Source: an uncultured Massilia sp.
GTDB taxonomy: Bacteria; Pseudomonadota; Gammaproteobacteria; Burkholderiales; Burkholderiaceae
DNA length: 64,000 bases
NCBI GenBank assembly: GCA_946481275.1
Contig: CAMLMV010000016.1
Coordinates: forward strand, 1 to 64,000
Direction of reading: 5' to 3'
Position 1 is the stretch's first letter, and the number at the start of each line of letters is the position of its first letter. Below the pieces are notes generated by a model. That model was not told the origin of the DNA. It was given only the letters and a program-made list of their open reading frames with translations, and searched no databases. The translations under genes were made by a program, and so were the position numbers. Positions 1-64,000 of the stretch are shown in pieces.

Positions 1-1536
1 GACGGCGTTCTCGTCGTCGCCGACGATGTCGCCGAACAGCGCCATCTTCGGCAGCGTGCCGCGCTTGGATTTCGTGGCATAGCCGACGGCGCGCAGGTAG
101 CGCTCGTCCAGGTGCTCCAGGCCCGCGAGGCGCAGGCTGGCGAATTCCGGCTTGCCGCTCTTGGGCAGGCTGTCGAGGTAATCCTTGATTTCGACGATCG
201 ACGGGATCGCGTCGCGCGCCTGGCCGAAGAACTCCAGCGCGACGGTGCGCGTGAACTTCGGCATCTTGTGCAGGATCCAGCGGCTTGAGGTGATCAGGCC
301 GTCGGTGCCCTCTTTCTGGATGCCCGGCAGGCCCGCGAGGAATTTGTCGGTGACGTCCTTGCCGAGGCCTTCCTTGCGGAAGCGGCGGCCTTCGATGGCG
401 AGCATCTCGGTGCGGAACGGCTCGCCCTTCGGCGCGCCCTTTTCCGACGGGTGCGTCCATTCGAGCTTGAACGTGGCGACCGGGGCGTCGTGGATCTTGC
501 CCAGGTTGTGGTCGACGCGCGTGACGTCGAGCCAGTCGCCGTTCGGGTCGACCATGCGCCACGATGCCAGGTTGTCCAGTGCGGTGCCCCACAGGACGGC
601 CTTCTTGCCGCCCGCGTTCATCGCGATGTTCCCGCCGATGCACGAGGCGTGCGCGGACGTCGGGTCGACGGCGAACACGAAGCCGGCCTTCTCGGCCGCC
701 TGCGACACGCGCTGCGTGACGACGCCGGCGCCCGTGTAGATGGTCGCGTAGTCGCGGTCGACGCCCGGCAGGCGCGTCATCTCGACCTCGCCCATCGCCA
801 GCAGCTTTTCCGTGTTGATCACGGCCGACATCGGCGACAGCGGAATCGCGCCGCCCGTGTAGCCGGTGCCGCCGCCGCGCGGGATGATGGTCAGCCCGAG
901 TTCGATGCAGCCTTTCACGAGACCGGCCATCTCGTCTTCCGAATCCGGCAGCAGGACGAGGAACGGGTATTCGACGCGCCAGTCGGTGGCGTCCGTCACG
1001 TGCGACGTGCGGTGCATGCCGTCGAAGCGGATGTTGCGTTTATCCGTGTAGCGGCCCAGCACGGCCTTGGCGCGCTTGCGCAGGTCGTAGGTATCCGCGA
1101 ACTCGCGGCCGAAGTCGTCGACGGCCTTGCGCGCGGCGACGAGCAGCTGCTCGACGGCGGCGCTGCGGCGCGCGGCCGTGGCCGGATCGGCTTCGCCGGC
1201 ATCGACGGTCAGGCGGCGCTTGTCGACTTCCGCCAGGCGGTGATGCAGCGCTTCGATCAGCTTGGCGCGGCGCTTCGGGTTGTCCAGCAGGTCGTCCTGC
1301 AGGTACGGGTTGCGGCGCACGACCCAGATGTCGCCCAGGACTTCGTACAGCATGCGGGCCGAGCGCCCGGTCTGGCGGGCACCGCGCAATTCATCCAGCA
1401 ACTGCCACGATGACTCGCCCAGCAGCCGGATCACGATCTCGCGATCGGAGAACGACGTGTAGTTATAAGGGATTTCGCGCAGCCGGATGGGCGCGTTTTC
1501 TTCGAGCAGGGCGTGGATATTGGCAGGAGCGTTCAT
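1..1536 (-). CDS. DUF3683-type FAD-binding oxidoreductase, N-terminal part (runs off window)
   Basis: The first 512 codons of a long minus-strand gene are present; the 3' end lies beyond base 1. After about 180 residues matching the DUF3683-type N-terminal region comes a PCMH/vanillyl-alcohol-oxidase type FAD domain. The flavin-binding stretch [11 protein letters not shown] is at about residues 212-222 and [10 protein letters not shown] at 294-303. Family members in Burkholderiales are very large (over 1,200 residues) and add FAD-oxidase C-terminal and Fe-S domains, resembling D-lactate/glycolate dehydrogenases. The substrate cannot be told from this part. The start ATG at 1536 gives the N terminus [14 protein letters not shown]. 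Its direct neighbour is a membrane-protein gene on the other side of a 219-base gap, and no operon partner is visible here. Confidence 0.85.
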
Positions 1537-1755
1537 GGGGAGATCGACTGTCGTACTGACGCGTAGGACTCTCTATTCTAGCTTATTGCGATGCACCACG
1601 CTGGGGAAGGAATAATTTTTGCAACGGTGGAAAAGCAGAAACGGACAGAAAACGACGCTTCCGCTCAAATTTGTTTTGGCTGAATGCAAGATTTTCCGGC
1701 GAAAGCTCGGCGTGATGAAAGAACAGGCATCTTATCCACGCCGGATGCGGGCCGC

Positions 1756-2259
1756 TCACCCGAACAGTTTGCTGCTCATCTCCCCCAGCCACTTCCACCA
1801 TCCATCCGGTACGTACAACAGCGTGACGGTCATGAACACATACCGCCCGAACTTGCCGATCGCCATATAGCCCACGCTGGGCCAGAACGGCAGGTGCAGC
1901 CAGCCGGCCAGGGTGCACAGCGGATCGCCGATGCCCGGCACCCACGACAGCAGCATCGTCTTCGCGCCATAGCGCTTGAGCCAGTGGAACCAGCGCGACG
2001 AACGCTCCTTCGCAAAAGCGACCTTGGCGCGGTAGCCGATCCAGTAATCGACGATGCCGCCCAGCGTGTTGCCCAGGGTGGCGACGAAGACGGCGGGCCA
2101 GAACATGGCGGGATTCGCTTTCACGACGGCGAACACGGCCGGCTCGGAACCGAGCGGCAGCAGGGTCGCGGAGACGAAGGCGATGAGGAATACCGACGTG
2201 AGCCCGACGGTGGGCACGGCGAGGAATTTCAGCAGCCACAGGACGGCGGATTCGATCAT
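1756..2259 (-). CDS. YqaA family (DedA/SNARE-associated) membrane protein
   Basis: A 167-residue integral membrane protein. It has hydrophobic segments near residues 5-30, 50-75 and 105-160, and the conserved glycine/proline motif GIGDPLCTLAGW in the second half. This pattern, a small size and a WxxWLG tail mark the YqaA branch of the DedA superfamily. Members sit in the inner membrane; related DedA proteins affect envelope homeostasis and undecaprenyl-phosphate or lipid flipping, but YqaA proteins themselves have no settled activity. It is transcribed away from ilvA, with a TATAAT-like box on the minus strand (2300-2305) about 40 bases upstream of the ATG. It looks intact. Confidence 0.85.
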   Translation of the reverse strand: MIESAVLWLLKFLAVPTVGLTSVFLIAFVSATLLPLGSEPAVFAVVKANPAMFWPAVFVATLGNTLGGIVDYWIGYRAKVAFAKERSSRWFHWLKRYGAKTMLLSWVPGIGDPLCTLAGWLHLPFWPSVGYMAIGKFGRYVFMTVTLLYVPDGWWKWLGEMSSKLFG

Positions 2260-2562
2260 CGGCAGGAAAGGATGGACGGCAAGAGCACCGGTCCATTACA
2301 TTATAATGAAGAGAAACACCCGGACACGTCCAAAAACCTGCTGCGCGTTGCACTGTCGCCCTGCGATGCTCGCTGTACTGTTCGTACAGCTGCGCTTCTC
2401 GGGCAACATTGCTGCCGCTCGCGACGGTTTTTCGAGGTGTCCATTCGTAACGACACGGTACGCCAGGCTCTACCAAGCTTACGTGCCGCACTGCTCGCCT
2501 CGGTTACCCACCAAGCAGGACAGTCAGCGTCGCCCCGGAACCCGAACAGCCCCGCACCGATC
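2260..2562. other. Divergent intergenic region, yqaA-like gene / ilvA
   Basis: 303 bases between two divergent genes. A palindromic CATTATAATG at 2299-2308 supplies a good -10 sequence on both strands and fits a promoter for the yqaA-like gene. A perfect 7-bp stem (GCTGTAC / GTACAGC, 2372-2390) lies midway. No leader peptide rich in branched-chain codons, no T-box and no convincing small gene were seen. Confidence 0.4.
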
Positions 2563-4095
2563 ATGACTACCGACTACCTCAAGAAAATCCTCACCGCGCG
2601 CGTCTACGACGTGGCCGTCGAAACCCCGCTGGAGTACGCCCCCAGCCTGTCGAAGCGCACCGACAACAAGATTTACCTGAAGCGCGAGGACATGCAGAGC
2701 GTGTTCAGCTTCAAGCTGCGCGGCGCCTATAACAAGATGGCCAACCTGTCGGAGTCGCAACTGAAACGTGGCGTGATTTGCGCGTCGGCCGGTAACCACG
2801 CGCAGGGCGTCGCCATGTCGGCGGCCCGCCTGAACTGCCGCGCCGTGATCGTGATGCCGACCACCACGCCCAGCGTCAAAGTGGATGCGGTGCGCGCGTT
2901 CGGCGGCAGCAATGTGGAAGTCGTGCTGCACGGCGAGTCGTACACGGATGCGTTCAACCATGCGCAGATGCTGGAAAAGGAACAGAAGCTGGCGTTCGTG
3001 CACCCGTTCGACGATCCGGACGTCATCGCCGGCCAGGGCACGATCGGCGTCGAGATCCTGCGCCAGCATTCGGCGCCGATCCACGCGATCTTCCTCGCGA
3101 TCGGCGGCGGTGGCCTGATCAGCGGCGTGGCCGCCTACGTAAAACAGATCCGCCCCGACATCAAGATCATCGGCGTGCAGACGAACGATTCGGACGCGAT
3201 GGCGCGCAGCCTGAAGGCGGGCGAGCGCGTGACGCTGTCGGACGTCGGCCTGTTCGCGGACGGCACGGCCGTGCGCCTGGTCGGTGCCGAAACCTTCCGC
3301 CTGTGCCAGGAACTGGTCGATGAAATCATCATCGTCGACAACGACGCGCTGTGCGCCGCCATCAAGGACGTGTTCACCGATACGCGCAGCATCGTCGAGC
3401 CGTCCGGCGCGCTGGCGATCGCGGGCGCCAAGGCGTACGTGGAACGTTCGCAGATGTCGAAGAACCCGGTGCGCGGCGAGACGCTCGTCGCCGTCGCCTG
3501 CGGCGCCAACATGAACTTCGACCGCCTGCGCTTCGTCGCCGAGCGCGCCGAACTGGGCGAGGCGCGCGAAGCCGTGTTCGCCGTGACGATCCCCGAGCAG
3601 CGCGGCAGCTTCAAGCGCTTCTGCGCCCTGATCGGTCCGCGCAACGTCACCGAGTTCAACTACCGCATCAGCGACGAGCGCGAGGCGCACGTCTTCGTCG
3701 GCGTGCAGATCGGCAGCCGCAGCGAGTCGGGCACCGTCGCGCGCACGTTCGAGGAACACGGCTTCAAGACGCTCGACCTCACGCACGACGAACTGGCCAA
3801 GCAGCACGTGCGCCACCTCGTCGGCGGCAAGAGCGGGCTCGCGCACGACGAACTGCTGTACCGCTTCGAATTCCCGGAACGTCCGGGCGCGCTGATGCGC
3901 TTCCTGGACAGCATGGCGCCGAACTGGAACATCTCGCTGTTCCACTACCGGAACCAGGGGGGCGACGTGGGCCGCATCCTCGTCGGCCTGCAGGTGCCGT
4001 CGGGCGAGATGGACGAGTTCCGCCAGTTCCTCGCCACGCTCGGCTATCGCTACTGGGACGAGAGCGCGAATCCGGTCTACAAGCTGTTCCTGTGA
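2563..4095 (+). CDS. ilvA: Threonine ammonia-lyase, biosynthetic
   Basis: A 510-residue PLP enzyme converting L-threonine to 2-oxobutanoate and ammonia, the first committed step of isoleucine synthesis, in the cytoplasm. The PLP-lysine motif SFKLRGAYNK places the Schiff-base lysine at about residue 51. SAGNHAQG (75-82) and the phosphate-binding loop GGGGL (181-185) follow. The last ~180 residues form two ACT-like regulatory domains, so this is the long, isoleucine-feedback-inhibited form rather than the short catabolic enzyme. Length matches E. coli IlvA (514). The open frame extends far upstream, but homology begins at the ATG at 2563, which lacks a clear Shine-Dalgarno. queF follows on the same strand after 120 bases. 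Confidence 0.96.
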   Translation: MTTDYLKKILTARVYDVAVETPLEYAPSLSKRTDNKIYLKREDMQSVFSFKLRGAYNKMANLSESQLKRGVICASAGNHAQGVAMSAARLNCRAVIVMPTTTPSVKVDAVRAFGGSNVEVVLHGESYTDAFNHAQMLEKEQKLAFVHPFDDPDVIAGQGTIGVEILRQHSAPIHAIFLAIGGGGLISGVAAYVKQIRPDIKIIGVQTNDSDAMARSLKAGERVTLSDVGLFADGTAVRLVGAETFRLCQELVDEIIIVDNDALCAAIKDVFTDTRSIVEPSGALAIAGAKAYVERSQMSKNPVRGETLVAVACGANMNFDRLRFVAERAELGEAREAVFAVTIPEQRGSFKRFCALIGPRNVTEFNYRISDEREAHVFVGVQIGSRSESGTVARTFEEHGFKTLDLTHDELAKQHVRHLVGGKSGLAHDELLYRFEFPERPGALMRFLDSMAPNWNISLFHYRNQGGDVGRILVGLQVPSGEMDEFRQFLATLGYRYWDESANPVYKLFL

Positions 4096-4215
4096 TGCCC
4101 GGCGCGCCCGTGAGTTGGCCGGGCGCGCAACGATTGCGGGAAAGGTGTACGATACGCCGCTTTGCCGCCGCCGGACGGCATCGTCACGCACGTTGGCCGG
4201 CCTCGAGAACACACC

Positions 4216-5046
4216 ATGACCAATACCCCTGATCAATCGCCTCTCGGCAAAAACTCGGCCTACCAGACCGAATACGCGCCGGAGCTGCTGTTTCCCATCC
4301 CGCGCCAGCAAAAGCGCGACGAACTCGGCCTGACCGGCACGCTGCCCTTCTTCGGCGTCGACATCTGGAATGCCTACGAACTGTCGTGGCTGAACATGCG
4401 CGGCAAGCCGCAGGTCGCCATCGCCACCTTCACGGTGCCGGCCGATTCGCCCAACATCGTCGAATCGAAGTCCTTCAAGCTGTACCTGAATTCGTTCAAC
4501 CAGACCCGGCTTACCAACACGGACGCCCTGCTGGCCCTGTTGCGCGAAGACCTGTCGAACGCCGTCGGCGCACCCGTGCACGCGGCGCTGACCTTGCCCG
4601 AGGAATTCGACAAGCTGAAAATGGGCGAGCTGGACGGCCTCCTGATCGACCGCCTCGACGTCGAGATCGACAACTACAGCCCGTCGCCGGAACTCCTCAA
4701 AGCCAACCACGAGGAAGCCGCGATCGAGGAAACCCTCGTGTCGCACCTGCTCAAATCGAACTGCCTCGTCACCGGCCAGCCGGACTGGGGCAGCGTGCAG
4801 ATCCGCTATGTCGGTCCGCAAATCGACCAGGAAAGCCTGCTGCGCTACCTGATCGGTTTCCGCGAGCACAACGAGTTCCACGAGCAATGTGTCGAGCGCA
4901 TCTTCACGGACATCCTGCGCCAATGCAAGCCGAACAAGCTGGCGGTTTACGCCCGCTACACGCGGCGCGGCGGCCTGGACATCAATCCGTGGCGCGCCAA
5001 TTTCAGCACCGCCAAACCGCCGAATTTGCGTGCTGCGCGCCAATGA
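4216..5046 (+). CDS. queF: NADPH-dependent 7-cyano-7-deazaguanine reductase
   Basis: A 276-residue cytosolic enzyme that reduces preQ0 (7-cyano-7-deazaguanine) to preQ1 in queuosine tRNA modification. It is the long, two-domain (type II, E. coli-like) form. The QueF signature [12 protein letters not shown] is at residues 83-94, with the catalytic cysteine at 183 in the [12 protein letters not shown] context followed by Asp190. The ATG at 4216 is chosen because the preceding in-frame codons are not conserved in character. It lies 120 bases downstream of ilvA and could be read from the same transcript; no other queuosine gene is in the window. Confidence 0.95.
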
Positions 5047-5381
5047 ACACTGCGGATGGGTGATTTTTGATCGTTCGTCCCCATCTACAGTGTACGTTTC
5101 CGGCGACATCCTTCACGATATCTCCGGATGTGTAAAACGGCAACTTAGCGCTAGAAAAATCGGTAAAAGAGGCCCCGGGAAGACGTTTCATGCGTGAATC
5201 CCGGGATTTCGTGGCGGAAATTGCGCACGCCAGATCGTCAGGTGCGGGGTCTTTACGCAAAGGTTTGCGGCAGGGATCACACAGGCATCGGACGGCGTGC
5301 AAAATCGAATTACACGGCCATAAAACAGGCCTATAATTCCCGCTCGCAAGCACCCAGGGTGCACCGCAATAGAAGCGTGTT
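5047..5381. other. Intergenic region queF / ptsN
   Basis: 335 bases with no credible gene. A TATAAT box at 5332-5337 with a weak -35 (TTACAC, 5310-5315) is listed separately. A 12-base perfect palindrome (AATCCCGGGATT, 5197-5208) is present but has no assignable role. No obvious queF terminator was found. Confidence 0.4.
5310..5337 (+). promoter_or_regulatory. Putative sigma-70 promoter of ptsN-hprK-rapZ
   Basis: A perfect -10 hexamer TATAAT at 5332-5337 lies 44 bases before the ptsN ATG. The best -35 match is TTACAC at 5310-5315, 16 bases upstream, which is poor. Inferred from sequence only. Confidence 0.45.
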
Positions 5382-5864
5382 ATGACTAATCTAAGCAAAA
5401 TCCTCTCGCTCGAGAACGTGCAGCTGGACATCGAAGTGTCGAGCAAGAAGCGCGCTTTCGAGCAGGCCGGCCTGATCTTCGAGAACAACTGTGGCATCGC
5501 CCGTTCTACCGTGTCGGACAACCTGTTCGCGCGCGAACGTCTCGGGTCGACGGGTCTCGGCCACGGCGTCGCCGTGCCGCACGGCCGCATCAAGGGCAGC
5601 AAAAGCCTCAAATCGCCGCTGGCCGCGTTCGTGCGCCTGGCCGAGCCGATTCCGTTCGAATCGCCGGACGGCCAGCCCGTGAAGCTGCTGTTCTTCCTCC
5701 TGATCCCGGACCACGTCACGCAACAGCACCTGGAAATCCTGTCGGAGATCGCGGAACTGTTCTCGGACGAGGCGATCCGCACGGCCTTGAGCACGGACAC
5801 GGATCCGAAGTCCGTGTACGAACGCATCATCAACTGGCAGCCGAGCCTGCAAGCCCTCGGCTGA
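5382..5864 (+). CDS. ptsN: Nitrogen-regulatory PTS protein EIIA(Ntr)
   Basis: A 160-residue cytosolic phosphocarrier of the nitrogen-type PTS, which receives phosphate from NPr/HPr and regulates potassium transport, sigma-54-linked and stress functions. The phosphorylation site is His67 in GVAVPHGR. The full EIIA fold is present ([10 protein letters not shown] and [12 protein letters not shown] motifs). Length is typical. It opens a same-strand set with hprK (16 bases on) and rapZ, a grouping known in betaproteobacteria. Here the set is not joined to rpoN-hpf, which lie 2.4 kb further on in the opposite orientation. Confidence 0.96.
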
Positions 5865-5880
5865 CCTTGCGAAAGCGACC

Positions 5881-6816
5881 ATGCTGCAGACCCCGCTGAC
5901 CATCCAACGGCTGTACGACGACAACCGCGACAGCCTGCAACTGGGCTGGTTCGCCGGATTCCCGGGCGGAGAACGCCAGATTTCCGGCGACGCCGTCTCC
6001 GCCGCGGACCAGGTCGGCCACCTGAACCTGATCCACCCGGGTCGCATGCAGGTGTTCGGTCACCAGGAACTGAATTACTACCAGCGCCTGAAATCCGGCT
6101 CGCGCAGCCATCTGATCGGCGAGCTGATCGCGGGCGGTCCACCTGCGCTGTTCATCGCGCAGGGTCTCGACACCCCGCCGGACATCCTCGCCATCTGCGA
6201 CGAGCAGAACATTCCGCTGTTCTCGACGCCGCTGCCGGCCGCGCAGGTCATCGACTACCTGCGCGTGTATCTGTCGAAGAAGCTGGCGCAGCGCGTCATC
6301 ATGCACGGCGTCTTCATGGACGTGCTGGGCGTGGGCGTGCTGATCACGGGCGACTCGGGCCTGGGCAAGAGCGAGCTGGGCCTGGAACTGATCTCGCGCT
6401 CGCACGGCCTCGTGGCCGACGACGCCGTCGAATTCTCGCGCATCGCCCCGAACATGATCGAGGGCCGCTGCCCGCCGCTGCTGCAGAACCTGCTCGAAGT
6501 GCGCGGCCTGGGCCTCCTCGATATCAAGGCGATCTTCGGCGAGACCGCGGTGCGCCGCAAGATGCGCCTGAAACTGATCGTCCACCTCGTCAAGCGCGGC
6601 GCGCTGGACGAAGAAGTGGAACGCCTGCCCTTCCACTTCCCCACCGAGGACGTGCTGGGCCTGCCGATCCGCAAGGTCGTGATTCCCGTCGCGGCCGGCC
6701 GCAACATCGCGGTGCTGCTGGAGGCTGCCGTGCGCAATACCATCCTGCAGCTGCGCGGGATCGATACGCTGCAGGAGTTCATGGAGCGGCAAAGACAGGC
6801 GATGAGCAGCGACTAG
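5881..6816 (+). CDS. hprK: HPr kinase/phosphorylase
   Basis: A 311-residue bifunctional enzyme phosphorylating or dephosphorylating a serine of HPr-type proteins. The Walker A loop GDSGLGKS is at residues 157-164, the candidate acid/base His142 precedes it, and the family signature [10 protein letters not shown] is at 206-215. All expected catalytic residues are present. In proteobacteria that lack sugar PTS permeases, HprK works with EI, HPr and EIIA as a regulatory cascade. It starts 16 bases after ptsN, implying co-transcription. Substrate identity is inferred from the family. Confidence 0.95.
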
Positions 6817-6887
6817 CACTGTTGCAAATACCTCAACCATAAGCCTTGTGCGGTGCGGCAAACACGGGCCGATGCTATCATCGCCGC

Positions 6888-7751
6888 ATGCGCATCCTAC
6901 TCATCACCGGTATCTCGGGCTCCGGTAAATCCGTCGCCCTGAACGTCCTCGAAGACGCAGGTTACTATTGCGTCGACAACCTGCCTCCCGCCCTGCTGCC
7001 GGCCCTCGTCGGCAGCATCGACGGCGGCGACACGAAACGCATCGCCGTCGCCGTCGACGCGCGCAGCGCCGAATCCCTGGCCGAGCTGCCGACGACGGTC
7101 GCCGCCCTGCGCGAAGAGGGTCACCAGGTCAAGGTGATCTTCCTGACCGCCAGCACGCACTCGCTCGTCGCCCGTTTTTCCGAAACGCGCCGCAGCCACC
7201 CGCTGTCGCACGAACTGCGTCCGGGCGAGAACCCGGCGTCGCGCCGCACGCTGATCGAATGCATTTCGGAAGAACGCGACCGCCTCGGCCCGATCGAGAA
7301 GATGGGCCACGTGATCGACACCTCCGAACTCTCGGCCAACAAGTTGCGGGCGTGGGTGAAGGAGCTGGCCGAAGTCGAATACGCGCCGTTGACGCTGTTC
7401 TTCGAATCGTTCGCGTTCAAGCGCGGCGTGCCGCTCGACGCCGACTTCGTGTTCGACGTGCGCGCCGTGCCGAACCCGTATTACGACCTGACCTTGCGCC
7501 CGCTGACCGGCAAGGATGCGCCCGTGATCGCCTTCCTCGACGCCCAGCCGCAGGCGGCCGAACTGCTGTCCGACATCCGCGCGTTCATCGCCAAGTGGCT
7601 GCCGTCGTTCAAGAAGGACAACCGCAGCTATCTCACCGTGGCCGTCGGCTGCACGGGCGGCCAGCACCGCTCCGTGTACATGGCGGAGCGGCTCGGCGCG
7701 TATTTCGGCGACACCGAACGGGTCGTCGTGCGCCATCGCGAGCAGCCGTAA
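6888..7751 (+). CDS. rapZ: RNase adapter protein RapZ
   Basis: A 287-residue nucleotide-binding protein. Walker A is GISGSGKS at residues 8-15, and a C-terminal [10 protein letters not shown] motif belongs to the metabolite/RNA-binding domain. In E. coli RapZ delivers GlmZ/GlmY small RNAs to RNase E and senses glucosamine-6-phosphate; in betaproteobacteria the targets are not established. The start at 6888 ([11 protein letters not shown]) is preferred over an upstream in-frame ATG at 6846 whose extra 14 residues precede the first beta strand. Its stop codon directly abuts the stop of the convergent kinase gene, with no spacer or terminator. Confidence 0.94.
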
Positions 7752-8519
7752 TCAGAAGAACTCGTCGAGCAGCCGGTAAAAGCTGCTCTTCGCAGCATCG
7801 AACGTCGTGCCGTACGCCGCCAGGAACGGTGCGACCCACTCCTCTCCCAATTCTCCGGCGATGGCGCGCGTGGCCAGCGCCAGGTCCTGCCAGCGGTCCG
7901 CGACGCCCAGCCGGCCGCAATCGATCCAGCCGGTGCGACCCGCAGCGTCCACGATCAGGTTCGGCAGGCACGCATCGCCGTGCGTGACGACGAGGTCTTC
8001 GCTGCGCGGCGCCTGCGCGGCAAGGCGGGCGAACAGCGCGGCGGGCGCCATGCCCTGGTGTTCGTCGTCGAGATCGTCCTCGTCCACCAGCCCCGCTTCC
8101 ATGCGCGCCCTGGCCCGTTCGATACGCCGCGCCGCGCGGTGGTCGAACGGACACGTGGCCGGATCGAGCGCATGCAGCGCGCGCAGTGCCGCCGCCAGCC
8201 GCTCGACGGCCACGCGCGGTTCGAGGCCGGCGGCCAGCAGGTCGCGCCCCGGCACGGCCCCCAGCAGCAGCCAGTCGTGACCGTCCGCCGACGCGGTATC
8301 GAGCACGGGCGCGCACGCGATGCCCGTGCCGGCCAGCCAGCGCAGGCGCTCCGCTTCGTCGCGCAATTCGGCCAGCGGACCGGCCGGTTCGAATTTCGCG
8401 AACAGGACAGGTTGGCCCGGCGCGTCGAGGCGATACACGTCGGCCTCCGAACAACCGATGTCCTGGCGCGTCCAGCGGTAGCCGGCCAGGCGCGTCTTCC
8501 AGGCGGCAGGTGTTTTCAT
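7752..8519 (-). CDS. APH(3')-II-like aminoglycoside phosphotransferase
   Basis: A 255-residue kinase of the APH(3') family, which transfers phosphate from ATP to the 3'-hydroxyl of aminoglycosides such as kanamycin and neomycin. Lys42 in LFAKFE fits the ATP-binding lysine. The Brenner motif THGDACLPN (179-187) gives catalytic Asp182 and Asn187. [15 protein letters not shown] (198-212) carries the metal-ligand Asp200. Long stretches, including the tail FYRLLDEFF, agree closely with the transposon enzyme APH(3')-II (nptII) as I recall it, so this is much nearer to true resistance kinases than generic APH-fold proteins. Its ATG overlaps the stop of the SRPBCC gene (ATGA), making it third in a coupled chromosomal trio. 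No mobile element flanks it. Actual resistance is an inference. Confidence 0.9.
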
Positions 8520-8977
8520 ATGGCTCCTTTGCCGAAGCGCCGGCGCAGCCGCGCGTGGCGGTGGCGGAAGAACAGGGCCACGCTCGCGCGCGCGAGCACG
8601 TGTGGGAGCAGGCGCGGACGGAACGTCAGGTTGTCGACGACGGTGGTGCCCTGCGTGGACGGGGCGACGATGCGCTCATGCTGCCAGAACGCCATCGACA
8701 GCATGGGCGAGCGCTCCAGAAAACGCCGGCCGGGCTCCAGTTCGACGAGCGTGAGATCGCTCCAGTCGACGGGCAGCACGCGAAGCAGTAACAGCCAGCT
8801 GCGGCACAGCTTCCGCCCCGGCACGAAGCCATCCTCGGGCAACGCGGACATCCCGCGCGGGAACGTCATGCGCAGCAGCGGCGTCATCTCGTCGGCGATG
8901 CCCTCGACGGACGTGACCCGGCCCCACACCGTGTCCGGCGCGGCCGCCAGTTGCGATTCGAAGCGCAGCGTGATCAC
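8516..8977 (-). CDS. SRPBCC/START-like domain protein, unknown ligand
   Basis: A 153-residue protein starting with GTG. The GTG overlaps the stop codon of the upstream hydrolase gene by four bases (GTGA), and its own stop overlaps the next ATG. It opens [18 protein letters not shown], typical of the first beta strand and helix of SRPBCC/polyketide-cyclase-like folds, and contains alternating strand patterns such as [16 protein letters not shown]. It has no signal peptide or catalytic signature. Such domains bind hydrophobic ligands. The double overlap implies production together with the hydrolase and the kinase, but gives no specific function. Confidence 0.72.
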
Positions 8978-10050
8978 AAGTCGCGCAACGGATGCGCGTG
9001 CGCCGGCCACACGGGCGCGAAGAACCAGTCGACCATCTCCGGCGTGACGGCATCGAGCGCGGGCGGGTTCCACTGCGGCGCATTGTCCTTGTCGATCACG
9101 AGCGCGCGCACGCCTTCGAGCACTTCGCCGTGTTCGAACGTTCGGCGCACGAGCGAGCGTTCCATGCGCAGGCAGTCGGCCACGCCGAGGAACGCGCCGC
9201 GCACGAGCATCTCGCGCGTCACGGACATCATCAGCGGCGAGCGCTGGCGCATCGTGGCCAGTGTCTTTTGCGCGAACGGACTCGCATCCGTCTCCAGCGA
9301 CGCCATCACGGCCGCGACGGAATCGGCGCCGAAATGGCGATCGATCGCGTCGCGCTGCGCTTCCAGCTCGCTCGCGCCGGCCGAAAACGGCGCGGCGAAC
9401 GCGCGGATCGCTGCGGGAAGTTCCGCGCCCGGCGTCGCCTCGATCAGCGCGCGCAGCGCATCCAGTTCCGCAGCCGGGACGAACACGTCGGCGAGACCGA
9501 CGTAGATCGCGTCCGCGGCACCGATGGTCACGCCCGTCACGCCGAGATAGTGGCCGAGGCGGCCCGGCGCGTGCGACAGGAAATGGCTGCCGCCCACGTC
9601 CGGGAACAGGCCGATATTCACTTCGGGCATGGCGATCTTCGAGCGCTCCGTCACGATGCGCAGGCCGCAGTCCGGCCCGCCCTGGGCGATGCCCATGCCG
9701 CCGCCCATCACGACACCGTCCATCAGCGCGATGTACGGCTTCGGATAAAAGTGAATCAGGTGGTTGAGGGCGTATTCCTCGGTGAAGAAATCTTCCAGCA
9801 GCGGGCTGCCCGTTTGCGGCGTGGCGCGGCCGGCCTCGTGGAAAAAGCGGATGTCGCCGCCGGCGCATAACGCCTTGTCGCTGCTGCTGCCGATGACGAC
9901 GGCGTCGATGCCGGCGTCATCGCGCCAGGCGAGCAGCGTGGCGGTGAGCACGCGGACCATGTCCAGCGACAGCGAATTCAGCGCCTTCGGACGGTCCAGG
10001 GTGATGATGCCGGTGCGGTTGGCAACCCGCGTCAGAACGTGTGCAGTCAT
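8974..10050 (-). CDS. 3-hydroxyisobutyryl-CoA hydrolase-like enzyme (enoyl-CoA hydratase/isomerase family)
   Basis: 358 residues of crotonase fold with the longer ECH_2 layout of 3-hydroxyisobutyryl-CoA hydrolase (valine degradation). Visible are the oxyanion-hole segment ALCAGGDIRFFHEAG near residue 60, DGVVMGGGMGIA near 110, the AMPEVNIGLFPDVGG stretch carrying the acid residues, and a C-terminal FEHGEVLEGVRALVIDKDN typical of this subgroup. It is longer than ordinary enoyl-CoA hydratases (~260). It is the first gene of a three-gene minus-strand operon; no other valine-degradation genes are adjacent, so the physiological substrate is open. Confidence 0.88.
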   Translation of the reverse strand: MTAHVLTRVANRTGIITLDRPKALNSLSLDMVRVLTATLLAWRDDAGIDAVVIGSSSDKALCAGGDIRFFHEAGRATPQTGSPLLEDFFTEEYALNHLIHFYPKPYIALMDGVVMGGGMGIAQGGPDCGLRIVTERSKIAMPEVNIGLFPDVGGSHFLSHAPGRLGHYLGVTGVTIGAADAIYVGLADVFVPAAELDALRALIEATPGAELPAAIRAFAAPFSAGASELEAQRDAIDRHFGADSVAAVMASLETDASPFAQKTLATMRQRSPLMMSVTREMLVRGAFLGVADCLRMERSLVRRTFEHGEVLEGVRALVIDKDNAPQWNPPALDAVTPEMVDWFFAPVWPAHAHPLRDL

Positions 10051-10095
10051 GTCTCGTTGTTATTGAAATAATCAGACCGACATTGTAGCGCCCAT

Positions 10096-10124
10096 AAAAA
10101 CGAAAAGGGCGCCGATGCGCCCTT
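10096..10124 (-). terminator. Rho-independent terminator after hpf
   Basis: A perfect 8-bp stem (AAGGGCGC / GCGCCCTT, 10105-10124, loop CGAT) lies 30 bases past the hpf stop and is followed on the minus strand by a T-rich run. It separates the rpoN-hpf transcript from the hydrolase operon. Confidence 0.75.
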
Positions 10125-10153
10125 CACTTCCAGGTGCTACTGCACGCGTGGCA

Positions 10154-10513
10154 TCACGCCGCGGCGGGCTCTTCCTCCCCACCCTCGGACATGCGCTTGA
10201 TACACGCGTTGTCATGATCCTTGAGCATTTGCTTGTATTTGACGACCTGGCGATCCAGGCGATCCATCAGCATGTCGATCGCGGCATATAGATCGTGCGC
10301 GGCACTGGCGACATGGACGATCTTGCCCGCGAGGCGCAGGTTGATCTCGGCTTTCTGGCGTTTTTCTTTCTCGGTAAGATTGTCGATGCAGAGGATGACA
10401 TGGGAGTCGATCACTTGATCGAAATGACGGGTGATGCGTTCGAGCTTGTTCTGTACGTATTCTCGGATTGCTGGAGTTACATCGAGATGATGTCCGCTGA
10501 TTGTGAGATTCAT
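10154..10513 (-). CDS. hpf: Ribosome hibernation-promoting factor
   Basis: A 119-residue HPF/RaiA-type protein that binds the 30S A/P-site region and inactivates or dimerises ribosomes in stationary phase. It opens MNLTISGHHLDVTPAIREYV, and the basic segment DRQVVKYKQMLKDH is intact. It is slightly longer than E. coli HPF (95) because of an acidic/alanine tail, but lacks the separate dimerisation domain of long HPFs. The ATG at 10513 is chosen over a GTG two codons earlier because AGGAG sits five bases before the ATG and overlaps the GTG. Its location after rpoN is the canonical order. Confidence 0.95.
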   Translation of the reverse strand: MNLTISGHHLDVTPAIREYVQNKLERITRHFDQVIDSHVILCIDNLTEKEKRQKAEINLRLAGKIVHVASAAHDLYAAIDMLMDRLDRQVVKYKQMLKDHDNACIKRMSEGGEEEPAAA

Positions 10514-10576
10514 ACACACTCCTTTGAAGATGCACTGCCTGCCGTGCGCGCATCCAGCGCAATGGGACAGTGTTTG

Positions 10577-12079
10577 TTACAAGGATTTGCGGAGACTGAC
10601 GGGCGGGATTTTCAGCGCCTCACGGTATTTGGCGACCGTGCGTCGCGCGATGACCATTCCCTGTTCCCCTAGCATCTCCGCGATCTTGCTGTCGGATAAT
10701 GGATTCTTGGGGTCTTCTGCTCCTGTGAGTTGTACGATGAGGGCCCGTATTGCCGTCGACGATGCTTCGCCTCCCGCTTCGGTGGCAACGTGACTCCCGA
10801 AGAAATACTTCAACTCGAACATGCCGTGCGGGGTCAGCATATATTTCTGAGTTGTGACTCGAGAAATTGTGCTCTCGTGTAGACCTAGTGTATCAGCTAT
10901 CTCACGTAAAACAAGGGGCCGCATCGCGACTGCGCCATGGGAAAAAAAGTTGCGCTGGCGATCGACAATTGCCTGGGCTACCCGCAGGATCGTGTCGAAG
11001 CGCTGGCGCATGTTCTTGATAAGCCACTTGGCTTCCTGCAACTGCGCATTCAGCTGCGATTCCGATTTGCCCTGCTTCATCAGCGACGCGTACAGGCTGT
11101 TCACGCGCAGGCGCGGCATCACTTCCGGATTCAGCTGCACGCTCCAGCCGTCCTTGGCGCGGCGCACGATCACGTCCGGCACGACGAAGTCCGACACGTC
11201 CGACGCGAACGCCGCGCCCGGATGTGGATTGCACTGGCGGATGACGGCCTGGGCTTCGCGCAGGTCTTCGTCGTCGCAATCGAGCGCCTTCTTCAGCTTG
11301 TTGAATTCGCGCTGCGCGAACCACGTCAGGTATTTTTCGACGATGACGAGCGCCATGCGCCGCGTGACCATCGGCACGCCGGGCATGCGGCGGATCTGCA
11401 GGGCCAGGCACTCGGCCGCGCTGCGTGCGCCCACGCCGGGCGGGTCCATGCTTTGCACGAGGGCGAGCGCCGTGCGCAACTCCTCGAACTCGATCTCCAG
11501 TTCTTCCGGCAGGCGCGCGTGGATGTCTTCCAGCGGTTCTTCCAGGTAGCCGTTGTCGTCGAGCGCATCGACGACGAGCTCCACGAGCGCGCAGTCGCGC
11601 GCCGCGCAGCACGTCAGGCGCACCTGTTCCATCAGGTGCTCGCGCAGGGTGACGGGGCTCGCTTCGAGTTGCGGGCGGCCGTCCTCGTCTTCCCCGCCGC
11701 CGCTGCCGCTGCGGCCGTATTCGCCCCAGTCTTCGCCCCCTTCGCCGCCGCCTTCTCCGCTGTCGCCGCCGGATTCCCCCCCTTCGCCATTGCCGTTCTC
11801 GGCGGGCGCACTGCCGCCTTCGTCGCCATTGCCCTGCGCGGCCGGGGCCTCGCCCGCCTGCGATGAGGACGGCGCGCTGTTGATGGCGCCGTCGGCCAGC
11901 AACCGTACGGAGCGGTCGAGCGGATCGTCGAGCCGCTCGAGCAGCGGGTTCTCGCTCAGGACCTGCTCGATTTCCTGGTGGAGCTCGAGCGTGGACAGCT
12001 GCAGCAGGCGGATCGACTGCTGGAGTTGCGGCGTCAGTGCAAGGTGCTGTGAGGTCTTGAGTTGCAGCGTCTGTTTCAT
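10577..12079 (-). CDS. rpoN: RNA polymerase sigma-54 factor
   Basis: A 500-residue sigma-54. Region I is the Q/L-rich start ([20 protein letters not shown], 1-50), which contacts core and activator. The core-binding domain spans about 140-330, the helix-turn-helix follows, and the RpoN box ARRTVAKYR is at 478-486. Region II (about 60-138) is unusually long and almost purely Gly/Glu/Ser/Asn. The ATG lies two bases after the lptB stop, so the gene is coupled to the LPS-export operon, as in most proteobacteria, and is followed by hpf. Confidence 0.97.
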
Positions 12080-12081
12080 GA

Positions 12082-12876
12082 CTACATTCGGAAGTGTTCG
12101 CCCAGGTAGACGCGGCGCACCGATTCGTTGGCGATGATGTCGTCGGGACGGCCGGATGCCAGCACCGCGCCCTGGTTGATGATGTAGGCGCGGTCGCAGA
12201 TGCCCAGCGTCTCGCGCACATTGTGGTCCGTGATCAGCACGCCGATGCCGCGCTCCTTCAGGAAGCGCACGATACGTTGGATCTCGATCACGGCGATTGG
12301 ATCCACGCCGGCGAACGGTTCGTCCAGCAGCACGAAGCGCGGATTGGTCGCGAGCGCGCGCGCGATCTCCACGCGGCGGCGTTCGCCGCCGGACAGCGAC
12401 AGCGCCGGATTCTCGCGCAGCTTCTCGATCTGCAGCTCGGCCAGCAGTTCATCGAGACGTTCGGTGATGCGGGCCTTGCTGAGCGACTTGCCGTTCTCGC
12501 GCTGCAATTCCAGCACGGCGCGGATGTTCTCCTCGACCGTCAGCTTGCGGAACACGGACGCTTCCTGCGGCAGGTACGACAGGCCCAGCAGCGCGCGCCG
12601 GTGGATCGGCAGGCTCGTGATGTCGGTGCCGTTGATGTCGATGCTGCCCGCATCCGAGGGCACGAGGCCCACGATCATGTAGAACGAGGTCGTCTTGCCC
12701 GCGCCGTTCGGACCCAGCAGGCCGACGACTTCGCCGCACGCGACCTGCAGCGACACGTCGCGTACGACGAGGCGCTTGCCGTAGCTCTTCTGCAGTCCCT
12801 TGACGACGAGCGTGCTGCCGCCGCATTCGGCCGGCGCGGCCTGCGTGCCTGCTTCCATTGCGCTTGCCTCCGTCAT
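12082..12876 (-). CDS. lptB: LPS export ABC transporter ATP-binding protein
   Basis: A 264-residue cytoplasmic ATPase of the LptB2FGC complex, which drives LPS from the inner membrane along the Lpt bridge. Walker A GPNGAGKT is at 55-62, the signature LSGGE at 161-165 and Walker B LLDEP at 183-187. The ATG overlaps the lptA stop (ATGA). It carries about 20 extra N-terminal residues relative to E. coli LptB; a second ATG six codons in is possible. Partners LptC and LptA are encoded immediately upstream; LptF, LptG, LptD and LptE are not in the window. Confidence 0.96.
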
Positions 12877-13436
12877 TGCTTGCCTGCCGGAGCGGCGCCG
12901 GCCGCGGGCGCACGGCGCGGCTGCAGCGTGATGCTGCCGCGGCCATTGCCCGGCTTGTCCGTGCCGTTGGCGTCGTTCAGGCCGAGCAGCTTCTCGTTGC
13001 GGTTGTCGTAGGAGATGAATTCGCTGGCCATCTCCTGCGTGACCTTCTTGCCCTCGAGCTGGCGGATGACGGCCTTCGAGTACAGCTTCACGAGGTCGTT
13101 GCGCTCGTCGTATTCGATGCGCTGGGCCTGGCCTTCGCCCCACAGGTCGGGGCCGCCGTCGCGCTTCTGGCGGAAGGTCGCGAGCTTGCCCGGATTGGCG
13201 GTGAGGATGAAGGTACGCCAACCGTCCGGCGATTCCTTGACCTCGGCGCGGTCGGATTTCAGGATCATGGTGCCGCGCGTGATGACGACGTTGCCGGTGG
13301 CGACGTAGTTCTGCGTGACCTGGTCGACGTTGGCGTTATCGAACGCGATGTCGACGGGCTTGAGCGCGTCCGCCTTCTCGGCCGAGGCAGCCAGCGGCAC
13401 CAGCAGGAAGATGGCGGCGGCGAGTAATTTTTTCAT
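12873..13436 (-). CDS. lptA: LPS transport periplasmic protein LptA
   Basis: A 187-residue periplasmic bridge protein with a Sec signal peptide ([19 protein letters not shown], cleaved near residue 19). An OstA-like beta-jellyroll follows, with motifs such as [21 protein letters not shown]. Proline/alanine-rich C-terminal residues replace the usual charged tail. It carries LPS between LptC and LptD. It lies between lptC and lptB with short or overlapping junctions, so it belongs to one operon. Confidence 0.94.
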
Positions 13437-13449
13437 TCGATAGTCCTTT

Positions 13450-14061
13450 TTAGTGACTTGCGCGCGACTGGCGTGGCGGATAGGTCATCTTGCCGCGGCC
13501 ACCCAGCGCGATCTGCTGCGTCGCGTTGTTGGCCACCATGCCCACCGCGTCGACCGATGCGGCGCCAAGCGTCATGTGGATCGGCCGGTCGGTCTTCGCG
13601 ATCTCCTCGTCCGGCAGGATCGTCAGCACCTCGGTGCGGATCCGCATCGGATCCGCACCCGGGGCGGCCGGACGCTGGATGTCGACATTGCCCGTCAGGT
13701 CGATCTGGTTCTGGTTCTGGCTCACGAGCGCGCTGTTGGACGTCATCGTCATCGGCGGATGCTCGTCGGTGAGACTTTGCACGACCGGCTTGTCGACGAG
13801 CGCCGTGTTGTCGACCGGGCGGTGCGTGAGGCGTTCGCCCGAAATCACGTAGCGCGGCTTGCCGGCCTCCGACATGCGCACCCAGCTGAAGTTGTCGACG
13901 ATGTAGTCCGGTTCGTTGCCCGCGTTGAAACCCGGCGCGTTCTCTTCGCCCTGCATCACCTGCACGAGCCAGAAGCTGCCGAACGCGCAGAACACGGCGA
14001 ACAGCATCAGGAGCAGCAGGCGCCAGCGGTGCGCGGTACGCTTGTAGCTTGCGGGAGCCAT
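13450..14061 (-). CDS. lptC: LPS export protein LptC
   Basis: A 203-residue single-pass inner-membrane protein. A basic N terminus is followed by a transmembrane helix at about residues 13-35 and a periplasmic beta-jellyroll (YIVDNFSWVRMSEAGKPRYVISG). It accepts LPS from LptBFG and hands it to LptA. The tail ends in a short basic segment. It starts seven bases after kdsC and ends 13 bases before lptA. Sequence divergence among LptC proteins is high, so identification rests on topology and context as well as motifs. Confidence 0.9.
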   Translation of the reverse strand: MAPASYKRTAHRWRLLLLMLFAVFCAFGSFWLVQVMQGEENAPGFNAGNEPDYIVDNFSWVRMSEAGKPRYVISGERLTHRPVDNTALVDKPVVQSLTDEHPPMTMTSNSALVSQNQNQIDLTGNVDIQRPAAPGADPMRIRTEVLTILPDEEIAKTDRPIHMTLGAASVDAVGMVANNATQQIALGGRGKMTYPPRQSRASH

Positions 14062-14068
14062 ATCTCTC

Positions 14069-14602
14069 TTATCCGAAGTAGGGCGCGAGCGCCTGTTCGT
14101 AGGTGCCCTGGGCGCGCATCACCATGTCGCACACTTCGCGCACGGCGCCGCGGCCGCCGGGATTCTTCGTCACGTAGTGGGCGCGGTGCTGCACTTCCGG
14201 ATGCCCGCTCGGCACGGTCACCGCGAAGCCCACGCGCGAGAGCAGCGGCAGGTCGATCACGTCGTCGCCGATGTAGCCGCACTCCTGTGCCGTCACGCCG
14301 GTTTTATCCAGCAGCTCGGCGAACGCGAGGCGCTTGTCGTGCTGGCCCTGGAACACGTGCGTGATGCCGAGATCGGCGGCGCGCCTGATGACGATGGGCG
14401 ACGTGCGCGCGCTGATGATCGCGGTCTGCACGCCGGTGCGGTTCAGGAGCTGGATGCCGAGGCCGTCCAGCACGTAGAACGTCTTCGTGACTTCGCCGTC
14501 CGGGCCGTAGGTCAGGCTGCCGTCGGTGAGGACGCCGTCGACGTCGAAGATCATGACTTTGACGCGCGCCGCGCGCTCCATGTGTGCCAGCGGAGTCACC
14601 AT
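14069..14602 (-). CDS. kdsC: 3-deoxy-D-manno-octulosonate 8-phosphate phosphatase
   Basis: A 177-residue HAD-family phosphatase (C0 type, no cap) that releases Kdo from Kdo-8-phosphate for LPS inner-core synthesis. Motif I DVDGVLTDG gives nucleophile Asp20 and Asp22. Motif II is IISAR, a lysine follows in the QGQHDKR region, and motif III is GYIGDDVIDLPLL. Length and motifs match the tetrameric KdsC family. The ATG overlaps the kdsD stop by one base (TGATG), so the two consecutive Kdo-pathway enzymes are translationally coupled. Confidence 0.95.
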   Translation of the reverse strand: MVTPLAHMERAARVKVMIFDVDGVLTDGSLTYGPDGEVTKTFYVLDGLGIQLLNRTGVQTAIISARTSPIVIRRAADLGITHVFQGQHDKRLAFAELLDKTGVTAQECGYIGDDVIDLPLLSRVGFAVTVPSGHPEVQHRAHYVTKNPGGRGAVREVCDMVMRAQGTYEQALAPYFG

Positions 14603-15624
14603 CAGATCACCTTGGCGCGCGTGAGGTCGTGGATGTGCAGTGCGCCCACCAGCACGCCGTCCGCATCGGTGACGAGCATCTGGTTGATGCGGAATTCTTC
14701 CATCACGGCGACGGCATCCACCGCCAGCTGTTCCGGATGCACGCGGCGCGGATTCGGGTGCATGACGTCGCGGATCGCGAGCTTGCTGAAATCCTGGACT
14801 TTCTCGATCAGGCGGCGCAGGTCGCCGTCCGTGAACACGCCGACGGGGCGACCGGCCTCGTCGACGATGGCCGTCATGCCCATGCCCTTGTGCGAGATTT
14901 CCAGCAGCGCGTCCGTGAGGAGCGCGTCCGGTTTCACTTTCGGCACCGCGTCGCCGCTGCGCATCACGTCGCGCACGTGCGTGAGCAGGCGGCGGCCGAG
15001 CGCGCCGCCCGGATGGGAGCGCGCGAAATCGTCAGACTTGAAGCCGCGCAGCTCGAGCAGCGCGACGGCCAGGGCGTCGCCCAGCGCGAGGGTCGCGGTG
15101 GTGCTCGCGGTCGGCGCCAGGTTCAGCGGGCAGGCTTCCTTCTCGACGGCCACGTCGAGGTGCACGTCCGCCGCCAGGGCCAGGCTCGATTCCGGCTTGC
15201 CCGTGATGGCGATGACGGGCACGTTCATGCGCTTGACGGCCGGGATCACGATGGCCAGTTCGCTGCTTTCGCCGGAATACGAGATGGCGATCAGGACGTC
15301 CTGCGAGGTCACCATGCCGAGGTCGCCGTGCGCGGCCTCGCCCGGATGCAGGAACAGTGCCGGGGTGCCGGTCGAGGCCAGCGTCGCCGCGATCTTGCGG
15401 CCGATGTGGCCCGACTTGCCCATGCCCGACACGACGACGCGGCCTTTGCACGCCATCATCAGCGCGACGGCGCGCGGCACGCTGTCGTCGCGATCGAGGC
15501 GCGCGGACAGCTTGCGGATCGCCTCGCCTTCGATATCGAGCGCCTCGCGGGCCAGATCCAGCGCGCGCCGGGCCTGGGCCTCGTTAAAACTTGTCAGCAT
15601 TATTTTTTCATCGGTTACACTCAT
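14602..15624 (-). CDS. kdsD: D-arabinose-5-phosphate isomerase
   Basis: A 340-residue isomerase converting ribulose-5-phosphate to arabinose-5-phosphate, the entry step of Kdo synthesis. An N-terminal SIS domain carries GMGKSGHIGRK and HPGEAAHGDLGM, and two CBS domains follow (HVRDVMRSGD and AIRDVMHPNP starts). The start is uncertain: the ATG at 15624 gives MSVTDEKIML, while the ATG at 15600 gives MLTSFNEAQA (332 residues), closer to the E. coli length. A TATACT box at 15636-15631 lies just upstream of 15624, so a transcript starting there would favour the shorter form. It heads the Kdo/Lpt/rpoN operon. Confidence 0.92.
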   Translation of the reverse strand: MSVTDEKIMLTSFNEAQARRALDLAREALDIEGEAIRKLSARLDRDDSVPRAVALMMACKGRVVVSGMGKSGHIGRKIAATLASTGTPALFLHPGEAAHGDLGMVTSQDVLIAISYSGESSELAIVIPAVKRMNVPVIAITGKPESSLALAADVHLDVAVEKEACPLNLAPTASTTATLALGDALAVALLELRGFKSDDFARSHPGGALGRRLLTHVRDVMRSGDAVPKVKPDALLTDALLEISHKGMGMTAIVDEAGRPVGVFTDGDLRRLIEKVQDFSKLAIRDVMHPNPRRVHPEQLAVDAVAVMEEFRINQMLVTDADGVLVGALHIHDLTRAKVI

Positions 15625-15709
15625 AGACAAAGTATATCCGAATTGGGAAAGCAAAAAACTTGCCAGACGTAACAAACAACATATTTACGGGCCCTCGCCG
15701 TCGCGTTCC
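15601..15709. promoter_or_regulatory. Divergent promoter region kdsD / CPA2 antiporter
   Basis: An AT-rich stretch between divergent genes. On the minus strand a TATACT hexamer occupies 15636-15631, without a clear -35. Nothing comparable stands out for the plus strand. The assignment is weak. Confidence 0.3.
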
Positions 15710-17692
15710 ATGACCTCAGGCCTCGAACTCACTCTCCTGTTGCTGGGCAGCGCAGTCCTCGGCGTCGTCGCGTTCCGGATGCTGCACCTGCCGCCGATGC
15801 TGGGCTATCTCGCCGTCGGCGTGCTGATCGGCCCCCACGCGCTGGCCCTCGCCGACAACGGCACCACGACGCAGGCCCTGGCCGAATTCGGCGTCGTCTT
15901 CCTCATGTTCTCCATCGGGCTGGAATTCTCGCTGGCCCAGCTGCGCGCCATGCGCCGCATCGTGTTCGGGCTCGGGCTCGCGCAGGTCGTGCTGACCATC
16001 GTCGTGACGGTGCTGGTGTCGCTGTGGACGCGCTACCTGCCCCCGTCGATGCAGATCGGCTGGCAGGCCGCGCTGGCGCTGGGCGGGGCGCTGGCGATGT
16101 CGTCGACGGCCATCGTCTCGAAACTCCTAACGGAGCGGCTGGAACTGGAGAGCGAGCACGGACGCCGCATCATCGGCATCCTGCTGTTCCAGGATCTCGC
16201 CGTCGTGCCGCTGCTGATCCTGATCCCGTCGCTGGCAAAACCGGCCGAGGAACTCGCGATGACGCTCGCGTGGGCCGGCATCAAGGCCGCCGCCGTGCTG
16301 GCGCTGCTGCTGTTCTTCGGCCAGAAGCTGATGCGCAAGTGGTTCAACATCGTCGTCAAGCGCCGCTCGCAGGAACTGTTCATGCTGAACCTCCTGCTGA
16401 TCACGCTGGGCGCGGCCGCGATCACGGAACACGCGGGCCTGTCGATGGCGCTGGGCGCGTTCGTGGCCGGCATGCTGATCTCCGAGACGCCCTATAAACA
16501 CCAGGTGGAAGAAGACATCAAGCCGTTCCGCGACGTGCTGCTGGGCCTCTTCTTCATCACCATCGGCATGCTGCTGAACGTGCAGCTCGTGATTGCGCAC
16601 TGGTGGGTCGTCCTGCTCCTGCTGGCCGTGCCCGTGATGCTGAAATTCGCGCTGATCGCCCTGCTGGCCAAGGCGTTCGGCTCGACCGACGGCGTCGCCA
16701 TGCGCACGGGTCTCGCGCTCGCGCAGGCCGGCGAATTCGGCTTCGTGCTGCTGAGCCTTGCATCGGGCTCGCACCTGATCGCCCCATTCATCATCCAGCT
16801 CGTGCTCGCGTCGATGGTGCTGTCGATGCTGGTCGCGCCGTTCGTCATCGCGAACATGGACAAGCTCGTGATGAAGGTGGCGACCAACGAATGGATGCTG
16901 CAATCGCTGCAGCTGACGCAGATCGCGAGCCGCACGATGGCCGCGCAGAAGCACGTGATCATCGCCGGCTTCGGCCGCAGCGGCCAGTCGCTGGCCACCC
17001 TGCTGTCGGAAGAAAAGCTGCCGTGGTACGCGCTCGACCTCGACCCGGAGCGGGTGCAGGAGGCGCGCACGGCCGGCATCAACGTCTCGTACGGCGACTG
17101 CACGCGCCGCGAAGCGCTGATCGCGGCCGGCATCAACCGCGCCAGCGCGCTCGTGATCACGTTCGCCGACACCCGCCTCGCGGTAAAAGTGCTGCACCTC
17201 GTGCACGAGCTGGCGCCCAAGCTGCCCGTGATCGTGCGGGCCCACGACGACACGGAACTCGATGTGCTGAAACGGGCCGGCGCCACCGAGGTCGTGCCGG
17301 AAGCGCTGGAATCGAGCCTGATGCTGGCCTCGCACGCGCTGGTCGTGATGGGCGTGCCGCTGCGCCGCGTCGTGCACCGCGTGCAGGCCGCGCGCGACGA
17401 GCGCTACGCCTCGCTGCGCGGCTTCTTCCACGGCGCCAGCGACATCGCGGACGGCACCGAACACAACTACGTGCGCCTGCACTCCGTCACGCTGCGCGAC
17501 GACGCCGGCGCCGTCGGGCGCTGCATCGCGGAGCTGGAACTGGACGAAGTCGGGGCCGAAGTGACGGCCGTGCGGCGCGGGAGCGACCGCATCGAACCGA
17601 CGCCGGAGACGTCGTTGCGGGCGGGCGACGTGGTGGTCCTGCGGGGAACGGGCAACGCGGTCACGCGCGCCGAGGGACGGCTGCTGCGCTGA
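15710..17692 (+). CDS. CPA2 monovalent cation:proton antiporter with TrkA-N and TrkA-C domains (KefB/YbaL type)
   Basis: 660 residues. The first ~390 form about 12 membrane helices of a Na+/H+-exchanger-type domain (LPPMLGYLAVGVLIGPHAL, then LFLMFSIGLEFSL-like segments). A RCK/TrkA-N Rossmann domain begins at GFGRSGQS near residue 420, and a TrkA-C domain fills the last ~90 residues. Such proteins are K+ or Na+ efflux systems gated by nucleotide or glutathione ligands. The gene is divergent from kdsD. The start at 15710 is chosen because the membrane domain begins there; the open frame continues far upstream antisense to kdsD. Confidence 0.92.
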   Translation: MTSGLELTLLLLGSAVLGVVAFRMLHLPPMLGYLAVGVLIGPHALALADNGTTTQALAEFGVVFLMFSIGLEFSLAQLRAMRRIVFGLGLAQVVLTIVVTVLVSLWTRYLPPSMQIGWQAALALGGALAMSSTAIVSKLLTERLELESEHGRRIIGILLFQDLAVVPLLILIPSLAKPAEELAMTLAWAGIKAAAVLALLLFFGQKLMRKWFNIVVKRRSQELFMLNLLLITLGAAAITEHAGLSMALGAFVAGMLISETPYKHQVEEDIKPFRDVLLGLFFITIGMLLNVQLVIAHWWVVLLLLAVPVMLKFALIALLAKAFGSTDGVAMRTGLALAQAGEFGFVLLSLASGSHLIAPFIIQLVLASMVLSMLVAPFVIANMDKLVMKVATNEWMLQSLQLTQIASRTMAAQKHVIIAGFGRSGQSLATLLSEEKLPWYALDLDPERVQEARTAGINVSYGDCTRREALIAAGINRASALVITFADTRLAVKVLHLVHELAPKLPVIVRAHDDTELDVLKRAGATEVVPEALESSLMLASHALVVMGVPLRRVVHRVQAARDERYASLRGFFHGASDIADGTEHNYVRLHSVTLRDDAGAVGRCIAELELDEVGAEVTAVRRGSDRIEPTPETSLRAGDVVVLRGTGNAVTRAEGRLLR

Positions 17693-17746
17693 GTGTAGCA
17701 GCCGTTCGACTGATACAGCATGTGCCTGTACGCGGCGCCTTGTGCC

Positions 17747-17775
17747 TTGTCCCTGCCGTGCCGTGCTTCTAGACT
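17747..17775 (+). promoter_or_regulatory. Putative promoter of lysE-mocR pair
   Basis: TTGTCC (17747-17752) and TAGACT (17770-17775) are separated by exactly 17 bases and lie 30 bases before the LysE ATG. Each hexamer matches consensus at four of six positions. The repeated TTGTGCC/TTGTCCC next to it could also be regulator-binding direct repeats. Confidence 0.4.
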
Positions 17776-17805
17776 GGGGCCTTCTTTACGCCGGGACTGC
17801 CTGCC

Positions 17806-18390
17806 ATGACCGAACTCCTGCCCCTGATGAGCTATTGCCTCGTGATGTCCGCCACGCCTGGGCCGAACAACGTCATGCTTGCCACGACCGGCGCCAGTTT
17901 CGGCTATCGCGGCGCGCTGCCGGTCATCCTCGGCATCCAGGCCGGTATCTTTGTGCAGACCATGCTCGTGTGCGCGGGGCTGGGCAGCGTGTTCGTCGCG
18001 TACCCGATGGCGCAGCAGGTACTGCGGATCGCGGGTGCGCTGTACCTGATGTTCCTCGCCTGGAAACTTGCCGGCGCCTCGGTGGCGGGAACCGGCGCAC
18101 CGAAGCCCGTGTCCTTTACGCAGGCGGCGCTGTTCCAGGCACTGAACCCCAAGAGCTGGCTCAAGGCGATCACCATTGCATCGGTCTTCATGCCTTCGCA
18201 GAGCAACATGCTCGCCAGCGCGCTGCTGGTGTCCATGATCGGCACCATGGTCGGCATGCCGTGCAGCGTCATGTGGGCGCTGTTCGGCGTCTCGATCCGC
18301 AGCGTGCTGAAGGCGTCCCGCAGCCAGCGCATGTTCAACCTGGCGATGGGGACCATCCTGGTGGTCCTCGCCGTGGTGTGTTTACGCTAG
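17806..18390 (+). CDS. LysE/RhtB family amino-acid exporter
   Basis: A 194-residue inner-membrane protein with about six helices. The family motif SATPGPNNVMLATTGASFGYR is in the first loop (residues 15-35), and a central LNPKSWLKA motif is present. LysE/RhtB proteins export amino acids or related metabolites by proton exchange. It is followed nine bases later by a MocR-type regulator on the same strand, which suggests an export unit controlled by that regulator. The exported compound is not deducible. Confidence 0.9.
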   Translation: MTELLPLMSYCLVMSATPGPNNVMLATTGASFGYRGALPVILGIQAGIFVQTMLVCAGLGSVFVAYPMAQQVLRIAGALYLMFLAWKLAGASVAGTGAPKPVSFTQAALFQALNPKSWLKAITIASVFMPSQSNMLASALLVSMIGTMVGMPCSVMWALFGVSIRSVLKASRSQRMFNLAMGTILVVLAVVCLR

Positions 18391-18399
18391 ACTTCGACG

Positions 18400-19866
18400 A
18401 TGTTCCCCATCGACCGCTCCTCACCCGTCGCCCTGTCCAAGCAGATCGAGGCCGCATTGCGCCAGCAGATCGCGCAACGCGTCCTGCCTGGCGGGACCAG
18501 GCTGCCGTCGATCCGCCAGCTCGCCGCGCAACTCTCGGTCAGCACCAACACCGTGGTGGTGGCTTACGACAGGCTGGTGGCCGCAGGCGTCATCGATACG
18601 CACGGCACGGCGGGCTTCTTCGTCCGCGCACCGGCTGACAGCGGCCGCGCCATTCCCGACGAGGTTGCGCTGGAGGCGGGCCAGGAGCAGGAGCCGGTTT
18701 GGCTGATCCAGCAAGCCAACGACCAGCGGCCGGGCGTGCTGCTGGCCAGCAGCGGCGCCTTGCCGCCCACCTGGCTGCAGGACGCGCTGCCGGCGGCCGC
18801 CGTGCAACGCGGCCTGGCGCGCAGCGCGGCCGGCATGGCCTCGCGCTGTCCGCCGCAAGGGCTGGCCGAACTGCGCGAGCAGATCGCGTTGCTGTTGCGC
18901 GGCATCGGCATCGCTGCGGACGCCAGCCACATCCTCACCACCTTCGGCGGCACCCATGCAATCGACCTGATCTGCCGCACGTTTCTACAGCCCGGCGATA
19001 CGGTGCTGGTCGAGGATCCGGGATACTTCCTGATGTTCGGCAGGCTGCGCCAGGACGGCGTACGCCTGGTGCCCATCAAGCGCCGCCCCGATGGCCTCGA
19101 CCTCGACGAGCTGGAAGCTGCCTGCCGCGCCCACCGTCCGCGCCTGCTGTTCGTGCAAACGGCTTTGCACAATCCCACCGGGTGGAGCAGCAGCGCCACC
19201 AATCTGCACAAGGTGCTGGTCATGGCGCAGCAGTACGGCTTCCTGATCGCCGAAGACGACGTGCACGGCCATTTCCAGCATGGCCACAGCACGCGGCTGG
19301 CATCGCTGTCCGGGCTGGATGGTGTGATCTACTACTCCAGCCTGTGCAAGGCACTGAGCCCGGCCCTGCGCATGGGCTACCTGGCGGCGGCGCCCGCCCT
19401 GCTGAAGCTGTTAATGCGAACCAAGATCCACGCCATCATGACATTACCGGCGTTGAACGAATACGTTTTGCTGGAAGTGCTCAAGGCCGGGAACCTGCGC
19501 AAGCACCTGGAGCGGCTGCAACGCAAGATCATGATGGCACGCAACGCCAGCACCCGGCAACTGAGCGCGGCCGGCGTGCTGTTCGAGCAGCCCGGCGACG
19601 CAGGAATTTTCTTGTGGGGCACCATGCCCGAAGGGCTGGACGTGGACTTGCTGGTGCAGGATGCCTACCGCAACAAGATCGTGATGATGCGCGGCGCCGC
19701 GTTCTCGGCCAACGACACGCCCGACCAGCACATCCGCTTCAACGTCGCCATCAGCCAGCATCCCCGGGTGAGCACCTACCTTGACGAACGCCTGCGCGCG
19801 GTGGCCGGCGCGCGGTCGAGCCTGGCCCGCGCCAGCGCCGCCGCCAGCATCGAGGGCAAGTCCTGA
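18400..19866 (+). CDS. MocR/PdxR-type GntR regulator with aminotransferase domain
   Basis: 488 residues. A winged helix-turn-helix (about 10-75, GTRLPSIRQLAAQLSVSTNT) is joined to a fold-type I aminotransferase domain. The PLP-binding region YYSSLCKALSPALRMGYL carries the expected lysine. MocR proteins use PLP, often with an amino acid, as effector, and bind direct repeats near their target gene. Most are divergent from their target; this one lies nine bases after lysE in the same direction. Regulation of the exporter is inferred from position only. Confidence 0.9.
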   Translation: MFPIDRSSPVALSKQIEAALRQQIAQRVLPGGTRLPSIRQLAAQLSVSTNTVVVAYDRLVAAGVIDTHGTAGFFVRAPADSGRAIPDEVALEAGQEQEPVWLIQQANDQRPGVLLASSGALPPTWLQDALPAAAVQRGLARSAAGMASRCPPQGLAELREQIALLLRGIGIAADASHILTTFGGTHAIDLICRTFLQPGDTVLVEDPGYFLMFGRLRQDGVRLVPIKRRPDGLDLDELEAACRAHRPRLLFVQTALHNPTGWSSSATNLHKVLVMAQQYGFLIAEDDVHGHFQHGHSTRLASLSGLDGVIYYSSLCKALSPALRMGYLAAAPALLKLLMRTKIHAIMTLPALNEYVLLEVLKAGNLRKHLERLQRKIMMARNASTRQLSAAGVLFEQPGDAGIFLWGTMPEGLDVDLLVQDAYRNKIVMMRGAAFSANDTPDQHIRFNVAISQHPRVSTYLDERLRAVAGARSSLARASAAASIEGKS

Positions 19867-19911
19867 GGCAGCAGGAACGTGGCTTGTGCCTGCCCCTCAT
19901 CGGCTGGCGTA

Positions 19912-21030
19912 TCACGTCCGGGCGACGACGCGGTTGCGCCCACCTTCCTTGGCTTGATACAGCGCCTGGTCGGCCTGCGCGACGAGCTGCTGCGCCACGC
20001 CCTCGATCGCGTGGTCGCGCTCGAAATCGTCGAGGGTCGCCACGCCGATCGACACCGACACCGCCAGCATCTGCCCTTCCGGCATCACGAACGGCTTCTC
20101 CGCCACGCTGGCGCGGATGCGCTGGGCGACCATGCTGGCGCTGCCCAGGTCCGCATCGATCAGCAGCACGACGAATTCCTCGCCGCCGAAGCGGCCCAGC
20201 GCATCCGTCATGCGCAGTTCGGCCTTGATGCGCGCCGCGACTTCGCGCAGCACGTCGTCGCCGGCCAGGTGACCGTACGTGTCGTTGACCTGCTTGAAAT
20301 AATCGATGTCGATGTACATGCACGACAGCCGGTAGGCCTGGCGCCGCGCGCGCGAAATCTCTTCGACGAGGCGGCGATCCATGTAGCGGCGGTTGTAGAC
20401 GCCCGTCAGCGCATCGGTGAGGCCGATGTACTTCAGCATCTCGTTGCTGATCACGTTCTCCAGGCAGATCGCGATGATCGACCCCATGTGCTCCACGAAG
20501 TCCGTCCCCAGCAGCGGCGTGAAGCGGCCCGGGTCGCGGCTGCCCAGGTTCAGGCTGCCGATCAGCCGTTTATTCCGCAGCAGCGGCACCATCGCCACGC
20601 TGGCGAGACCCGCGGGCGGATGGGGAAAGGCGTGGCGTTGCGTGGCCGCGTCGAACCGTATCAGCCGCGGTTTCGGCGTGCGGCCGGCGGTCAGGTCATA
20701 GCCGAGGCCATCGACGTTGTCGTGGAACAGCAGGTTGGGAAACGCCTCGAAATCCACGCCCAGCTTGTGCATGACGGTGTAGATGTCGGCGTCCGTGTCG
20801 ACGAGCGACAGGGTGACGGCGTCGAGGTCGGACACCACGGGCAGCAGGCGGAAGATCGTGCCGACCAGTTCCTGGAACGTGCTCGCGCCGACGATCTCCA
20901 GGTCGAACGCCTGGTGCCGCATCATGATGGCGTGGTTGCCCTCGGCCTGGTCCATCAGGCTGGCCAACTGGCGGCGCAAGGCCTCGTTCTCGGCGATGAG
21001 TTCGCGCACACTGGCGCCGCGCTCGTGCAT
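19912..21030 (-). CDS. Diguanylate cyclase with N-terminal DUF484/GAF-like sensor
   Basis: 372 residues. A short coiled coil at the start (ELIAENEALRRQLASLMDQ) is followed by a DUF484/GAF-like domain to about residue 195. A GGDEF domain comes next, with active-site GGEEF near residue 280. An RMTD I-site sits exactly five residues before it, so product feedback inhibition by c-di-GMP is expected. There is no membrane segment, so the enzyme should be a cytosolic sensor making c-di-GMP from two GTP. It converges with the MocR gene and stands alone otherwise. Confidence 0.93.
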   Translation of the reverse strand: MHERGASVRELIAENEALRRQLASLMDQAEGNHAIMMRHQAFDLEIVGASTFQELVGTIFRLLPVVSDLDAVTLSLVDTDADIYTVMHKLGVDFEAFPNLLFHDNVDGLGYDLTAGRTPKPRLIRFDAATQRHAFPHPPAGLASVAMVPLLRNKRLIGSLNLGSRDPGRFTPLLGTDFVEHMGSIIAICLENVISNEMLKYIGLTDALTGVYNRRYMDRRLVEEISRARRQAYRLSCMYIDIDYFKQVNDTYGHLAGDDVLREVAARIKAELRMTDALGRFGGEEFVVLLIDADLGSASMVAQRIRASVAEKPFVMPEGQMLAVSVSIGVATLDDFERDHAIEGVAQQLVAQADQALYQAKEGGRNRVVART

Positions 21031-21126
21031 CTGTGGTTCCCCTTCAGCAAGAAACCCTAATTTACGCGAACTTGCGCGGCTTGAAAACGAAAATGATGAG
21101 GTAAGGCCAACAACATTGTCAAGATA

Positions 21127-21717
21127 TTATCGCGATGTTGCGCGGACCGCCTCCCAGGCCCGTTCCAGCAGCGGCGACACCAGCAGGTGCACGGCGCGCG
21201 GGACGACGTCCAGCCGCACGTCGGCCCCGAGCGCGGCGAGGCGTTCGAACATGCGTTCGCTGTGCTGCACGGGCACCGTCCGGTCCATGCGGCCGTGCAC
21301 GAGGGTGACGGCCGTGCGCCGCTCCCAGGCGTCCGGCAGCGGCGCGCAGCGCCCCGCGATGGCGACGACGTGGCGTGCGAGATAGCGGTCCCGGCATGCG
21401 GCCAGCGCCATGATCGCACCCTGCGAAAAGCCCGCCAGCACCGAGTCATCCGCGCCCACGCCGTGCGCGCGCTGCAGCGCCTCGATGGTCGCGACGAATG
21501 CCGGCAGCGCGGCGCGGATGCGGCCCGGACGGTTCTCTTCGGTGATGCCAGCCACGGACATCCACTGGAAACCCGTGCCGCCGCGGTCGCAGGGGTGAAC
21601 GGCCGGCGGCGCGGCGACGCGCGCTTGCGGGTCGTGTGCGGCGATCAGGTCGGCCAACGGTGCCATGTCGGCAGGGGTCTGGCCTACCCCATGGAGCAAG
21701 ACGATCAGGGAATGCAT
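21127..21717 (-). CDS. Alpha/beta-hydrolase esterase (YpfH/phospholipase-carboxylesterase family)
   Basis: A 196-residue cytosolic serine hydrolase. The nucleophile elbow GFSQGA places Ser98, an oxyanion LLHGVGQTPADM lies at the start, and the aspartate (HGRMDRTVPV) and histidine (RAVHLL) complete the triad near residues 150 and 176. Size and motifs match the carboxylesterase/lysophospholipase family that includes E. coli YpfH. The natural substrate is unknown. It is on the same strand as the upstream side of the diguanylate cyclase gene, with 96 bases between. Confidence 0.85.
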   Translation of the reverse strand: MHSLIVLLHGVGQTPADMAPLADLIAAHDPQARVAAPPAVHPCDRGGTGFQWMSVAGITEENRPGRIRAALPAFVATIEALQRAHGVGADDSVLAGFSQGAIMALAACRDRYLARHVVAIAGRCAPLPDAWERRTAVTLVHGRMDRTVPVQHSERMFERLAALGADVRLDVVPRAVHLLVSPLLERAWEAVRATSR

Positions 21718-21840
21718 CCGCGCAGTCTAGCGCATCCGCCGCATATCGATATACGCCCGCCGACTCAGGCGGTTTTCAACTTTATAAGCGCGAAACCATT
21801 CGTTCCCGGGGACTCCGCCCGTCGATACCATCCTGCCAAT

Positions 21841-21859
21841 CATGACTTGTCATGACAGG
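21841..21859. promoter_or_regulatory. Palindromic operator candidate upstream of gntR-type gene
   Basis: TGTCATGACA (21848-21857) is a perfect 10-base palindrome. It overlaps a second inverted repeat, CATGAC-TT-GTCATG (21841-21854). It ends 15 bases before the ATG at 21872, a suitable place for autoregulation by the encoded GntR/HutC protein. Inferred, not demonstrated. Confidence 0.5.
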
Positions 21860-21871
21860 ACATACCAGACC

Positions 21872-22621
21872 ATGAACAACGCCACCTTTCGCGCCATCGA
21901 ACCATCCGCCATCCCGCTGTATTCGCAAGTCCGTGAACGGCTGCGCGAACGCATCGCCGACGGCACCTACGCCCCGCAAACGCGCCTGCCGTCGGAAAGC
22001 GAGATCGGCGCCCTTTTCAAAGTCAGCCGCATCACCGTGCGCCAGGCGCTGGGCGACCTGCAGAAGGAAGGCGTGATCGTCAAGGTGCCCGGCAAAGGCA
22101 CGTACGTCGCGCAGAACCCGCCGAGCCAGGAACTGGCGCGGCTGGAAGGCTTCGGCGAAGCGATGTCGCGCAAGGGCCACCGGATCGTCAACCGCGTCGT
22201 GAAGCACGCGCTGGTCGAGGCGTCGCCGCTGGTTGCGGCGCGGCTGCGCGTGGCGCCGGGCGCGCCCGTGACGGAGATCCACCGCGTGCGCTGGCTCGAC
22301 CGCGAGCCCGTGTCGTTCGAGATCACGTACCTGCCGCCCGCGATCGGCGAGCGCCTGCGCGGCGAAAACCTCGCTGGACGCGACATCTTCCTGATCCTGG
22401 AAACCGACTACGGCATCGCGCTGGGCCACGCCGACATCCGGATCGGCGCGGTCAACGCCGACATCGCGCTGGCGCAGGCCCTGCGCGTGGAACCGGGCGC
22501 CGCCCTGCTGCGCATCGAGCGCCTGACGTGGACGGCGGACGGCGTGCCGCTCGACTTCGAATACCTGTACGTACGCGGCGAAGCCTTCCAGTACGCCCTG
22601 CGCCTGCCGCGCCATCCCTGA
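21872..22621 (+). CDS. GntR family (HutC subfamily) transcriptional regulator
   Basis: 249 residues. The N-terminal winged helix (about 15-80, with RLPSESEIGALFKVSRITVRQ) is followed by a UTRA ligand-binding domain that typifies the HutC subgroup. The ATG at 21872 is preferred; an upstream in-frame ATG at 21842 lies inside the palindrome described above. The flavoprotein gene begins 24 bases after the stop, so the regulator probably heads and controls the following operon, sensing a small ligand related to its substrate. Confidence 0.9.
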   Translation: MNNATFRAIEPSAIPLYSQVRERLRERIADGTYAPQTRLPSESEIGALFKVSRITVRQALGDLQKEGVIVKVPGKGTYVAQNPPSQELARLEGFGEAMSRKGHRIVNRVVKHALVEASPLVAARLRVAPGAPVTEIHRVRWLDREPVSFEITYLPPAIGERLRGENLAGRDIFLILETDYGIALGHADIRIGAVNADIALAQALRVEPGAALLRIERLTWTADGVPLDFEYLYVRGEAFQYALRLPRHP

Positions 22622-22645
22622 CACTTTATTTCACTGGAACCCGAT

Positions 22646-24388
22646 ATGGAAACGCATATTCAAACCGTCGACGTGCTCGTGATCGGCGGCGGAACGGCCG
22701 GCCCGATGGCGGCCGTCAAAGCCAAGGAAGCGAACCCGCAGCTGCGCGTGCTGCTGCTGGAAAAGGCCAACGTCAAGCGCAGCGGCGCCATCTCGATGGG
22801 TATGGATGGCCTGAACAACGCCGTCGTGCCGGGCTTCGCGACACCGGAACAGTACGTCAAGGAGATCACGATCGCCAACGACGGCATCGTCAACCAGGCC
22901 ACCGTGATGGCGTATGCGCAGAACAGCTACGCGATGATCGAGGAACTGGACAGCTGGGGCGTGAAGTTCGAGAAGGACGAGACGGGCGACTACGCGATGC
23001 GCAAGGTCCACCACATGGGCACTTACGTGCTGCCGATGCCCGAGGGCCACGACATCAAGAAGGTGCTGTACCGCCGCCTGAAACGGGCACGCGTCGAGAT
23101 CACCAACCGCCTCGTCGCCACGCGGCTGCTCACGGCGGAAGACGGCTCAGGTGCTAGCAAAATCGCCGGCGCGATGGCCTTCGATTGCCGCACGGGCGAC
23201 TTCCACGTGATCCGCGCGAAGTCCGTCGTGCTGGCGACGGGCGCCGCCGGCCGCCTCGGCCTGCCCGCCTCCGGCTACCTGTTCGGCACCTACGAAAACG
23301 CGACCAACGCGGGCGACGGCTACAGCATGGCCTACCACGCGGGCGCCGAGCTGTCCGGCATCGAATGCTTCCAGATCAACCCGCTGATCAAGGACTACAA
23401 CGGCCCCGCCTGCGCGTACGTGACGGGCCCGTTCGGCGGCCACACGACGAATGCGAAGGGCGAGCGCTTCATCGAATGCGATTACTGGAGCGGCCAGATG
23501 ATGCAGGAGTTCCACGACGAACTCCAGGGCGGCAACGGCCCGGTCTTCCTCAAGATGAACCACCTGGCCGAGGAAACCATCCAGGCCATCGAGACGATCC
23601 TGCACACGAACGAGCGGCCGAGCCGCGGCCGCTTCCACGAAGGGCGCGGCACGGACTACCGCGAGCAGATGGTCGAGATGCACATCTCCGAGATCGGCCT
23701 GTGCAGCGGCCACTCCGCGTCCGGCGTGTGGGTCGACGAGCATGCGCGCACGACGGTGCCCGGACTGCACGCGGCCGGCGACCTCGCCTGCGTACCCCAT
23801 AACTACATGCTGGGCGCCTTCGTCTACGGCCGCCTGGCCGGCGAGAGCGCGGCCGCCTACTGCGCGGCGCACGAGCTGCCCGCCGTCGACGAGGCCCAGG
23901 TCGAGCGCGAGCGCGCCCGCGTGTGGGCGCCGCTGGCGCGCGAGGACGGGCTGCCGCCGAACCAGGTCGAGTACAAGCTGCGCCGCATGGTCAACGACTA
24001 CCTGCAGCCGCCGAAGGTGACGCGCAAGATGGAGATCGGCCTGCAGCGCTTCGAGATGATCCGCGCCGACCTCGATCGCCTGCAGGCGAGGAACCCGCAC
24101 GAGTTGATGCGCGCGATGGAGATCCACGCGATCCGCGACTGCGCCGAAATGGCCGCGCGCGCGTCGCTGTACCGCACGGAGAGCCGCTGGGGCCTGTATC
24201 ACAACCGCGTCGATTACCCGCAGCGCAACGATGCCGACTGGTTCGTGCACGTGCAGCTCAAGAAACAGGATGGCGCGATGACCTGCTTCAAGCGCCCGAT
24301 CGCCCCGTACATCGTTCCGCTCGACGACAACGAGAAGGACGCCTACCGCCGCCTGCGCGTGCACAAGACCGAAGCCCTCGCGGCCTGA
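22646..24388 (+). CDS. AprA/fumarate-reductase-like FAD flavoprotein
   Basis: 580 residues. The FAD-binding motif VIGGGTAGPMAA is at residues 12-23, followed by RSGAISMGMDGLNNAV (an AprA-like loop), a second FAD segment VVLATGAAGRLG, and GLHAAGDLACVPHN near residue 375. A helical C-terminal domain completes the fumarate reductase/APS reductase alpha-subunit architecture. It is directly followed by an AprB-like ferredoxin, so a two-subunit redox enzyme is likely, with electrons passing between FAD and Fe-S clusters. The segment corresponding, by recollection, to the APS-binding arginine region of AprA reads INPLIKDYNGP, so the substrate may not be APS. It is probably cytoplasmic; no signal peptide. 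Confidence 0.85.
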   Translation: METHIQTVDVLVIGGGTAGPMAAVKAKEANPQLRVLLLEKANVKRSGAISMGMDGLNNAVVPGFATPEQYVKEITIANDGIVNQATVMAYAQNSYAMIEELDSWGVKFEKDETGDYAMRKVHHMGTYVLPMPEGHDIKKVLYRRLKRARVEITNRLVATRLLTAEDGSGASKIAGAMAFDCRTGDFHVIRAKSVVLATGAAGRLGLPASGYLFGTYENATNAGDGYSMAYHAGAELSGIECFQINPLIKDYNGPACAYVTGPFGGHTTNAKGERFIECDYWSGQMMQEFHDELQGGNGPVFLKMNHLAEETIQAIETILHTNERPSRGRFHEGRGTDYREQMVEMHISEIGLCSGHSASGVWVDEHARTTVPGLHAAGDLACVPHNYMLGAFVYGRLAGESAAAYCAAHELPAVDEAQVERERARVWAPLAREDGLPPNQVEYKLRRMVNDYLQPPKVTRKMEIGLQRFEMIRADLDRLQARNPHELMRAMEIHAIRDCAEMAARASLYRTESRWGLYHNRVDYPQRNDADWFVHVQLKKQDGAMTCFKRPIAPYIVPLDDNEKDAYRRLRVHKTEALAA

Positions 24389-24401
24389 CCAGGAGAACCT
24401 C

Positions 24402-24635
24402 ATGCCGACCACCATCAACATCACCAGCGTCCCCGTCACCGTCGACGACGACAAATGCATCGCACACAAGGGCTGCACCGTGTGCGTGGACGTGTGCCCC
24501 CTCGACGTGCTGGCCATCGACATGGTCAAGGGCAAGGCCTACATGAAGTTCGACGAATGCTGGTACTGCATGCCGTGCGAGAAGGATTGCCCCACCGGTG
24601 CCGTCCACGTCGATATCCCCTATCTGCTGCGCTGA
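24402..24635 (+). CDS. AprB-like ferredoxin, two [4Fe-4S] clusters
   Basis: A 77-residue protein with two cysteine sets: CIAHKGCTVCVDVCP (C-x5-C-x2-C-x3-C) and CWYCMPCEKDCP (C-x2-C-x2-C-x3-C). It ends AVHVDIPYLLR. The spacing and the ending resemble the cluster domain of dissimilatory APS reductase beta subunits but without their long C-terminal tail. It begins 13 bases after the flavoprotein stop, with an AGGAGA Shine-Dalgarno, and is presumed to be that protein's electron-transfer partner. Confidence 0.9.
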   Translation: MPTTINITSVPVTVDDDKCIAHKGCTVCVDVCPLDVLAIDMVKGKAYMKFDECWYCMPCEKDCPTGAVHVDIPYLLR

Positions 24636-24656
24636 ACCACACTACGGAGAACAATA

Positions 24657-26051
24657 ATGAAATTCCTCGCCCTGTCCCTGCTGCTCGCCTTCGGCTCCGC
24701 CAACGCGGCCGAGACCATCCGCGTCGCCATCGGCACGCAGGACACGACCATCAACTGCGCCACCGGCGGCCTCCTGATCCGCGAGCTGCACCTGCTGGAA
24801 AAATACCTGCCGCACGACGGCAAGTACAAGGACGTCAAGTACGACATCGAGTGGAAGAATTTCACGTCGGGCGCGCCGCTGACGAACGAGATGGTGGCCG
24901 GCAAGCTGGATCTCGGCTCGATGGCCGACTTCCCCGGCTCCTTCAACGGCGCGGCGCATGCCAAGGCGGGCAGGAAGAGCATCTTCATCACCGTCCTGTC
25001 GGGCAGCACGCTCGGTTCCGGCAACGGCATCGTCGTGCCGAAGAACTCGCCCGTGCAATCGCTGGCGGAACTGAGGGGCAAGACGATCTCCGTGCCGTTC
25101 GCGTCCACCGCTCACGGCATGCTGCTGCGCGCCGTGAAGGCGCAAGGCTGGGATCCCGAGAAGGACGTGAACATCACGACGCAGGCGCCGGAAGTCGCCG
25201 GCTCGGCCCTGCAGAGCAACAAGGTCGATGCGCACGCCGACTTCGTGCCGTTCGCGGAACTGTTCCCGCACCGCGGCTTCGCCCGCAAGATCTACGACGG
25301 TTCGCAAGCCCAGGCGCCGACGATGCACGGCAGCCTCGTCGACGCGGCATATGCGAAGAAGTATCCGGAAATCGTCGTCGCCTACCTGCGCGCCGCCATC
25401 GAGGCGGACCGCCTGATCGCGGCCGAGCCGGAAAAATACAGTGAGCTGATCGCGAAAGTCACCGGCATCGAAGCGGAAGTGAACTACCTGTTCCACGGCC
25501 CCGTGGGCCTGCAGACGCGCGACTTCACGTGGAAGCCGGAATACCGCCAGGCGGTGAAAACGTCGATCGAGACCCTGCGCCTCCTGAAGCGCACGGATTC
25601 CGACATCGACGTGAACAGCTTCATCGACGATACCTTTATTCGCACCGCCTTCAGGCAGGCGGGCCTGGACTACGACAAGCAGCTGAAGAACTACGAGAAG
25701 CTGCCGTTGAAAGCCAAGGACGCAGTCACCGGCAAGGCGATCACCGACTTCCGCCACCTCACGCAGATCTGGGTGCAGGGCGAACCGCTCGTGCGGCACT
25801 ACGCGAGCGCCACCACCGCCATCGCCGAACTGCGCAAGCTGGAACAGGCAGGCAAGAAGGTGCGCACCGTGTACGCCCACGACCAGGGCTCGGGCCTGAA
25901 GCTGCTGGCCGGCGACGCGTGGTTCGTCGTCGCGGCCGACGGCAAGGACGTCAGCGCGTACCTGCTGAAGGCGGATGCGCAGACGCAGGCGGCGAAAGTG
26001 AAGGGCAAAGTCGTCGATTTCGATACGCTCAAAGCGGGCAAGCCGATCTGA
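24657..26051 (+). CDS. ABC transporter substrate-binding protein (sulfonate/nitrate type) with C-terminal extension
   Basis: 464 residues with a Sec signal peptide (cleavage near residue 17, after GSANA). Residues 20 to about 340 form a periplasmic binding protein of the SsuA/TauA/NrtA class (EMVAGKLDLGSMADFPG and GKTISVPFASTAHGMLL motifs). The last ~120 residues are extra compared with the usual ~330. They end in a strand/helix pattern, GDAWFVVAADGKDVSAYL then AKVKGKVVDFDTL, that faintly recalls the metal-binding NosL fold. It captures an unknown, probably sulfur-containing, solute for the adjacent permease. Confidence 0.88.
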   Translation: MKFLALSLLLAFGSANAAETIRVAIGTQDTTINCATGGLLIRELHLLEKYLPHDGKYKDVKYDIEWKNFTSGAPLTNEMVAGKLDLGSMADFPGSFNGAAHAKAGRKSIFITVLSGSTLGSGNGIVVPKNSPVQSLAELRGKTISVPFASTAHGMLLRAVKAQGWDPEKDVNITTQAPEVAGSALQSNKVDAHADFVPFAELFPHRGFARKIYDGSQAQAPTMHGSLVDAAYAKKYPEIVVAYLRAAIEADRLIAAEPEKYSELIAKVTGIEAEVNYLFHGPVGLQTRDFTWKPEYRQAVKTSIETLRLLKRTDSDIDVNSFIDDTFIRTAFRQAGLDYDKQLKNYEKLPLKAKDAVTGKAITDFRHLTQIWVQGEPLVRHYASATTAIAELRKLEQAGKKVRTVYAHDQGSGLKLLAGDAWFVVAADGKDVSAYLLKADAQTQAAKVKGKVVDFDTLKAGKPI

Positions 26052-26053
26052 CC

Positions 26054-26875
26054 ATGGACGCCACCGCCACCCGCCCCATCGACCCGGCCCTGCTGCGCCG
26101 CGCGGGCCGCCTGCTGCTGCGCGCGCTGTCGCTCGTCGCCTGCGTGGCGGCCTGGCAGTGGGCTTCCATGCACCACCTCGACCTCGGCCTGGTCACGTTC
26201 CAGAACGTGCCGTCGCCGCAGGACGTGCTGGAAGCCGCCACGACGCTGGTCGAATCGCCGAAGCTGGCGCTGCACCTGAAGGCCAGCGTGTGGCGCGTGT
26301 TCGCCGGCTTCGTGGCGGCGGGCATCGCCGGCATCGGGCTCGGTCTGTTCATCGGCCGTTCGCGGCTGCTGGAAGACGTGCTGCTGCCGCCGCTGGAAAT
26401 GCTGCGCCCGATCCCGGCCGTCGCGTGGATCCCGCTGGCGATCCTGATGTTCCCGTCGTCGGAACTGTCGATGGTGTTCATCACGTTCATCGGCGCGCTG
26501 TTCCCGATCCTGCTGAACACGGTCCACGGCGTGGAAGGCGCCGACCCGCGCCTCGTCGCCTCGTCGCGCAGCCTCGGTGCCGGGCGCTGGACCATCTTCT
26601 CGGAAGTGATCCTGCCGGCGGCCGCGCCGAACATCGTCACGGGCCTGGCGATCGGCATGGGCACGGCGTGGTTCTGCCTCGTGACGGCGGAGATGATCTC
26701 CGGCCAGTTCGGCATCGGTTACTACACGTGGGCCGCGTACACGATCCAGAACTACCCGGACATCGTCGTCGGCATGCTGTTCATCGGCGTCATCGGCATG
26801 GGCAGCAGCGCGCTCGTGAAGAAGATCGGCGACCTCGCCATGCCCTGGTACCACATGCAGAGGAAAAAACGATGA
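26054..26875 (+). CDS. ABC transporter permease (SsuC/TauC-like)
   Basis: A 273-residue inner-membrane protein with about six helices. The EAA-type loop EGADPRLVASSRSLGAGRW near residues 165-183 contacts the ATPase. It belongs to the binding-protein-dependent permease family for sulfonates, taurine, nitrate and bicarbonate. It begins two bases after the binding-protein stop, and its own stop overlaps the ATPase start codon. The helices include PIPAVAWIPLAILMF, characteristic of this class. Confidence 0.93.
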   Translation: MDATATRPIDPALLRRAGRLLLRALSLVACVAAWQWASMHHLDLGLVTFQNVPSPQDVLEAATTLVESPKLALHLKASVWRVFAGFVAAGIAGIGLGLFIGRSRLLEDVLLPPLEMLRPIPAVAWIPLAILMFPSSELSMVFITFIGALFPILLNTVHGVEGADPRLVASSRSLGAGRWTIFSEVILPAAAPNIVTGLAIGMGTAWFCLVTAEMISGQFGIGYYTWAAYTIQNYPDIVVGMLFIGVIGMGSSALVKKIGDLAMPWYHMQRKKR

Positions 26876-27714
26876 ACCAGACCACCAAGTTCGAACGCGC
26901 GCAGCTCGCGCAGGGCGGCGCCATCGACATCGACGGGCTGGGCATCCGCCTCGGCGAGGGAGCGCAGGCATTCGACGCCGTGCAGGACGTGTCGCTGTCC
27001 ATCGCCCCGGGCGAATTCGTCTGCGTGCTCGGTCCTTCCGGCTGCGGCAAGTCCACGTTGCTGGGCGCCCTCGCCGGCCACTGGACGCCGAGCCGCGGCA
27101 GCATCCACGTCGACGGCGCGCCGGTCGCCGGACCGCATCCGGACCGCGGCCTCGTCTTCCAGCAACACACGCTGTTCCCGTGGAAGAAGGTGCTGGACAA
27201 CGTCGCCTTCGGCCTCAAGATGCAGGGCGTGGGCCGGCGCGAACGGCGCGAACGGGCGCGCGAGCTGCTGGGCCTCGTGGGCCTCGCCGGCTTCGAGGAC
27301 CGCTATCCGATCCAGCTGTCGGGCGGCATGCAGCAGCGCGTGGAGATCGCGCGCGTGTTGATCAACCATCCGCGCGTGATGCTGATGGACGAACCGTTCG
27401 GCGCGCTGGACGCGCAGACGCGGTTGAAGATGCAGGAACTGCTGCTGGACGTGTGGGCGCGCGTGAACACGACCATCATCTTCATCACGCACGACATCGA
27501 CGAGGCGCTGTTCCTCGCCGACCGCATCCTCGTGATGAGCCCGCGGCCGGGCCGCATCATCGACGAGATCCGCCTCGACTTCGAACGCCCGCGCCATCCG
27601 GACGTCATGACCTCGAACCACTTCACGCGCTTGAAGCGTCACTGCCTGGACCTGCTGCACCCGCAGGCCAGCATCACGCCGCTCGCGCGCCTGAGCCCCC
27701 TGGGCCCTCTCTGA
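26872..27714 (+). CDS. ABC transporter ATP-binding protein (SsuB/TauB-like)
   Basis: A 280-residue ATPase. Walker A GPSGCGKST is at residues 54-62, a Q-loop FQQHTLFPWK follows, then the signature LSGGMQQR and Walker B LMDEPFGALD, with a switch histidine in FITHDIDEAL. The ATG overlaps the permease stop (ATGA). All catalytic motifs are intact. A C-terminal extension of about 30 residues ends ARLSPLGPL. With the two preceding genes it forms one complete importer. Confidence 0.94.
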   Translation: MNQTTKFERAQLAQGGAIDIDGLGIRLGEGAQAFDAVQDVSLSIAPGEFVCVLGPSGCGKSTLLGALAGHWTPSRGSIHVDGAPVAGPHPDRGLVFQQHTLFPWKKVLDNVAFGLKMQGVGRRERRERARELLGLVGLAGFEDRYPIQLSGGMQQRVEIARVLINHPRVMLMDEPFGALDAQTRLKMQELLLDVWARVNTTIIFITHDIDEALFLADRILVMSPRPGRIIDEIRLDFERPRHPDVMTSNHFTRLKRHCLDLLHPQASITPLARLSPLGPL

Positions 27715-27736
27715 ACCCTGCATGCAAGGATATACC

Positions 27737-28702
27737 GTGACTTCCGATATTTACGACGCCCTCGAACTCGCCGACTTGGCCGAACGCCTGCAGGATGACG
27801 ATGCGACCGTGCGCCGCATCGCCTTGATGGACCTGGCCGACCTGGACGGCGATGCCCACGTGCCGCTGCTGCTGGCCACGCTCGGCGACGATGCCGCCGT
27901 CGTGCGCACGGAAGCGGCGCGGGCGCTGGAAGCCTTCGAGTCGCCGGCAACCGTGCGCGGCCTTGCGCGCCTGCTGTCGGACGAGGATGCCGACGTGCGC
28001 GCCGCGGCGGCCCAGAGCCTCTCCGAACTGAAGCTGCCGGAATCGGCACAGGAACTGCTGCCTTATATCGGAGCGAGCGACGCCTTCGTGCGTGCGGCCG
28101 CGCTGCGCGGCGTGCGCGAGCTGCGCGTGGCGGACAGTTTTGCGCCCGCGCTGGCGGCGCTCGGCGACGCCGACCCGCTCGTGCGGCGCGAAGCCGTGAC
28201 CGTGCTGGGTTACCTGAAACGCCTCGATGGGGTCGACGCGCTGACGCGGCTGGCGATCCAGGATCCGGTGCCGGAGGTGCGGCGCGCCGCGGCAGGGGCG
28301 CTGGGTTTCGCGGAGGAGACGCCCCCGGTACTCGTCGCCCTGCTGGCGGCATTGTCCGACCAGGCCTGGCAGGTGCGCGAGGAAGCCGCGACGACGCTCG
28401 GCAAGCTGCGCCTGCGCGACGCGGCGCCGGCCCTCATCGCCGCGCTGGACGACGCCTACTGGCAGGTGCGCCTGCGCGCCGCCCGCAGCCTGGGCCGCTT
28501 GCGCAACCTGGATGCGCTGCCCGGATTGACCGCCGCGCTCACGCACACGATCAGCAATTTGAGGAAGGAGGCGGCGCTGGCGCTGGGCGAGATCGGCTCG
28601 CCGGCCGCCCTGCCCGCGCTGCGCGCGGCGGAGAGCGACCCGGATCCGGAAGTGCGCAAGTCCGTGCGCCTCGCGCTCCAGCAGATCGGGGCGCAAGCAT
28701 GA
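27737..28702 (+). CDS. HEAT-repeat (PBS-lyase type) protein, unknown function
   Basis: 321 residues made almost entirely of ten ~31-residue HEAT repeats with the pattern P-x-L-x(2)-L-x-D-x(3)-VR-x(2)-A-x(2)-L. Such E-Z-type repeats form an arc that binds proteins or cofactors; none of the catalytic residues of bilin lyases can be assigned. The GTG at 27737 is chosen because AAGGA lies six bases upstream; an ATG at 27722 overlaps that site. It starts 22 bases after the ATPase gene, and its stop overlaps the next ATG. Its presence in a flavoprotein/ferredoxin operon suggests a role in assembling or holding the enzyme. Confidence 0.85.
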   Translation: MTSDIYDALELADLAERLQDDDATVRRIALMDLADLDGDAHVPLLLATLGDDAAVVRTEAARALEAFESPATVRGLARLLSDEDADVRAAAAQSLSELKLPESAQELLPYIGASDAFVRAAALRGVRELRVADSFAPALAALGDADPLVRREAVTVLGYLKRLDGVDALTRLAIQDPVPEVRRAAAGALGFAEETPPVLVALLAALSDQAWQVREEAATTLGKLRLRDAAPALIAALDDAYWQVRLRAARSLGRLRNLDALPGLTAALTHTISNLRKEAALALGEIGSPAALPALRAAESDPDPEVRKSVRLALQQIGAQA

Positions 28703-28986
28703 CGGCGCTGCCGGAGACCATCGAGAACCACGCCGCGCAAGGCGTGCTGGCGCTGCACTGGGCAGACGGCCGCAGCGCACGCGTCACGCACGCGCGGCTG
28801 CGCGCCGTGTGCCCATGCTCCGAGTGCCGCGCGCAGCGGCGGGCCGGGATCGACATCCAGGAACAGGCGGACGTGCGCCTGGCCGCCATCGAACCCGTGG
28901 GTGCCTATGCGCTGAACCTCGCGTTCAGCGATGGGCACCGGCGGGGGATCTATCCGTTCGAGATGCTGGCGACGCTGGACCGGTGA
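28699..28986 (+). CDS. DUF971 (GBBH-like N-terminal domain) protein
   Basis: A 95-residue small domain protein. Cysteines at 38, 40 and 43 (CPCSECR) sit in the position where DUF971 domains carry metal- or cluster-binding cysteines. [19 protein letters not shown] is the conserved C-terminal half. DUF971 occurs alone, at the N terminus of gamma-butyrobetaine hydroxylases and fused to some Mrp-type Fe-S carriers. The ATG overlaps the HEAT gene stop (ATGA), so it is the last gene of the flavoprotein operon. An Fe-S or zinc accessory role is plausible. Confidence 0.88.
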
Positions 28987-30617
28987 TCACGCCCCAGATT
29001 GAATACGGGGTGCGCCGGCACCGCGGCCGTCAGGGACGGCAGCGTCGAGCGCTGCCCGGGAAGCTGGAACTGGCCGACGACGAACGCCAGCTTTTCCGCC
29101 TGCTCCTGGAGTGACTCGGAAGCAGCCGCGGCCTCCTCGACCAGCGCCGCATTTTGCTGCGTGACCTGGTCCATCTGCGAGATCGCGCGGTTGACCTGGT
29201 CGATCCCGGCCGTCTGTTCCAGGCTGGCGGCACTGATCTCGCCCATCAGGCTGGTGACGCGCTGGATGGCCTCCACCACCTCCCGGGTCGTGGCGCCGGC
29301 TTGCTCCACCAATTTGCTGCCGGTCTCGATTTCCCCGACCGAGTTGTCGATCAACGCCTTGATTTCCTTGGCCGCCGTCGCGCTGCGCTGCGCCAGGTTG
29401 CGCACTTCCGACGCCACCACGGCGAAGCCGCGGCCCTGCTCTCCGGCACGCGCGGCCTCCACCGCCGCATTCAGCGCGAGGATATTGGTCTGGAAAGCGA
29501 TACTATCGATCACCCCGATGATGTCGGCGATCTGCTTGGCCGAGGTGTTGATGGCACCCATTGTATGCACCACTTCGGCGACCACCGCGCCGCCCTTGAG
29601 GGCGATGTCGGAAGCGGCCAGCGCCAGTTGGTTGGCTTGCTGCGCGTTGTCGGCGTTCTGTTTGACGGTCGAAGTCAATTCCTCCATCGACGACGCAGTC
29701 TCCTCGAGCGAGCTGGCCTGTTCTTCCGTGCGCGCGGACAGGTCCGCATTGCCGGACGCGATCTGTTGCGACGCGGCCGCGATGGTCTCGGTGCCGGTGC
29801 GGATCTCGGCGACGGCGTTGACCAGGTCTTCGCGCATGCCTCGCACCGCGGCCAGCATGCTGTGCCGGTCGTTCGGCCGCGTGTCGACCGACACGGTCAG
29901 GTCGCGTGCGGCGATGCTTTTCACGATATCGGCAGCATATCCCGGCTCGCCCCCCAGTTCTTTCAACAGCCCGCGCGTGATGACGGTACCCACGACCAGC
30001 GCCAGCAGGACGGCGCAGACAGACATGGTGCTCACGAACGCGGCGCCGGAATCTGCCCGTTCGATCGAATTCTTGCCGATGGTGGTCATCACGTCCCGCT
30101 GGAAGCTGGCCATCTTGTCGAGCTCGGCGAAATACGCGGTCTGTTTCGGGATCCCTTCGGCAAACAGCAAATCGACGGCCTGATTGCGTTCACCGGCTTC
30201 GATCAGCTTCTGGATCCGGCTCCGCACCTCGACGTTGGCGGCGCGTGCCGCCGTCATTCGCGTGAAGATATCCCTGGCGACCGTGTTATTGATCATCGCG
30301 TCGAGCTTGCGCAGCCGCTCGGCGGAATGGTTTGCCGCTTCATTTACCTTGTCGATAAACGTCTTGCGGTCTTCCGACGTCGGGGCCAACACGGCGTTGC
30401 GCAGATGACGTGCGACGGCATTGACGTCGTTCTTGATCTCGAGCGCCAGCGTCACCTTCACGTGGCGATCGTTCACGATTTCGTCGGTGATCGTGGCGCC
30501 TTCTTTCAGGCGCATCACGCTGAGGATGGCCACGGCGGCCAGCAGCAGCACGACGAGACCAAAACCGGACGCGAGACGCGTGCCGATACTTGTTTGCTTA
30601 AGCAACGCGATTTCCAT
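28950..30617 (-). CDS. Methyl-accepting chemotaxis protein
   Basis: A 555-residue chemoreceptor. A transmembrane helix at about residues 15-35 is followed by a four-helix-bundle periplasmic sensor to about 190, a second helix ([17 protein letters not shown]), a HAMP-like segment and a cytoplasmic signalling domain. The hairpin tip has the conserved [20 protein letters not shown]. It lacks the NWETF pentapeptide that recruits CheR/CheB. The 3' end overlaps the last 37 bases of the convergent DUF971 gene, so its final dozen residues are read from that gene's antisense strand. The ligand is unknown. Confidence 0.94.
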
Positions 30618-30760
30618 TCATGCATCCTCTCATTGGGCCAGTGTCGAGCCAGCCGTGGTTTTGCTAAAAAAACTAGATCTTAGCAATAATATGATGGATG
30701 AAATATCAGGAAATCCCTACATTGCAGTCAGGCAGGCTGAAGGCATCTGTCCTGCGGACG

Positions 30761-31606
30761 CTAGAACGCGATCTCGGTTTCCAGTGCCTGCCCGAGATGC
30801 AGCTCGCGGCCGGCCCCCGCCGTCACGATGCAGTTCATGCCCAGGCACACGGCGCCTTCCATGCGCGGGTTGGCGCGGTAGGTCTGCAGGATGTCGAGCG
30901 GGTCCGGTCCCGGGACACCCGTCGCCTGGTCGATGGACGGGATCGGGCAGCGCGCGCACGGCTTCACGGGACGGATCTCCACGTCGCCGATCGTGAGCGT
31001 CGCGAGAAAATCCTCTTCGCAGGCGTCGATGCCGTCGACGACGAGGTTCGGGCGGAAGCGGTCCATCTGCAACGCCGTGCGGCCGGCCGCGACGAGGCGC
31101 GCGTTGAGGTCGTCCAGCGACGCCTGGCCGATCAGCAGCAGCGGGTAGCCGTCCGCGAAACGCGTCTGCGCTGCCACGCCGTTGGTCCATTTGGTGCTCG
31201 TCGGGCGCACGACGTCGCGGTGGAAGCGCACGAGCCGGCACGGGGTTTTCAACGCGCTGGAAAACCAGTCCGCCGCCGCGTCGCCGCAATCGGCGGCGTC
31301 CACCGTGTCGTCCCAGATCTTCACCGTGCGTCTGGGCGCGGACTCGTCCCACGCAAGCGGCAGCGCCAGCGGATCCATGCCGGGCGCATGGACGCGCAGC
31401 CTGTCGCCGTCCGGCAGCGGCCGGACCAGCGCCATGCGCGGATGCTCGCGCTGCGTGAGGAACTGGCCGTCTTCCGTCACCAGCATCCATTCGCGGTCGT
31501 GCACGCCCAGCGCGAACAGGCCGGATTCGAGCACGGTGGCGGACCGGACGGCGATGCCGGCACAGGATTTGATCGGGTACAGGAGCAGATGGGTGAGCAG
31601 GGCCAT
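30761..31606 (-). CDS. MOSC domain-containing protein (YcbX-like)
   Basis: 281 residues. An N-terminal MOSC_N beta-barrel domain (LLYPIKSCAGI at the start) is joined to a MOSC domain with FRPNLVVDGIDACEED and PVKPCARCPIPSID, the latter carrying the conserved cysteine. Family members bind molybdenum cofactor or pyridoxal-type ligands; E. coli YcbX reduces N-hydroxylated compounds. The usual C-terminal 2Fe-2S ferredoxin domain of YcbX is absent. The ATG at 31606 fits the domain start. It is divergent from the thiamin operon. Confidence 0.9.
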   Translation of the reverse strand: MALLTHLLLYPIKSCAGIAVRSATVLESGLFALGVHDREWMLVTEDGQFLTQREHPRMALVRPLPDGDRLRVHAPGMDPLALPLAWDESAPRRTVKIWDDTVDAADCGDAAADWFSSALKTPCRLVRFHRDVVRPTSTKWTNGVAAQTRFADGYPLLLIGQASLDDLNARLVAAGRTALQMDRFRPNLVVDGIDACEEDFLATLTIGDVEIRPVKPCARCPIPSIDQATGVPGPDPLDILQTYRANPRMEGAVCLGMNCIVTAGAGRELHLGQALETEIAF

Positions 31607-31678
31607 GGATCGGTTCGTTCTGTGGGATCGGGGAGACAGGCCGATAGTATGCACCATTCCGCACCCCGCGGTTCCTGT

Positions 31679-31707
31679 TTGCCAAGCGCATAAAACCCGC
31701 GTACACT
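31679..31707 (+). promoter_or_regulatory. Putative promoter of thiC-thiS-thiG-thiD-thiE
   Basis: TTGCCA (31679-31684) and TACACT (31702-31707), exactly 17 bases apart, lie about 40 bases ahead of the riboswitch, so transcription would start near 31714. Confidence 0.55.
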
Positions 31708-31746
31708 CCGTCCCGTCGTTTCGTGGACTGCACGAAACGACACCAA

Positions 31747-33831
<2,085 letters not shown>

Positions 33832-33834
33832 AGG

Positions 33835-34038
33835 ATGGTCGAGATCGAACTGAACGGCGCCGCGCACACGCTGCCGGCGCAGGCCAGCCTGCACGACCTC
33901 GTGGAATCGCTGGGCCTCGCGGGACAGAAGCTCGCGCTGGCCGTGAACCGCCAGGTCGTGCCGCGCGAGCGCTGGCGCGACACGCCCCTGCAGGCGCGCG
34001 ACCGCGTGGACGTGGTGCGCGCCATCGGCGGCGGCTGA
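33835..34038 (+). CDS. thiS: Sulfur carrier protein ThiS
   Basis: A 67-residue ubiquitin-like protein ending in the required Gly-Gly (AIGGG). The C terminus is adenylated and converted to a thiocarboxylate that gives sulfur to the thiazole ring in ThiG. It starts three bases after the thiC stop. In many betaproteobacteria thiO lies between thiC and thiS; it is missing here. Confidence 0.95.
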
Positions 34039-34060
34039 TCTCAACGATACGGAGCACAAC

Positions 34061-34855
34061 ATGACGAATGCAACCTCTGCGGACCGGCCGTTGATCATCG
34101 CCGGCAAGGAATACAACTCGCGCCTGCTGGTGGGCAGCGGCAAATACCGCGACCTGGAACAGACCCGCGCGGCGACCGAAGCATCGGGCGCCGACATCAT
34201 CACGGTGGCGATCCGCCGCGTAAACATCGGCCAGCACGCCAATGAGCCGAACCTGCTCGACGTGGTGCCGCCGTCGCGCTGGACGATCCTGCCCAACACG
34301 GCGGGCTGCTACAACGCGAAGGACGCCGTGTACACGCTGCAGCTGGCGCGCGAACTGCTGAACGGCCACAAGCTCGTCAAGCTGGAAGTGCTGGGCGACG
34401 AGAAGACGCTGTTCCCGAACATGCCGGAGACGCTGGTCGCCGCGCGCGAACTGGTGCGCGACGGCTTCGACGTGATGGTCTATTGCAGCGACGACCCGAT
34501 CCAGGCCCGCATGCTGGAAGACATCGGCTGCGCGGCGATCATGCCGCTCGCGTCGCTGATCGGCTCCGGCATGGGCATCCTGAATCCGTGGAACCTGTCG
34601 CTGATCATCGAGCAGACGCAGGTGCCCGTGATCGTCGACGCGGGCGTCGGCACGGCGTCCGACGCGGCCATCGCGATGGAACTGGGCTGCGACGGCGTCC
34701 TGATGAACAGCGCCATCGCCGGCGCCAAGGATCCGGTGCGCATGGCCAATGCGATGCGCCTCGCGGTGGAAGCGGGCCGCGAAGCGTACCTGGCCGGCCG
34801 CATGCCGCGCAAGTTCGCGGCGTCGCCGTCGTCGCCGATGGTGGGCCGGATCTGA
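34061..34855 (+). CDS. thiG: Thiazole synthase
   Basis: A 264-residue TIM-barrel enzyme that combines deoxyxylulose-5-phosphate, dehydroglycine and ThiS thiocarboxylate to make the thiazole phosphate. The Schiff-base lysine is Lys107 in VKLEVLGDE. Also present are LLVGSGKY at the start, [12 protein letters not shown] and [18 protein letters not shown] phosphate-binding motifs. A GATACGGAG Shine-Dalgarno precedes the ATG. Its stop overlaps the thiD start by one base. Confidence 0.97.
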
Positions 34856-35619
34856 TGGACGCGGCCCTGCGGCCCTGCGTCCTCGTGTGCGCCGGCCTCG
34901 ATCCGTCGGGCGGCGCCGGCATCCAGGCCGACATCGAAGCGATTTCGGCCCAGGGTGCGCACGCGCTGCCGCTCGTGACGGCGCTGACGGTCCAGGACAA
35001 CAACGCCGTGCGCGAAGTGGTGCCCGTCGATGCGGGCCTGCTGCTGCGCCAGGCCGTGGTGCTGGCCGACACGATGCCCATCCACGCGGTGAAGATCGGC
35101 ATTCCGGGCAGCCGGGAAAACGCGGAAGCCATCGCCGGCATCATCCGCATGCTGCGCGTGCGCCGGCCCGGCCTGCCCGTCGTCCTCGATCCGGTGCTGG
35201 CCAGCGGCCGCGGCGACAGCCTGGCGCGCGGCGACGCCCTGGCCGCGCTGGCGCCGCTGCTGGCCCTGGCGACGCTCGTCGTACCGAACCTGCCGGAGGC
35301 GGCGGCGCTGGGTATCTCCACGACGGGCGCCGACCTGCCCTGCCCCCACGTGCTGGTCACGGGCGGACATGCCGACGGCGTCGACGTCGTCAACCGCTGG
35401 CTCTCGGCCGCCGGCGCGCGCGAGTGGCGCTGGCCGCGGCTGCGCGGCGAATTCCACGGCAGCGGCTGCACGCTCGCGTCGAGCATCGCGGCGCGCCTGG
35501 CGCTGGGCGACACGATGGCGCAGGCCCTCGAACTGGGCCAGCGCTACTGCGACCGGACGCTCGCGCATGCCTACGCCATCGCGCCGGGCCAGCGCATCCC
35601 GCGCCGCATCCATCCATAG
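34855..35619 (+). CDS. thiD: Hydroxymethylpyrimidine/phosphomethylpyrimidine kinase
   Basis: A 254-residue ribokinase-fold enzyme that phosphorylates HMP and HMP-phosphate to HMP-pyrophosphate. The substrate-binding start is CAGLDPSGGAGIQADIEA, and the ATP/anion-hole motif GEFHGSGCTLASSIAA is near residue 200. The ATG shares its A with the thiG stop (TGATG). This is slightly shorter than E. coli ThiD (266). It completes the pyrimidine branch in the same operon. Confidence 0.95.
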   Translation: MDAALRPCVLVCAGLDPSGGAGIQADIEAISAQGAHALPLVTALTVQDNNAVREVVPVDAGLLLRQAVVLADTMPIHAVKIGIPGSRENAEAIAGIIRMLRVRRPGLPVVLDPVLASGRGDSLARGDALAALAPLLALATLVVPNLPEAAALGISTTGADLPCPHVLVTGGHADGVDVVNRWLSAAGAREWRWPRLRGEFHGSGCTLASSIAARLALGDTMAQALELGQRYCDRTLAHAYAIAPGQRIPRRIHP

Positions 35620-35629
35620 GAGAGAGAAC

Positions 35630-36235
35630 ATGCGAGGTTTGTACCTGGTGACCCCGAACTGGGACGACACCGACCGCCTGCTGGAGGTGACGGAGCAGGC
35701 GCTGCGCGCCGGCGCCGCGCTGATCCAGTACCGCCACAAGGATGCGGGACCGGAGCTGGCCCGCGAACAGGCCTCTGCCCTGCTCGCGCTGTGCCGCCGC
35801 AACGGCCGGCCGCTGATCATCAACGACCATGTGACGTTGTGCACGGAGCTCGATGCGGACGGCATCCACGTGGGCGGCCTCGATGCGCCGGTGGCGGCCG
35901 TGCGCGGCCTGGTCGGCCAGGACAAGATCGTGGGCGCGTCGTGCTACGGCGACCTGGAACTGGCGCGCCGCGCGCAGGGCGCGGGCGCGAGCTATGTCGC
36001 GTTCGGCGGTTTTTACCCGTCGCTCGTGAAGAAGTATGCCGTGACGACGCCGCCGGACATCGTCCTGCAGGCCAAGGCCAGCCTGTGCGTGCCGGTGGTC
36101 GTGATCGGCGGGATGACGGCGGCGAACGCGCGGCCCCTCGTCTCGCGCGGGGCCGATATGGTCGCCGCCATCAGCAGCGTGGTGCAGGCGCCGGATCCGT
36201 ACTCGGCGGCGCGCGAGTTCGTCGGGCTCTTCTGA
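35630..36235 (+). CDS. thiE: Thiamin-phosphate synthase
   Basis: A 201-residue TIM barrel that couples HMP-pyrophosphate and thiazole phosphate to thiamin monophosphate. QYRHK (33-37), LIINDHVTLCTELDADGIHVGG and the phosphate loop VVVIGGMTAAN are present. An AGGAGAG Shine-Dalgarno lies seven bases before the ATG. Last gene of the thi operon; the stop is ten bases from the convergent phoX-like stop. Kinase ThiL is not in the window. Confidence 0.95.
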   Translation: MRGLYLVTPNWDDTDRLLEVTEQALRAGAALIQYRHKDAGPELAREQASALLALCRRNGRPLIINDHVTLCTELDADGIHVGGLDAPVAAVRGLVGQDKIVGASCYGDLELARRAQGAGASYVAFGGFYPSLVKKYAVTTPPDIVLQAKASLCVPVVVIGGMTAANARPLVSRGADMVAAISSVVQAPDPYSAAREFVGLF

Positions 36236-36245
36236 GCCCGATGCA

Positions 36246-38240
36246 TCACGCCTTGGCCAGCTTGAACTGCGCCAGTTCACCGGTGAGGTAGCCGACCGCC
36301 GCGCCGAACTTGTCCTTGTAGTTGGCCTTGATGAGCGGGTCCAGCGTGCCCTTGACGTTGGCGTGGATGCCGCCCCAGTCGCCCGGATGCTGGAAGTTGC
36401 TCATGATGTAGGTCCAGCCATTGACGTCGTCGACGGCATGCAGGCCCGTCGACTCGCCGCCGGCCGGCACCGACAGCAGGCGCGAGAGCTGCTTCGTGTC
36501 GACGTTGTACGCCCACAGGAAGTTGTTGACGTGCTGGCTGCTGTCCTCGCCGATGAACAGCGTGCGCATCTTTTCCGAGAACTTCAGGTTGTCCGGGTTG
36601 CCCACCTTGTCCGGGTTCGCCGTGTTGCCGAGGGCGTCGGCGGCGATGTCCTCGCCCACCAGCAGCGCCTTCGTATCCGCCGGCATCCACTCGCTGTCGA
36701 TGGCGTTGCCGGCCGTGTCCTTTTGGCCGCCCTTCAGGTTCAGCATCATGACGGCGCCCGCGTTCAGCGCCTTCGGGATCGCGATACCGTTTCCCGGCAC
36801 GTTCAGCGCGTTACCGGCGACCATCGAGCTCTGGCAGTTCTGCAGGGCCGAGTAGGCGATCTTGTCCTTGATGTTGACGGTGGTGCCTTCCATCTTCGTG
36901 AAGCCCATCGATGCGCCGACGAGGGCGGCGTAGCGGTGCGTCTCCAGGAACGCGGCCGCCTTTTCCATCCCGGCCTTCACCTTGATCCACTCGACGCGGC
37001 CATTGGCGGTGACCTTCGTGTAGGTGGCATCAAGCGGGTCGGTGGTCTTGACGTCCATGATGTCGGCCGGTTTCAGCGACGCGGCCAGCGAGCGGATCTC
37101 GGCGCTCGTGGCGGAACCCAGCTTGATCCACGTGAGCGGCGCGGCGGCGCCGGCGGGGTCCAGGCTGAAGCCCGTGCCGACCTTGGCCACGTACAGCGTG
37201 CCTGCGGACAGGTCTTTCTCCTTGTCGGCCACGAACGCGAAGTAGCCGCTGTTGGTGGCGTCGTCGCCCATGATCACGGTGCGGTTGTCCGGCATCACCT
37301 GCACCAGCTCGTGCGAGATGCGGCCCAGGCAGTAGTGCTTCTTGATCGATGCGGTGCCGTCCGCGTTGACCGTCACTTCCGGCAGGTGGCCGTAGTTGTA
37401 CGGGTTCGCCTTCGTCTCGTCGCCGTACAGGTTCCTGCTGAAGGCCTTGAATTGCGCGTCGGTGGCGGCGAGGTAGGCGTTCGGCTCGTACTCCTCGCTC
37501 GACAGGTGCGTGCCCCACGGCGACAGGCTGGCGCCGCACGTGATCCACAGGCCGTTCACGCTGGAGGTGTCGACGTTGTGGTACTTCACGAGCGTCAGCT
37601 TGCCGGTGGTCTTGTCCTGGTCGAGGGTCAGCACGGCGATCGGCGACGGCAGCCGGCCATACATGTCCGTCTTGCCGTCCTGCGCCCACGTCGTGTACTC
37701 GAACTGCACGACGGCGAACACCGTATTGCCCTTCACGCCGGCCACGTTCGCGTTCGGCACCGTCAGCAGCGACGTGCCGTCCGGCGAGTCGGAGAAGAAC
37801 TGGCGCTCCTTGCCGGCGACCGTCGAGTCAATGATCGGCTTGTTGTTGATGTCGTAGTAGCCGCCGGCGAGGATGGTGCCGCCGCTGCCGTTCGGGACCA
37901 TGTCGCCCGTGATGAAGAACGGTTGATACGACAGCTTGAAATCGAGCTTGCTGCTGTCGCTGAAGTTGACGGTCATCGTCGAGCCGACGGACGTCGTCGC
38001 CATCGCGGCGGCGGCGGCCAGGGTCGGCGCCGTCATCGACCCGAACGACACGCTGGCGAGCGTCACGGCCGGCGTCGTCGGCGCGGTGGTCGTCGGGGTG
38101 TCGCTGACGTTGTCATGACTGCTGCCGCCGCCGCAGCCGGCCAGCAACGCGGCCACGCCGCCGGCGCCCAGCGGCAGCATCGGGGTGGCGCCCATCAGGC
38201 GAAGCAGGCGGCGGCGGGACAGGTCGGGATTCGGGTTCAT
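36246..38240 (-). CDS. PhoX-like (DUF839) phosphatase, Tat lipoprotein
   Basis: 664 residues. The N terminus has a twin-arginine motif (SRRRLLRLMG, residues 8-17) and a lipobox LAGC with Cys36, so a folded, metal-loaded, membrane-anchored extracytoplasmic enzyme is expected. The DUF839 beta-propeller contains SLSPWGTHLSSEEYEPNAY, ELVQVMPDNRTVIMGDDA and FIGEDSSQHVNNFLWAY, which match metal-ligand regions of PhoX, the Ca/Fe alkaline phosphatase. It is divergent from a second phosphatase across a Pho-box-like repeat, supporting a role under phosphate limitation. Other DUF839 proteins lack proven activity. Confidence 0.85.
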   Translation of the reverse strand: MNPNPDLSRRRLLRLMGATPMLPLGAGGVAALLAGCGGGSSHDNVSDTPTTTAPTTPAVTLASVSFGSMTAPTLAAAAAMATTSVGSTMTVNFSDSSKLDFKLSYQPFFITGDMVPNGSGGTILAGGYYDINNKPIIDSTVAGKERQFFSDSPDGTSLLTVPNANVAGVKGNTVFAVVQFEYTTWAQDGKTDMYGRLPSPIAVLTLDQDKTTGKLTLVKYHNVDTSSVNGLWITCGASLSPWGTHLSSEEYEPNAYLAATDAQFKAFSRNLYGDETKANPYNYGHLPEVTVNADGTASIKKHYCLGRISHELVQVMPDNRTVIMGDDATNSGYFAFVADKEKDLSAGTLYVAKVGTGFSLDPAGAAAPLTWIKLGSATSAEIRSLAASLKPADIMDVKTTDPLDATYTKVTANGRVEWIKVKAGMEKAAAFLETHRYAALVGASMGFTKMEGTTVNIKDKIAYSALQNCQSSMVAGNALNVPGNGIAIPKALNAGAVMMLNLKGGQKDTAGNAIDSEWMPADTKALLVGEDIAADALGNTANPDKVGNPDNLKFSEKMRTLFIGEDSSQHVNNFLWAYNVDTKQLSRLLSVPAGGESTGLHAVDDVNGWTYIMSNFQHPGDWGGIHANVKGTLDPLIKANYKDKFGAAVGYLTGELAQFKLAKA

Positions 38241-38319
38241 GCGTCAACTCTCCAGGGTTCACAAAAGGAATGCCCCGGAGGTTAGTTGACAAATATTTCA
38301 CCCTAATTACAAGAATCGT

Positions 38320-38353
38320 CCGTCATCAAGCCGTCATCAGCCGCTCATATCAT
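38320..38353 (+). promoter_or_regulatory. Pho-box-like tandem repeat with -10 element
   Basis: CCGTCAT occurs at 38320-38326 and 38331-38337, separated by CAAG, exactly the 7+4 spacing of PhoB boxes (consensus CTGTCAT). A third, degenerate copy CGCTCAT follows at 38342-38348. TATCAT (38348-38353) lies ten bases after the second repeat, the expected distance for a PhoB-activated promoter driving the PAP2 gene. Confidence 0.65.
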
Positions 38354-38396
38354 GCGACCGATTTTTCCGCTTTGACAACACATTAAAGGGTTTCGC

Positions 38397-40355
38397 ATGC
38401 ACCACCCCAATCCACTGCGCCGTCTTCCTCTCGCCATCGCTGCCGGCACCATGCTCGCGCTGACAGCCTGCGGCGGCTCCGATCGCAACGACAATGCCGA
38501 CACCATCCTCGTCATTCCGGCCGCGCCCGCCGACCAGGGTGCACCCGACACGGCACCGGTACCGTCGGCGCTGGCCTTCGTCGATACGGCCGCCACCAAC
38601 CAGCGTGGCGACGCCCGTTATGCAACCCTGGCGACCAACGCCGGTGTGCGCGTACTCGGCGGCATGCTCGACATCTGGAAACCCTTGACCGAGATCGTCG
38701 ACGCCGGCGTCACCGCGCCCGCCGTGGATGGCTTCCCTGCGGTGGTCGGTTCGACCTGGACCGGGTTGCCCAACGACGGCACCAATGGCGGCACCATCGT
38801 CAACGCGGCCGTTCACAACGCGAATATCGACTACGTGGTCAAAGCCACCGCCAATCGCACCGCCGGGCAGACACTGCAGGCTTACCTGGACGATCGCCGC
38901 AACAAGGGCTACAGCGTGACCGAAGGCATGGGTCCGCTGACCAGTGCCTGGCGCACGGCCACGCGCCAGACCACCACGATCACCGAGATTCCGTTGGATG
39001 CCACCACCGTCAAATACGATGATGGCGGCAACAACAACGGCGTCGGCGGCGACGCCAATGCCGACTTCGGCAAGGTCGTCGACCTGATCAACTCGATGGG
39101 CAACAATGGCTCGACCGAGCCCGCCAAGCGTTTCTACAAATATGCGCGTCCCTACCGCTGGAGCAGCGCGGTGAAGGTTGTGCCGCAACTGGAGCCGGCC
39201 AAGAGTACGACCCCGGGCACCGACGGCGGCTTCACCAGCGGCCACGCGGCCGAAGCGACCCGCAATGCCGTCGGCATGGCTTACGTGCTGCCGGAGCGCT
39301 ACCAGGAACTGGTCGGCCGCGGCCTGGAACTGGGCGAAAGCCGCATCCTCGCGGGCATGCATTCGCCGCTGGATGTCATCAGTGGCCGGGTACAGGCGCA
39401 GGCCGTGGCTGCCGCCAACCTGATCGCGGCCGGTGCCGCCGTCCGCTCCGCTGCCGTGACACAGGCCCATGCGACCCTCATGAAGCTGACCGGCACCACG
39501 CCGGCGACCTTTGCGGCCTACGCCGTGTCCGGCACCGCCGCCAACGACCGTTTCGCCGACTACGCCACCAGCCGTGCCAACTACGTGCGGCGCATGACCT
39601 ACAACCTGCCGCAGACCGGGGCCGCGAACCTGCCGGCCGTGGTGCCGAAGGGCGCCGAAGTGCTGCTCGAGACACGGCTGCCTTACCTGACCGATGCACA
39701 GCGCCGCGTCGTGCTGAAAACCACTGCGATTGCCTCCGGTTACCCGGTTCTGGACGATCCTGAAGGTTGGGGCCGCCTGAATCTGTTCGCCGCAGCCGAA
39801 GGCTATGCCGCCTTTACCGGTAACGTGATCGTGAACATGGATGCGAGCAAGGGCGGCTTCAACGCAGTCGACCGGTGGCGTAACGACATTACCGGCAGCG
39901 GGAAGCTGGTCAAGCAAGGAACCGGCACGCTGCAGCTGGGCGGTCAGAACAGCTGGACCGGCGGCGCCCAGATCGAAGGGGGAACGCTCGAGGCGCTGTC
40001 GGCCAAGGCGTTCGGCAGCGGCGATGTCTACGTCGCCGGCGGCGGTGCCGTGGTCAGCAACGCGCCGGCTGCGCTGGTCGTGGGCGGCAACTACACGCAG
40101 CTCGCCGGCGCCACGCTCGAACTGCGCCTGGGTGCCGGCCAGCAGGGACGCCTCAACGTCGGCGGCACCGCGACGATCGCCGGCGGCACGCTGCGGGTCA
40201 AGTTCCTGGACGGCTACACGCCGGCCGTTGGCGACACGCTGACCGTGATTACTGCCACGAGCCTGAAAGGGAAGTTCGAAACCATCGCCGTGGACGGCTT
40301 TACCGCGACCCCGACCTACACGGAAACGGGTCTGCAGCTGCGTTTGAGCAAATAG
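38397..40355 (+). CDS. PAP2-type acid phosphatase lipoprotein with autotransporter-type beta-strand repeat
   Basis: 652 residues. A lipoprotein signal (LALTAC, Cys25) leads to a vanadium-haloperoxidase/PAP2 catalytic domain. Motif 1 is KRFYKYARP, motif 2 GGFTSGHAAE and motif 3 SRILAGMHSPLDV; the catalytic His, Arg and Asp are all present. From about residue 490 onward the sequence becomes beta-rich with GSGKLVKQGTGTLQLGG and GGTLEAL, the autotransporter-associated repeat (PATR), without a barrel domain. It probably hydrolyses phosphomonoesters outside the cytoplasm. Divergent from the PhoX-like gene. Confidence 0.88.
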   Translation: MHHPNPLRRLPLAIAAGTMLALTACGGSDRNDNADTILVIPAAPADQGAPDTAPVPSALAFVDTAATNQRGDARYATLATNAGVRVLGGMLDIWKPLTEIVDAGVTAPAVDGFPAVVGSTWTGLPNDGTNGGTIVNAAVHNANIDYVVKATANRTAGQTLQAYLDDRRNKGYSVTEGMGPLTSAWRTATRQTTTITEIPLDATTVKYDDGGNNNGVGGDANADFGKVVDLINSMGNNGSTEPAKRFYKYARPYRWSSAVKVVPQLEPAKSTTPGTDGGFTSGHAAEATRNAVGMAYVLPERYQELVGRGLELGESRILAGMHSPLDVISGRVQAQAVAAANLIAAGAAVRSAAVTQAHATLMKLTGTTPATFAAYAVSGTAANDRFADYATSRANYVRRMTYNLPQTGAANLPAVVPKGAEVLLETRLPYLTDAQRRVVLKTTAIASGYPVLDDPEGWGRLNLFAAAEGYAAFTGNVIVNMDASKGGFNAVDRWRNDITGSGKLVKQGTGTLQLGGQNSWTGGAQIEGGTLEALSAKAFGSGDVYVAGGGAVVSNAPAALVVGGNYTQLAGATLELRLGAGQQGRLNVGGTATIAGGTLRVKFLDGYTPAVGDTLTVITATSLKGKFETIAVDGFTATPTYTETGLQLRLSK

Positions 40356-40510
40356 CCATGCCCCGCAGCACTTAACCGCATGCGGCCGGCATGGCAATGG
40401 CGACCGTCAGTGTTGATTATTGGAATCCTTGCGCTTCTTCAACGTTGCGACATTTCCGGCGCGTTAGTTTCCCAAAGTAATCAAACCACCGACGAAAGGG
40501 GACGCATCGC

Positions 40511-41884
40511 ATGAAATCCGGATACTTCAGCCTGGCCCTGTGCCTGATCCCGCTGGCCGCGACGGCCGCACCGGTCGCGACACCGTACGCGGACAACAAC
40601 GGCGCGCTGCCGCCGGCCAGCCAGTACAACGGCCCGTTGTTCAAGCTCAGCCACGCGTACCCCGCCAAGGCCGCGACGCCGGCCATGCCCTGGCGCGACG
40701 CCATCCAGAACGGCAAGATCACGGTCCAGAACGCAAGTGCCTACGCCGAGGCATTGAAGGCCGCGGTCGGCAAGGATATGCAGACCCTGCTGTTCGACTA
40801 CGCCCACTGGAACGCGGCCGCGCGCGGCTGGTACAACGAGCCGTGGCTGGGCAGCGCCAACGGCAGCTATGGCGGACGCGAAGCGATCCACGGCATGTAC
40901 GTCGGCAGCAACCCGCTGGACGCCTCGCTGTTCGCCGCCAGCGGTTTGAAGAAGCCGATCACGACCTATGTGCTGACCTACTACGACAAGGTCGCGGCCC
41001 AGACGCTGAACCACGTCTGGACGGCGGGCGGCGGCATGAAGCCGAACGTCACGTCCACGAGCACCCAGTTCGCGGAAGGCGCGCTGATCATCAAGGCCGC
41101 GTTCATCACGGCCGGCCCGGACGTATGGCCCGTGATGACCGGCACCCAGGCCTGGCCGCTGTACATCAAGACCAACGCCACGTCCGGCGACACGAAACTG
41201 CCCAAGGTGACGAACACGTACCTGATGCAGTTCGACATCATCGTCAAGGACAGCCAGTCCGCGCCGGACACCGGCTGGGTCTTCACGACGCTCGTCTACG
41301 ACAAGAGCGTCAAGCCGGGCCCGAACGGCATCTGGGACCAGATGGTGGTGCTCGGCGCGCAATGGGGTAACGACCCGCAGGCCAACAGCACGGTCAACCC
41401 GGCCGCACCTTTGCTGCAGAACTGGAACAATCCGGCCGCACCGGCATACGGCGGCGCCACGTTCGGCTGGGGCAACCGCCTGTCCGGCCCGAACGACGGC
41501 GCCATGAACGACATCGCGTACCAGGACGGCGGCACGCAGAAGCAGGTCAAGAATGCCCAGAACTCCTCGTGCATGAGCTGCCACAGCACGGCGCAATGGA
41601 ATCCCAAGACGAACACCATGCCGTCGTTCCTGCTGCCCGCCACGTCGAACCCGCCGCAGATCGCCGCCAACCAGTACATCGTGTCGCCGCCGCCCGGCTC
41701 CCCGGACTGGCTGCGCTGGTTCCAGAACCGCAAGGGCAACGTACCGATGGACGCCGGCAGCATCGCGGGCGACTTCGACATGGTGCTGACCTTCAAATCC
41801 CTGCCGCTGTGGTACAGCGCCACGTCGCATAAACCGCACGTGCTGAACGGCCTCGACCTGCGCGGCAAGCCGGTCGCCAAATAA
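40511..41884 (+). CDS. Secreted mono-heme c-type protein, unknown family
   Basis: 457 residues with a Sec signal peptide (cleavage near residue 19, ATA-APV). A single heme c site CMSCH occurs at residues 354-358, and a plausible axial methionine lies in VPMDAG about 55 residues later. The first ~330 residues, which include ARGWYNEPWLGSANGSYGGR, do not match a domain I can name. It should be periplasmic and electron-carrying. The GMC oxidoreductase gene starts nine bases downstream with an AAGGAG Shine-Dalgarno, so the two are almost certainly co-expressed. Confidence 0.75.
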   Translation: MKSGYFSLALCLIPLAATAAPVATPYADNNGALPPASQYNGPLFKLSHAYPAKAATPAMPWRDAIQNGKITVQNASAYAEALKAAVGKDMQTLLFDYAHWNAAARGWYNEPWLGSANGSYGGREAIHGMYVGSNPLDASLFAASGLKKPITTYVLTYYDKVAAQTLNHVWTAGGGMKPNVTSTSTQFAEGALIIKAAFITAGPDVWPVMTGTQAWPLYIKTNATSGDTKLPKVTNTYLMQFDIIVKDSQSAPDTGWVFTTLVYDKSVKPGPNGIWDQMVVLGAQWGNDPQANSTVNPAAPLLQNWNNPAAPAYGGATFGWGNRLSGPNDGAMNDIAYQDGGTQKQVKNAQNSSCMSCHSTAQWNPKTNTMPSFLLPATSNPPQIAANQYIVSPPPGSPDWLRWFQNRKGNVPMDAGSIAGDFDMVLTFKSLPLWYSATSHKPHVLNGLDLRGKPVAK

Positions 41885-41893
41885 GGAGACAGC

Positions 41894-43603
41894 ATGTCAG
41901 CCAACTACAAACGCTTTTATACGAAAGCGGGTGCCATGCCGGCCGGGATCAACGAGGGTTATCCCGTGCCGGGCCCGCAGACGGCGGACGCCGACCGCAT
42001 CGCGGCCAGCGCCTTCTTCACGACCGACTGGGCGCAGGCGCAAGCTACCTCCTACGACTTCATCGTCATCGGCACGGGCCCCACCGCCGTCGCGTTCATC
42101 GACCGTGCGCTGGCGCGCAATCCGCAGGCGCGCATCCTCGTGCTGGAGCGCGGCGGCTACTGGCTGCCCGTGCATTACCAGATGCTGCCGGCGGCCTTCC
42201 AGGCCACCGGCTCGCCCTGCACGACGTACCCGTGGACGCGCAGCACGGCGATGGCCACGACCGGCTCGAAGTTCTTCCAGGCCGGCTACATCCCCGTACT
42301 GGGCGGCCGCTCGACCTACTGGAGCGCCTGGTGCCCGGCCCCGGAACCGGACCTGATGCGGGACTGGCCGCAGGCGCTCGTCGACGTCACGCAGACACCC
42401 GGCTTCTGGGACGGCGCCCGCGCCTTCCTGCACGTGACGACGGCGGACCGCATCGACGATGGCGTGTACGGCAGCCTGCAGCGCCAGCTCGACACCAACC
42501 TGCACGAGAACTTCAAGCGCTTCGTCCCGTCGGCCGAAGGCGCGTTCCCGGCACCGATGGCCGTCGGCCACAGCGAATGGCAGGGCGTGAAGTTCTACAA
42601 GTACTCGACGGTCGGCACCCTGCTCGGCCTGCAGCAGCGCCAGCAGGCCCTCGCGGACCAGGGCCACGGCCAGGAACTGGCGCTCGTCGACCAGTGCATC
42701 GTCCAGCGCCTGCTGCACGACGGCCAGGGTACCGTCACCGCGCTCTACACGAGCCGCGGCCCCTTAAGCGTGGGCAATGCGCGCATCGTGCTGGCGATGG
42801 GGACGATCCCACCGGCGACCCTGCTGCTGAACTCCTTCGGCGACCAGTTGCCGAACATCGGCAAGCGCTACACGGGGCACTTCATGTCGCACGTGATCGC
42901 GCGCGTAAAACGGTCGGCGTTCAAGGATCTCGCCGCGCTGGAACTGGGCGCGCAGTACCTGCACGGCAAGGACGAGCAAGGCCTGCAATACCACGTGCAG
43001 GTGAGCGCCTTCGCGTCCAGCGACCCGGCCCGCGACGCCGCCACCATCGCCTACGAGGCCCCGGACGCGGCGGCCGTCGCGTCGATGGCGCAGCTGGCCG
43101 GTTCGGAAGACTACGTCGTGTTCGTGTGCGCCACCTTGGGCGAAGTCGGCGAGAACAACCCCGACAACTGGATCCGCCCGAACGGCGGCGCCGACCCGAC
43201 GACGAACATCACCGTGCAACTGCAGGCCGGCCCGCGCGAACAGCATTTGTGGGACGTGCTGGACGAAGCGACGTACCAGACCATCGCCGCCCTGGCCAGC
43301 CGGGGCAGCGGCGCGACGCCCGAGATCGAATACTGGATCGAAGGCGGCGCGCCGGAACAGGGCTTCTGGCAGGCGCGCCGGCCGGGCAAGCAGCAGATCC
43401 GGCTGCCGATCATCGTGCACGAGGCGTCGTCGTTGTGGATCGGGGAGGATCCGGCCACGTCCGTCGTCGGGCTGGATTATCGGCCGCACGGGGTCAGGAA
43501 TGTCTACGTCACTGGAGGCGGGTTGTTTCCGACTTCGGGGTCGTGGAATCCGACGCTCACGATGTGCGGACTGGCGCAGGATCTGGCGGAGAGGCTGAGC
43601 TGA
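41894..43603 (+). CDS. GMC-family FAD oxidoreductase (pyranose-oxidase-like)
   Basis: 569 residues. The Rossmann FAD motif VIGTGPTAVAF is at about residues 58-68. The C-terminal catalytic pair looks like His508 (VHEASSLW) and Asn552 (GSWNPTLTM), the His/Asn arrangement of GMC oxidases and dehydrogenases. VYVTGGGLFPTSGSWNP is the conserved GMC_C stretch. It oxidises an alcohol or sugar; the substrate is unknown. Notably it has neither Sec nor Tat signal, although the partner heme protein is secreted. Confidence 0.85.
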   Translation: MSANYKRFYTKAGAMPAGINEGYPVPGPQTADADRIAASAFFTTDWAQAQATSYDFIVIGTGPTAVAFIDRALARNPQARILVLERGGYWLPVHYQMLPAAFQATGSPCTTYPWTRSTAMATTGSKFFQAGYIPVLGGRSTYWSAWCPAPEPDLMRDWPQALVDVTQTPGFWDGARAFLHVTTADRIDDGVYGSLQRQLDTNLHENFKRFVPSAEGAFPAPMAVGHSEWQGVKFYKYSTVGTLLGLQQRQQALADQGHGQELALVDQCIVQRLLHDGQGTVTALYTSRGPLSVGNARIVLAMGTIPPATLLLNSFGDQLPNIGKRYTGHFMSHVIARVKRSAFKDLAALELGAQYLHGKDEQGLQYHVQVSAFASSDPARDAATIAYEAPDAAAVASMAQLAGSEDYVVFVCATLGEVGENNPDNWIRPNGGADPTTNITVQLQAGPREQHLWDVLDEATYQTIAALASRGSGATPEIEYWIEGGAPEQGFWQARRPGKQQIRLPIIVHEASSLWIGEDPATSVVGLDYRPHGVRNVYVTGGGLFPTSGSWNPTLTMCGLAQDLAERLS

Positions 43604-43733
43604 CGGCAACGGGGGCTGGCGACGAGTTCCATCGCGGCCCGCGCCGGACCAGGTGCAGAACACTGGTACACATCACCGCGGGCAGCAGGAGATTCAGGAT
43701 CGGGACCAGCACGGCGAGCACCGTCAGCCCCCC

Positions 43734-44029
43734 AGCATCAGCAAGCTCGTCGACCTGGCGTCGCCGACGCTTGCGCAAACGTGCGCGTGCGGCAAGACCA
43801 TTCCGAAAGCGAAGCTCGAGATGCTGCGCGCCGATGGCAACGGCGAGCCGATCAAGTACTTCGAGGTCGAACTCGAGAACGTGCTGATCGGGCACGTGGA
43901 GCCAAGCTTCGGCGGCTCGGCCTCAAGTTCTCCAAGGTCAAGTGGAAATACACCCAGCAGAAGATTTCAGGCGGTAGCTCGGGAAACACGACCGGTGGCT
44001 GGGACTTGGCGACGAACAGGATCGCATGA
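43734..44029 (+). pseudogene. Broken Hcp (type VI secretion tube protein) gene
   Basis: Reading from 43734, SISKLVDLASPTLAQTCACG then KTIPKAKLEML and FEVELENVLIGHV match the middle of Hcp family proteins. Near 43905-43925 the reading frame shifts, and FSKVKWKYTQQK followed by GGWDLATNRIA, the Hcp C terminus, continues in another frame to a TGA at 44029. The N-terminal ~60 residues are not recognisable, and about eight codons seem missing at the frameshift. The stop overlaps the next gene's ATG (ATGA), so an intact ancestor was coupled to the transpeptidase gene. An assembly error could mimic the shift but not the missing N terminus. Confidence 0.8.
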
Positions 44030-44406
44030 TGGGTAAGCTCATCAAGGTCGACCTGAAGGCTCAGTTGGTGGACGCGTACGATGGCGGCGAACGCATCCAC
44101 CGGTTTGAATGTGTCAGCGACGACAAGGACCACCCGACCGATCGCGGCAAGTTCAAGGTCCGGCGCAAATATGAGACTTACCGCAGCCACACTTACAATG
44201 TGCAGATGAACTACGCCATGTTTTTCACCGCCGACGGCAAAGCACTGCACCAGTACCATGGCGCGGTGCCGCTGACCGTCGTCCGGACATTCCGCAGCAG
44301 GGTCTCCGAATGGTTCGGGTCGCACGGCTGCATACGCCTGTGCGAAGCGGACGCGCGGACATTGTTCGAATGGACGCCGCACGGCACCGTCGTGGAGGTG
44401 TTCTGA
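44026..44406 (+). CDS. YkuD-type L,D-transpeptidase, probable type VI secretion effector
   Basis: A 126-residue minimal L,D-transpeptidase domain. The catalytic motif FGSHGCIRL gives Cys102 and His100, with an upstream His75 in GKALHQYHG and the MNYAMFF strand. It has no signal peptide, LysM or other targeting domain, which is unusual for a housekeeping enzyme acting on periplasmic peptidoglycan. It fits delivery by a secretion system: the gene overlaps the end of the broken hcp and is followed, with a one-base overlap, by a membrane-anchored protein. Known T6SS effectors of the Tlde1 group also use an L,D-transpeptidase fold. The effector role is inferred. Confidence 0.78.
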   Translation: MMGKLIKVDLKAQLVDAYDGGERIHRFECVSDDKDHPTDRGKFKVRRKYETYRSHTYNVQMNYAMFFTADGKALHQYHGAVPLTVVRTFRSRVSEWFGSHGCIRLCEADARTLFEWTPHGTVVEVF

Positions 44407-44948
44407 TGCGTTCTCGCTCGCTGATCTTCGGCGCGGGGCTGTTCGCAGCGGGGCTGGCGGTGGGCGCCGCGCTGGCGAGTTGGGCGTCGGCACCTGCCCG
44501 CGTGACTCTCCAGGAAGGCGCCACGCTGGCGAGTTATCTTCCGGATGCCGTGATGTCGCTGGCCTATGCAACGCCGGAAGGTATGACCACCGCGCAGCGG
44601 TCCGCTCCGGGCGCGCCATTCGAAGTCCTGTCCACGTTCGCGGATGGCAGGCCGACGCAGCGGTGCCGCGCGTCAGCGGACATGAATGGACATCTCGATA
44701 ACCTGACAGAACTGACCGCACGACGCAGTCTCTCGCTCGGACAACGCGAACGGGAGTTCCCCGTACAACTGGGCGTTATCGACGTCCGCGATGCCGCGAT
44801 TGGCGAACCCTTCAGCCCCGTGCTGGCGTTCACGAACAACAGCAAGACCGCAGTGGCCATCATTGTCGATGGCCGCGCCGCTGAAGTGACGCTACGGGCG
44901 GCGGAGCTCGACTGGCTGAAAACGGCCTGCTCGGGATCGAGCGGATAA
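44406..44948 (+). CDS. Probable immunity protein to the L,D-transpeptidase, membrane-anchored
   Basis: 180 residues. One hydrophobic N-terminal segment (about residues 6-29) acts as signal anchor or signal peptide, and the rest would be periplasmic, where a peptidoglycan-active toxin would work. No known domain is recognised. The ATG overlaps the transpeptidase stop (TGATG). Position, coupling and predicted location are those of an immunity gene; there is no sequence motif that proves it. Confidence 0.55.
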   Translation: MRSRSLIFGAGLFAAGLAVGAALASWASAPARVTLQEGATLASYLPDAVMSLAYATPEGMTTAQRSAPGAPFEVLSTFADGRPTQRCRASADMNGHLDNLTELTARRSLSLGQREREFPVQLGVIDVRDAAIGEPFSPVLAFTNNSKTAVAIIVDGRAAEVTLRAAELDWLKTACSGSSG

Positions 44949-45284
44949 AACAAAGCCCCGTCCCTATGAACGAGATCGCCCCGACCGTGATGAAGATTTG
45001 TTTGGCGAAATGCCAGTAGAATCAGACCCAGAAGACGAGTACGACGGTACACAGGCATGCGCAACGCCACCACAAGCCGTTGCGGAAACTCGAGCGGAGG
45101 CCCAGCAGCAGGCACCACAGGCTTCCACGGGTGCGGCGTACCAGCGCAGGAAAAATGATTTCGTGTTGTTTCGACCGGGCGCAGCGAGGTCTTTGTTTCG
45201 GTTGCGCGCAATTTATCCTGAGGCACGCTCGCGAAAATGCGCTGTTCATCACCGATTACGGGACGTCGGGCTCGAGAGCCGTTC
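44949..45284. other. Gene-poor stretch after the effector/immunity pair
   Basis: 336 bases with lower GC than its surroundings. Short open frames exist on both strands, and one minus-strand translation is rich in W, C and L, but none has a ribosome-binding site, a recognisable domain or coherent codon use. It may be remnant accessory DNA. Confidence 0.35.
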
Positions 45285-46280
45285 TCAGTCTCTTGGCACT
45301 GCCGTGCCCGGCACCACTTTATCGGAATTCGACCCGCTTGCCATTGACGCCGTAGCCGATTCGGCCTTGCGCCCGGCCGGACTGGAACTCTTCTGCGTCG
45401 TCCAGTGAGTCAGCCAGACTACGATCACGGCCCATGCACAGCCACCGATCAGGTCGGTCCCATAATGGAAACCGAGACCAACCGCCGCAGCCGTGCTGCC
45501 GCAAGCGCAGATCACCAGCCCCACCCGCATGAGTCTGGGCAAGAAAGCCCAACTCGTCATCGTCAGCGCCCAGGGCAGGGCCGTGTGCAGGCTTGGAAAA
45601 CAATCGAACTGATAGCGAAGATGCGCCATCGCATAGCTGTAGGCATGCAGTACCCCCGCCGGGGCCTGACCCAATCGTGCCACATCGAACTCCGGTCCGG
45701 CCGCGGGCAACAGCACGTACATCAAGTAGCCGCCATACAGGCAAATGACAACAGCCCGGCGCACCAGGAAGAACTTCGCCCGCTCGGCGAAGAAGTAAAG
45801 GTAGCCCAAAACGAAACCCGGCAGGAAATAGTAGCCCGCGTAGAACAGCTTCAATGCTGACAGGACAACGTGGTTTCCGCCGATGATGCGACCAGCAATG
45901 TCGGAAGCTTTGCCGCCAAACAGGGTCTCATCCATCCCGGACAAAAAACCGTCGATGGGATGAATGCCGAGCGCCGTTGTCAGCGCCGTTGCATGCATGT
46001 GCTTCAACCCTTCATAAGTCATCAAGGCCAGCACGAATGGCAGCCAATCGCGCAGGAAACCGACCAGGCGAGCGCGAAAGAAGAGTACGGACATGAGGAC
46101 GCCGATGCCCATGAACTGCAGAGCTCGCCACGCCAGTCCGCTCGAGTGAATGTCCTCAAAAATCGGTGCATCACGCCATATGCCCAAGCCGACAAGCAAT
46201 GCCAGGTACACTCCAGTCAGCACTTCGTCCAGCCTCGCGCAAAGCACTTGCATGAACGAGCGTGTAACTGGGCGGAGCAT
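45285..46280 (-). CDS. AUR1/inositolphosphotransferase-like PAP2 membrane protein
   Basis: A 331-residue integral membrane protein with about six helices. The PAP2_3-type active site is FDCFPSLHTALPW and GFHYGTDLIGG, carrying the two histidines and the aspartate of the lipid phosphatase/phosphotransferase mechanism. This layout is that of AUR1-like proteins, which transfer phosphoalcohol head groups between lipids, or of lipid phosphate phosphatases. The ATG at 46280 overlaps the stop of the acyltransferase gene (TGATG), with GGAAGAG upstream. The pair suggests modification of a lipid or cell-surface glycan. The C-terminal ~40 residues are polar and low in complexity. Confidence 0.8.
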   Translation of the reverse strand: MLRPVTRSFMQVLCARLDEVLTGVYLALLVGLGIWRDAPIFEDIHSSGLAWRALQFMGIGVLMSVLFFRARLVGFLRDWLPFVLALMTYEGLKHMHATALTTALGIHPIDGFLSGMDETLFGGKASDIAGRIIGGNHVVLSALKLFYAGYYFLPGFVLGYLYFFAERAKFFLVRRAVVICLYGGYLMYVLLPAAGPEFDVARLGQAPAGVLHAYSYAMAHLRYQFDCFPSLHTALPWALTMTSWAFLPRLMRVGLVICACGSTAAAVGLGFHYGTDLIGGCAWAVIVVWLTHWTTQKSSSPAGRKAESATASMASGSNSDKVVPGTAVPRD

Positions 46281-47368
46281 CACGAAAGACTCTTCCATTG
46301 GCGCCAGTTGAACAATCCTGCAAATAGCGTGAAGACCATGATGAGGCCCGCGAAACCCAGCCAGGTCCATTCATCCTGGCGATCTCCAGCGATGCGCAAA
46401 CTCCGCGCGAGCGCGGCGGTGACGAGGGGGCGGTGATACAGGTAGATATAAAAGCTTGCCGCTGAGACGGCAGCTATCGCTTTAGGCACCTGCTCACTGC
46501 GATACGACAGCGCAAGGAACACGAATGCCAGCGTCAAAGCACTGTCGGCCAAAGGGTAAATCACGGGCAGGACTTGTCCGACCATGAATACAGCGAACAA
46601 CAGCGCGGCAAGCCCGCCAAATACAAACAATTCACGAGGCGCCGGCTCAGCCAGGCCGGCACGCTGCCTGACAAGCGCCATCCCGATCAGCAATGCGGGC
46701 AGCCAGGTGACGATGCATGCATGGGCCAGATAAGGGTGCACACTGGCGATTTCCTCTGCTCCCAACAACCAGCGTGAGGTGTAGGCCATACCAATGCTGG
46801 CAACCCAGAGCGTGGGCGATCCCAGGTCGACACGCCGAAGCAGGGGCAACAAGGCGTAATACTGGAACACGAGCACCAGAAACCATAACGGCGAATTAAT
46901 CGCAAAAAAATGGTCGGGGAACAGATATGAAATAAAGAACAGTTTGGCCAGGATGACCTTCCATCCGATCTGCCTGCTCAGCAGAGAAAAGAACAACACC
47001 GACACGGCGGAAGGCAGCCAGATCTTCCGCAGCTTGGCAAACATGAACCTCGCCCAGGAGGATGCTCGTCCCTCCAGCCCCAAGGCATGGCCGATGACGC
47101 TGGCGGCCATGAACATATGCACGCCAACATAGCCCCAGCGCGCAAACCAGTCGAAGAACCAGGAAAAGACGGGCTGATATGGCACCCGGCCATGGAGAGG
47201 CACCCAGGCGTCGAAGAGCTGCCACTGGTTGATTGGCGGCGGTTGCATCGCCGTCAACAACCATAAGCTACGGCTGAAGTGATGCAGCACGACAAACAGG
47301 ATGCCGACTGCCTTCAACCATACGATCGCGGCAGACAATGTGCCTGCCCGATGTCCTTTCCCGTTCAA
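46280..47368 (-). CDS. Acyltransferase family 3 membrane protein
   Basis: A 362-residue integral membrane protein of the OafA/NodX-type acyltransferase family with about ten helices. The start LKAVGILFVVLHHFSRS carries the conserved catalytic histidine region; INSPLWFLVLVFQYY and SFYIYLYHRPLV are later family landmarks. Members O-acylate surface polysaccharides, lipids or antibiotics. It is the first gene of a coupled pair with the PAP2 protein. Codon use appears less GC-biased than in flanking housekeeping genes, hinting at transfer. Confidence 0.85.
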   Translation of the reverse strand: MNGKGHRAGTLSAAIVWLKAVGILFVVLHHFSRSLWLLTAMQPPPINQWQLFDAWVPLHGRVPYQPVFSWFFDWFARWGYVGVHMFMAASVIGHALGLEGRASSWARFMFAKLRKIWLPSAVSVLFFSLLSRQIGWKVILAKLFFISYLFPDHFFAINSPLWFLVLVFQYYALLPLLRRVDLGSPTLWVASIGMAYTSRWLLGAEEIASVHPYLAHACIVTWLPALLIGMALVRQRAGLAEPAPRELFVFGGLAALLFAVFMVGQVLPVIYPLADSALTLAFVFLALSYRSEQVPKAIAAVSAASFYIYLYHRPLVTAALARSLRIAGDRQDEWTWLGFAGLIMVFTLFAGLFNWRQWKSLS

Positions 47369-47387
47369 CCTGGTACGCCGGTTCTGT

Positions 47388-48479
47388 TCAGACGTTGAAC
47401 AGGAAGTTCAACACATCCCCATCCTTGACGATGTATTCCTTGCCTTCCGCGCGCATCTTGCCCGCTTCCTTGGCGCCCGCCTCACCCTTGTAGGTGATGT
47501 AGTCGTCGAAGGAAATGGTCTGGGCGCGGATGAAACCGCGTTCGAAGTCCGTGTGGATCACGCCGGCCGCCTGCGGGGCGGTGGCGCCGATCGGGACGGT
47601 CCAGGCGCGCACTTCCTTCACGCCGGCCGTGAAATACGTCTGCAGGCCCAGCAGCTTGAAGGCGGCGCGGATCAGGCGGTCGAGGCCCGGTTCTTCCATG
47701 CCGAGGTCGGCCAGGAACTCCTGCTTGTCGGCGTCGTCCAGGTTGGCGATTTCCGATTCGATGGCGGCGGAGATCGCGACGATCGGCGCGTTCTGCTTGT
47801 TGGCGAATTCGGTCAGCTGGTCCAGCAGCGGGTTGTCCCTGAAACCGCTCTCGGAGACATTGGCCACGAACATCGCCGGCTTCGCCGTGATCAGGCACAT
47901 CGGCTTGATCAGTTCCAGCTGGTCGGCGTCCAGGCCCAGCGTGCGCACGGGCTGGCCTTCGTTCAGGTGCGGCAGCAGCTTTTCGATGATCGCGACGAGC
48001 TTGATGGCATCCTTGTCGCCGGCGCGCGCCTTCTTCTGCTCGCGGTGCAGGACTTTCTCGGCGGTACCCATGTCGGCCAGCGCCAGCTCGGTCTGGATGA
48101 CTTCGATGTCGTCGATCGGGCTGACCTTGCCGGCCACGTGGATGACGTTCGGGTCTTCGAAGCAGCGTACGACGTTGACGATGGCGTCCGTCTCGCGGAT
48201 GTGCGACAGGAACTGGTTGCCCAGGCCCTCGCCCTTCGACGCGCCGGCCACCAGGCCCGCGATGTCGACGAACTCGACGATGGCCTTGACGACGCGCTCC
48301 GGCTTGACGATGGCCGACAGCTGGTCGATGCGCGGATCCGGCACCTCGACGACGCCGACGTTCGGCTCGATGGTGCAGAACGGGTAGTTTTCAGCCGGGA
48401 TGCCGGCCTTGGTCAGGGCGTTGAACAGGGTGGACTTGCCGACGTTGGGCAGGCCGACGATGCCGCATTTGAGACTCAT
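47388..48479 (-). CDS. ychF: Redox-regulated ATPase YchF
   Basis: A 363-residue Obg-family P-loop protein that prefers ATP. Walker [10 protein letters not shown] is at residues 9-17, with a DIAGLV G3 region, a central helical coiled domain, and a C-terminal TGS domain ending in the invariant [11 protein letters not shown]. Members associate with ribosomes and affect oxidative-stress responses. In most betaproteobacteria it follows pth directly; here 5.5 kb of other genes intervene. Confidence 0.97.
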
Positions 48480-48577
48480 GGGAAGCTTTCAGGGGTCGAA
48501 TTTACGAAACCCCGTATTGTACCTCCGCTTGCCTGCAAAGACCGCAAACAGGCCGCGAACTGGCCAGTTTACGTCGC

Positions 48578-49675
48578 TTAAAGCGGACGAATCCGTGCAA
48601 TATCCGGGTTGTTAACGAAAGCGGCGAACTCATCGCGCAGCTGTTCCCCCTCGTCCATCGCCAAGCGCCACGCGCGGATGCGGGCATCGTGATCCAGTCC
48701 ATAAAACTTGAAATCGCTGCGGTCGATGATTTTTCCACGCGGCATTTTTGCCAAAAATTCATGGCTCGGCGCCACGATCAGCACGTTGTCGAGCCAGCCG
48801 CGATTCGGTCCACGGGCGGCGCGGCGCCACGGCAACGCCTTGTCCAGCCAGCCCGGCACGATGTGTTCTGAGAAATGAGAATACAGCACGATGCCGCCGG
48901 GCGCCTGCTCCGCCACGCGGGCGAACGGCAGCGCGAGGTTGTAGTCGATGATGCCGCCGTCCCAGTAGTGGCCGGGCGGCGCGCCGGCGATGTCTCGTAC
49001 CGGCTTCATCAGCATGGGCAAGGTGCCCGAGGCCAGCAGGCCGGATGTGAGATTCTCAGGCGTCAACGCGGCGAAATGCGTGGCGAAGCTGTCGAAGCGG
49101 TCGCGCAGCCACGGCGTGTGCGCGCGGCGGTCGCCGAGCACGACGCGGTCCATCAGGTGCGCCAGCTTGTCGCGCGAAAAGAGGTTGTGCAGCGCCGCCG
49201 CGGCGAATCCGCGCATCTCGGCGTGACGGTGGCCGGGCGCCGCGAGGGCACGCTTGCCGCGCACCGTCAGCACGTGCAGGCGGTGGTAAGGATGGTTGAC
49301 GATGTCGTCCTCGTGGCCGCGCACGAATTCGTTCAGCAGGCCCTGCACGACGGCGTCGATCTGTTCCTGCGACGGCTTCGTGCTCGTATAGCGCTGGCCA
49401 CTGTAGAGCTCGCCCAGGCGCGCGAACGCTTGCACCGGATTGCGCTGGCACGCGGCCGCCATGCGCCAGGCGCCGATCGACGAACCGATCAGCACGCGCT
49501 CGCGCGGCGCGCGCGGGAACCACTCGCCGAACACCCACTGGTCGAGGGCGCGGAACACGAGGCCCTTCGGTCCGCCTGCCGCGGCGGGCACGACGGCAAT
49601 GTCTTCGGCGCGCAAGCCGTGCGTGCGGATCCGGGCCAGGGCCAGCGGGCCCGCATGGAAAGTCAGTGCGCTCAT
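48578..49675 (-). CDS. Patatin-like phospholipase
   Basis: A 365-residue serine acyl hydrolase. AAAGGPKGLV forms the oxyanion-hole glycine stretch (31-40), GSSIGAW the nucleophile elbow (Ser66), and DGGIIDYN the dyad aspartate motif. No signal peptide is seen. The ATG at 49675 is preferred over a frame extension of 16 residues upstream. Substrate lipid unknown. It is on the ychF strand, 98 bases upstream of it. Confidence 0.87.
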   Translation of the reverse strand: MSALTFHAGPLALARIRTHGLRAEDIAVVPAAAGGPKGLVFRALDQWVFGEWFPRAPRERVLIGSSIGAWRMAAACQRNPVQAFARLGELYSGQRYTSTKPSQEQIDAVVQGLLNEFVRGHEDDIVNHPYHRLHVLTVRGKRALAAPGHRHAEMRGFAAAALHNLFSRDKLAHLMDRVVLGDRRAHTPWLRDRFDSFATHFAALTPENLTSGLLASGTLPMLMKPVRDIAGAPPGHYWDGGIIDYNLALPFARVAEQAPGGIVLYSHFSEHIVPGWLDKALPWRRAARGPNRGWLDNVLIVAPSHEFLAKMPRGKIIDRSDFKFYGLDHDARIRAWRLAMDEGEQLRDEFAAFVNNPDIARIRPL

Positions 49676-49770
49676 CGCGGAATTATCGCAGGAAGAGCAC
49701 GATTGCGTAGGCTCAAGGGTCAACTGGGAGCCCTCCGTACCATGGTCCGGTCCCCATGCATGGAGCCAGC

Positions 49771-51933
49771 ATGACCAGTAGATATTGTGCCCTGCTAATG
49801 CTGATGATCGTCACGCTGCTGGTGCCGTTCGGCCATGTGCGTGCCGGCACGGACGTCGATCCCTCCATCGTCGTCGAGCGCCATGTACGGCACTACGTTG
49901 TCGAGCCCGACGGCACGTACCGGCTCACCGTGGACGACGTCCGCACCATCGCCGGGCCGCGCGCCCTGGTGGACCAGGGCCGGTTCGCCCTCCGCTACCG
50001 CAGGTCAATGGACGACCTTGTTTCGGTGGAGGCCTATACACAGAAACCCGGTGGCCGGCGCATTCCCGTACCGCCGAGCGCCATCCAGGATCTGCAGGAC
50101 ACAAGGACAGTCGTGTTCCCCGATGCGGCAATGGGCGACCAGCTGGTCGTGCACTACGTCATCCGCCGACGCGTACCGCCATTGCCCGGCCACTTCGAAG
50201 ACGTGGCGGTCATGCCTTTGTACTTCCACCGGAACACCACAGTGATCTACGACATGCCGTCAACGCTGCCGCTGCACGCGGATGCCGTCGGCTTCGTGCC
50301 GATACCGGCCGACAGTCCACCGGGCCGGCGGCGCTACCAGTGGCGCTACGTGAACGGTGGCGACGGGCGCATCGAAGCCGGTGCCGTCAGTGTGCTCGAC
50401 GATGGCCACCGCCTGGTGGTGTCCACCATTGCCGATTACCCGGCGCTTGCCGCAGCCTTGCGCGGCGTTGCGGCCGGCCAGCCACTGCCCTCCCCCGCCA
50501 TCGCGACACTGGCGCACCGGCTGGCCGACGAACTGCCCGACACGCGCGCCCGCGTGCTGGTCCTGTCGGACTGGGTGCGGAACAACGTCCGCCACGGCAC
50601 CGACAAGGACCACTCCGCGCAGCTGCAGGCGATGCTGGCAGCCGTCGGCATCGACAGCATGCCGGCCCTCGTCAACGGCGACAATGCCTACAAACTCCCG
50701 GACGTGCCCGTGCTGGCCGTCCTCGACCACGTGATCCTGTACGTGCCCGCGCTGGACCTGTTCGTCGCCCCGGCGGCCGCATCCTTCCAGGCGGGCTATT
50801 TGCCGCCCGCCCTGCTGGGCAAGCCCGTGCTGCTGCTCAGGAGCGGGACGTTCGCGATGACGCCGGTGCTGCAGCCGCAGAAGGTCCGCGCGGCGGCCAC
50901 CGTCGACGTCGGGCAGGATGGACACGTCACCTTCAACGTGGACCGGACCATGTCCGGCGCGCTGGCGGAACCCTTGCGCACCATGACGCGCGACGTTCCG
51001 GCGGCCGGGCGCGAGCACGCCGCAAGACCCAGCCTGCGCGATGTGAAGCGAAGCAGCGGCGGCGACGACACGTTGACGCTGTCCGGCACCGACGACGTCG
51101 CCTACGCGCATGTCGGCGCCCTGCGCACGGGCCGGACACTTGCAACGAGCCATCGTACCTGGAGCGCCGTGGACGCCGCCGTGGCAGGCCTGACGCAGGA
51201 ACGCGACCGGCACCACGACTTCGTCTGTCCGGGCATCGACGTCGAAGACGAGATCCGCCTGCGCCTGCCGCAAGGCCTGCGCGCCGCATCGCTGCCGGCG
51301 CCGGCCAGCGTGATTACGGGCGGCATCTTCTATCGTGCGAGCTATGCACGCGCAAGCGATGGCGTACGGGTCAAACGCCGCCTCACATTCCGCCACGGCC
51401 GCGCCACCTGCACGCCGGAGGACAATCGCGCCATGCAGCCGGCACTGGAACGCATCCGGCGCGACCTGCGCAGCCGCGTCACCGTCGCGACGGATGAATC
51501 GGCCCCGGAACGTTCAGGCGGCAGCGTCACGCGCAAACGCATCCCGCCAACCGCGCGCACGCAACCTGGCCACGGCCTCGTCCGTGAGATCGAAGCGCAG
51601 GTCGACGCGATCCCGGCCCGAACGGTAGCCGCCGGGCCAGCGGGCGATTTCGACGAAGCCGCAGCGCCGGAAAAAGCCGGCCGTGTGCGGATGCGTATCG
51701 ACCGTCACGTAGCGGGGCCGCAGCTTACGCCCAGCCATGTGCAGCAGGCGATAGGCCAGCAGCGCGCGACCGATGCCCGTGCCGTGGCGGTCGGCCCGCA
51801 CGAGCCCGAACACGAGCGTGCCGAGGTCGTAGAACTCGGACAATTCGTAGCCGCCGAAGCCGACGATCTCCCCCGCCTCCACCGCGACGAACAGCGGACC
51901 GTCCGGGTCGTCCAGCGCGGAACGCAGCCATGA
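49771..51933 (+). CDS. DUF3857/transglutaminase-like protein, probably decaying
   Basis: A signal peptide (cut near residue 25) is followed by a DUF3857 domain and a transglutaminase-like core. ARVLVLSDWVRNNVR runs almost directly into DKDHSAQLQAML. The block of roughly 20-25 residues that normally lies between, including the catalytic cysteine of GDCKDH, is gone, leaving GTDKDH. Recognisable homology stops near 51490, but the frame has no stop there and continues to 51933 antisense to the GNAT gene, adding ~145 meaningless residues. The ATG at 49771 with GGAG five bases upstream is chosen. Catalytic activity is unlikely. Confidence 0.7.
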   Translation: MTSRYCALLMLMIVTLLVPFGHVRAGTDVDPSIVVERHVRHYVVEPDGTYRLTVDDVRTIAGPRALVDQGRFALRYRRSMDDLVSVEAYTQKPGGRRIPVPPSAIQDLQDTRTVVFPDAAMGDQLVVHYVIRRRVPPLPGHFEDVAVMPLYFHRNTTVIYDMPSTLPLHADAVGFVPIPADSPPGRRRYQWRYVNGGDGRIEAGAVSVLDDGHRLVVSTIADYPALAAALRGVAAGQPLPSPAIATLAHRLADELPDTRARVLVLSDWVRNNVRHGTDKDHSAQLQAMLAAVGIDSMPALVNGDNAYKLPDVPVLAVLDHVILYVPALDLFVAPAAASFQAGYLPPALLGKPVLLLRSGTFAMTPVLQPQKVRAAATVDVGQDGHVTFNVDRTMSGALAEPLRTMTRDVPAAGREHAARPSLRDVKRSSGGDDTLTLSGTDDVAYAHVGALRTGRTLATSHRTWSAVDAAVAGLTQERDRHHDFVCPGIDVEDEIRLRLPQGLRAASLPAPASVITGGIFYRASYARASDGVRVKRRLTFRHGRATCTPEDNRAMQPALERIRRDLRSRVTVATDESAPERSGGSVTRKRIPPTARTQPGHGLVREIEAQVDAIPARTVAAGPAGDFDEAAAPEKAGRVRMRIDRHVAGPQLTPSHVQQAIGQQRATDARAVAVGPHEPEHERAEVVELGQFVAAEADDLPRLHRDEQRTVRVVQRGTQP

Positions 51934-52032
51934 CTCTTCCGACGCCGGGAAGTGATCCGGCACGTTGGAGCGAAAGGCCGCCAGCACGGCTTTCCGGGCG
52001 CCCGGATGATAACGTTTGATTTTCAATTGCAT
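51514..52032 (-). CDS. GNAT family N-acetyltransferase
   Basis: A 172-residue acetyltransferase. The acetyl-CoA-binding motif A is ADRHGTGIGRALLAYRL, and a later PHTAGFFRRCGFVEIARW fits motif B. GPLFVAVEAGEIVGFGGYEL is the preceding strand pair. The ATG at 52032 starts the domain. It lies tail-to-tail with, and overlapped by, the read-through end of the transglutaminase-like gene. Substrate unknown. Confidence 0.88.
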   Translation of the reverse strand: MQLKIKRYHPGARKAVLAAFRSNVPDHFPASEESWLRSALDDPDGPLFVAVEAGEIVGFGGYELSEFYDLGTLVFGLVRADRHGTGIGRALLAYRLLHMAGRKLRPRYVTVDTHPHTAGFFRRCGFVEIARWPGGYRSGRDRVDLRFDLTDEAVARLRARGWRDAFARDAAA

Positions 52033-52263
52033 GTCGATGTGAATAGTGATTCGGACCACCCCATAAAATAAATCCGAAATGCTTAGGCGATTCCGCACAA
52101 CCCCTGTATATTTCATCGGGCACCTCGTCAAGTCGTCGTTATTGTTGGTTTCGTTCCCGTCTCGCCCGTCCGGGCATTCCTGTCTGATACCCCTCGGTTA
52201 CACCTCTCTTGTTCGTGATGTGCATCGGGCATTTCGCCCTCAACATCTACTAAAGGTATCTAC

Positions 52264-52473
52264 ATGGCTACGCAAACCGGCACCGTGAAATGGTTCAACG
52301 ACTCCAAGGGCTTCGGCTTCATCGCGCCTGACGCTGGCGGCGACGATCTGTTCGCGCACTTCAAGGACATCCAGTCGGAAGGCTTCAAAAGCCTGACCGA
52401 GAACCAGCGCGTTTCGTTCGAACGCGCGCCCAGCCCCAAGGGCGATAAAGCCAGCAATATCCGCGCGATCTGA
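52264..52473 (+). CDS. Cold-shock protein CspA family
   Basis: A 69-residue single OB-fold RNA/DNA chaperone. RNP1 is KGFGFIAP and RNP2 DLFAHFKD; the aromatic nucleic-acid-binding residues are present. The opening [15 protein letters not shown] is diagnostic. A 231-base region separates it from the divergent GNAT gene, long enough for the structured 5' leader typical of cold-shock mRNAs. A strong terminator follows, so it is monocistronic. Confidence 0.96.
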
Positions 52474-52499
52474 TCGATCCCGCCGCCGCTGCACCGAAG

Positions 52500-52521
52500 G
52501 CCCGCTTGAGCGGGCTTTTTT
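52500..52521 (+). terminator. Rho-independent terminator of the cold-shock gene
   Basis: A perfect 6-bp stem GCCCGC / GCGGGC (52500-52515, loop TTGA) is followed by six T residues, 26 bases after the stop codon. Confidence 0.88.
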
Positions 52522-52596
52522 ACGTCTGGGCCGGACACGCGCACACGACAGTTCGCACGCCTTGTACGCCAGGGCAATGGCCGTTACATTAGTGCC

Positions 52597-54027
52597 ATGC
52601 AACCCGATGAAACCATCACCGTCGAAGATGCCGTGCAGGTCCTCGCCATGGTCGGCGACCTGTCCATGGGCCTGCCGCCGGATCACTCCATCCGCACGGC
52701 ACGCCTCGCCGCGCGGCTGGCGGAAGAAAACGGCGATGGCGCCGATGCGTGCACGAGCACGAGATTGGTGGCCCTGCTGCGCTGGTCGGGCAGCACGGCG
52801 ACGGCGGCCGGCTTCGCGCACCTGCTGGGCGACGACGTCCGGGGCCGCCATGCGATGGTCACGCGCACGCTGTCCGGCCACGCTGGCCTCACGTTCGCCA
52901 ACGTGATGCCGCTGGCGCAGATGCAGTGCGAAGTGGCGGGCGATATCGCCGTGCTGCTCGGGTTGCCGGGGGACGTCGAGAACAGCCTGCGCCACCTGTT
53001 CGGCAGTCACCACCGCGGCGACATGCAGGACGTGCTGTTCGCTCCGAACATTCCGCGCGCCGTGTTCTACGTGCGCCTGGCCGGCGACCTGGAAGTGCTC
53101 GCGCCCGCGCACGGCACGGACGGCGCCCTGCGCCTGATCGGCGAGCGCGCCGGCGTGAAATACCCGGCGACGCTCGTGCAGAGATTGTCGCCGCATGCGC
53201 AGGACTGGCTGGGCATGCTGGAAGAACCGTCCTGCGCGGCCAATTATCCCGGTCACGACCGGCGCGTGCCGCTGTCCATCGTAGCCGACGTCATTGAACT
53301 GAAGCTGCCGTGGCTCACGGGGTATTCGCGCCGCGTGGCCGCGCTGGCGCGGCGCAGCGCGTCGCTGGCCGGCATGATGGCACTGGAAGAAAGTCCGCTG
53401 GTGCGGGCCGCGCTGCTGCACGGCATCGGCAAGGTGGCCATACCGAACGTCGTGTGGGAGCGGCCGGGCAAGCTCGATGCGGATGACTGGGACCAGGTGC
53501 GCAAGGTGCCGTTCTGGACAGCACGCGCGGGCACGCAGATCCCGGCGATCCAGGACGAGGCCACGCTCGCGTCCTTCATCTACGAGCGCCTCGACGGCTC
53601 CGGTTATTTCCGCAAGGCGCGGGGCGAAGCGTTGGGCATGCAGGAACGCCTGCTTGGCGCCGCCGCCGCGTTCGTCTCGCTGTGTTCGCCGCGTCCGTGG
53701 CGCCCGGCGCATGGCGAAGCGGCCGCGTCCACGTTGATGACGGCGCAGGCGGCGGCCGGACGTTTCGACCGGCAGGCCGTGGAAGCCGTCCTCGCGGCGG
53801 CGCGCGGTGCGGAGAAATCGCGGCCCGTGCGCGACCGCCTGTTGTCCGACCGGGAACTCGAAGTGCTGCGCCACATCACCCAGGGCGAAACGAGCCGGGA
53901 GGCGGCCCGCGCCATGCGCATCACGCCAGCGAGCGTCCGCATGCACGTCGACAATATCTTCCAGAAGCTGGAATCGGGCTCGCGCCCCGCGGCAACGCTG
54001 AAGGCGCTGGCGCGCGGGCTCATCTGA
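52597..54027 (+). CDS. HD-GYP-like / LuxR-type HTH regulator (copy 1)
   Basis: 476 residues. Two HD-GYP-like segments are followed by a LuxR helix-turn-helix (about 415-470, LLSDRELEVLRHITQGE). In the C-terminal HD-GYP-like part HGIGKVAIPN replaces HDxGK, and the later motif reads ERLDGSGYF without the usual preceding histidines. The N-terminal segment reads SHHRGDM where copy 2 keeps HYDGNG. c-di-GMP phosphodiesterase activity is therefore doubtful, and a ligand-sensing role is more likely. A close paralogue lies at 55638. Confidence 0.82.
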   Translation: MQPDETITVEDAVQVLAMVGDLSMGLPPDHSIRTARLAARLAEENGDGADACTSTRLVALLRWSGSTATAAGFAHLLGDDVRGRHAMVTRTLSGHAGLTFANVMPLAQMQCEVAGDIAVLLGLPGDVENSLRHLFGSHHRGDMQDVLFAPNIPRAVFYVRLAGDLEVLAPAHGTDGALRLIGERAGVKYPATLVQRLSPHAQDWLGMLEEPSCAANYPGHDRRVPLSIVADVIELKLPWLTGYSRRVAALARRSASLAGMMALEESPLVRAALLHGIGKVAIPNVVWERPGKLDADDWDQVRKVPFWTARAGTQIPAIQDEATLASFIYERLDGSGYFRKARGEALGMQERLLGAAAAFVSLCSPRPWRPAHGEAAASTLMTAQAAAGRFDRQAVEAVLAAARGAEKSRPVRDRLLSDRELEVLRHITQGETSREAARAMRITPASVRMHVDNIFQKLESGSRPAATLKALARGLI

Positions 54028-54036
54028 GCGTCGAAA

Positions 54037-54621
54037 TCAGTCCGTATGCAGCTGCATCGTCGCAGCACTCATCTTGCCTTCGCACACCATCGGAATGATG
54101 CGCAGGCTTTTGTCGATGGCTTCCTCGATCAGGGTCTGCTCTTCGCGGCGGGGGCGGTGCAGCACGAAGTCGGCGACGGCCTGTTGCAGGTTCAGCGTGC
54201 GCGGATGGCCGATGCCCAGGCGCAGGCGCCAGTAATCCTGCGTGCCGAGCGCCGCCGTGATGTCCTTCAGGCCGTTGTGGCCGCCCGAAGAACCTCCACG
54301 CTTGAGCTTGGCGGCGCCGGGCGGCAGGTCGAGTTCGTCGTGCACGACGAGGATCTCTTCCGGTCCGATCTTGAAGAAGCGCGCCAGGCCGCCCACCGAC
54401 TGGCCCGAGCGGTTCATGAAGGTCAGCGGCTCGAGCAGCCAGACGTCCTTGCCCGAGATCGATGTCTTGGCGACCATGGCGTTGAAGCGCGATTCGCGCT
54501 GCAGCTGGCAGCCTGGCAAGGAGTTGGCGAGGTTGTCGACGAGCCAGAAGCCGGCGTTGTGACGGGTTTGTTCATATTCCGGGCCGGGGTTGCCGAGGCC
54601 GACGATCAGGCGGATGTGCAT
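54037..54621 (-). CDS. pth: Peptidyl-tRNA hydrolase
   Basis: A 194-residue enzyme that recycles peptidyl-tRNA released from stalled ribosomes. It starts [20 protein letters not shown] with the catalytic His21 next; [10 protein letters not shown] and the tRNA-binding [13 protein letters not shown] are intact. The ATG at 54621 is the conserved start, although the frame continues upstream. It normally follows rplY directly; here the rplY stop is 2.5 kb away with a hydrolase and a regulator in between, so it probably has its own promoter. Confidence 0.97.
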
Positions 54622-54663
54622 ATAAAACGTGAAAATCGAGCGTAAAGCTCGATTATCGCGGAA

Positions 54664-54696
54664 AACGCGGCCGTGCAGTCTAAGCACGGCCGCGTT
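54664..54696 (-). terminator. Strong hairpin terminator between hydrolase gene and pth
   Basis: A perfect 13-bp inverted repeat (AACGCGGCCGTGC / GCACGGCCGCGTT, loop of 7). On the minus strand the second arm is followed by TTTTCC. It lies six bases past the hydrolase stop and before pth. Confidence 0.8.
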
Positions 54697-54701
54697 ACCC
54701 C

Positions 54702-55481
54702 TTATTTGCTGGCCGCGACAGCGTCCAGGATCACTTTCGCGACATCCGCCGGACGCGACTGCTGCGGCACGTGGCTGGTCGGCAGTTCGGTCGTTTTCGC
54801 GCCGATGGCCTTCGCGAAACGGCGTTCCAGGTCCGGCTGGATCATGCGGTCGTTCTTGCTGACGATGTACCAGCTCGGGTGGTTTTTCCACGCGGCGACG
54901 GTCGTCTTCTCGCCGAACGCCTTGACGGCGATCGGGCCCTGCGTGGCAGCCATCACGGCGGCGTGGGCGGCGGGCACGTCCTGGGCGAAGTCTTCCTTCA
55001 GGACGGCCGGCGACAGGCTGGCAAAGCCGGCCTTGTCGACCGTCAGCCTGGTGATGCCCGGCGCGGACGGCAGGTCCTTGCCGAGGTCGGCGGTGGCCTG
55101 GCCGGCGTCCGGTGCGAAGGCCGCGACGTAGACGAGGCTCGCGACCTTGTCGCCCGCGCCCGCTTCCGTGATCACGGTGCCGCCCCAGGAGTGGCCGACC
55201 AGCACGACTTTGCCCGGCTGGTTGTCGATCGCGCGCTTGGTGGCGGCGACGTCGTCGGCCAGCGAGGTCAGGCTGTTCTGCACGGCCGTGACCTTGACGC
55301 CCTTGGCCTGCAGCAGCGGGATCACCTTGGCCCAGTCGGAACCGTCGGCGAAGGCGCCGTGGACGATGACGACGGACGGCTGCTCGGCGGCGGTGGCGGC
55401 TTGTGCGAAACCGGTGCCGGCGGCGGCGATGGCGGCAGCAGCGGCGACGTTACGGAGGACGGTGGTGATCGATGCTTTCAT
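54702..55481 (-). CDS. Secreted alpha/beta hydrolase
   Basis: 259 residues with a Sec signal peptide (cleavage near 28-32). The oxyanion segment [14 protein letters not shown] and the nucleophile elbow VGHSWGGTV (Ser98) are present; the aspartate and histidine lie in SKNDRMIQ and PTSHVPQQ. It resembles haloperoxidase-like/salicylate-esterase type small hydrolases often induced by stress. Substrate unknown. It stands alone between a terminator and the divergent regulator copy 2, which it may depend on. Confidence 0.87.
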
Positions 55482-55637
55482 GATGGCTCCTTTAGGTGGT
55501 TCGTTGTTGGGGTGTCGATGGAAGCCAGTGTAGAGAGACCGACGGAACCGCGGTATCGGTCGATCGACCGACCCCGACGCCTATCCGAAGACCAGGCCCG
55601 CCTTGCCGCCGCGCGCCATCGTCGTTACAGTACCGGG

Positions 55638-57062
55638 ATGCAAATCGACAACACCGTCACCGTCGAAGACGCCGTCCAGGCCCTCGCCCTCGTCGGCGAC
55701 CTGTCCATGGGCCAGCCGACCGATGGCTCCATTCGCGCGGCACGGCTCGCGGCGCGCCTTGCGCAGGCCGACGGGGCCTCGCTTGATGCCTGCTGCCACG
55801 CGCGACTCGTCGCCCTGCTGCGCTGGTCCGGCTGCACGGCGAACGCCTCCGGCTTCGCGACCCTGCTCGGCGACGACGTCGGCGGCCGCGACGCCATGCT
55901 CACGCAGACGCTGCCCGCGGACAATCCGCTGACGGTGCAAAGCGTCACGCCGCTGGCGCGCATCCATTGCGAAGTGTCGGGCGACATCGCCGGCCTGCTG
56001 GGTCTGCCGACGGAAGTCGAGGCGGGGCTGCGCCATGTCTGGGAACATTACGATGGCAATGGCTTGCCGGAACGCCTGCGCGGATCGGCCATCCCGACCG
56101 TCGTCTTCTACACGAGCCTGGCCGGCGACCTCGAGATCCTCGCGCGCACGCATGGCCTCGACGAGGCGCTGCAGATGATCGCGCGGATGGCCGACCGCAA
56201 ATACCCGGCGACGCTCGCGCGCCTGCTCGCCGATCACGCCCCGGCCTGGCTGGACGAACTGGACACGCCGGCGCCCGCGGCCGTCGATCCGCTGCTGGCG
56301 CGGCACGTGCCGCTGTCCATCGTCGCGGACATGATGGAATTGAAGCTGCCGTGGCTGGCAGGTTACTCGCGCCGCGTGGCCGAGCTGGTGGAGGCGGCAG
56401 CCGCCCGCGCCGACCTGTCGCCGGCCCAGCAGCAATGTCTCGGCCGCGCCGCCCTCATCCACGGCATGGGCCGCGCGGCGGTGTCGAACACGATTTGGGA
56501 ACGGGAAGGCAAGCTCAGCGCCGCTGACTGGGAAAAGATCCGGCTCGTGCCGTACTGGACCGCGCGGGCCGGGGTCCAGATCCCGACCTTGCGTGCGGAA
56601 GCCGCGCTGGCGTCGCACGCCTATGAACGGCTGGACGGCAGCGGCTATTTCCGCAATCTGGATGCCGATGGGCTCGGCCTGCCGCACCGCCTGCTGGCGG
56701 CTGCGTGCGCGTACGTGGCGTTGTGCATGCCGCGGCCCTGGCGTCCGGCGTATTCACAAGACGAGGCCGCGCGCGTGCTGGCCGGGCAAGCGCAACTCTT
56801 CGATGCCGGCGCCGTACGCCACGTCATCGAAGCCTCAGGTGGCGCGGCTCCCACAGCCCCCGCCCGCAAGAGCCTGCTGTCCGACCGCGAAATCGAAGTC
56901 CTGCGCCGCATCAGCCTGGGCGAAAGCAACAAGGAAGCGGCCCGCGTCATGCAGATCAGCCCGTCGACGGTGCGCACGCACGTGGAAAGCATCTTCCGCA
57001 AGCTGGCGTGCTCGACGCGGGCCGCGGCCACATTGAAGGCGCTAACGCTGGGATTAATCTGA
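55638..57062 (+). CDS. HD-GYP-like / LuxR-type HTH regulator (copy 2)
   Basis: 474 residues and collinear with copy 1 at 52597 over its whole length, beginning VTVEDAVQALALVGDLSMG. The N-terminal HD-GYP-like segment keeps EHYDGNGLP. The C-terminal one reads HGMGRAAVSN and ERLDGSGYF, so metal-ligand residues are again missing. LuxR HTH: LLSDREIEVLRRISLGESNK near 415-435. It is divergent from the secreted hydrolase with 156 bases between, a typical regulator/target arrangement. Identified through domain recognition and the paralogue. Confidence 0.82.
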   Translation: MQIDNTVTVEDAVQALALVGDLSMGQPTDGSIRAARLAARLAQADGASLDACCHARLVALLRWSGCTANASGFATLLGDDVGGRDAMLTQTLPADNPLTVQSVTPLARIHCEVSGDIAGLLGLPTEVEAGLRHVWEHYDGNGLPERLRGSAIPTVVFYTSLAGDLEILARTHGLDEALQMIARMADRKYPATLARLLADHAPAWLDELDTPAPAAVDPLLARHVPLSIVADMMELKLPWLAGYSRRVAELVEAAAARADLSPAQQQCLGRAALIHGMGRAAVSNTIWEREGKLSAADWEKIRLVPYWTARAGVQIPTLRAEAALASHAYERLDGSGYFRNLDADGLGLPHRLLAAACAYVALCMPRPWRPAYSQDEAARVLAGQAQLFDAGAVRHVIEASGGAAPTAPARKSLLSDREIEVLRRISLGESNKEAARVMQISPSTVRTHVESIFRKLACSTRAAATLKALTLGLI

Positions 57063-57066
57063 AAAA

Positions 57067-57101
57067 CAAAAACCCGCCGGACTCGCGTCGCGACGGGTTT
57101 T
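57067..57101. terminator. Bidirectional terminator between regulator copy 2 and rplY
   Basis: AAACCCGCCG (57070-57079) and CGACGGGTTT (57091-57100) form a stem with one mismatch. A-rich and T-rich flanks serve both convergent genes. Confidence 0.75.
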
Positions 57102-57118
57102 GTGATGCTGAGTAAAAA

Positions 57119-57706
57119 TTACTCTGCAGCGGCTTCGGCCGTTGCGGCACCGCGCGGGATCGACGAGGTGGCGACGGTCTGGTCCTGGCCGTGGGCGACC
57201 ACGGTCACGCCTTCCGGCAGGGTCAGCTGCGACACGTGGATCGACTGGCCGGCTTCCAGCTTCGACAGGTCGACGGTGATGAATTCCGGCAGTTGGCCCG
57301 GCAGGCAGGACACGTCCAGTTCGTTCAGCACGTGCGACACGATGGCGCCGCTCAGCTTGACTGCCGGCGAGATCTCGGCGTTGACGAAGTGCAGGGCGAC
57401 CTTGGCGTGGATCGGCTGCGAAGCGTCGACGCGCTGGAAGTCAGCGTGCAGGACCAGTTGCTTGTATGCGTGCATCTGGAAGTCGCGCAGCAGGACTTTC
57501 TGCGTCTTGCCATCCAGTTCCAGATCCAGGATCGAACCGTGGAAAGCTTCTTTCTTGAGCGCGTGGAACAACGCGTTGCCATCCAGGGCGATCAGTTCCG
57601 GGGCAGCGGCGCCACCGTAGATGATGCCCGGGGTCTGGCCGGCGTTGCGCAGGCGGCGGCTCGCTCCGGTCCCCTGCTGAGTACGTGCAAATGCGACTAC
57701 TTTCAT
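57119..57706 (-). CDS. rplY: 50S ribosomal protein L25/general stress protein Ctc
   Basis: A 195-residue two-domain L25 of the CTC type: an N-terminal 5S-rRNA-binding L25 domain ([31 protein letters not shown]) and a beta-rich C-terminal domain absent from the short E. coli L25. The alanine/glutamate tail is usual. The ATG at 57706 is preceded by a GGAGTAT Shine-Dalgarno. prs lies upstream on the same strand. Confidence 0.96.
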
Positions 57707-57898
57707 GGTGATACTCCAAAGTGTGGGCCCGAATGCCGGCACGTGCCGGCCCGGTTGCCCGGGTTGTGATGTCCCCGCGACCAGGGACATCGGTAAAGAG
57801 CGCACTCGCGCGCGCTCAAGAAATTCTGTAAACCTTTGATACGTCAACGGCGCGCCGGCTTTTCAGCCAGGCGCGCCGCGCTTGAAACGTGTGTCCGA

Positions 57899-58849
57899 TC
57901 AGTCGACGAACAGCGAGATGACCGAGTCGCCCTTGACGATACGCTTGAACGTCTCGGCCAGCAGCGGTGCGCAGGTCAGCTGGCGGATCTTGCCGCAAGC
58001 CTGGGCAGCCGGGCTCAGCGGGATCGTGTCGGTGACGACCAGTTCATCCAGCGGCGAGTTCGCGATACGCTCGATCGCCGGGCCGGACAGGACCGGGTGC
58101 GTGCAGTACGCGACGACTTTCTTCGCGCCACGCTCCTTGAGGACTTCGGCGGCCTTGGTCAGCGTGCCTGCGGTGTCGACCATGTCGTCCATGATCACGC
58201 AGTTGCGGCCTTCGACTTCACCGATGATGTTCATGACTTCCGACACGTTCGCCTTCGGACGGCGCTTGTCGATGATCGCCAGGTCGCAGCCGAGGCGCTT
58301 GGCCAGCGCACGGGCACGCACCACGCCGCCGACGTCCGGCGACACGACGAGCAGGTCGTCGTAGTTGCGCTTCTGCAGGTCACCCAGCAGCAGCGGCGAT
58401 GCGTAGATGTTGTCGACCGGGATGTCGAAGAAGCCCTGGATCTGGTCGGCGTGCAGGTCCATGATCAGGACGCGCTCGACGCCGGCTTCCTGCAGCATGT
58501 TCGCGACGACTTTCGCCGAGATCGCGACACGCGCGGAACGCGGACGGCGGTCCTGGCGGGCATAGCCGAAGTAAGGAATCGCCGCGGTGATGCGGCCAGC
58601 CGATGCGCGCTTGAGAGCGTCGACCATCAGCATGATTTCCATCAGGCTGTCGTTAGTGGGAGCGCAGGTCGATTGCAGAACGAAGACGTCCTTGCCACGA
58701 ACGTTCTCGTTGATTTCGACCATGACTTCGCCGTCGGAGAACTTCGAGACCACGGCTTTGCCGAGAGGAATGCCGAGGTTTTTTGCGACCCCTTCTGCTA
58801 GCGCCGGATTGGCATTGCCGGTAAAAACCATCAGGTTTTCGTAAGCCAT
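57899..58849 (-). CDS. prs: Ribose-phosphate pyrophosphokinase
   Basis: A 316-residue class I PRPP synthase making phosphoribosyl pyrophosphate from ribose-5-phosphate and ATP for purine, pyrimidine, His, Trp and NAD synthesis. The PRPP-binding loop [12 protein letters not shown] is near residue 220, and [18 protein letters not shown] holds the ATP/flexible-loop residues. Length and ends ([14 protein letters not shown] start, SVISLFVD end) are standard. It is transcribed toward rplY, which follows after 192 bases. Confidence 0.98.
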
Positions 58850-58925
58850 GGGAGTCCCAGAGATGTAAGAGCGTTGAAAGAACTTGAAAAGCAGCTAATC
58901 GTCGGAGGATTAACGCTGAACCACA

Positions 58926-58959
58926 AAAAAAAATGAGCCGCTCATTGGCGGCTCCATTT
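58926..58959 (-). terminator. Terminator downstream of tRNA-Gln
   Basis: A 7-bp perfect stem GAGCCGC / GCGGCTC (58935-58954) is followed on the minus strand by a run of nine T residues. It separates the tRNA transcript from prs. Confidence 0.85.
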
Positions 58960-59009
58960 TTATCTGCCTGCTGGAGCACGTGTCATCATCAGCTCAGGCA
59001 AAGAAACTT

Positions 59010-59087
59010 TGGCAGGGGAACAAGGATTCGAACCTTGGTATGCCGGAATCAAAATCCGGTGCCTTAACCAGCTTGGCGATTCCCCTA
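59010..59087 (-). tRNA. tRNA-Gln (anticodon UUG)
   Basis: The minus strand reads TAGGGGAATCGCCAAGCTGG at the 5' end. The anticodon stem-loop is CCGGA-TTTTGAT-TCCGG with anticodon TTG. The T arm is CAAGGTTCGAATCCTTG, and CCCCTG-CCA closes the acceptor stem, with CCA encoded. All four arms pair. It lies between ispE and prs, the usual betaproteobacterial position. Confidence 0.97.
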
Positions 59088-59166
59088 CACTGAAACTTAC
59101 AGCTCGTCGCTGCACTCGATTATTATATCGTCGAATGCGTCGACAGGCAAAATTTTATTCTACAAC

Positions 59167-60060
59167 TCATTGATTTGCAAGAGCGATTTTCATCGGATGT
59201 CGCTGCAACGCTTTCGCTTTCCACGCTCTCCACTGTCCCGGCACCTGAATCAGTACCCGTTCAGCTTCCTGCTCTGTGGAAAATGCGCAAAACACGCACG
59301 ATCCCGAACCAGTCATCCTGGCCGCTCCGTAACCACCCAACCATTCGATCGCCTCTGCTACCGGCGGGAACAGGCGGGCTGCCACGTCCTGCAAATCATT
59401 TTTCCCGAATCCAATCAAGTCATTCGACTCGACATGTCGTCTGGAAAAGTCCGATATTGTGATGGCTTTCGTGTCTCTTGTCAAATCGGGGGCCGTAAAA
59501 ATTGCAACGGTAGGCACGGACACGCCCGGTTCGATGACGACATACCAGCAATCCGGCCCCGGCACGGCCTGCAGCGCCTCCCCCACGCCCTCGGCGAATG
59601 CCGTTTCGCCGAACAGGAAAAACGGGATATCGGCGCCCAGCGGCAGGCCCAGCGCGATCAGCTCGGCATCCGTCAGGCCGGCCTGCCATAAATGATTGGC
59701 CGCCATCAGCGCCGTGGCCGCGTCCGACGAACCGCCGCCGAGTCCGCCGCCCATCGGCAGGCGTTTTTCGACGGCGACGTCGATCCCCGGCGGCAGGCGG
59801 CCGTGACGGCGTGCATATTCCGCCTGCAACGCGCGCAGCGCGCGGACGATCAGGTCCTGCTCTTCCGGCACGCCGGGCACGTCCGTCGTGCGCACGATGC
59901 GGTCGTCGCTGCGCACATCGAAGTGCAGCGTGTCGCTGCGGTCGATCAGTTGAAAAACGGATTGCAGCAGATGATAGCCGTCGGGCCGACGGCCGACCAC
60001 GTGCAGGAACAGGTTCAGCTTGGCCGGCGCGGGGCAGTTGTGCAAAAAGGTCGCTGCCAT
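59167..60060 (-). CDS. ispE: 4-diphosphocytidyl-2-C-methyl-D-erythritol kinase
   Basis: A 297-residue GHMP kinase of the MEP isoprenoid pathway. PAPAKLNLFLHVVGRRPDGYH is the substrate-binding start with Lys14, the ATP loop PMGGGLGGGSSDAA is at 102-115, and catalytic Asp144 lies in GADIPFF. MTGSGSCVFC is the third GHMP motif. It begins one base after the lolB stop, so the two are co-translated, and the tRNA-Gln lies downstream. Confidence 0.96.
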   Translation of the reverse strand: MAATFLHNCPAPAKLNLFLHVVGRRPDGYHLLQSVFQLIDRSDTLHFDVRSDDRIVRTTDVPGVPEEQDLIVRALRALQAEYARRHGRLPPGIDVAVEKRLPMGGGLGGGSSDAATALMAANHLWQAGLTDAELIALGLPLGADIPFFLFGETAFAEGVGEALQAVPGPDCWYVVIEPGVSVPTVAIFTAPDLTRDTKAITISDFSRRHVESNDLIGFGKNDLQDVAARLFPPVAEAIEWLGGYGAARMTGSGSCVFCAFSTEQEAERVLIQVPGQWRAWKAKALQRHPMKIALANQ

Positions 60061-60061
60061 G

Positions 60062-60676
60062 TCACGCCACCGGATCGATGACGATGCGGATCGTCAGCGC
60101 ATCGCCGACGGCCGTCGTGCTGCGCTCGGCATCGATGCGGCGCGGCATCGGGGCGCCGCCCGGGCCGTTCTGCCATTCCACGAAGCGCAGGCGCCAGCCA
60201 TCGTTCGTGACGACGCTGTCGTGCGCGGGCGACGCCGTGAAACGCTTGCCGCTTGCATCGACGGCATAGCCTTGCAGCCAGTCGCGCAGGCCGCTCACGG
60301 GCAGGGTCCAGCCGAGGGATTTCGCCGTCAGCGTGTCGATGTCCTTTTCCACGCGCGGCTCGCGGCCGGACTGTTTCAAGGTTGCGGTCCCGGGCGTGAC
60401 CGTGATCTCGGCGACGGTCTGGCCCAGCGGCGAGAACAGGGACACGTCGATGCGGCCGGGACGCTGCGCCCACGTGAAATTGCCGTTGATCGATTGCGGC
60501 TGGCCATCCTTCTGGTAGTTCGCGGCCAGGCGGCCGTTCAGGTCGATGGAATCGCGGTAGGCGCCCACCTGGGCGGTCGGATTGGCCAGCGGGACGTTGG
60601 CGGTGGTGGCGCAGCCGGCCAAGGCAGCGGCAAACGCGGCTGCGGAAACGAGACGGGTAACTGGGTGCATCGGCAT
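60062..60676 (-). CDS. lolB: Outer-membrane lipoprotein LolB
   Basis: 204 residues with lipobox ALAGC (Cys22). The mature part has the LolB half-barrel pattern: LNGRLAANYQKDGQPQSING, GNFTWAQRPGRIDVSLFSPLGQ and GLRDWLQGYAVD. It accepts lipoproteins from LolA and inserts them in the outer membrane. An alternative ATG two codons inside is possible. It sits between the TPR gene and ispE, its standard place. Confidence 0.93.
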   Translation of the reverse strand: MPMHPVTRLVSAAAFAAALAGCATTANVPLANPTAQVGAYRDSIDLNGRLAANYQKDGQPQSINGNFTWAQRPGRIDVSLFSPLGQTVAEITVTPGTATLKQSGREPRVEKDIDTLTAKSLGWTLPVSGLRDWLQGYAVDASGKRFTASPAHDSVVTNDGWRLRFVEWQNGPGGAPMPRRIDAERSTTAVGDALTIRIVIDPVA

Positions 60677-60732
60677 GGAATGAACAGGTCAATAAACCGA
60701 CGGACGCCGCAGCGTCCGTCATTGTCATTATT

Positions 60733-62520
60733 TCACAGAGTCTGGTGGAGCCGCGCGAGTGTGCTCTTCAGCGCGTCGTTCTTCGGATCCTTGGCCTGCG
60801 CTTCGCGCCATAGCTTGCGGGCATCTTCCTTCTGCCCCTTCTTCCACAGCACTTCGCCCAGGTGAACGGCGATTTCCGGATCGTTGCGCACCGCATAGGC
60901 CTTGCGCAGATGGGTCTCGGCCTCGTCCAGTTTGCCGAGGCGATAGTTCACCCAGCCCATGCTGTCGAGGATGAACGGGTCGTTCGGCGCCATTTTGAGC
61001 GCCTTGGAAATCAGCTGGTACGCTTCCTTCAGGCGAATATTGCGGTCGGCCAGCGAGTAGCCGAGCGCGTTATAGGCCTGCATATTGTCCGGCGACTTGG
61101 CGATCACTTTACGCAGCGACTTTTCCATCACGGCCGTCTTGCCCATCTTTTCGGCCATCAGGGCATAGTCGTACAGGAAATCCATATTGTCCGGGAAGCG
61201 CTTGACGCCCTGCTCCATCAGCTTGAACGCGTCCTTGGCCTGGCCCGCGTCGCGCAGGATCTGGGCTTCGACGAGCACGATCTGCGCCTGTTCCGTCTTG
61301 TCGTCCGTCTTCAGGGTGCCCAGCAGCTTGCGCGCGCCGGCGACGTCGCCCTGCTTCGCGGTCAATTGGGCACGGCGCAGCGCGGCGCCGAACTGGACTT
61401 TCGGATCCTCGGTGTCGAGCCGGTCGAGCCAGTCGGCCGCGGCCTTGTAGTCGCCCCGTTCCTCGGCGATCTGGGACAGGATCATCACGGCCTTCGACGG
61501 GTCGCGCTCGTCTTCCGGCGCCTTTTCCATCAGATCCACGAAGCGGCTGAAATATTTTTCGGCGGCGGGACGGTCGTTCATCTGCATCGACAGGATGCCG
61601 AGCGCGTACAAGGTGCCCGGATTGTCGGGCTGGGCTTTATCCAGCGTGAGGAATTCCTGGCGGGCGGCCTCGTACTGTTTTTCGTTGACGAGCAGGCGGG
61701 CATACGCGGAACGCACTTCGCGCGCCTCCGGGTGCGCGGCGAGGAAATCCTTCAGCACCTTGATGGCGCCGCCTTCGTCCTCGCTCACCTGGGCCGCGGT
61801 CAGCGCGGCGATCTCGGAATCGGGTTTCAGCTGCAGGGCCGCCTGCGCCTCGCGCTTCGCGGCCGCCTTGTCGTTGCGCGCCAGCGCGGCCTGGGCCAGC
61901 ACGACGTGCGTCTCCATCAGGTTGCCATACGGCGCGACGAGGCGCTCGAGCATGGCGACGGCGGCCTCCTTGTCCTTGGCGCGCAGCAGCAACTGCTGCA
62001 TCTGGAACATCACGAGGCCGCGTGCGGCCGGGGTCGCGTCCGCCAGACGCTGTTTCAATATATTTTCGGCCTCGCCGAGGTTGTCGGAAAGGATGACCAA
62101 CCCCAGATAGTACTGGCTGGCCTCTTCGGAGTCCGGTGCGTACTGGCGCCACAGCTTCACGGCGGCGAGCGCGTCGTCGGCCTGCTTGGCGGACAGCGCC
62201 ATCTCGGCGGCGCGCTTGGCCAGGCGCGGGTCCTTCGTCTGCTGGGCCAGGCTCATCATCGTCAGGTACGGGCCTTGCCAGTCCCCGTTTTTGTAGGCCA
62301 TCTCGGCCTGCATGAGCTGGGCCATCATGGCCGGGGTCATCTCGACGTTGGGAAGCTTTTCGGCCTGCTCGCCTTCCTTGGCCTCGTCGGGATGGTCCCG
62401 TGCTTCGGCGGCGGCGAGCGGCTGGTCGGACAGATCCTGGGCCGGTTGCTGCTGCTTGGGAGCCACAGCGCAGGCCGACAGCAGTGCGGAGAGGGTTACA
62501 ATGGCGAAAGCGTTTTTCAA
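60733..62520 (-). CDS. TPR-repeat lipoprotein
   Basis: About 595 residues. The lipoprotein signal [17 protein letters not shown] is followed by a charged linker and then tetratricopeptide repeats over the rest (for example [20 protein letters not shown], then [20 protein letters not shown] near the end). No ATG exists near the start. The TTG at 62520 gives a compact signal peptide and has GGGA six bases upstream; GTGs at 62532 and 62565 would add an unsuitable acidic N terminus. Its place before lolB-ispE is conserved in betaproteobacteria. Probably an outer-membrane-linked protein-interaction scaffold; the exact role is unknown. Confidence 0.85.
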
Positions 62521-62624
62521 GGCAAGTCCCACGTCGTCGAGATTGTCCGATTCTACGCCATGCACCCGCTGCGCGTGCGCCGCTGCAACACGAATTTACA
62601 TTCCTCTCACGTTGTCAATCATTC

Positions 62625-63458
62625 ATGCCTGAATTACCAGAAGTCGAAGTGACTAGAAGAGGCGTCGCCCCGCATCTGGAAGACCGCATCGTCGAAGATG
62701 TCGTGCTGCGCCGCGAAGGCCTGCGCTGGCCGTTCCCCCCGAACTTGCGCGAGCTGCTCGCGGGCCGTCGCATCCTCGGCACGGGCCGGCGCGGCAAATA
62801 CCTGCTGCTGACATTCGAACACGGCACGCTGATCGTCCACCTGGGCATGTCCGGCCATTTGCGCGTGCTGCCGGAAGGCGTCGAACTGAAAAAACACGAC
62901 CACTTCGACCTCGTCGTGCGCGGCCCGGAAGGCCGGCGGGTGCTGCGCTTGCACGATCCGCGCCGCTTTGGCGCCGTCCTCTGGCACGGTCACGACGACG
63001 GCGAGCTGGAGCAGCACGTGCTGCTGCGCGGCCTGGGCGTGGAACCGCTCGAAGACAAATTCTCCGGCGCCCTGCTCCACCAGGCCACGCGCAACCGCAG
63101 CGCTCCGATCAAGCAGGTGCTGCTGGCGGGCGACATCGTCGTCGGCGTCGGCAATATCTATGCATGCGAAAGCCTGTTCCGCGCCGGCATCAACCCGAAG
63201 ACGGCCGCCGGCAAGATCAGCCGCGCCCGCTACGACAAGCTGGCCGAAGCGATCCGCGACATCCTTGCCGCCGCGATCGTGCAAGGCGGCAGCACACTCC
63301 GTGACTTTATTGCCGTAAATGGTCAGTCAGGCTATTTCCAGCAGACATATTTCGTCTATGATCGTGCAGGAGTTCCTTGCCGCAACTGTGGCACGCCGGT
63401 CCGCCAGATCAAGCAGGGCCAGCGGTCCACGTTCTACTGCGCGGTCTGCCAGCGGTAA
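62625..63458 (+). CDS. mutM: Formamidopyrimidine-DNA glycosylase
   Basis: A 277-residue bifunctional base-excision enzyme (Fpg) that removes 8-oxoguanine and cuts the abasic site. The N-terminal Pro2-Glu3 ([12 protein letters not shown]) is catalytic, Lys58 lies in GRRGKYLL, and the C-terminal zinc finger CRNC...CAVC near residues 252-275 is complete. The start at 62625 is forced by the catalytic Pro2. Divergent from the TPR lipoprotein gene. Confidence 0.97.
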
Positions 63459-63494
63459 GGCCATCGACGAGGCCGGGACACGCAGGATATCAAT

Positions 63495-64000
63495 ATGCAG
63501 GATCTACAACAGTATGCGAACTGGCGCGCGCAGGTCGCCCAGGCGCTGGAACAATATCGCGGCTGGGCCCAGGGGGCCGAGCTGCTGGACGGCGCGGCGG
63601 AACAGCGCGTCGCGCGTGCGCTCGCGCGGCTGCGCGACGACCGGTTGTCGGTCGCGTTCGTAGCCGAGTTCTCGCGCGGTAAATCCGAGCTGATCAACGC
63701 CATCTTCTTTGCCGACTACGGCCAGCGCATCGTGCCGTCGAGCCCCGGCCGCACGACGATGTGCCCAACCGAATTCGCCTGGGATGCCGCGCTTGTCCCC
63801 TGCATCCGCCTGCTTCCGATCGAGACGCGCGCCGAGCGCCTGGCCACCGGCGACTATCGCGACGTCCCGGACGCGTGGACCGTGCTGCCGCTGGACCTGT
63901 CCGCACCGGAGCGCATGCACGAGACCTTCCAGCAGGTGAGCCTCACGCGCCGCGTCACGCCGGGCGAAGCGCAGCGCTACGGCCTGTACGATCCGGACGA
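63495..64000 (+). CDS. Dynamin-family GTPase, N-terminal part (runs off window)
   Basis: 168 codons are present before the window ends. A helical N terminus leads to VAFVAEFSRGKSELINAIF, a dynamin-type G1 loop with GKS near residue 60. SSPGRTTMCPTEF follows, with the G2 threonine. Bacterial dynamin-like proteins bind and remodel membranes or sense stress. It starts 36 bases after mutM on the same strand and may be co-transcribed with it. The rest of the protein is outside the window. Confidence 0.82.
   Translation, partial: MQDLQQYANWRAQVAQALEQYRGWAQGAELLDGAAEQRVARALARLRDDRLSVAFVAEFSRGKSELINAIFFADYGQRIVPSSPGRTTMCPTEFAWDAALVPCIRLLPIETRAERLATGDYRDVPDAWTVLPLDLSAPERMHETFQQVSLTRRVTPGEAQRYGLYDPD

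What the first reader, a model, noticed from the sequence alone, without database searches (positions are those of the whole stretch)
21872..28986. Operon coupling an AprAB-like redox enzyme to a sulfonate-type importer, a HEAT-repeat protein and a DUF971 protein
Seven genes with short or overlapping junctions follow a GntR/HutC regulator: flavoprotein, two-cluster ferredoxin, complete SsuABC-like importer, ten-repeat HEAT protein, DUF971. Dissimilatory APS reductase partners (QmoABC, sulfite reductase, ATP sulfurylase) are absent, and by recollection the AprA substrate arginine region is not conserved. A plausible reading is import followed by oxidation or reduction of an organosulfur or other small acid, with HEAT and DUF971 proteins as enzyme-assembly factors. 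I know of no firmly assigned function for this combination.
Basis: partly seen in the sequence, partly recalled or inferred. Interest (0 to 1): 0.78.

Follow-up and report, generated by a model that had tools for sequence, protein, structure and literature searches.

The report
AprAB-like sulfur-scavenging enzyme operon
A widespread bacterial operon couples a small-molecule importer to a relative of sulfate-metabolism enzymes that kept its electron wiring but has a rewritten active site, which suggests an uncharacterised way of obtaining sulfur from organic compounds.

Summary
The operon is real and exactly placed: a GntR/HutC regulator plus seven tightly packed genes. The flavoprotein–ferredoxin–HEAT core recurs in the 114 related loci examined, in Pseudomonadota, cyanobacteria and, with flavoprotein and HEAT fused, an actinobacterium. 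The flavoprotein forms its own clade beside APS/PAPS reductases. It is neither of those nor a fumarate reductase: positions of AprA's active-site Arg265 and Trp234 are Leu and Tyr in 115 of 115 rows. The ferredoxin keeps the AprB-type relay Trp (113 of 113). New here: the binding protein is an SsuA/TauA fold plus a NosL-like domain; the regulator has a palindromic operator (67 of 88 loci; 1 of 840 random windows); three different candidate ferredoxin-reducing modules sit beside the core in different lineages; sulfite-resistance transporters and sulfonate monooxygenases recur nearby. Best reading: a reductive AprAB-type enzyme that releases sulfite from an imported organosulfur compound, with HEAT as partner subunit. 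The sulfur role is moderately supported; substrate and reaction are inferred. Against it: the lost sulfonyl-binding Arg, occurrence in sulfate-rich sulfur oxidisers, and sulfur-neighbour enrichment that rests largely on one genus.

The parts
21846..21859 (.). Palindromic operator CTTGTCATGACAGG (consensus CYTGTYATRACARG), 12 bp before the regulator's ATG
   Evidence: >=13 of 14 matches near the GntR ORF in 67 of 88 loci, 1 of 840 random 290-bp windows; only site with >=12/14 on the listed strand of the 64-kb window
21872..22621 (+). GntR/HutC-type regulator with UTRA ligand domain, probably an autorepressor (inferred)
   Evidence: PF00392, PF07702; none of the 25 NCBIfam rows shown reaches its cut-off
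22646..24388 (+). AprA-like FAD flavoprotein (alpha subunit), family NF006131/PRK08275
   Evidence: NF006131 1093 bits against cut-off 587; best solved relative is PAPS reductase alpha 8a8o, E 1e-65; groups with AprA/PAPSR in the tree
24402..24635 (+). AprB-type 2[4Fe-4S] ferredoxin subunit with the relay Trp (CWYC)
   Evidence: 8 Cys and Trp motif in 113 of 113 locus ferredoxins, and in the window's own; PF12838
24657..26051 (+). Periplasmic binding protein: SsuA/TauA-type fold (residues about 20-350) plus C-terminal NosL-like domain (about 365-464)
26054..26875 (+). ABC permease, SsuC/TauC/NrtB type
   Evidence: PF00528; below NCBIfam equivalog cut-offs
26872..27714 (+). ABC ATPase, TauB/SsuB type
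   Evidence: PF00005; best NCBIfam taurine ATPase 272.6 bits, cut-off 357
27722..28702 (+). HEAT-repeat partner protein
   Evidence: HEAT_2 E 2e-53, five stretches; matches the C-terminal part of the fused family NF010374
28699..28986 (+). DUF971 (GBBH-like N) protein, probable Fe-S assembly helper (inferred)
   Evidence: PF06155 E 1e-23; in three cyanobacterial loci an Mrp/NBP35 protein follows HEAT instead (one checked as Mrp/ApbC type)

Best explanation
A sulfur-scavenging operon. The SsuABC/TauABC-type importer brings in a small anionic organosulfur compound (a sulfonate or related sulfonyl compound). Electrons flow from NAD(P)H through ferredoxin into the AprB-type subunit, along its conserved Trp to FAD in the AprA-like subunit, which reduces the imported compound and releases sulfite by an APS/PAPS-reductase-like flavin chemistry but with a different substrate pocket. 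HEAT is a partner subunit; DUF971 helps load Fe-S clusters; the GntR protein is a one-operon repressor relieved by the substrate or an intermediate. Shown here: gene order, conservation, clade, residue replacement, electron-relay motif, operator, one fusion, neighbourhoods. Inferred: substrate, direction, sulfite as product, the roles of HEAT and DUF971, and the regulator's sign.
For: The flavoprotein groups with AprA/PAPSR (98/94) and apart from SdhA/NadB and the Asf-type clade (midpoint root); best solved relative is a sulfite-releasing PAPS reductase. Relay Trp in 113 of 113 ferredoxins, also in Ilyobacter PAPSR beta and the AprB of L188. His of the GHSAS motif kept in 115 of 115. Three candidate electron-supply modules in different lineages: an Fpr-type ferredoxin reductase in 9 of 20 sampled loci against 0 of 56 control windows (one checked; 6 of the 9 are one genus, 4 genera in all); a 1190-aa glutamate-synthase-beta/DHODB-like oxidoreductase with FdxA in 10 of 94 loci; genes I recognise as RNF directly after DUF971 in L067. 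Sulfur neighbours: any of nine markers 9 of 20 against 4 of 56; YeiH in two cyanobacterial and six unnamed Pseudomonadota loci, a sulfite-resistance gene in Salmonella (PMC12880088, abstract); TauE/SafE annotated in three loci; a ssuD-like gene, permease and ATPase immediately upstream of the flavoprotein in L025 and L026 (the L028 relative is an SsuD equivalog); TauD-like 9 of 94, Sbp-like 8 of 94. SsuD is present in 18 of 21 genomes with the flavoprotein, 50 of 377 without. SBP fold SsuA/TauA.
Against: The AprA R265 position is Leu in 115 of 115 and the R317-like position is Arg in 1 of 115, so a sulfonyl group cannot be bound as in AprA. The operon occurs in sulfur oxidisers that live in sulfate (A. 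caldus plasmid, a Thiobacillus MAG), where sulfur scavenging makes little sense. The sulfur markers were chosen after seeing loci; 6 of the 9 sulfur-positive sampled loci are YeiH, 5 of these in one genus; oxygenases alone were 2 of 20 against 2 of 56, and TauE 0 of 20 against 1 of 56: no enrichment. SsuD co-occurrence may be due to taxonomy. The SBP fold is nearly tied with nitrate and bicarbonate binders. None of the six window flanking genes scanned is a sulfur-acquisition gene. The flavoprotein model was too poor to inspect the pocket. Ferredoxin reductases and RNF can run both ways, so direction is not settled.
Confidence: 0.36

Rival explanations
1. Asf-like accessory system: the flavoprotein-ferredoxin pair is an electron-transfer chain that feeds an oxygenase (SsuD or another) for desulfonation of aromatic or unusual sulfonates, and is not itself the catalyst on the sulfur compound.
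For: asfRABC of Pseudomonas putida S-313 (binding protein, reductase/ferredoxin pair, added to ssu) is described so in PMC4267179 (passages); SsuD co-occurs in 18 of 21 genomes and is close by in 6 of 94 loci.
Against: The flavoprotein lies in another clade than the CH34 protein that I tentatively place as AsfA; an oxygenase marker is near in only 19 of 94 and 2 of 20 loci; the invariant pocket with the catalytic-site His suggests a substrate of its own; GntR in 90 of 114 loci, not the LysR type of asfR.
Confidence: 0.2
2. Import and reduction (or oxidation) of a non-sulfur small acid, a nitrogen compound or a cofactor precursor; the sulfur neighbours reflect general scavenging islands.
For: SBP fold nearly as close to NrtA and CmpA; both sulfonyl-binding Arg positions changed; operon in sulfate-rich sulfur oxidisers; GNAT and amidase neighbours in Nostoc and Methylocystis; thiC a few genes downstream in the window.
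Against: Sulfite-handling transporters recur in different phyla; sequence-best SBP relatives are SsuA and TauA; the neighbouring enzyme clade handles sulfite; an amidase marker is not enriched, 1 of 20 against 4 of 56.
Confidence: 0.25
3. Oxidative direction: the enzyme oxidises sulfite or a sulfinate made elsewhere, passing electrons to ferredoxin.
For: AprAB runs in this direction in sulfur oxidisers (established knowledge); sulfur oxidisers carry the operon; the linked ferredoxin reductases are reversible.
Against: No AMP/APS pocket; two of five sulfur-oxidiser records searched already hold a true AprA; the linked modules suggest reduced ferredoxin is made rather than spent, though this is not proven.
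Confidence: 0.1
4. Ordinary dissimilatory APS reductase, PAPS reductase or fumarate reductase that is only oddly placed, as the database names imply.
For: Database name 'fumarate reductase/succinate dehydrogenase flavoprotein subunit'; general fold and FAD motifs.
Against: Far under the curated cut-offs of aprA (189 of 641.75 bits), NF005331 (303 of 557) and SdhA/FrdA models; APS-binding residues replaced; own clade.
Confidence: 0.03

Closest known systems
PAPS reductase of Methanothermococcus thermolithotrophicus (8a8o; PMC10322725, passages read) and its Ilyobacter relative (L189)
   Same: Flavoprotein alpha plus two-cluster ferredoxin beta with relay Trp; best PDB match of the alpha chain
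   Different: Active-site Arg and Trp-Tyr replaced; L189 sits with cysC/cysD, the window family with an ABC importer, HEAT and DUF971
Dissimilatory APS reductase AprAB
   Same: Neighbouring clade, electron relay, catalytic-site His
   Different: R265, W234 and Y95 positions changed in 115 of 115 rows; co-resident with true AprA in G417 and G418, 2 of 5 records searched
Asf arylsulfonate desulfonation system (asfRABC; PMC4267179 and PMC2864759, passages read)
   Same: Reductase next to a ferredoxin, with an ABC importer; sulfur scavenging beside ssu
   Different: The CH34 protein tentatively placed as AsfA is in another clade, with a 111-aa ferredoxin and no HEAT or DUF971 gene evident by eye among the ORFs around it; GntR instead of LysR
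NCBIfam NF006131 (PRK08275) and NF010374 (PRK13800, flavoprotein-HEAT fusion)
   Same: The window protein is above the NF006131 cut-off; the Tsukamurella protein above that of NF010374
   Different: Both are named after fumarate reductase/succinate dehydrogenase, which the residues do not support

Membership tests
Dissimilatory APS reductase (AprAB) | aprA curated score (TIGR02061, 641.75 bits) | tested here: not met
   189.4 bits
Dissimilatory APS reductase (AprAB) | APS-binding residues R265, W234, Y95 (A. fulgidus numbering, recalled) | tested here: not met
   Leu, Tyr and Glu in 115 of 115 rows, against R, W, Y in AprA L184
Dissimilatory APS reductase (AprAB) | Beta subunit with two [4Fe-4S] motifs and relay Trp | tested here: met
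   113 of 113
Dissimilatory APS reductase (AprAB) | ATP sulfurylase and QmoABC in the same genome | not tested
   Not searched for; the operon itself has none
PAPS reductase of the MtPAPSR type | Arg at the AprA R265 position, as in Ilyobacter PAPSR | tested here: not met
   Leu in 115 of 115; Arg in Ilyobacter PAPSR
Fumarate reductase/succinate dehydrogenase | Curated score of sdhA/frdA models | tested here: not met
   TIGR01812 165.6 of 567.3 bits; TIGR01176 121.3 of 932.7
Asf system | AsfA clade of the flavoprotein | tested here: inconclusive
Asf system | Needed for growth on arylsulfonates | not testable with these tools
   Needs a mutant
SsuABC/TauABC importer | SsuA/TauA fold of the binding protein | tested here: met
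SsuABC/TauABC importer | SsuA_fam curated score (163.5 bits) | tested here: not met
   118.9 bits
NF006131/PRK08275 | Curated score 587 bits | tested here: met
   1093.1 bits

The most novel reading that the evidence does not exclude
A third enzyme class of the APS/PAPS-reductase lineage: a ferredoxin-driven, oxygen-independent flavoenzyme that reductively cleaves C-S (or S-N) bonds of imported sulfonyl compounds to sulfite in ordinary aerobic bacteria, with HEAT as a subunit of the catalytic complex.
Probability: 0.2. Interest if true: 0.86.

Novelty: new variant of a known kind. Interest (0 to 1): 0.62.

Why it matters
The family is found in about one in twenty Pseudomonadota species sampled (21 of 398), also in cyanobacteria and an actinobacterium, and the databases file it as fumarate reductase. 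If the reading is right, bacteria have a reductive route to sulfur from sulfonate-like compounds that needs no oxygenase. From general knowledge (recalled), unactivated alkyl and aryl sulfonates are opened in aerobes by oxygenases, while activated ones are cleaved by enzymes such as sulfoacetaldehyde acetyltransferase; the Asf reductase-ferredoxin pair has been described as electron transfer for oxygenation (PMC4267179). It would also give a function to a HEAT and a DUF971 family, and the operator, unique or nearly so in the genomes searched, makes induction screens simple.

Tried and rejected
Ordinary APS, PAPS or fumarate reductase: rejected on scores, residues and tree. Identity with AsfA: looked for in the C. 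metallidurans CH34 megaplasmid, whose paper names AsfA/AsfB as Rmet_4334/5 and an asfRAB locus. The record carries one annotated feature only, so I placed the genes by counting from sqhC (Rmet_4148), which has two copies there (722.8 and 998.8 kb). With the first copy, gene 4334 falls near 928 kb, where L091 holds a flavoprotein-ferredoxin pair; with the second it would not. No LysR gene is evident beside L091, which speaks against the placement. A first guess at 793 kb was a TcuA/TcuB-like pair, not Asf. No name AsfA appears among the 120 rows listed of 6497 and of 5038 matches. Literature for PP_02xx locus tags, which were recalled, gave nothing useful. A Rhodococcus desulfurisation proteome did not mention this flavoprotein in the passages seen.

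The first tree contained three wrong reading frames (AprA L185 and L188, SdhA); it was discarded and redone, which still carries long-branch warnings and a midpoint root. The AlphaFold model of the flavoprotein was poor (mean pLDDT 67.5, residues 241-357 under 50), so no argument rests on it. Operator pattern in ten genomes: one exact palindromic site in six (five at this operon), none in four, whose operon sites have one mismatch; the G347 site lies by another GntR gene. A shorter ATGAC-GTCAT motif fitted only 7 of 88 loci before the longer palindrome was seen, so the pattern was fitted to the loci. HEAT matches to phycobilin lyases were taken as generic repeats. NosL was not among the rows of the whole-model fold search, which mainly covered residues 17-348.

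Dropped rows: 2 of 16 SBP C-terminal pieces (L007 frame-shifted, L065 truncated); 2 of 58 control windows, shorter than 15 kb; 2 of 20 requested control regions did not exist.
Full report
THE OBSERVATION. The eight genes are present and open at the stated coordinates, on one strand, with gaps of 24, 13, 21, 2, -4, 7 and -4 bases. Pfam gives GntR+UTRA, FAD_binding_2+Succ_DH_flav_C, two-cluster ferredoxin, NMT1-type binding protein, BPD permease, ABC ATPase, HEAT repeats and GBBH-like_N/DUF971. A methyl-accepting chemotaxis gene converges from the other strand, so the operon ends with DUF971.

HOW GENERAL IT IS. Annotated plasmids gave 208 records with a match, 54 of them at 60-80% identity. A sample of 398 Pseudomonadota genomes had a close member in 21; of 13 genomes of the nearest genome's genus, itself included, 2 have it, so it is an accessory module. 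I examined 114 loci: 80, 14 plasmid regions and 20 from the phylum sample. Ferredoxin was found in 113, HEAT in 111, ATPase 97, SBP 95, permease 92, GntR 90, DUF971 88. The HEAT misses are L025 and L065, where the contig ends, and L085, where HEAT is fused to the flavoprotein. The importer can lie between ferredoxin and HEAT, after HEAT, upstream, or be absent from the stretch. The DUF971 count rests on single-sequence matching of a small protein and on some cut contigs, so it is a lower bound. Other regulators replace GntR in some loci: Crp/Fnr in rhizobia, LysR-like in cyanobacteria.

THE CORE ENZYME. The flavoprotein scores 1093 bits in NF006131 (cut-off 587) but far under the APS reductase, succinate dehydrogenase and fumarate reductase cut-offs shown. 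Its best solved relative is the alpha subunit of the M. thermolithotrophicus PAPS reductase, E 1e-65, ahead of AprA, E 2e-44. A tree of 30 rows puts the 17 window-family rows in one group (94/95), joined with AprA/PAPSR (98/94) and apart from SdhA/NadB and the Asf-type clade; root at the midpoint, long-branch warnings given. In 115 aligned rows (window plus 114) the position of AprA R265 is always Leu, W234 always Tyr, Y95 always Glu; the R317-like position is Asn 87, Lys 24, Asp 2, Arg 1, Gly 1; the loop with E141 and Q145 is replaced by a VHxxGxYVLPMPEG stretch; the His of the GHSAS motif (AprA H398) is kept in 115. A. fulgidus residue numbers are recalled, except Gln145, which PMC10322725 names. 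New invariant residues include E73, H122, Y127, Y216-E217-N218, C241, Q243, N245-P246-L247, C256, W281, R324, R327 and C353. So fold and flavin chemistry may be shared, while the pocket is not that of APS, PAPS or, by score, of fumarate.

THE ELECTRON PATH. All 113 ferredoxins have eight Cys in two motifs and a Trp between the fifth and sixth (WY 110, WF 3); the same Trp occurs in the Ilyobacter PAPSR ferredoxin and in the AprB of L188. PMC10322725 names Trp42 of the PAPS reductase as proposed electron relay (figure legend). Three candidate electron-supply modules are linked to the core: an Fpr-type ferredoxin-NADP reductase in 9 of 20 sampled loci against 0 of 56 control windows from the same genomes (one checked). 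Second, a 1190-aa oxidoreductase with glutamate-synthase-beta and DHODB-like parts, with FdxA, in 10 of 94 loci, among them Halothiobacillus, Thiobacillus, Hydrogenophilales and A. caldus. Third, genes I recognise as rnfA, C, D and E directly after DUF971 in L067. This favours the reductive direction, but these modules can run both ways.

PARTNERS. In Tsukamurella the flavoprotein and HEAT are one 893-aa protein, above the NF010374 cut-off, and the window HEAT protein matches the C-terminal part of that model. This is why I read HEAT as a subunit. In three cyanobacterial loci an Mrp/NBP35 protein follows HEAT; the one scanned is of the Mrp/ApbC Fe-S carrier type, so DUF971 is read as Fe-S assembly help. 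Both roles are inference.

THE REGULATOR. A 14-bp palindrome CYTGTYATRACARG lies by the start of the regulator gene in 67 of 88 loci at 13-14 matches; 1 of 840 random windows does as well. The pattern was derived from these loci, many of them related. The window copy is CTTGTCATGACAGG at 21846-21859, its only near match in 64 kb. In ten whole genomes the exact pattern occurs once in six and not in four; five of the six sites are at this operon, the sixth beside another GntR gene. The reversed control pattern gave none. This suggests an autorepressor with essentially one target.

WHAT IT IS FOR. Sulfur-linked neighbours recur: a ssuD-like gene, permease and ATPase immediately upstream in L025 and L026, SsuD-like in 6 of 94 loci, TauD-like 9, NtaA/DmoA-like 6, Sbp-like 8, MetQ-like 5 (Sbp and MetQ named from recalled sequence); YeiH in two cyanobacterial and six unnamed Pseudomonadota loci, TauE/SafE annotated in three. 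YeiH is the main sulfite-resistance factor in Salmonella (PMC12880088, abstract). Nine sulfur markers together: 9 of 20 sampled loci, 4 of 56 controls, Fisher p 4e-4. The markers were chosen after seeing loci; six of the nine are YeiH, five of those in one genus; oxygenases alone (2 of 20 against 2 of 56) and TauE (0 of 20 against 1 of 56) are not enriched. SsuD is present in 18 of 21 genomes with the flavoprotein and 50 of 377 without, which taxonomy may explain. Against the sulfur reading stand the lost sulfonyl-binding Arg and the sulfur oxidisers; two of five such records searched also hold a true AprA. A possible answer, untested, is that these organisms use the released sulfite as electron donor.

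COMPARISON WITH THE KNOWN. The nearest described system in role is asfRABC (PMC4267179 and PMC2864759, passages). Membership is unsettled: the CH34 candidate lies in another clade, but its identification rests on counting genes from one of two sqhC copies, no LysR gene is evident beside it, and the S-313 sequence was not at hand. None of the papers listed in searches was seen to describe the flavoprotein-HEAT-DUF971 combination; I saw listings, and abstracts or passages of seven papers; the library holds open-licence papers only.

VERDICT. Real, conserved, probably mis-named and unassigned. I file it as a new variant of the AprAB kind, with moderate support for organosulfur scavenging and weaker support for a reductive, sulfite-releasing reaction.

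Noticed in passing
window 24657-26051, residues 365-464 of the product: A NosL-like domain fused to a TauA/SsuA-type binding protein, an arrangement I do not recall having met; Cys at the NosL position in some relatives (L017), not in the window.
   Followed up: partly
window 31912-33831: thiC (PF01964 with ThiC-associated domain) three kilobases downstream, after a chemotaxis receptor and a MOSC protein; no evident link to the operon.
   Followed up: no
window 18400-19866 and 19912-21030: A MocR-type regulator (GntR plus aminotransferase domain) and a GGDEF protein upstream of the operon.
   Followed up: no
L017 16839-20420, L018 16979-20575 and eight further loci: A 1190-aa oxidoreductase with glutamate-synthase-beta-like and DHODB-like parts, in ten loci, all ten also with FdxA; a candidate fused NAD(P)H-ferredoxin oxidoreductase.
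   Followed up: partly
L200 4300-6851 (G347): The same 14-bp operator next to another GntR gene, ahead of a GMC-type oxidoreductase-like and a TauD-like gene (named by eye): perhaps a paralogous regulator with the same site.
   Followed up: partly
L091/L092 (C. metallidurans CH34 megaplasmid, about 928 kb): A second flavoprotein-ferredoxin pair with an ABC importer, an amidohydrolase-like gene and a fatty-acid-desaturase-like protein; candidate AsfA/AsfB.
   Followed up: partly
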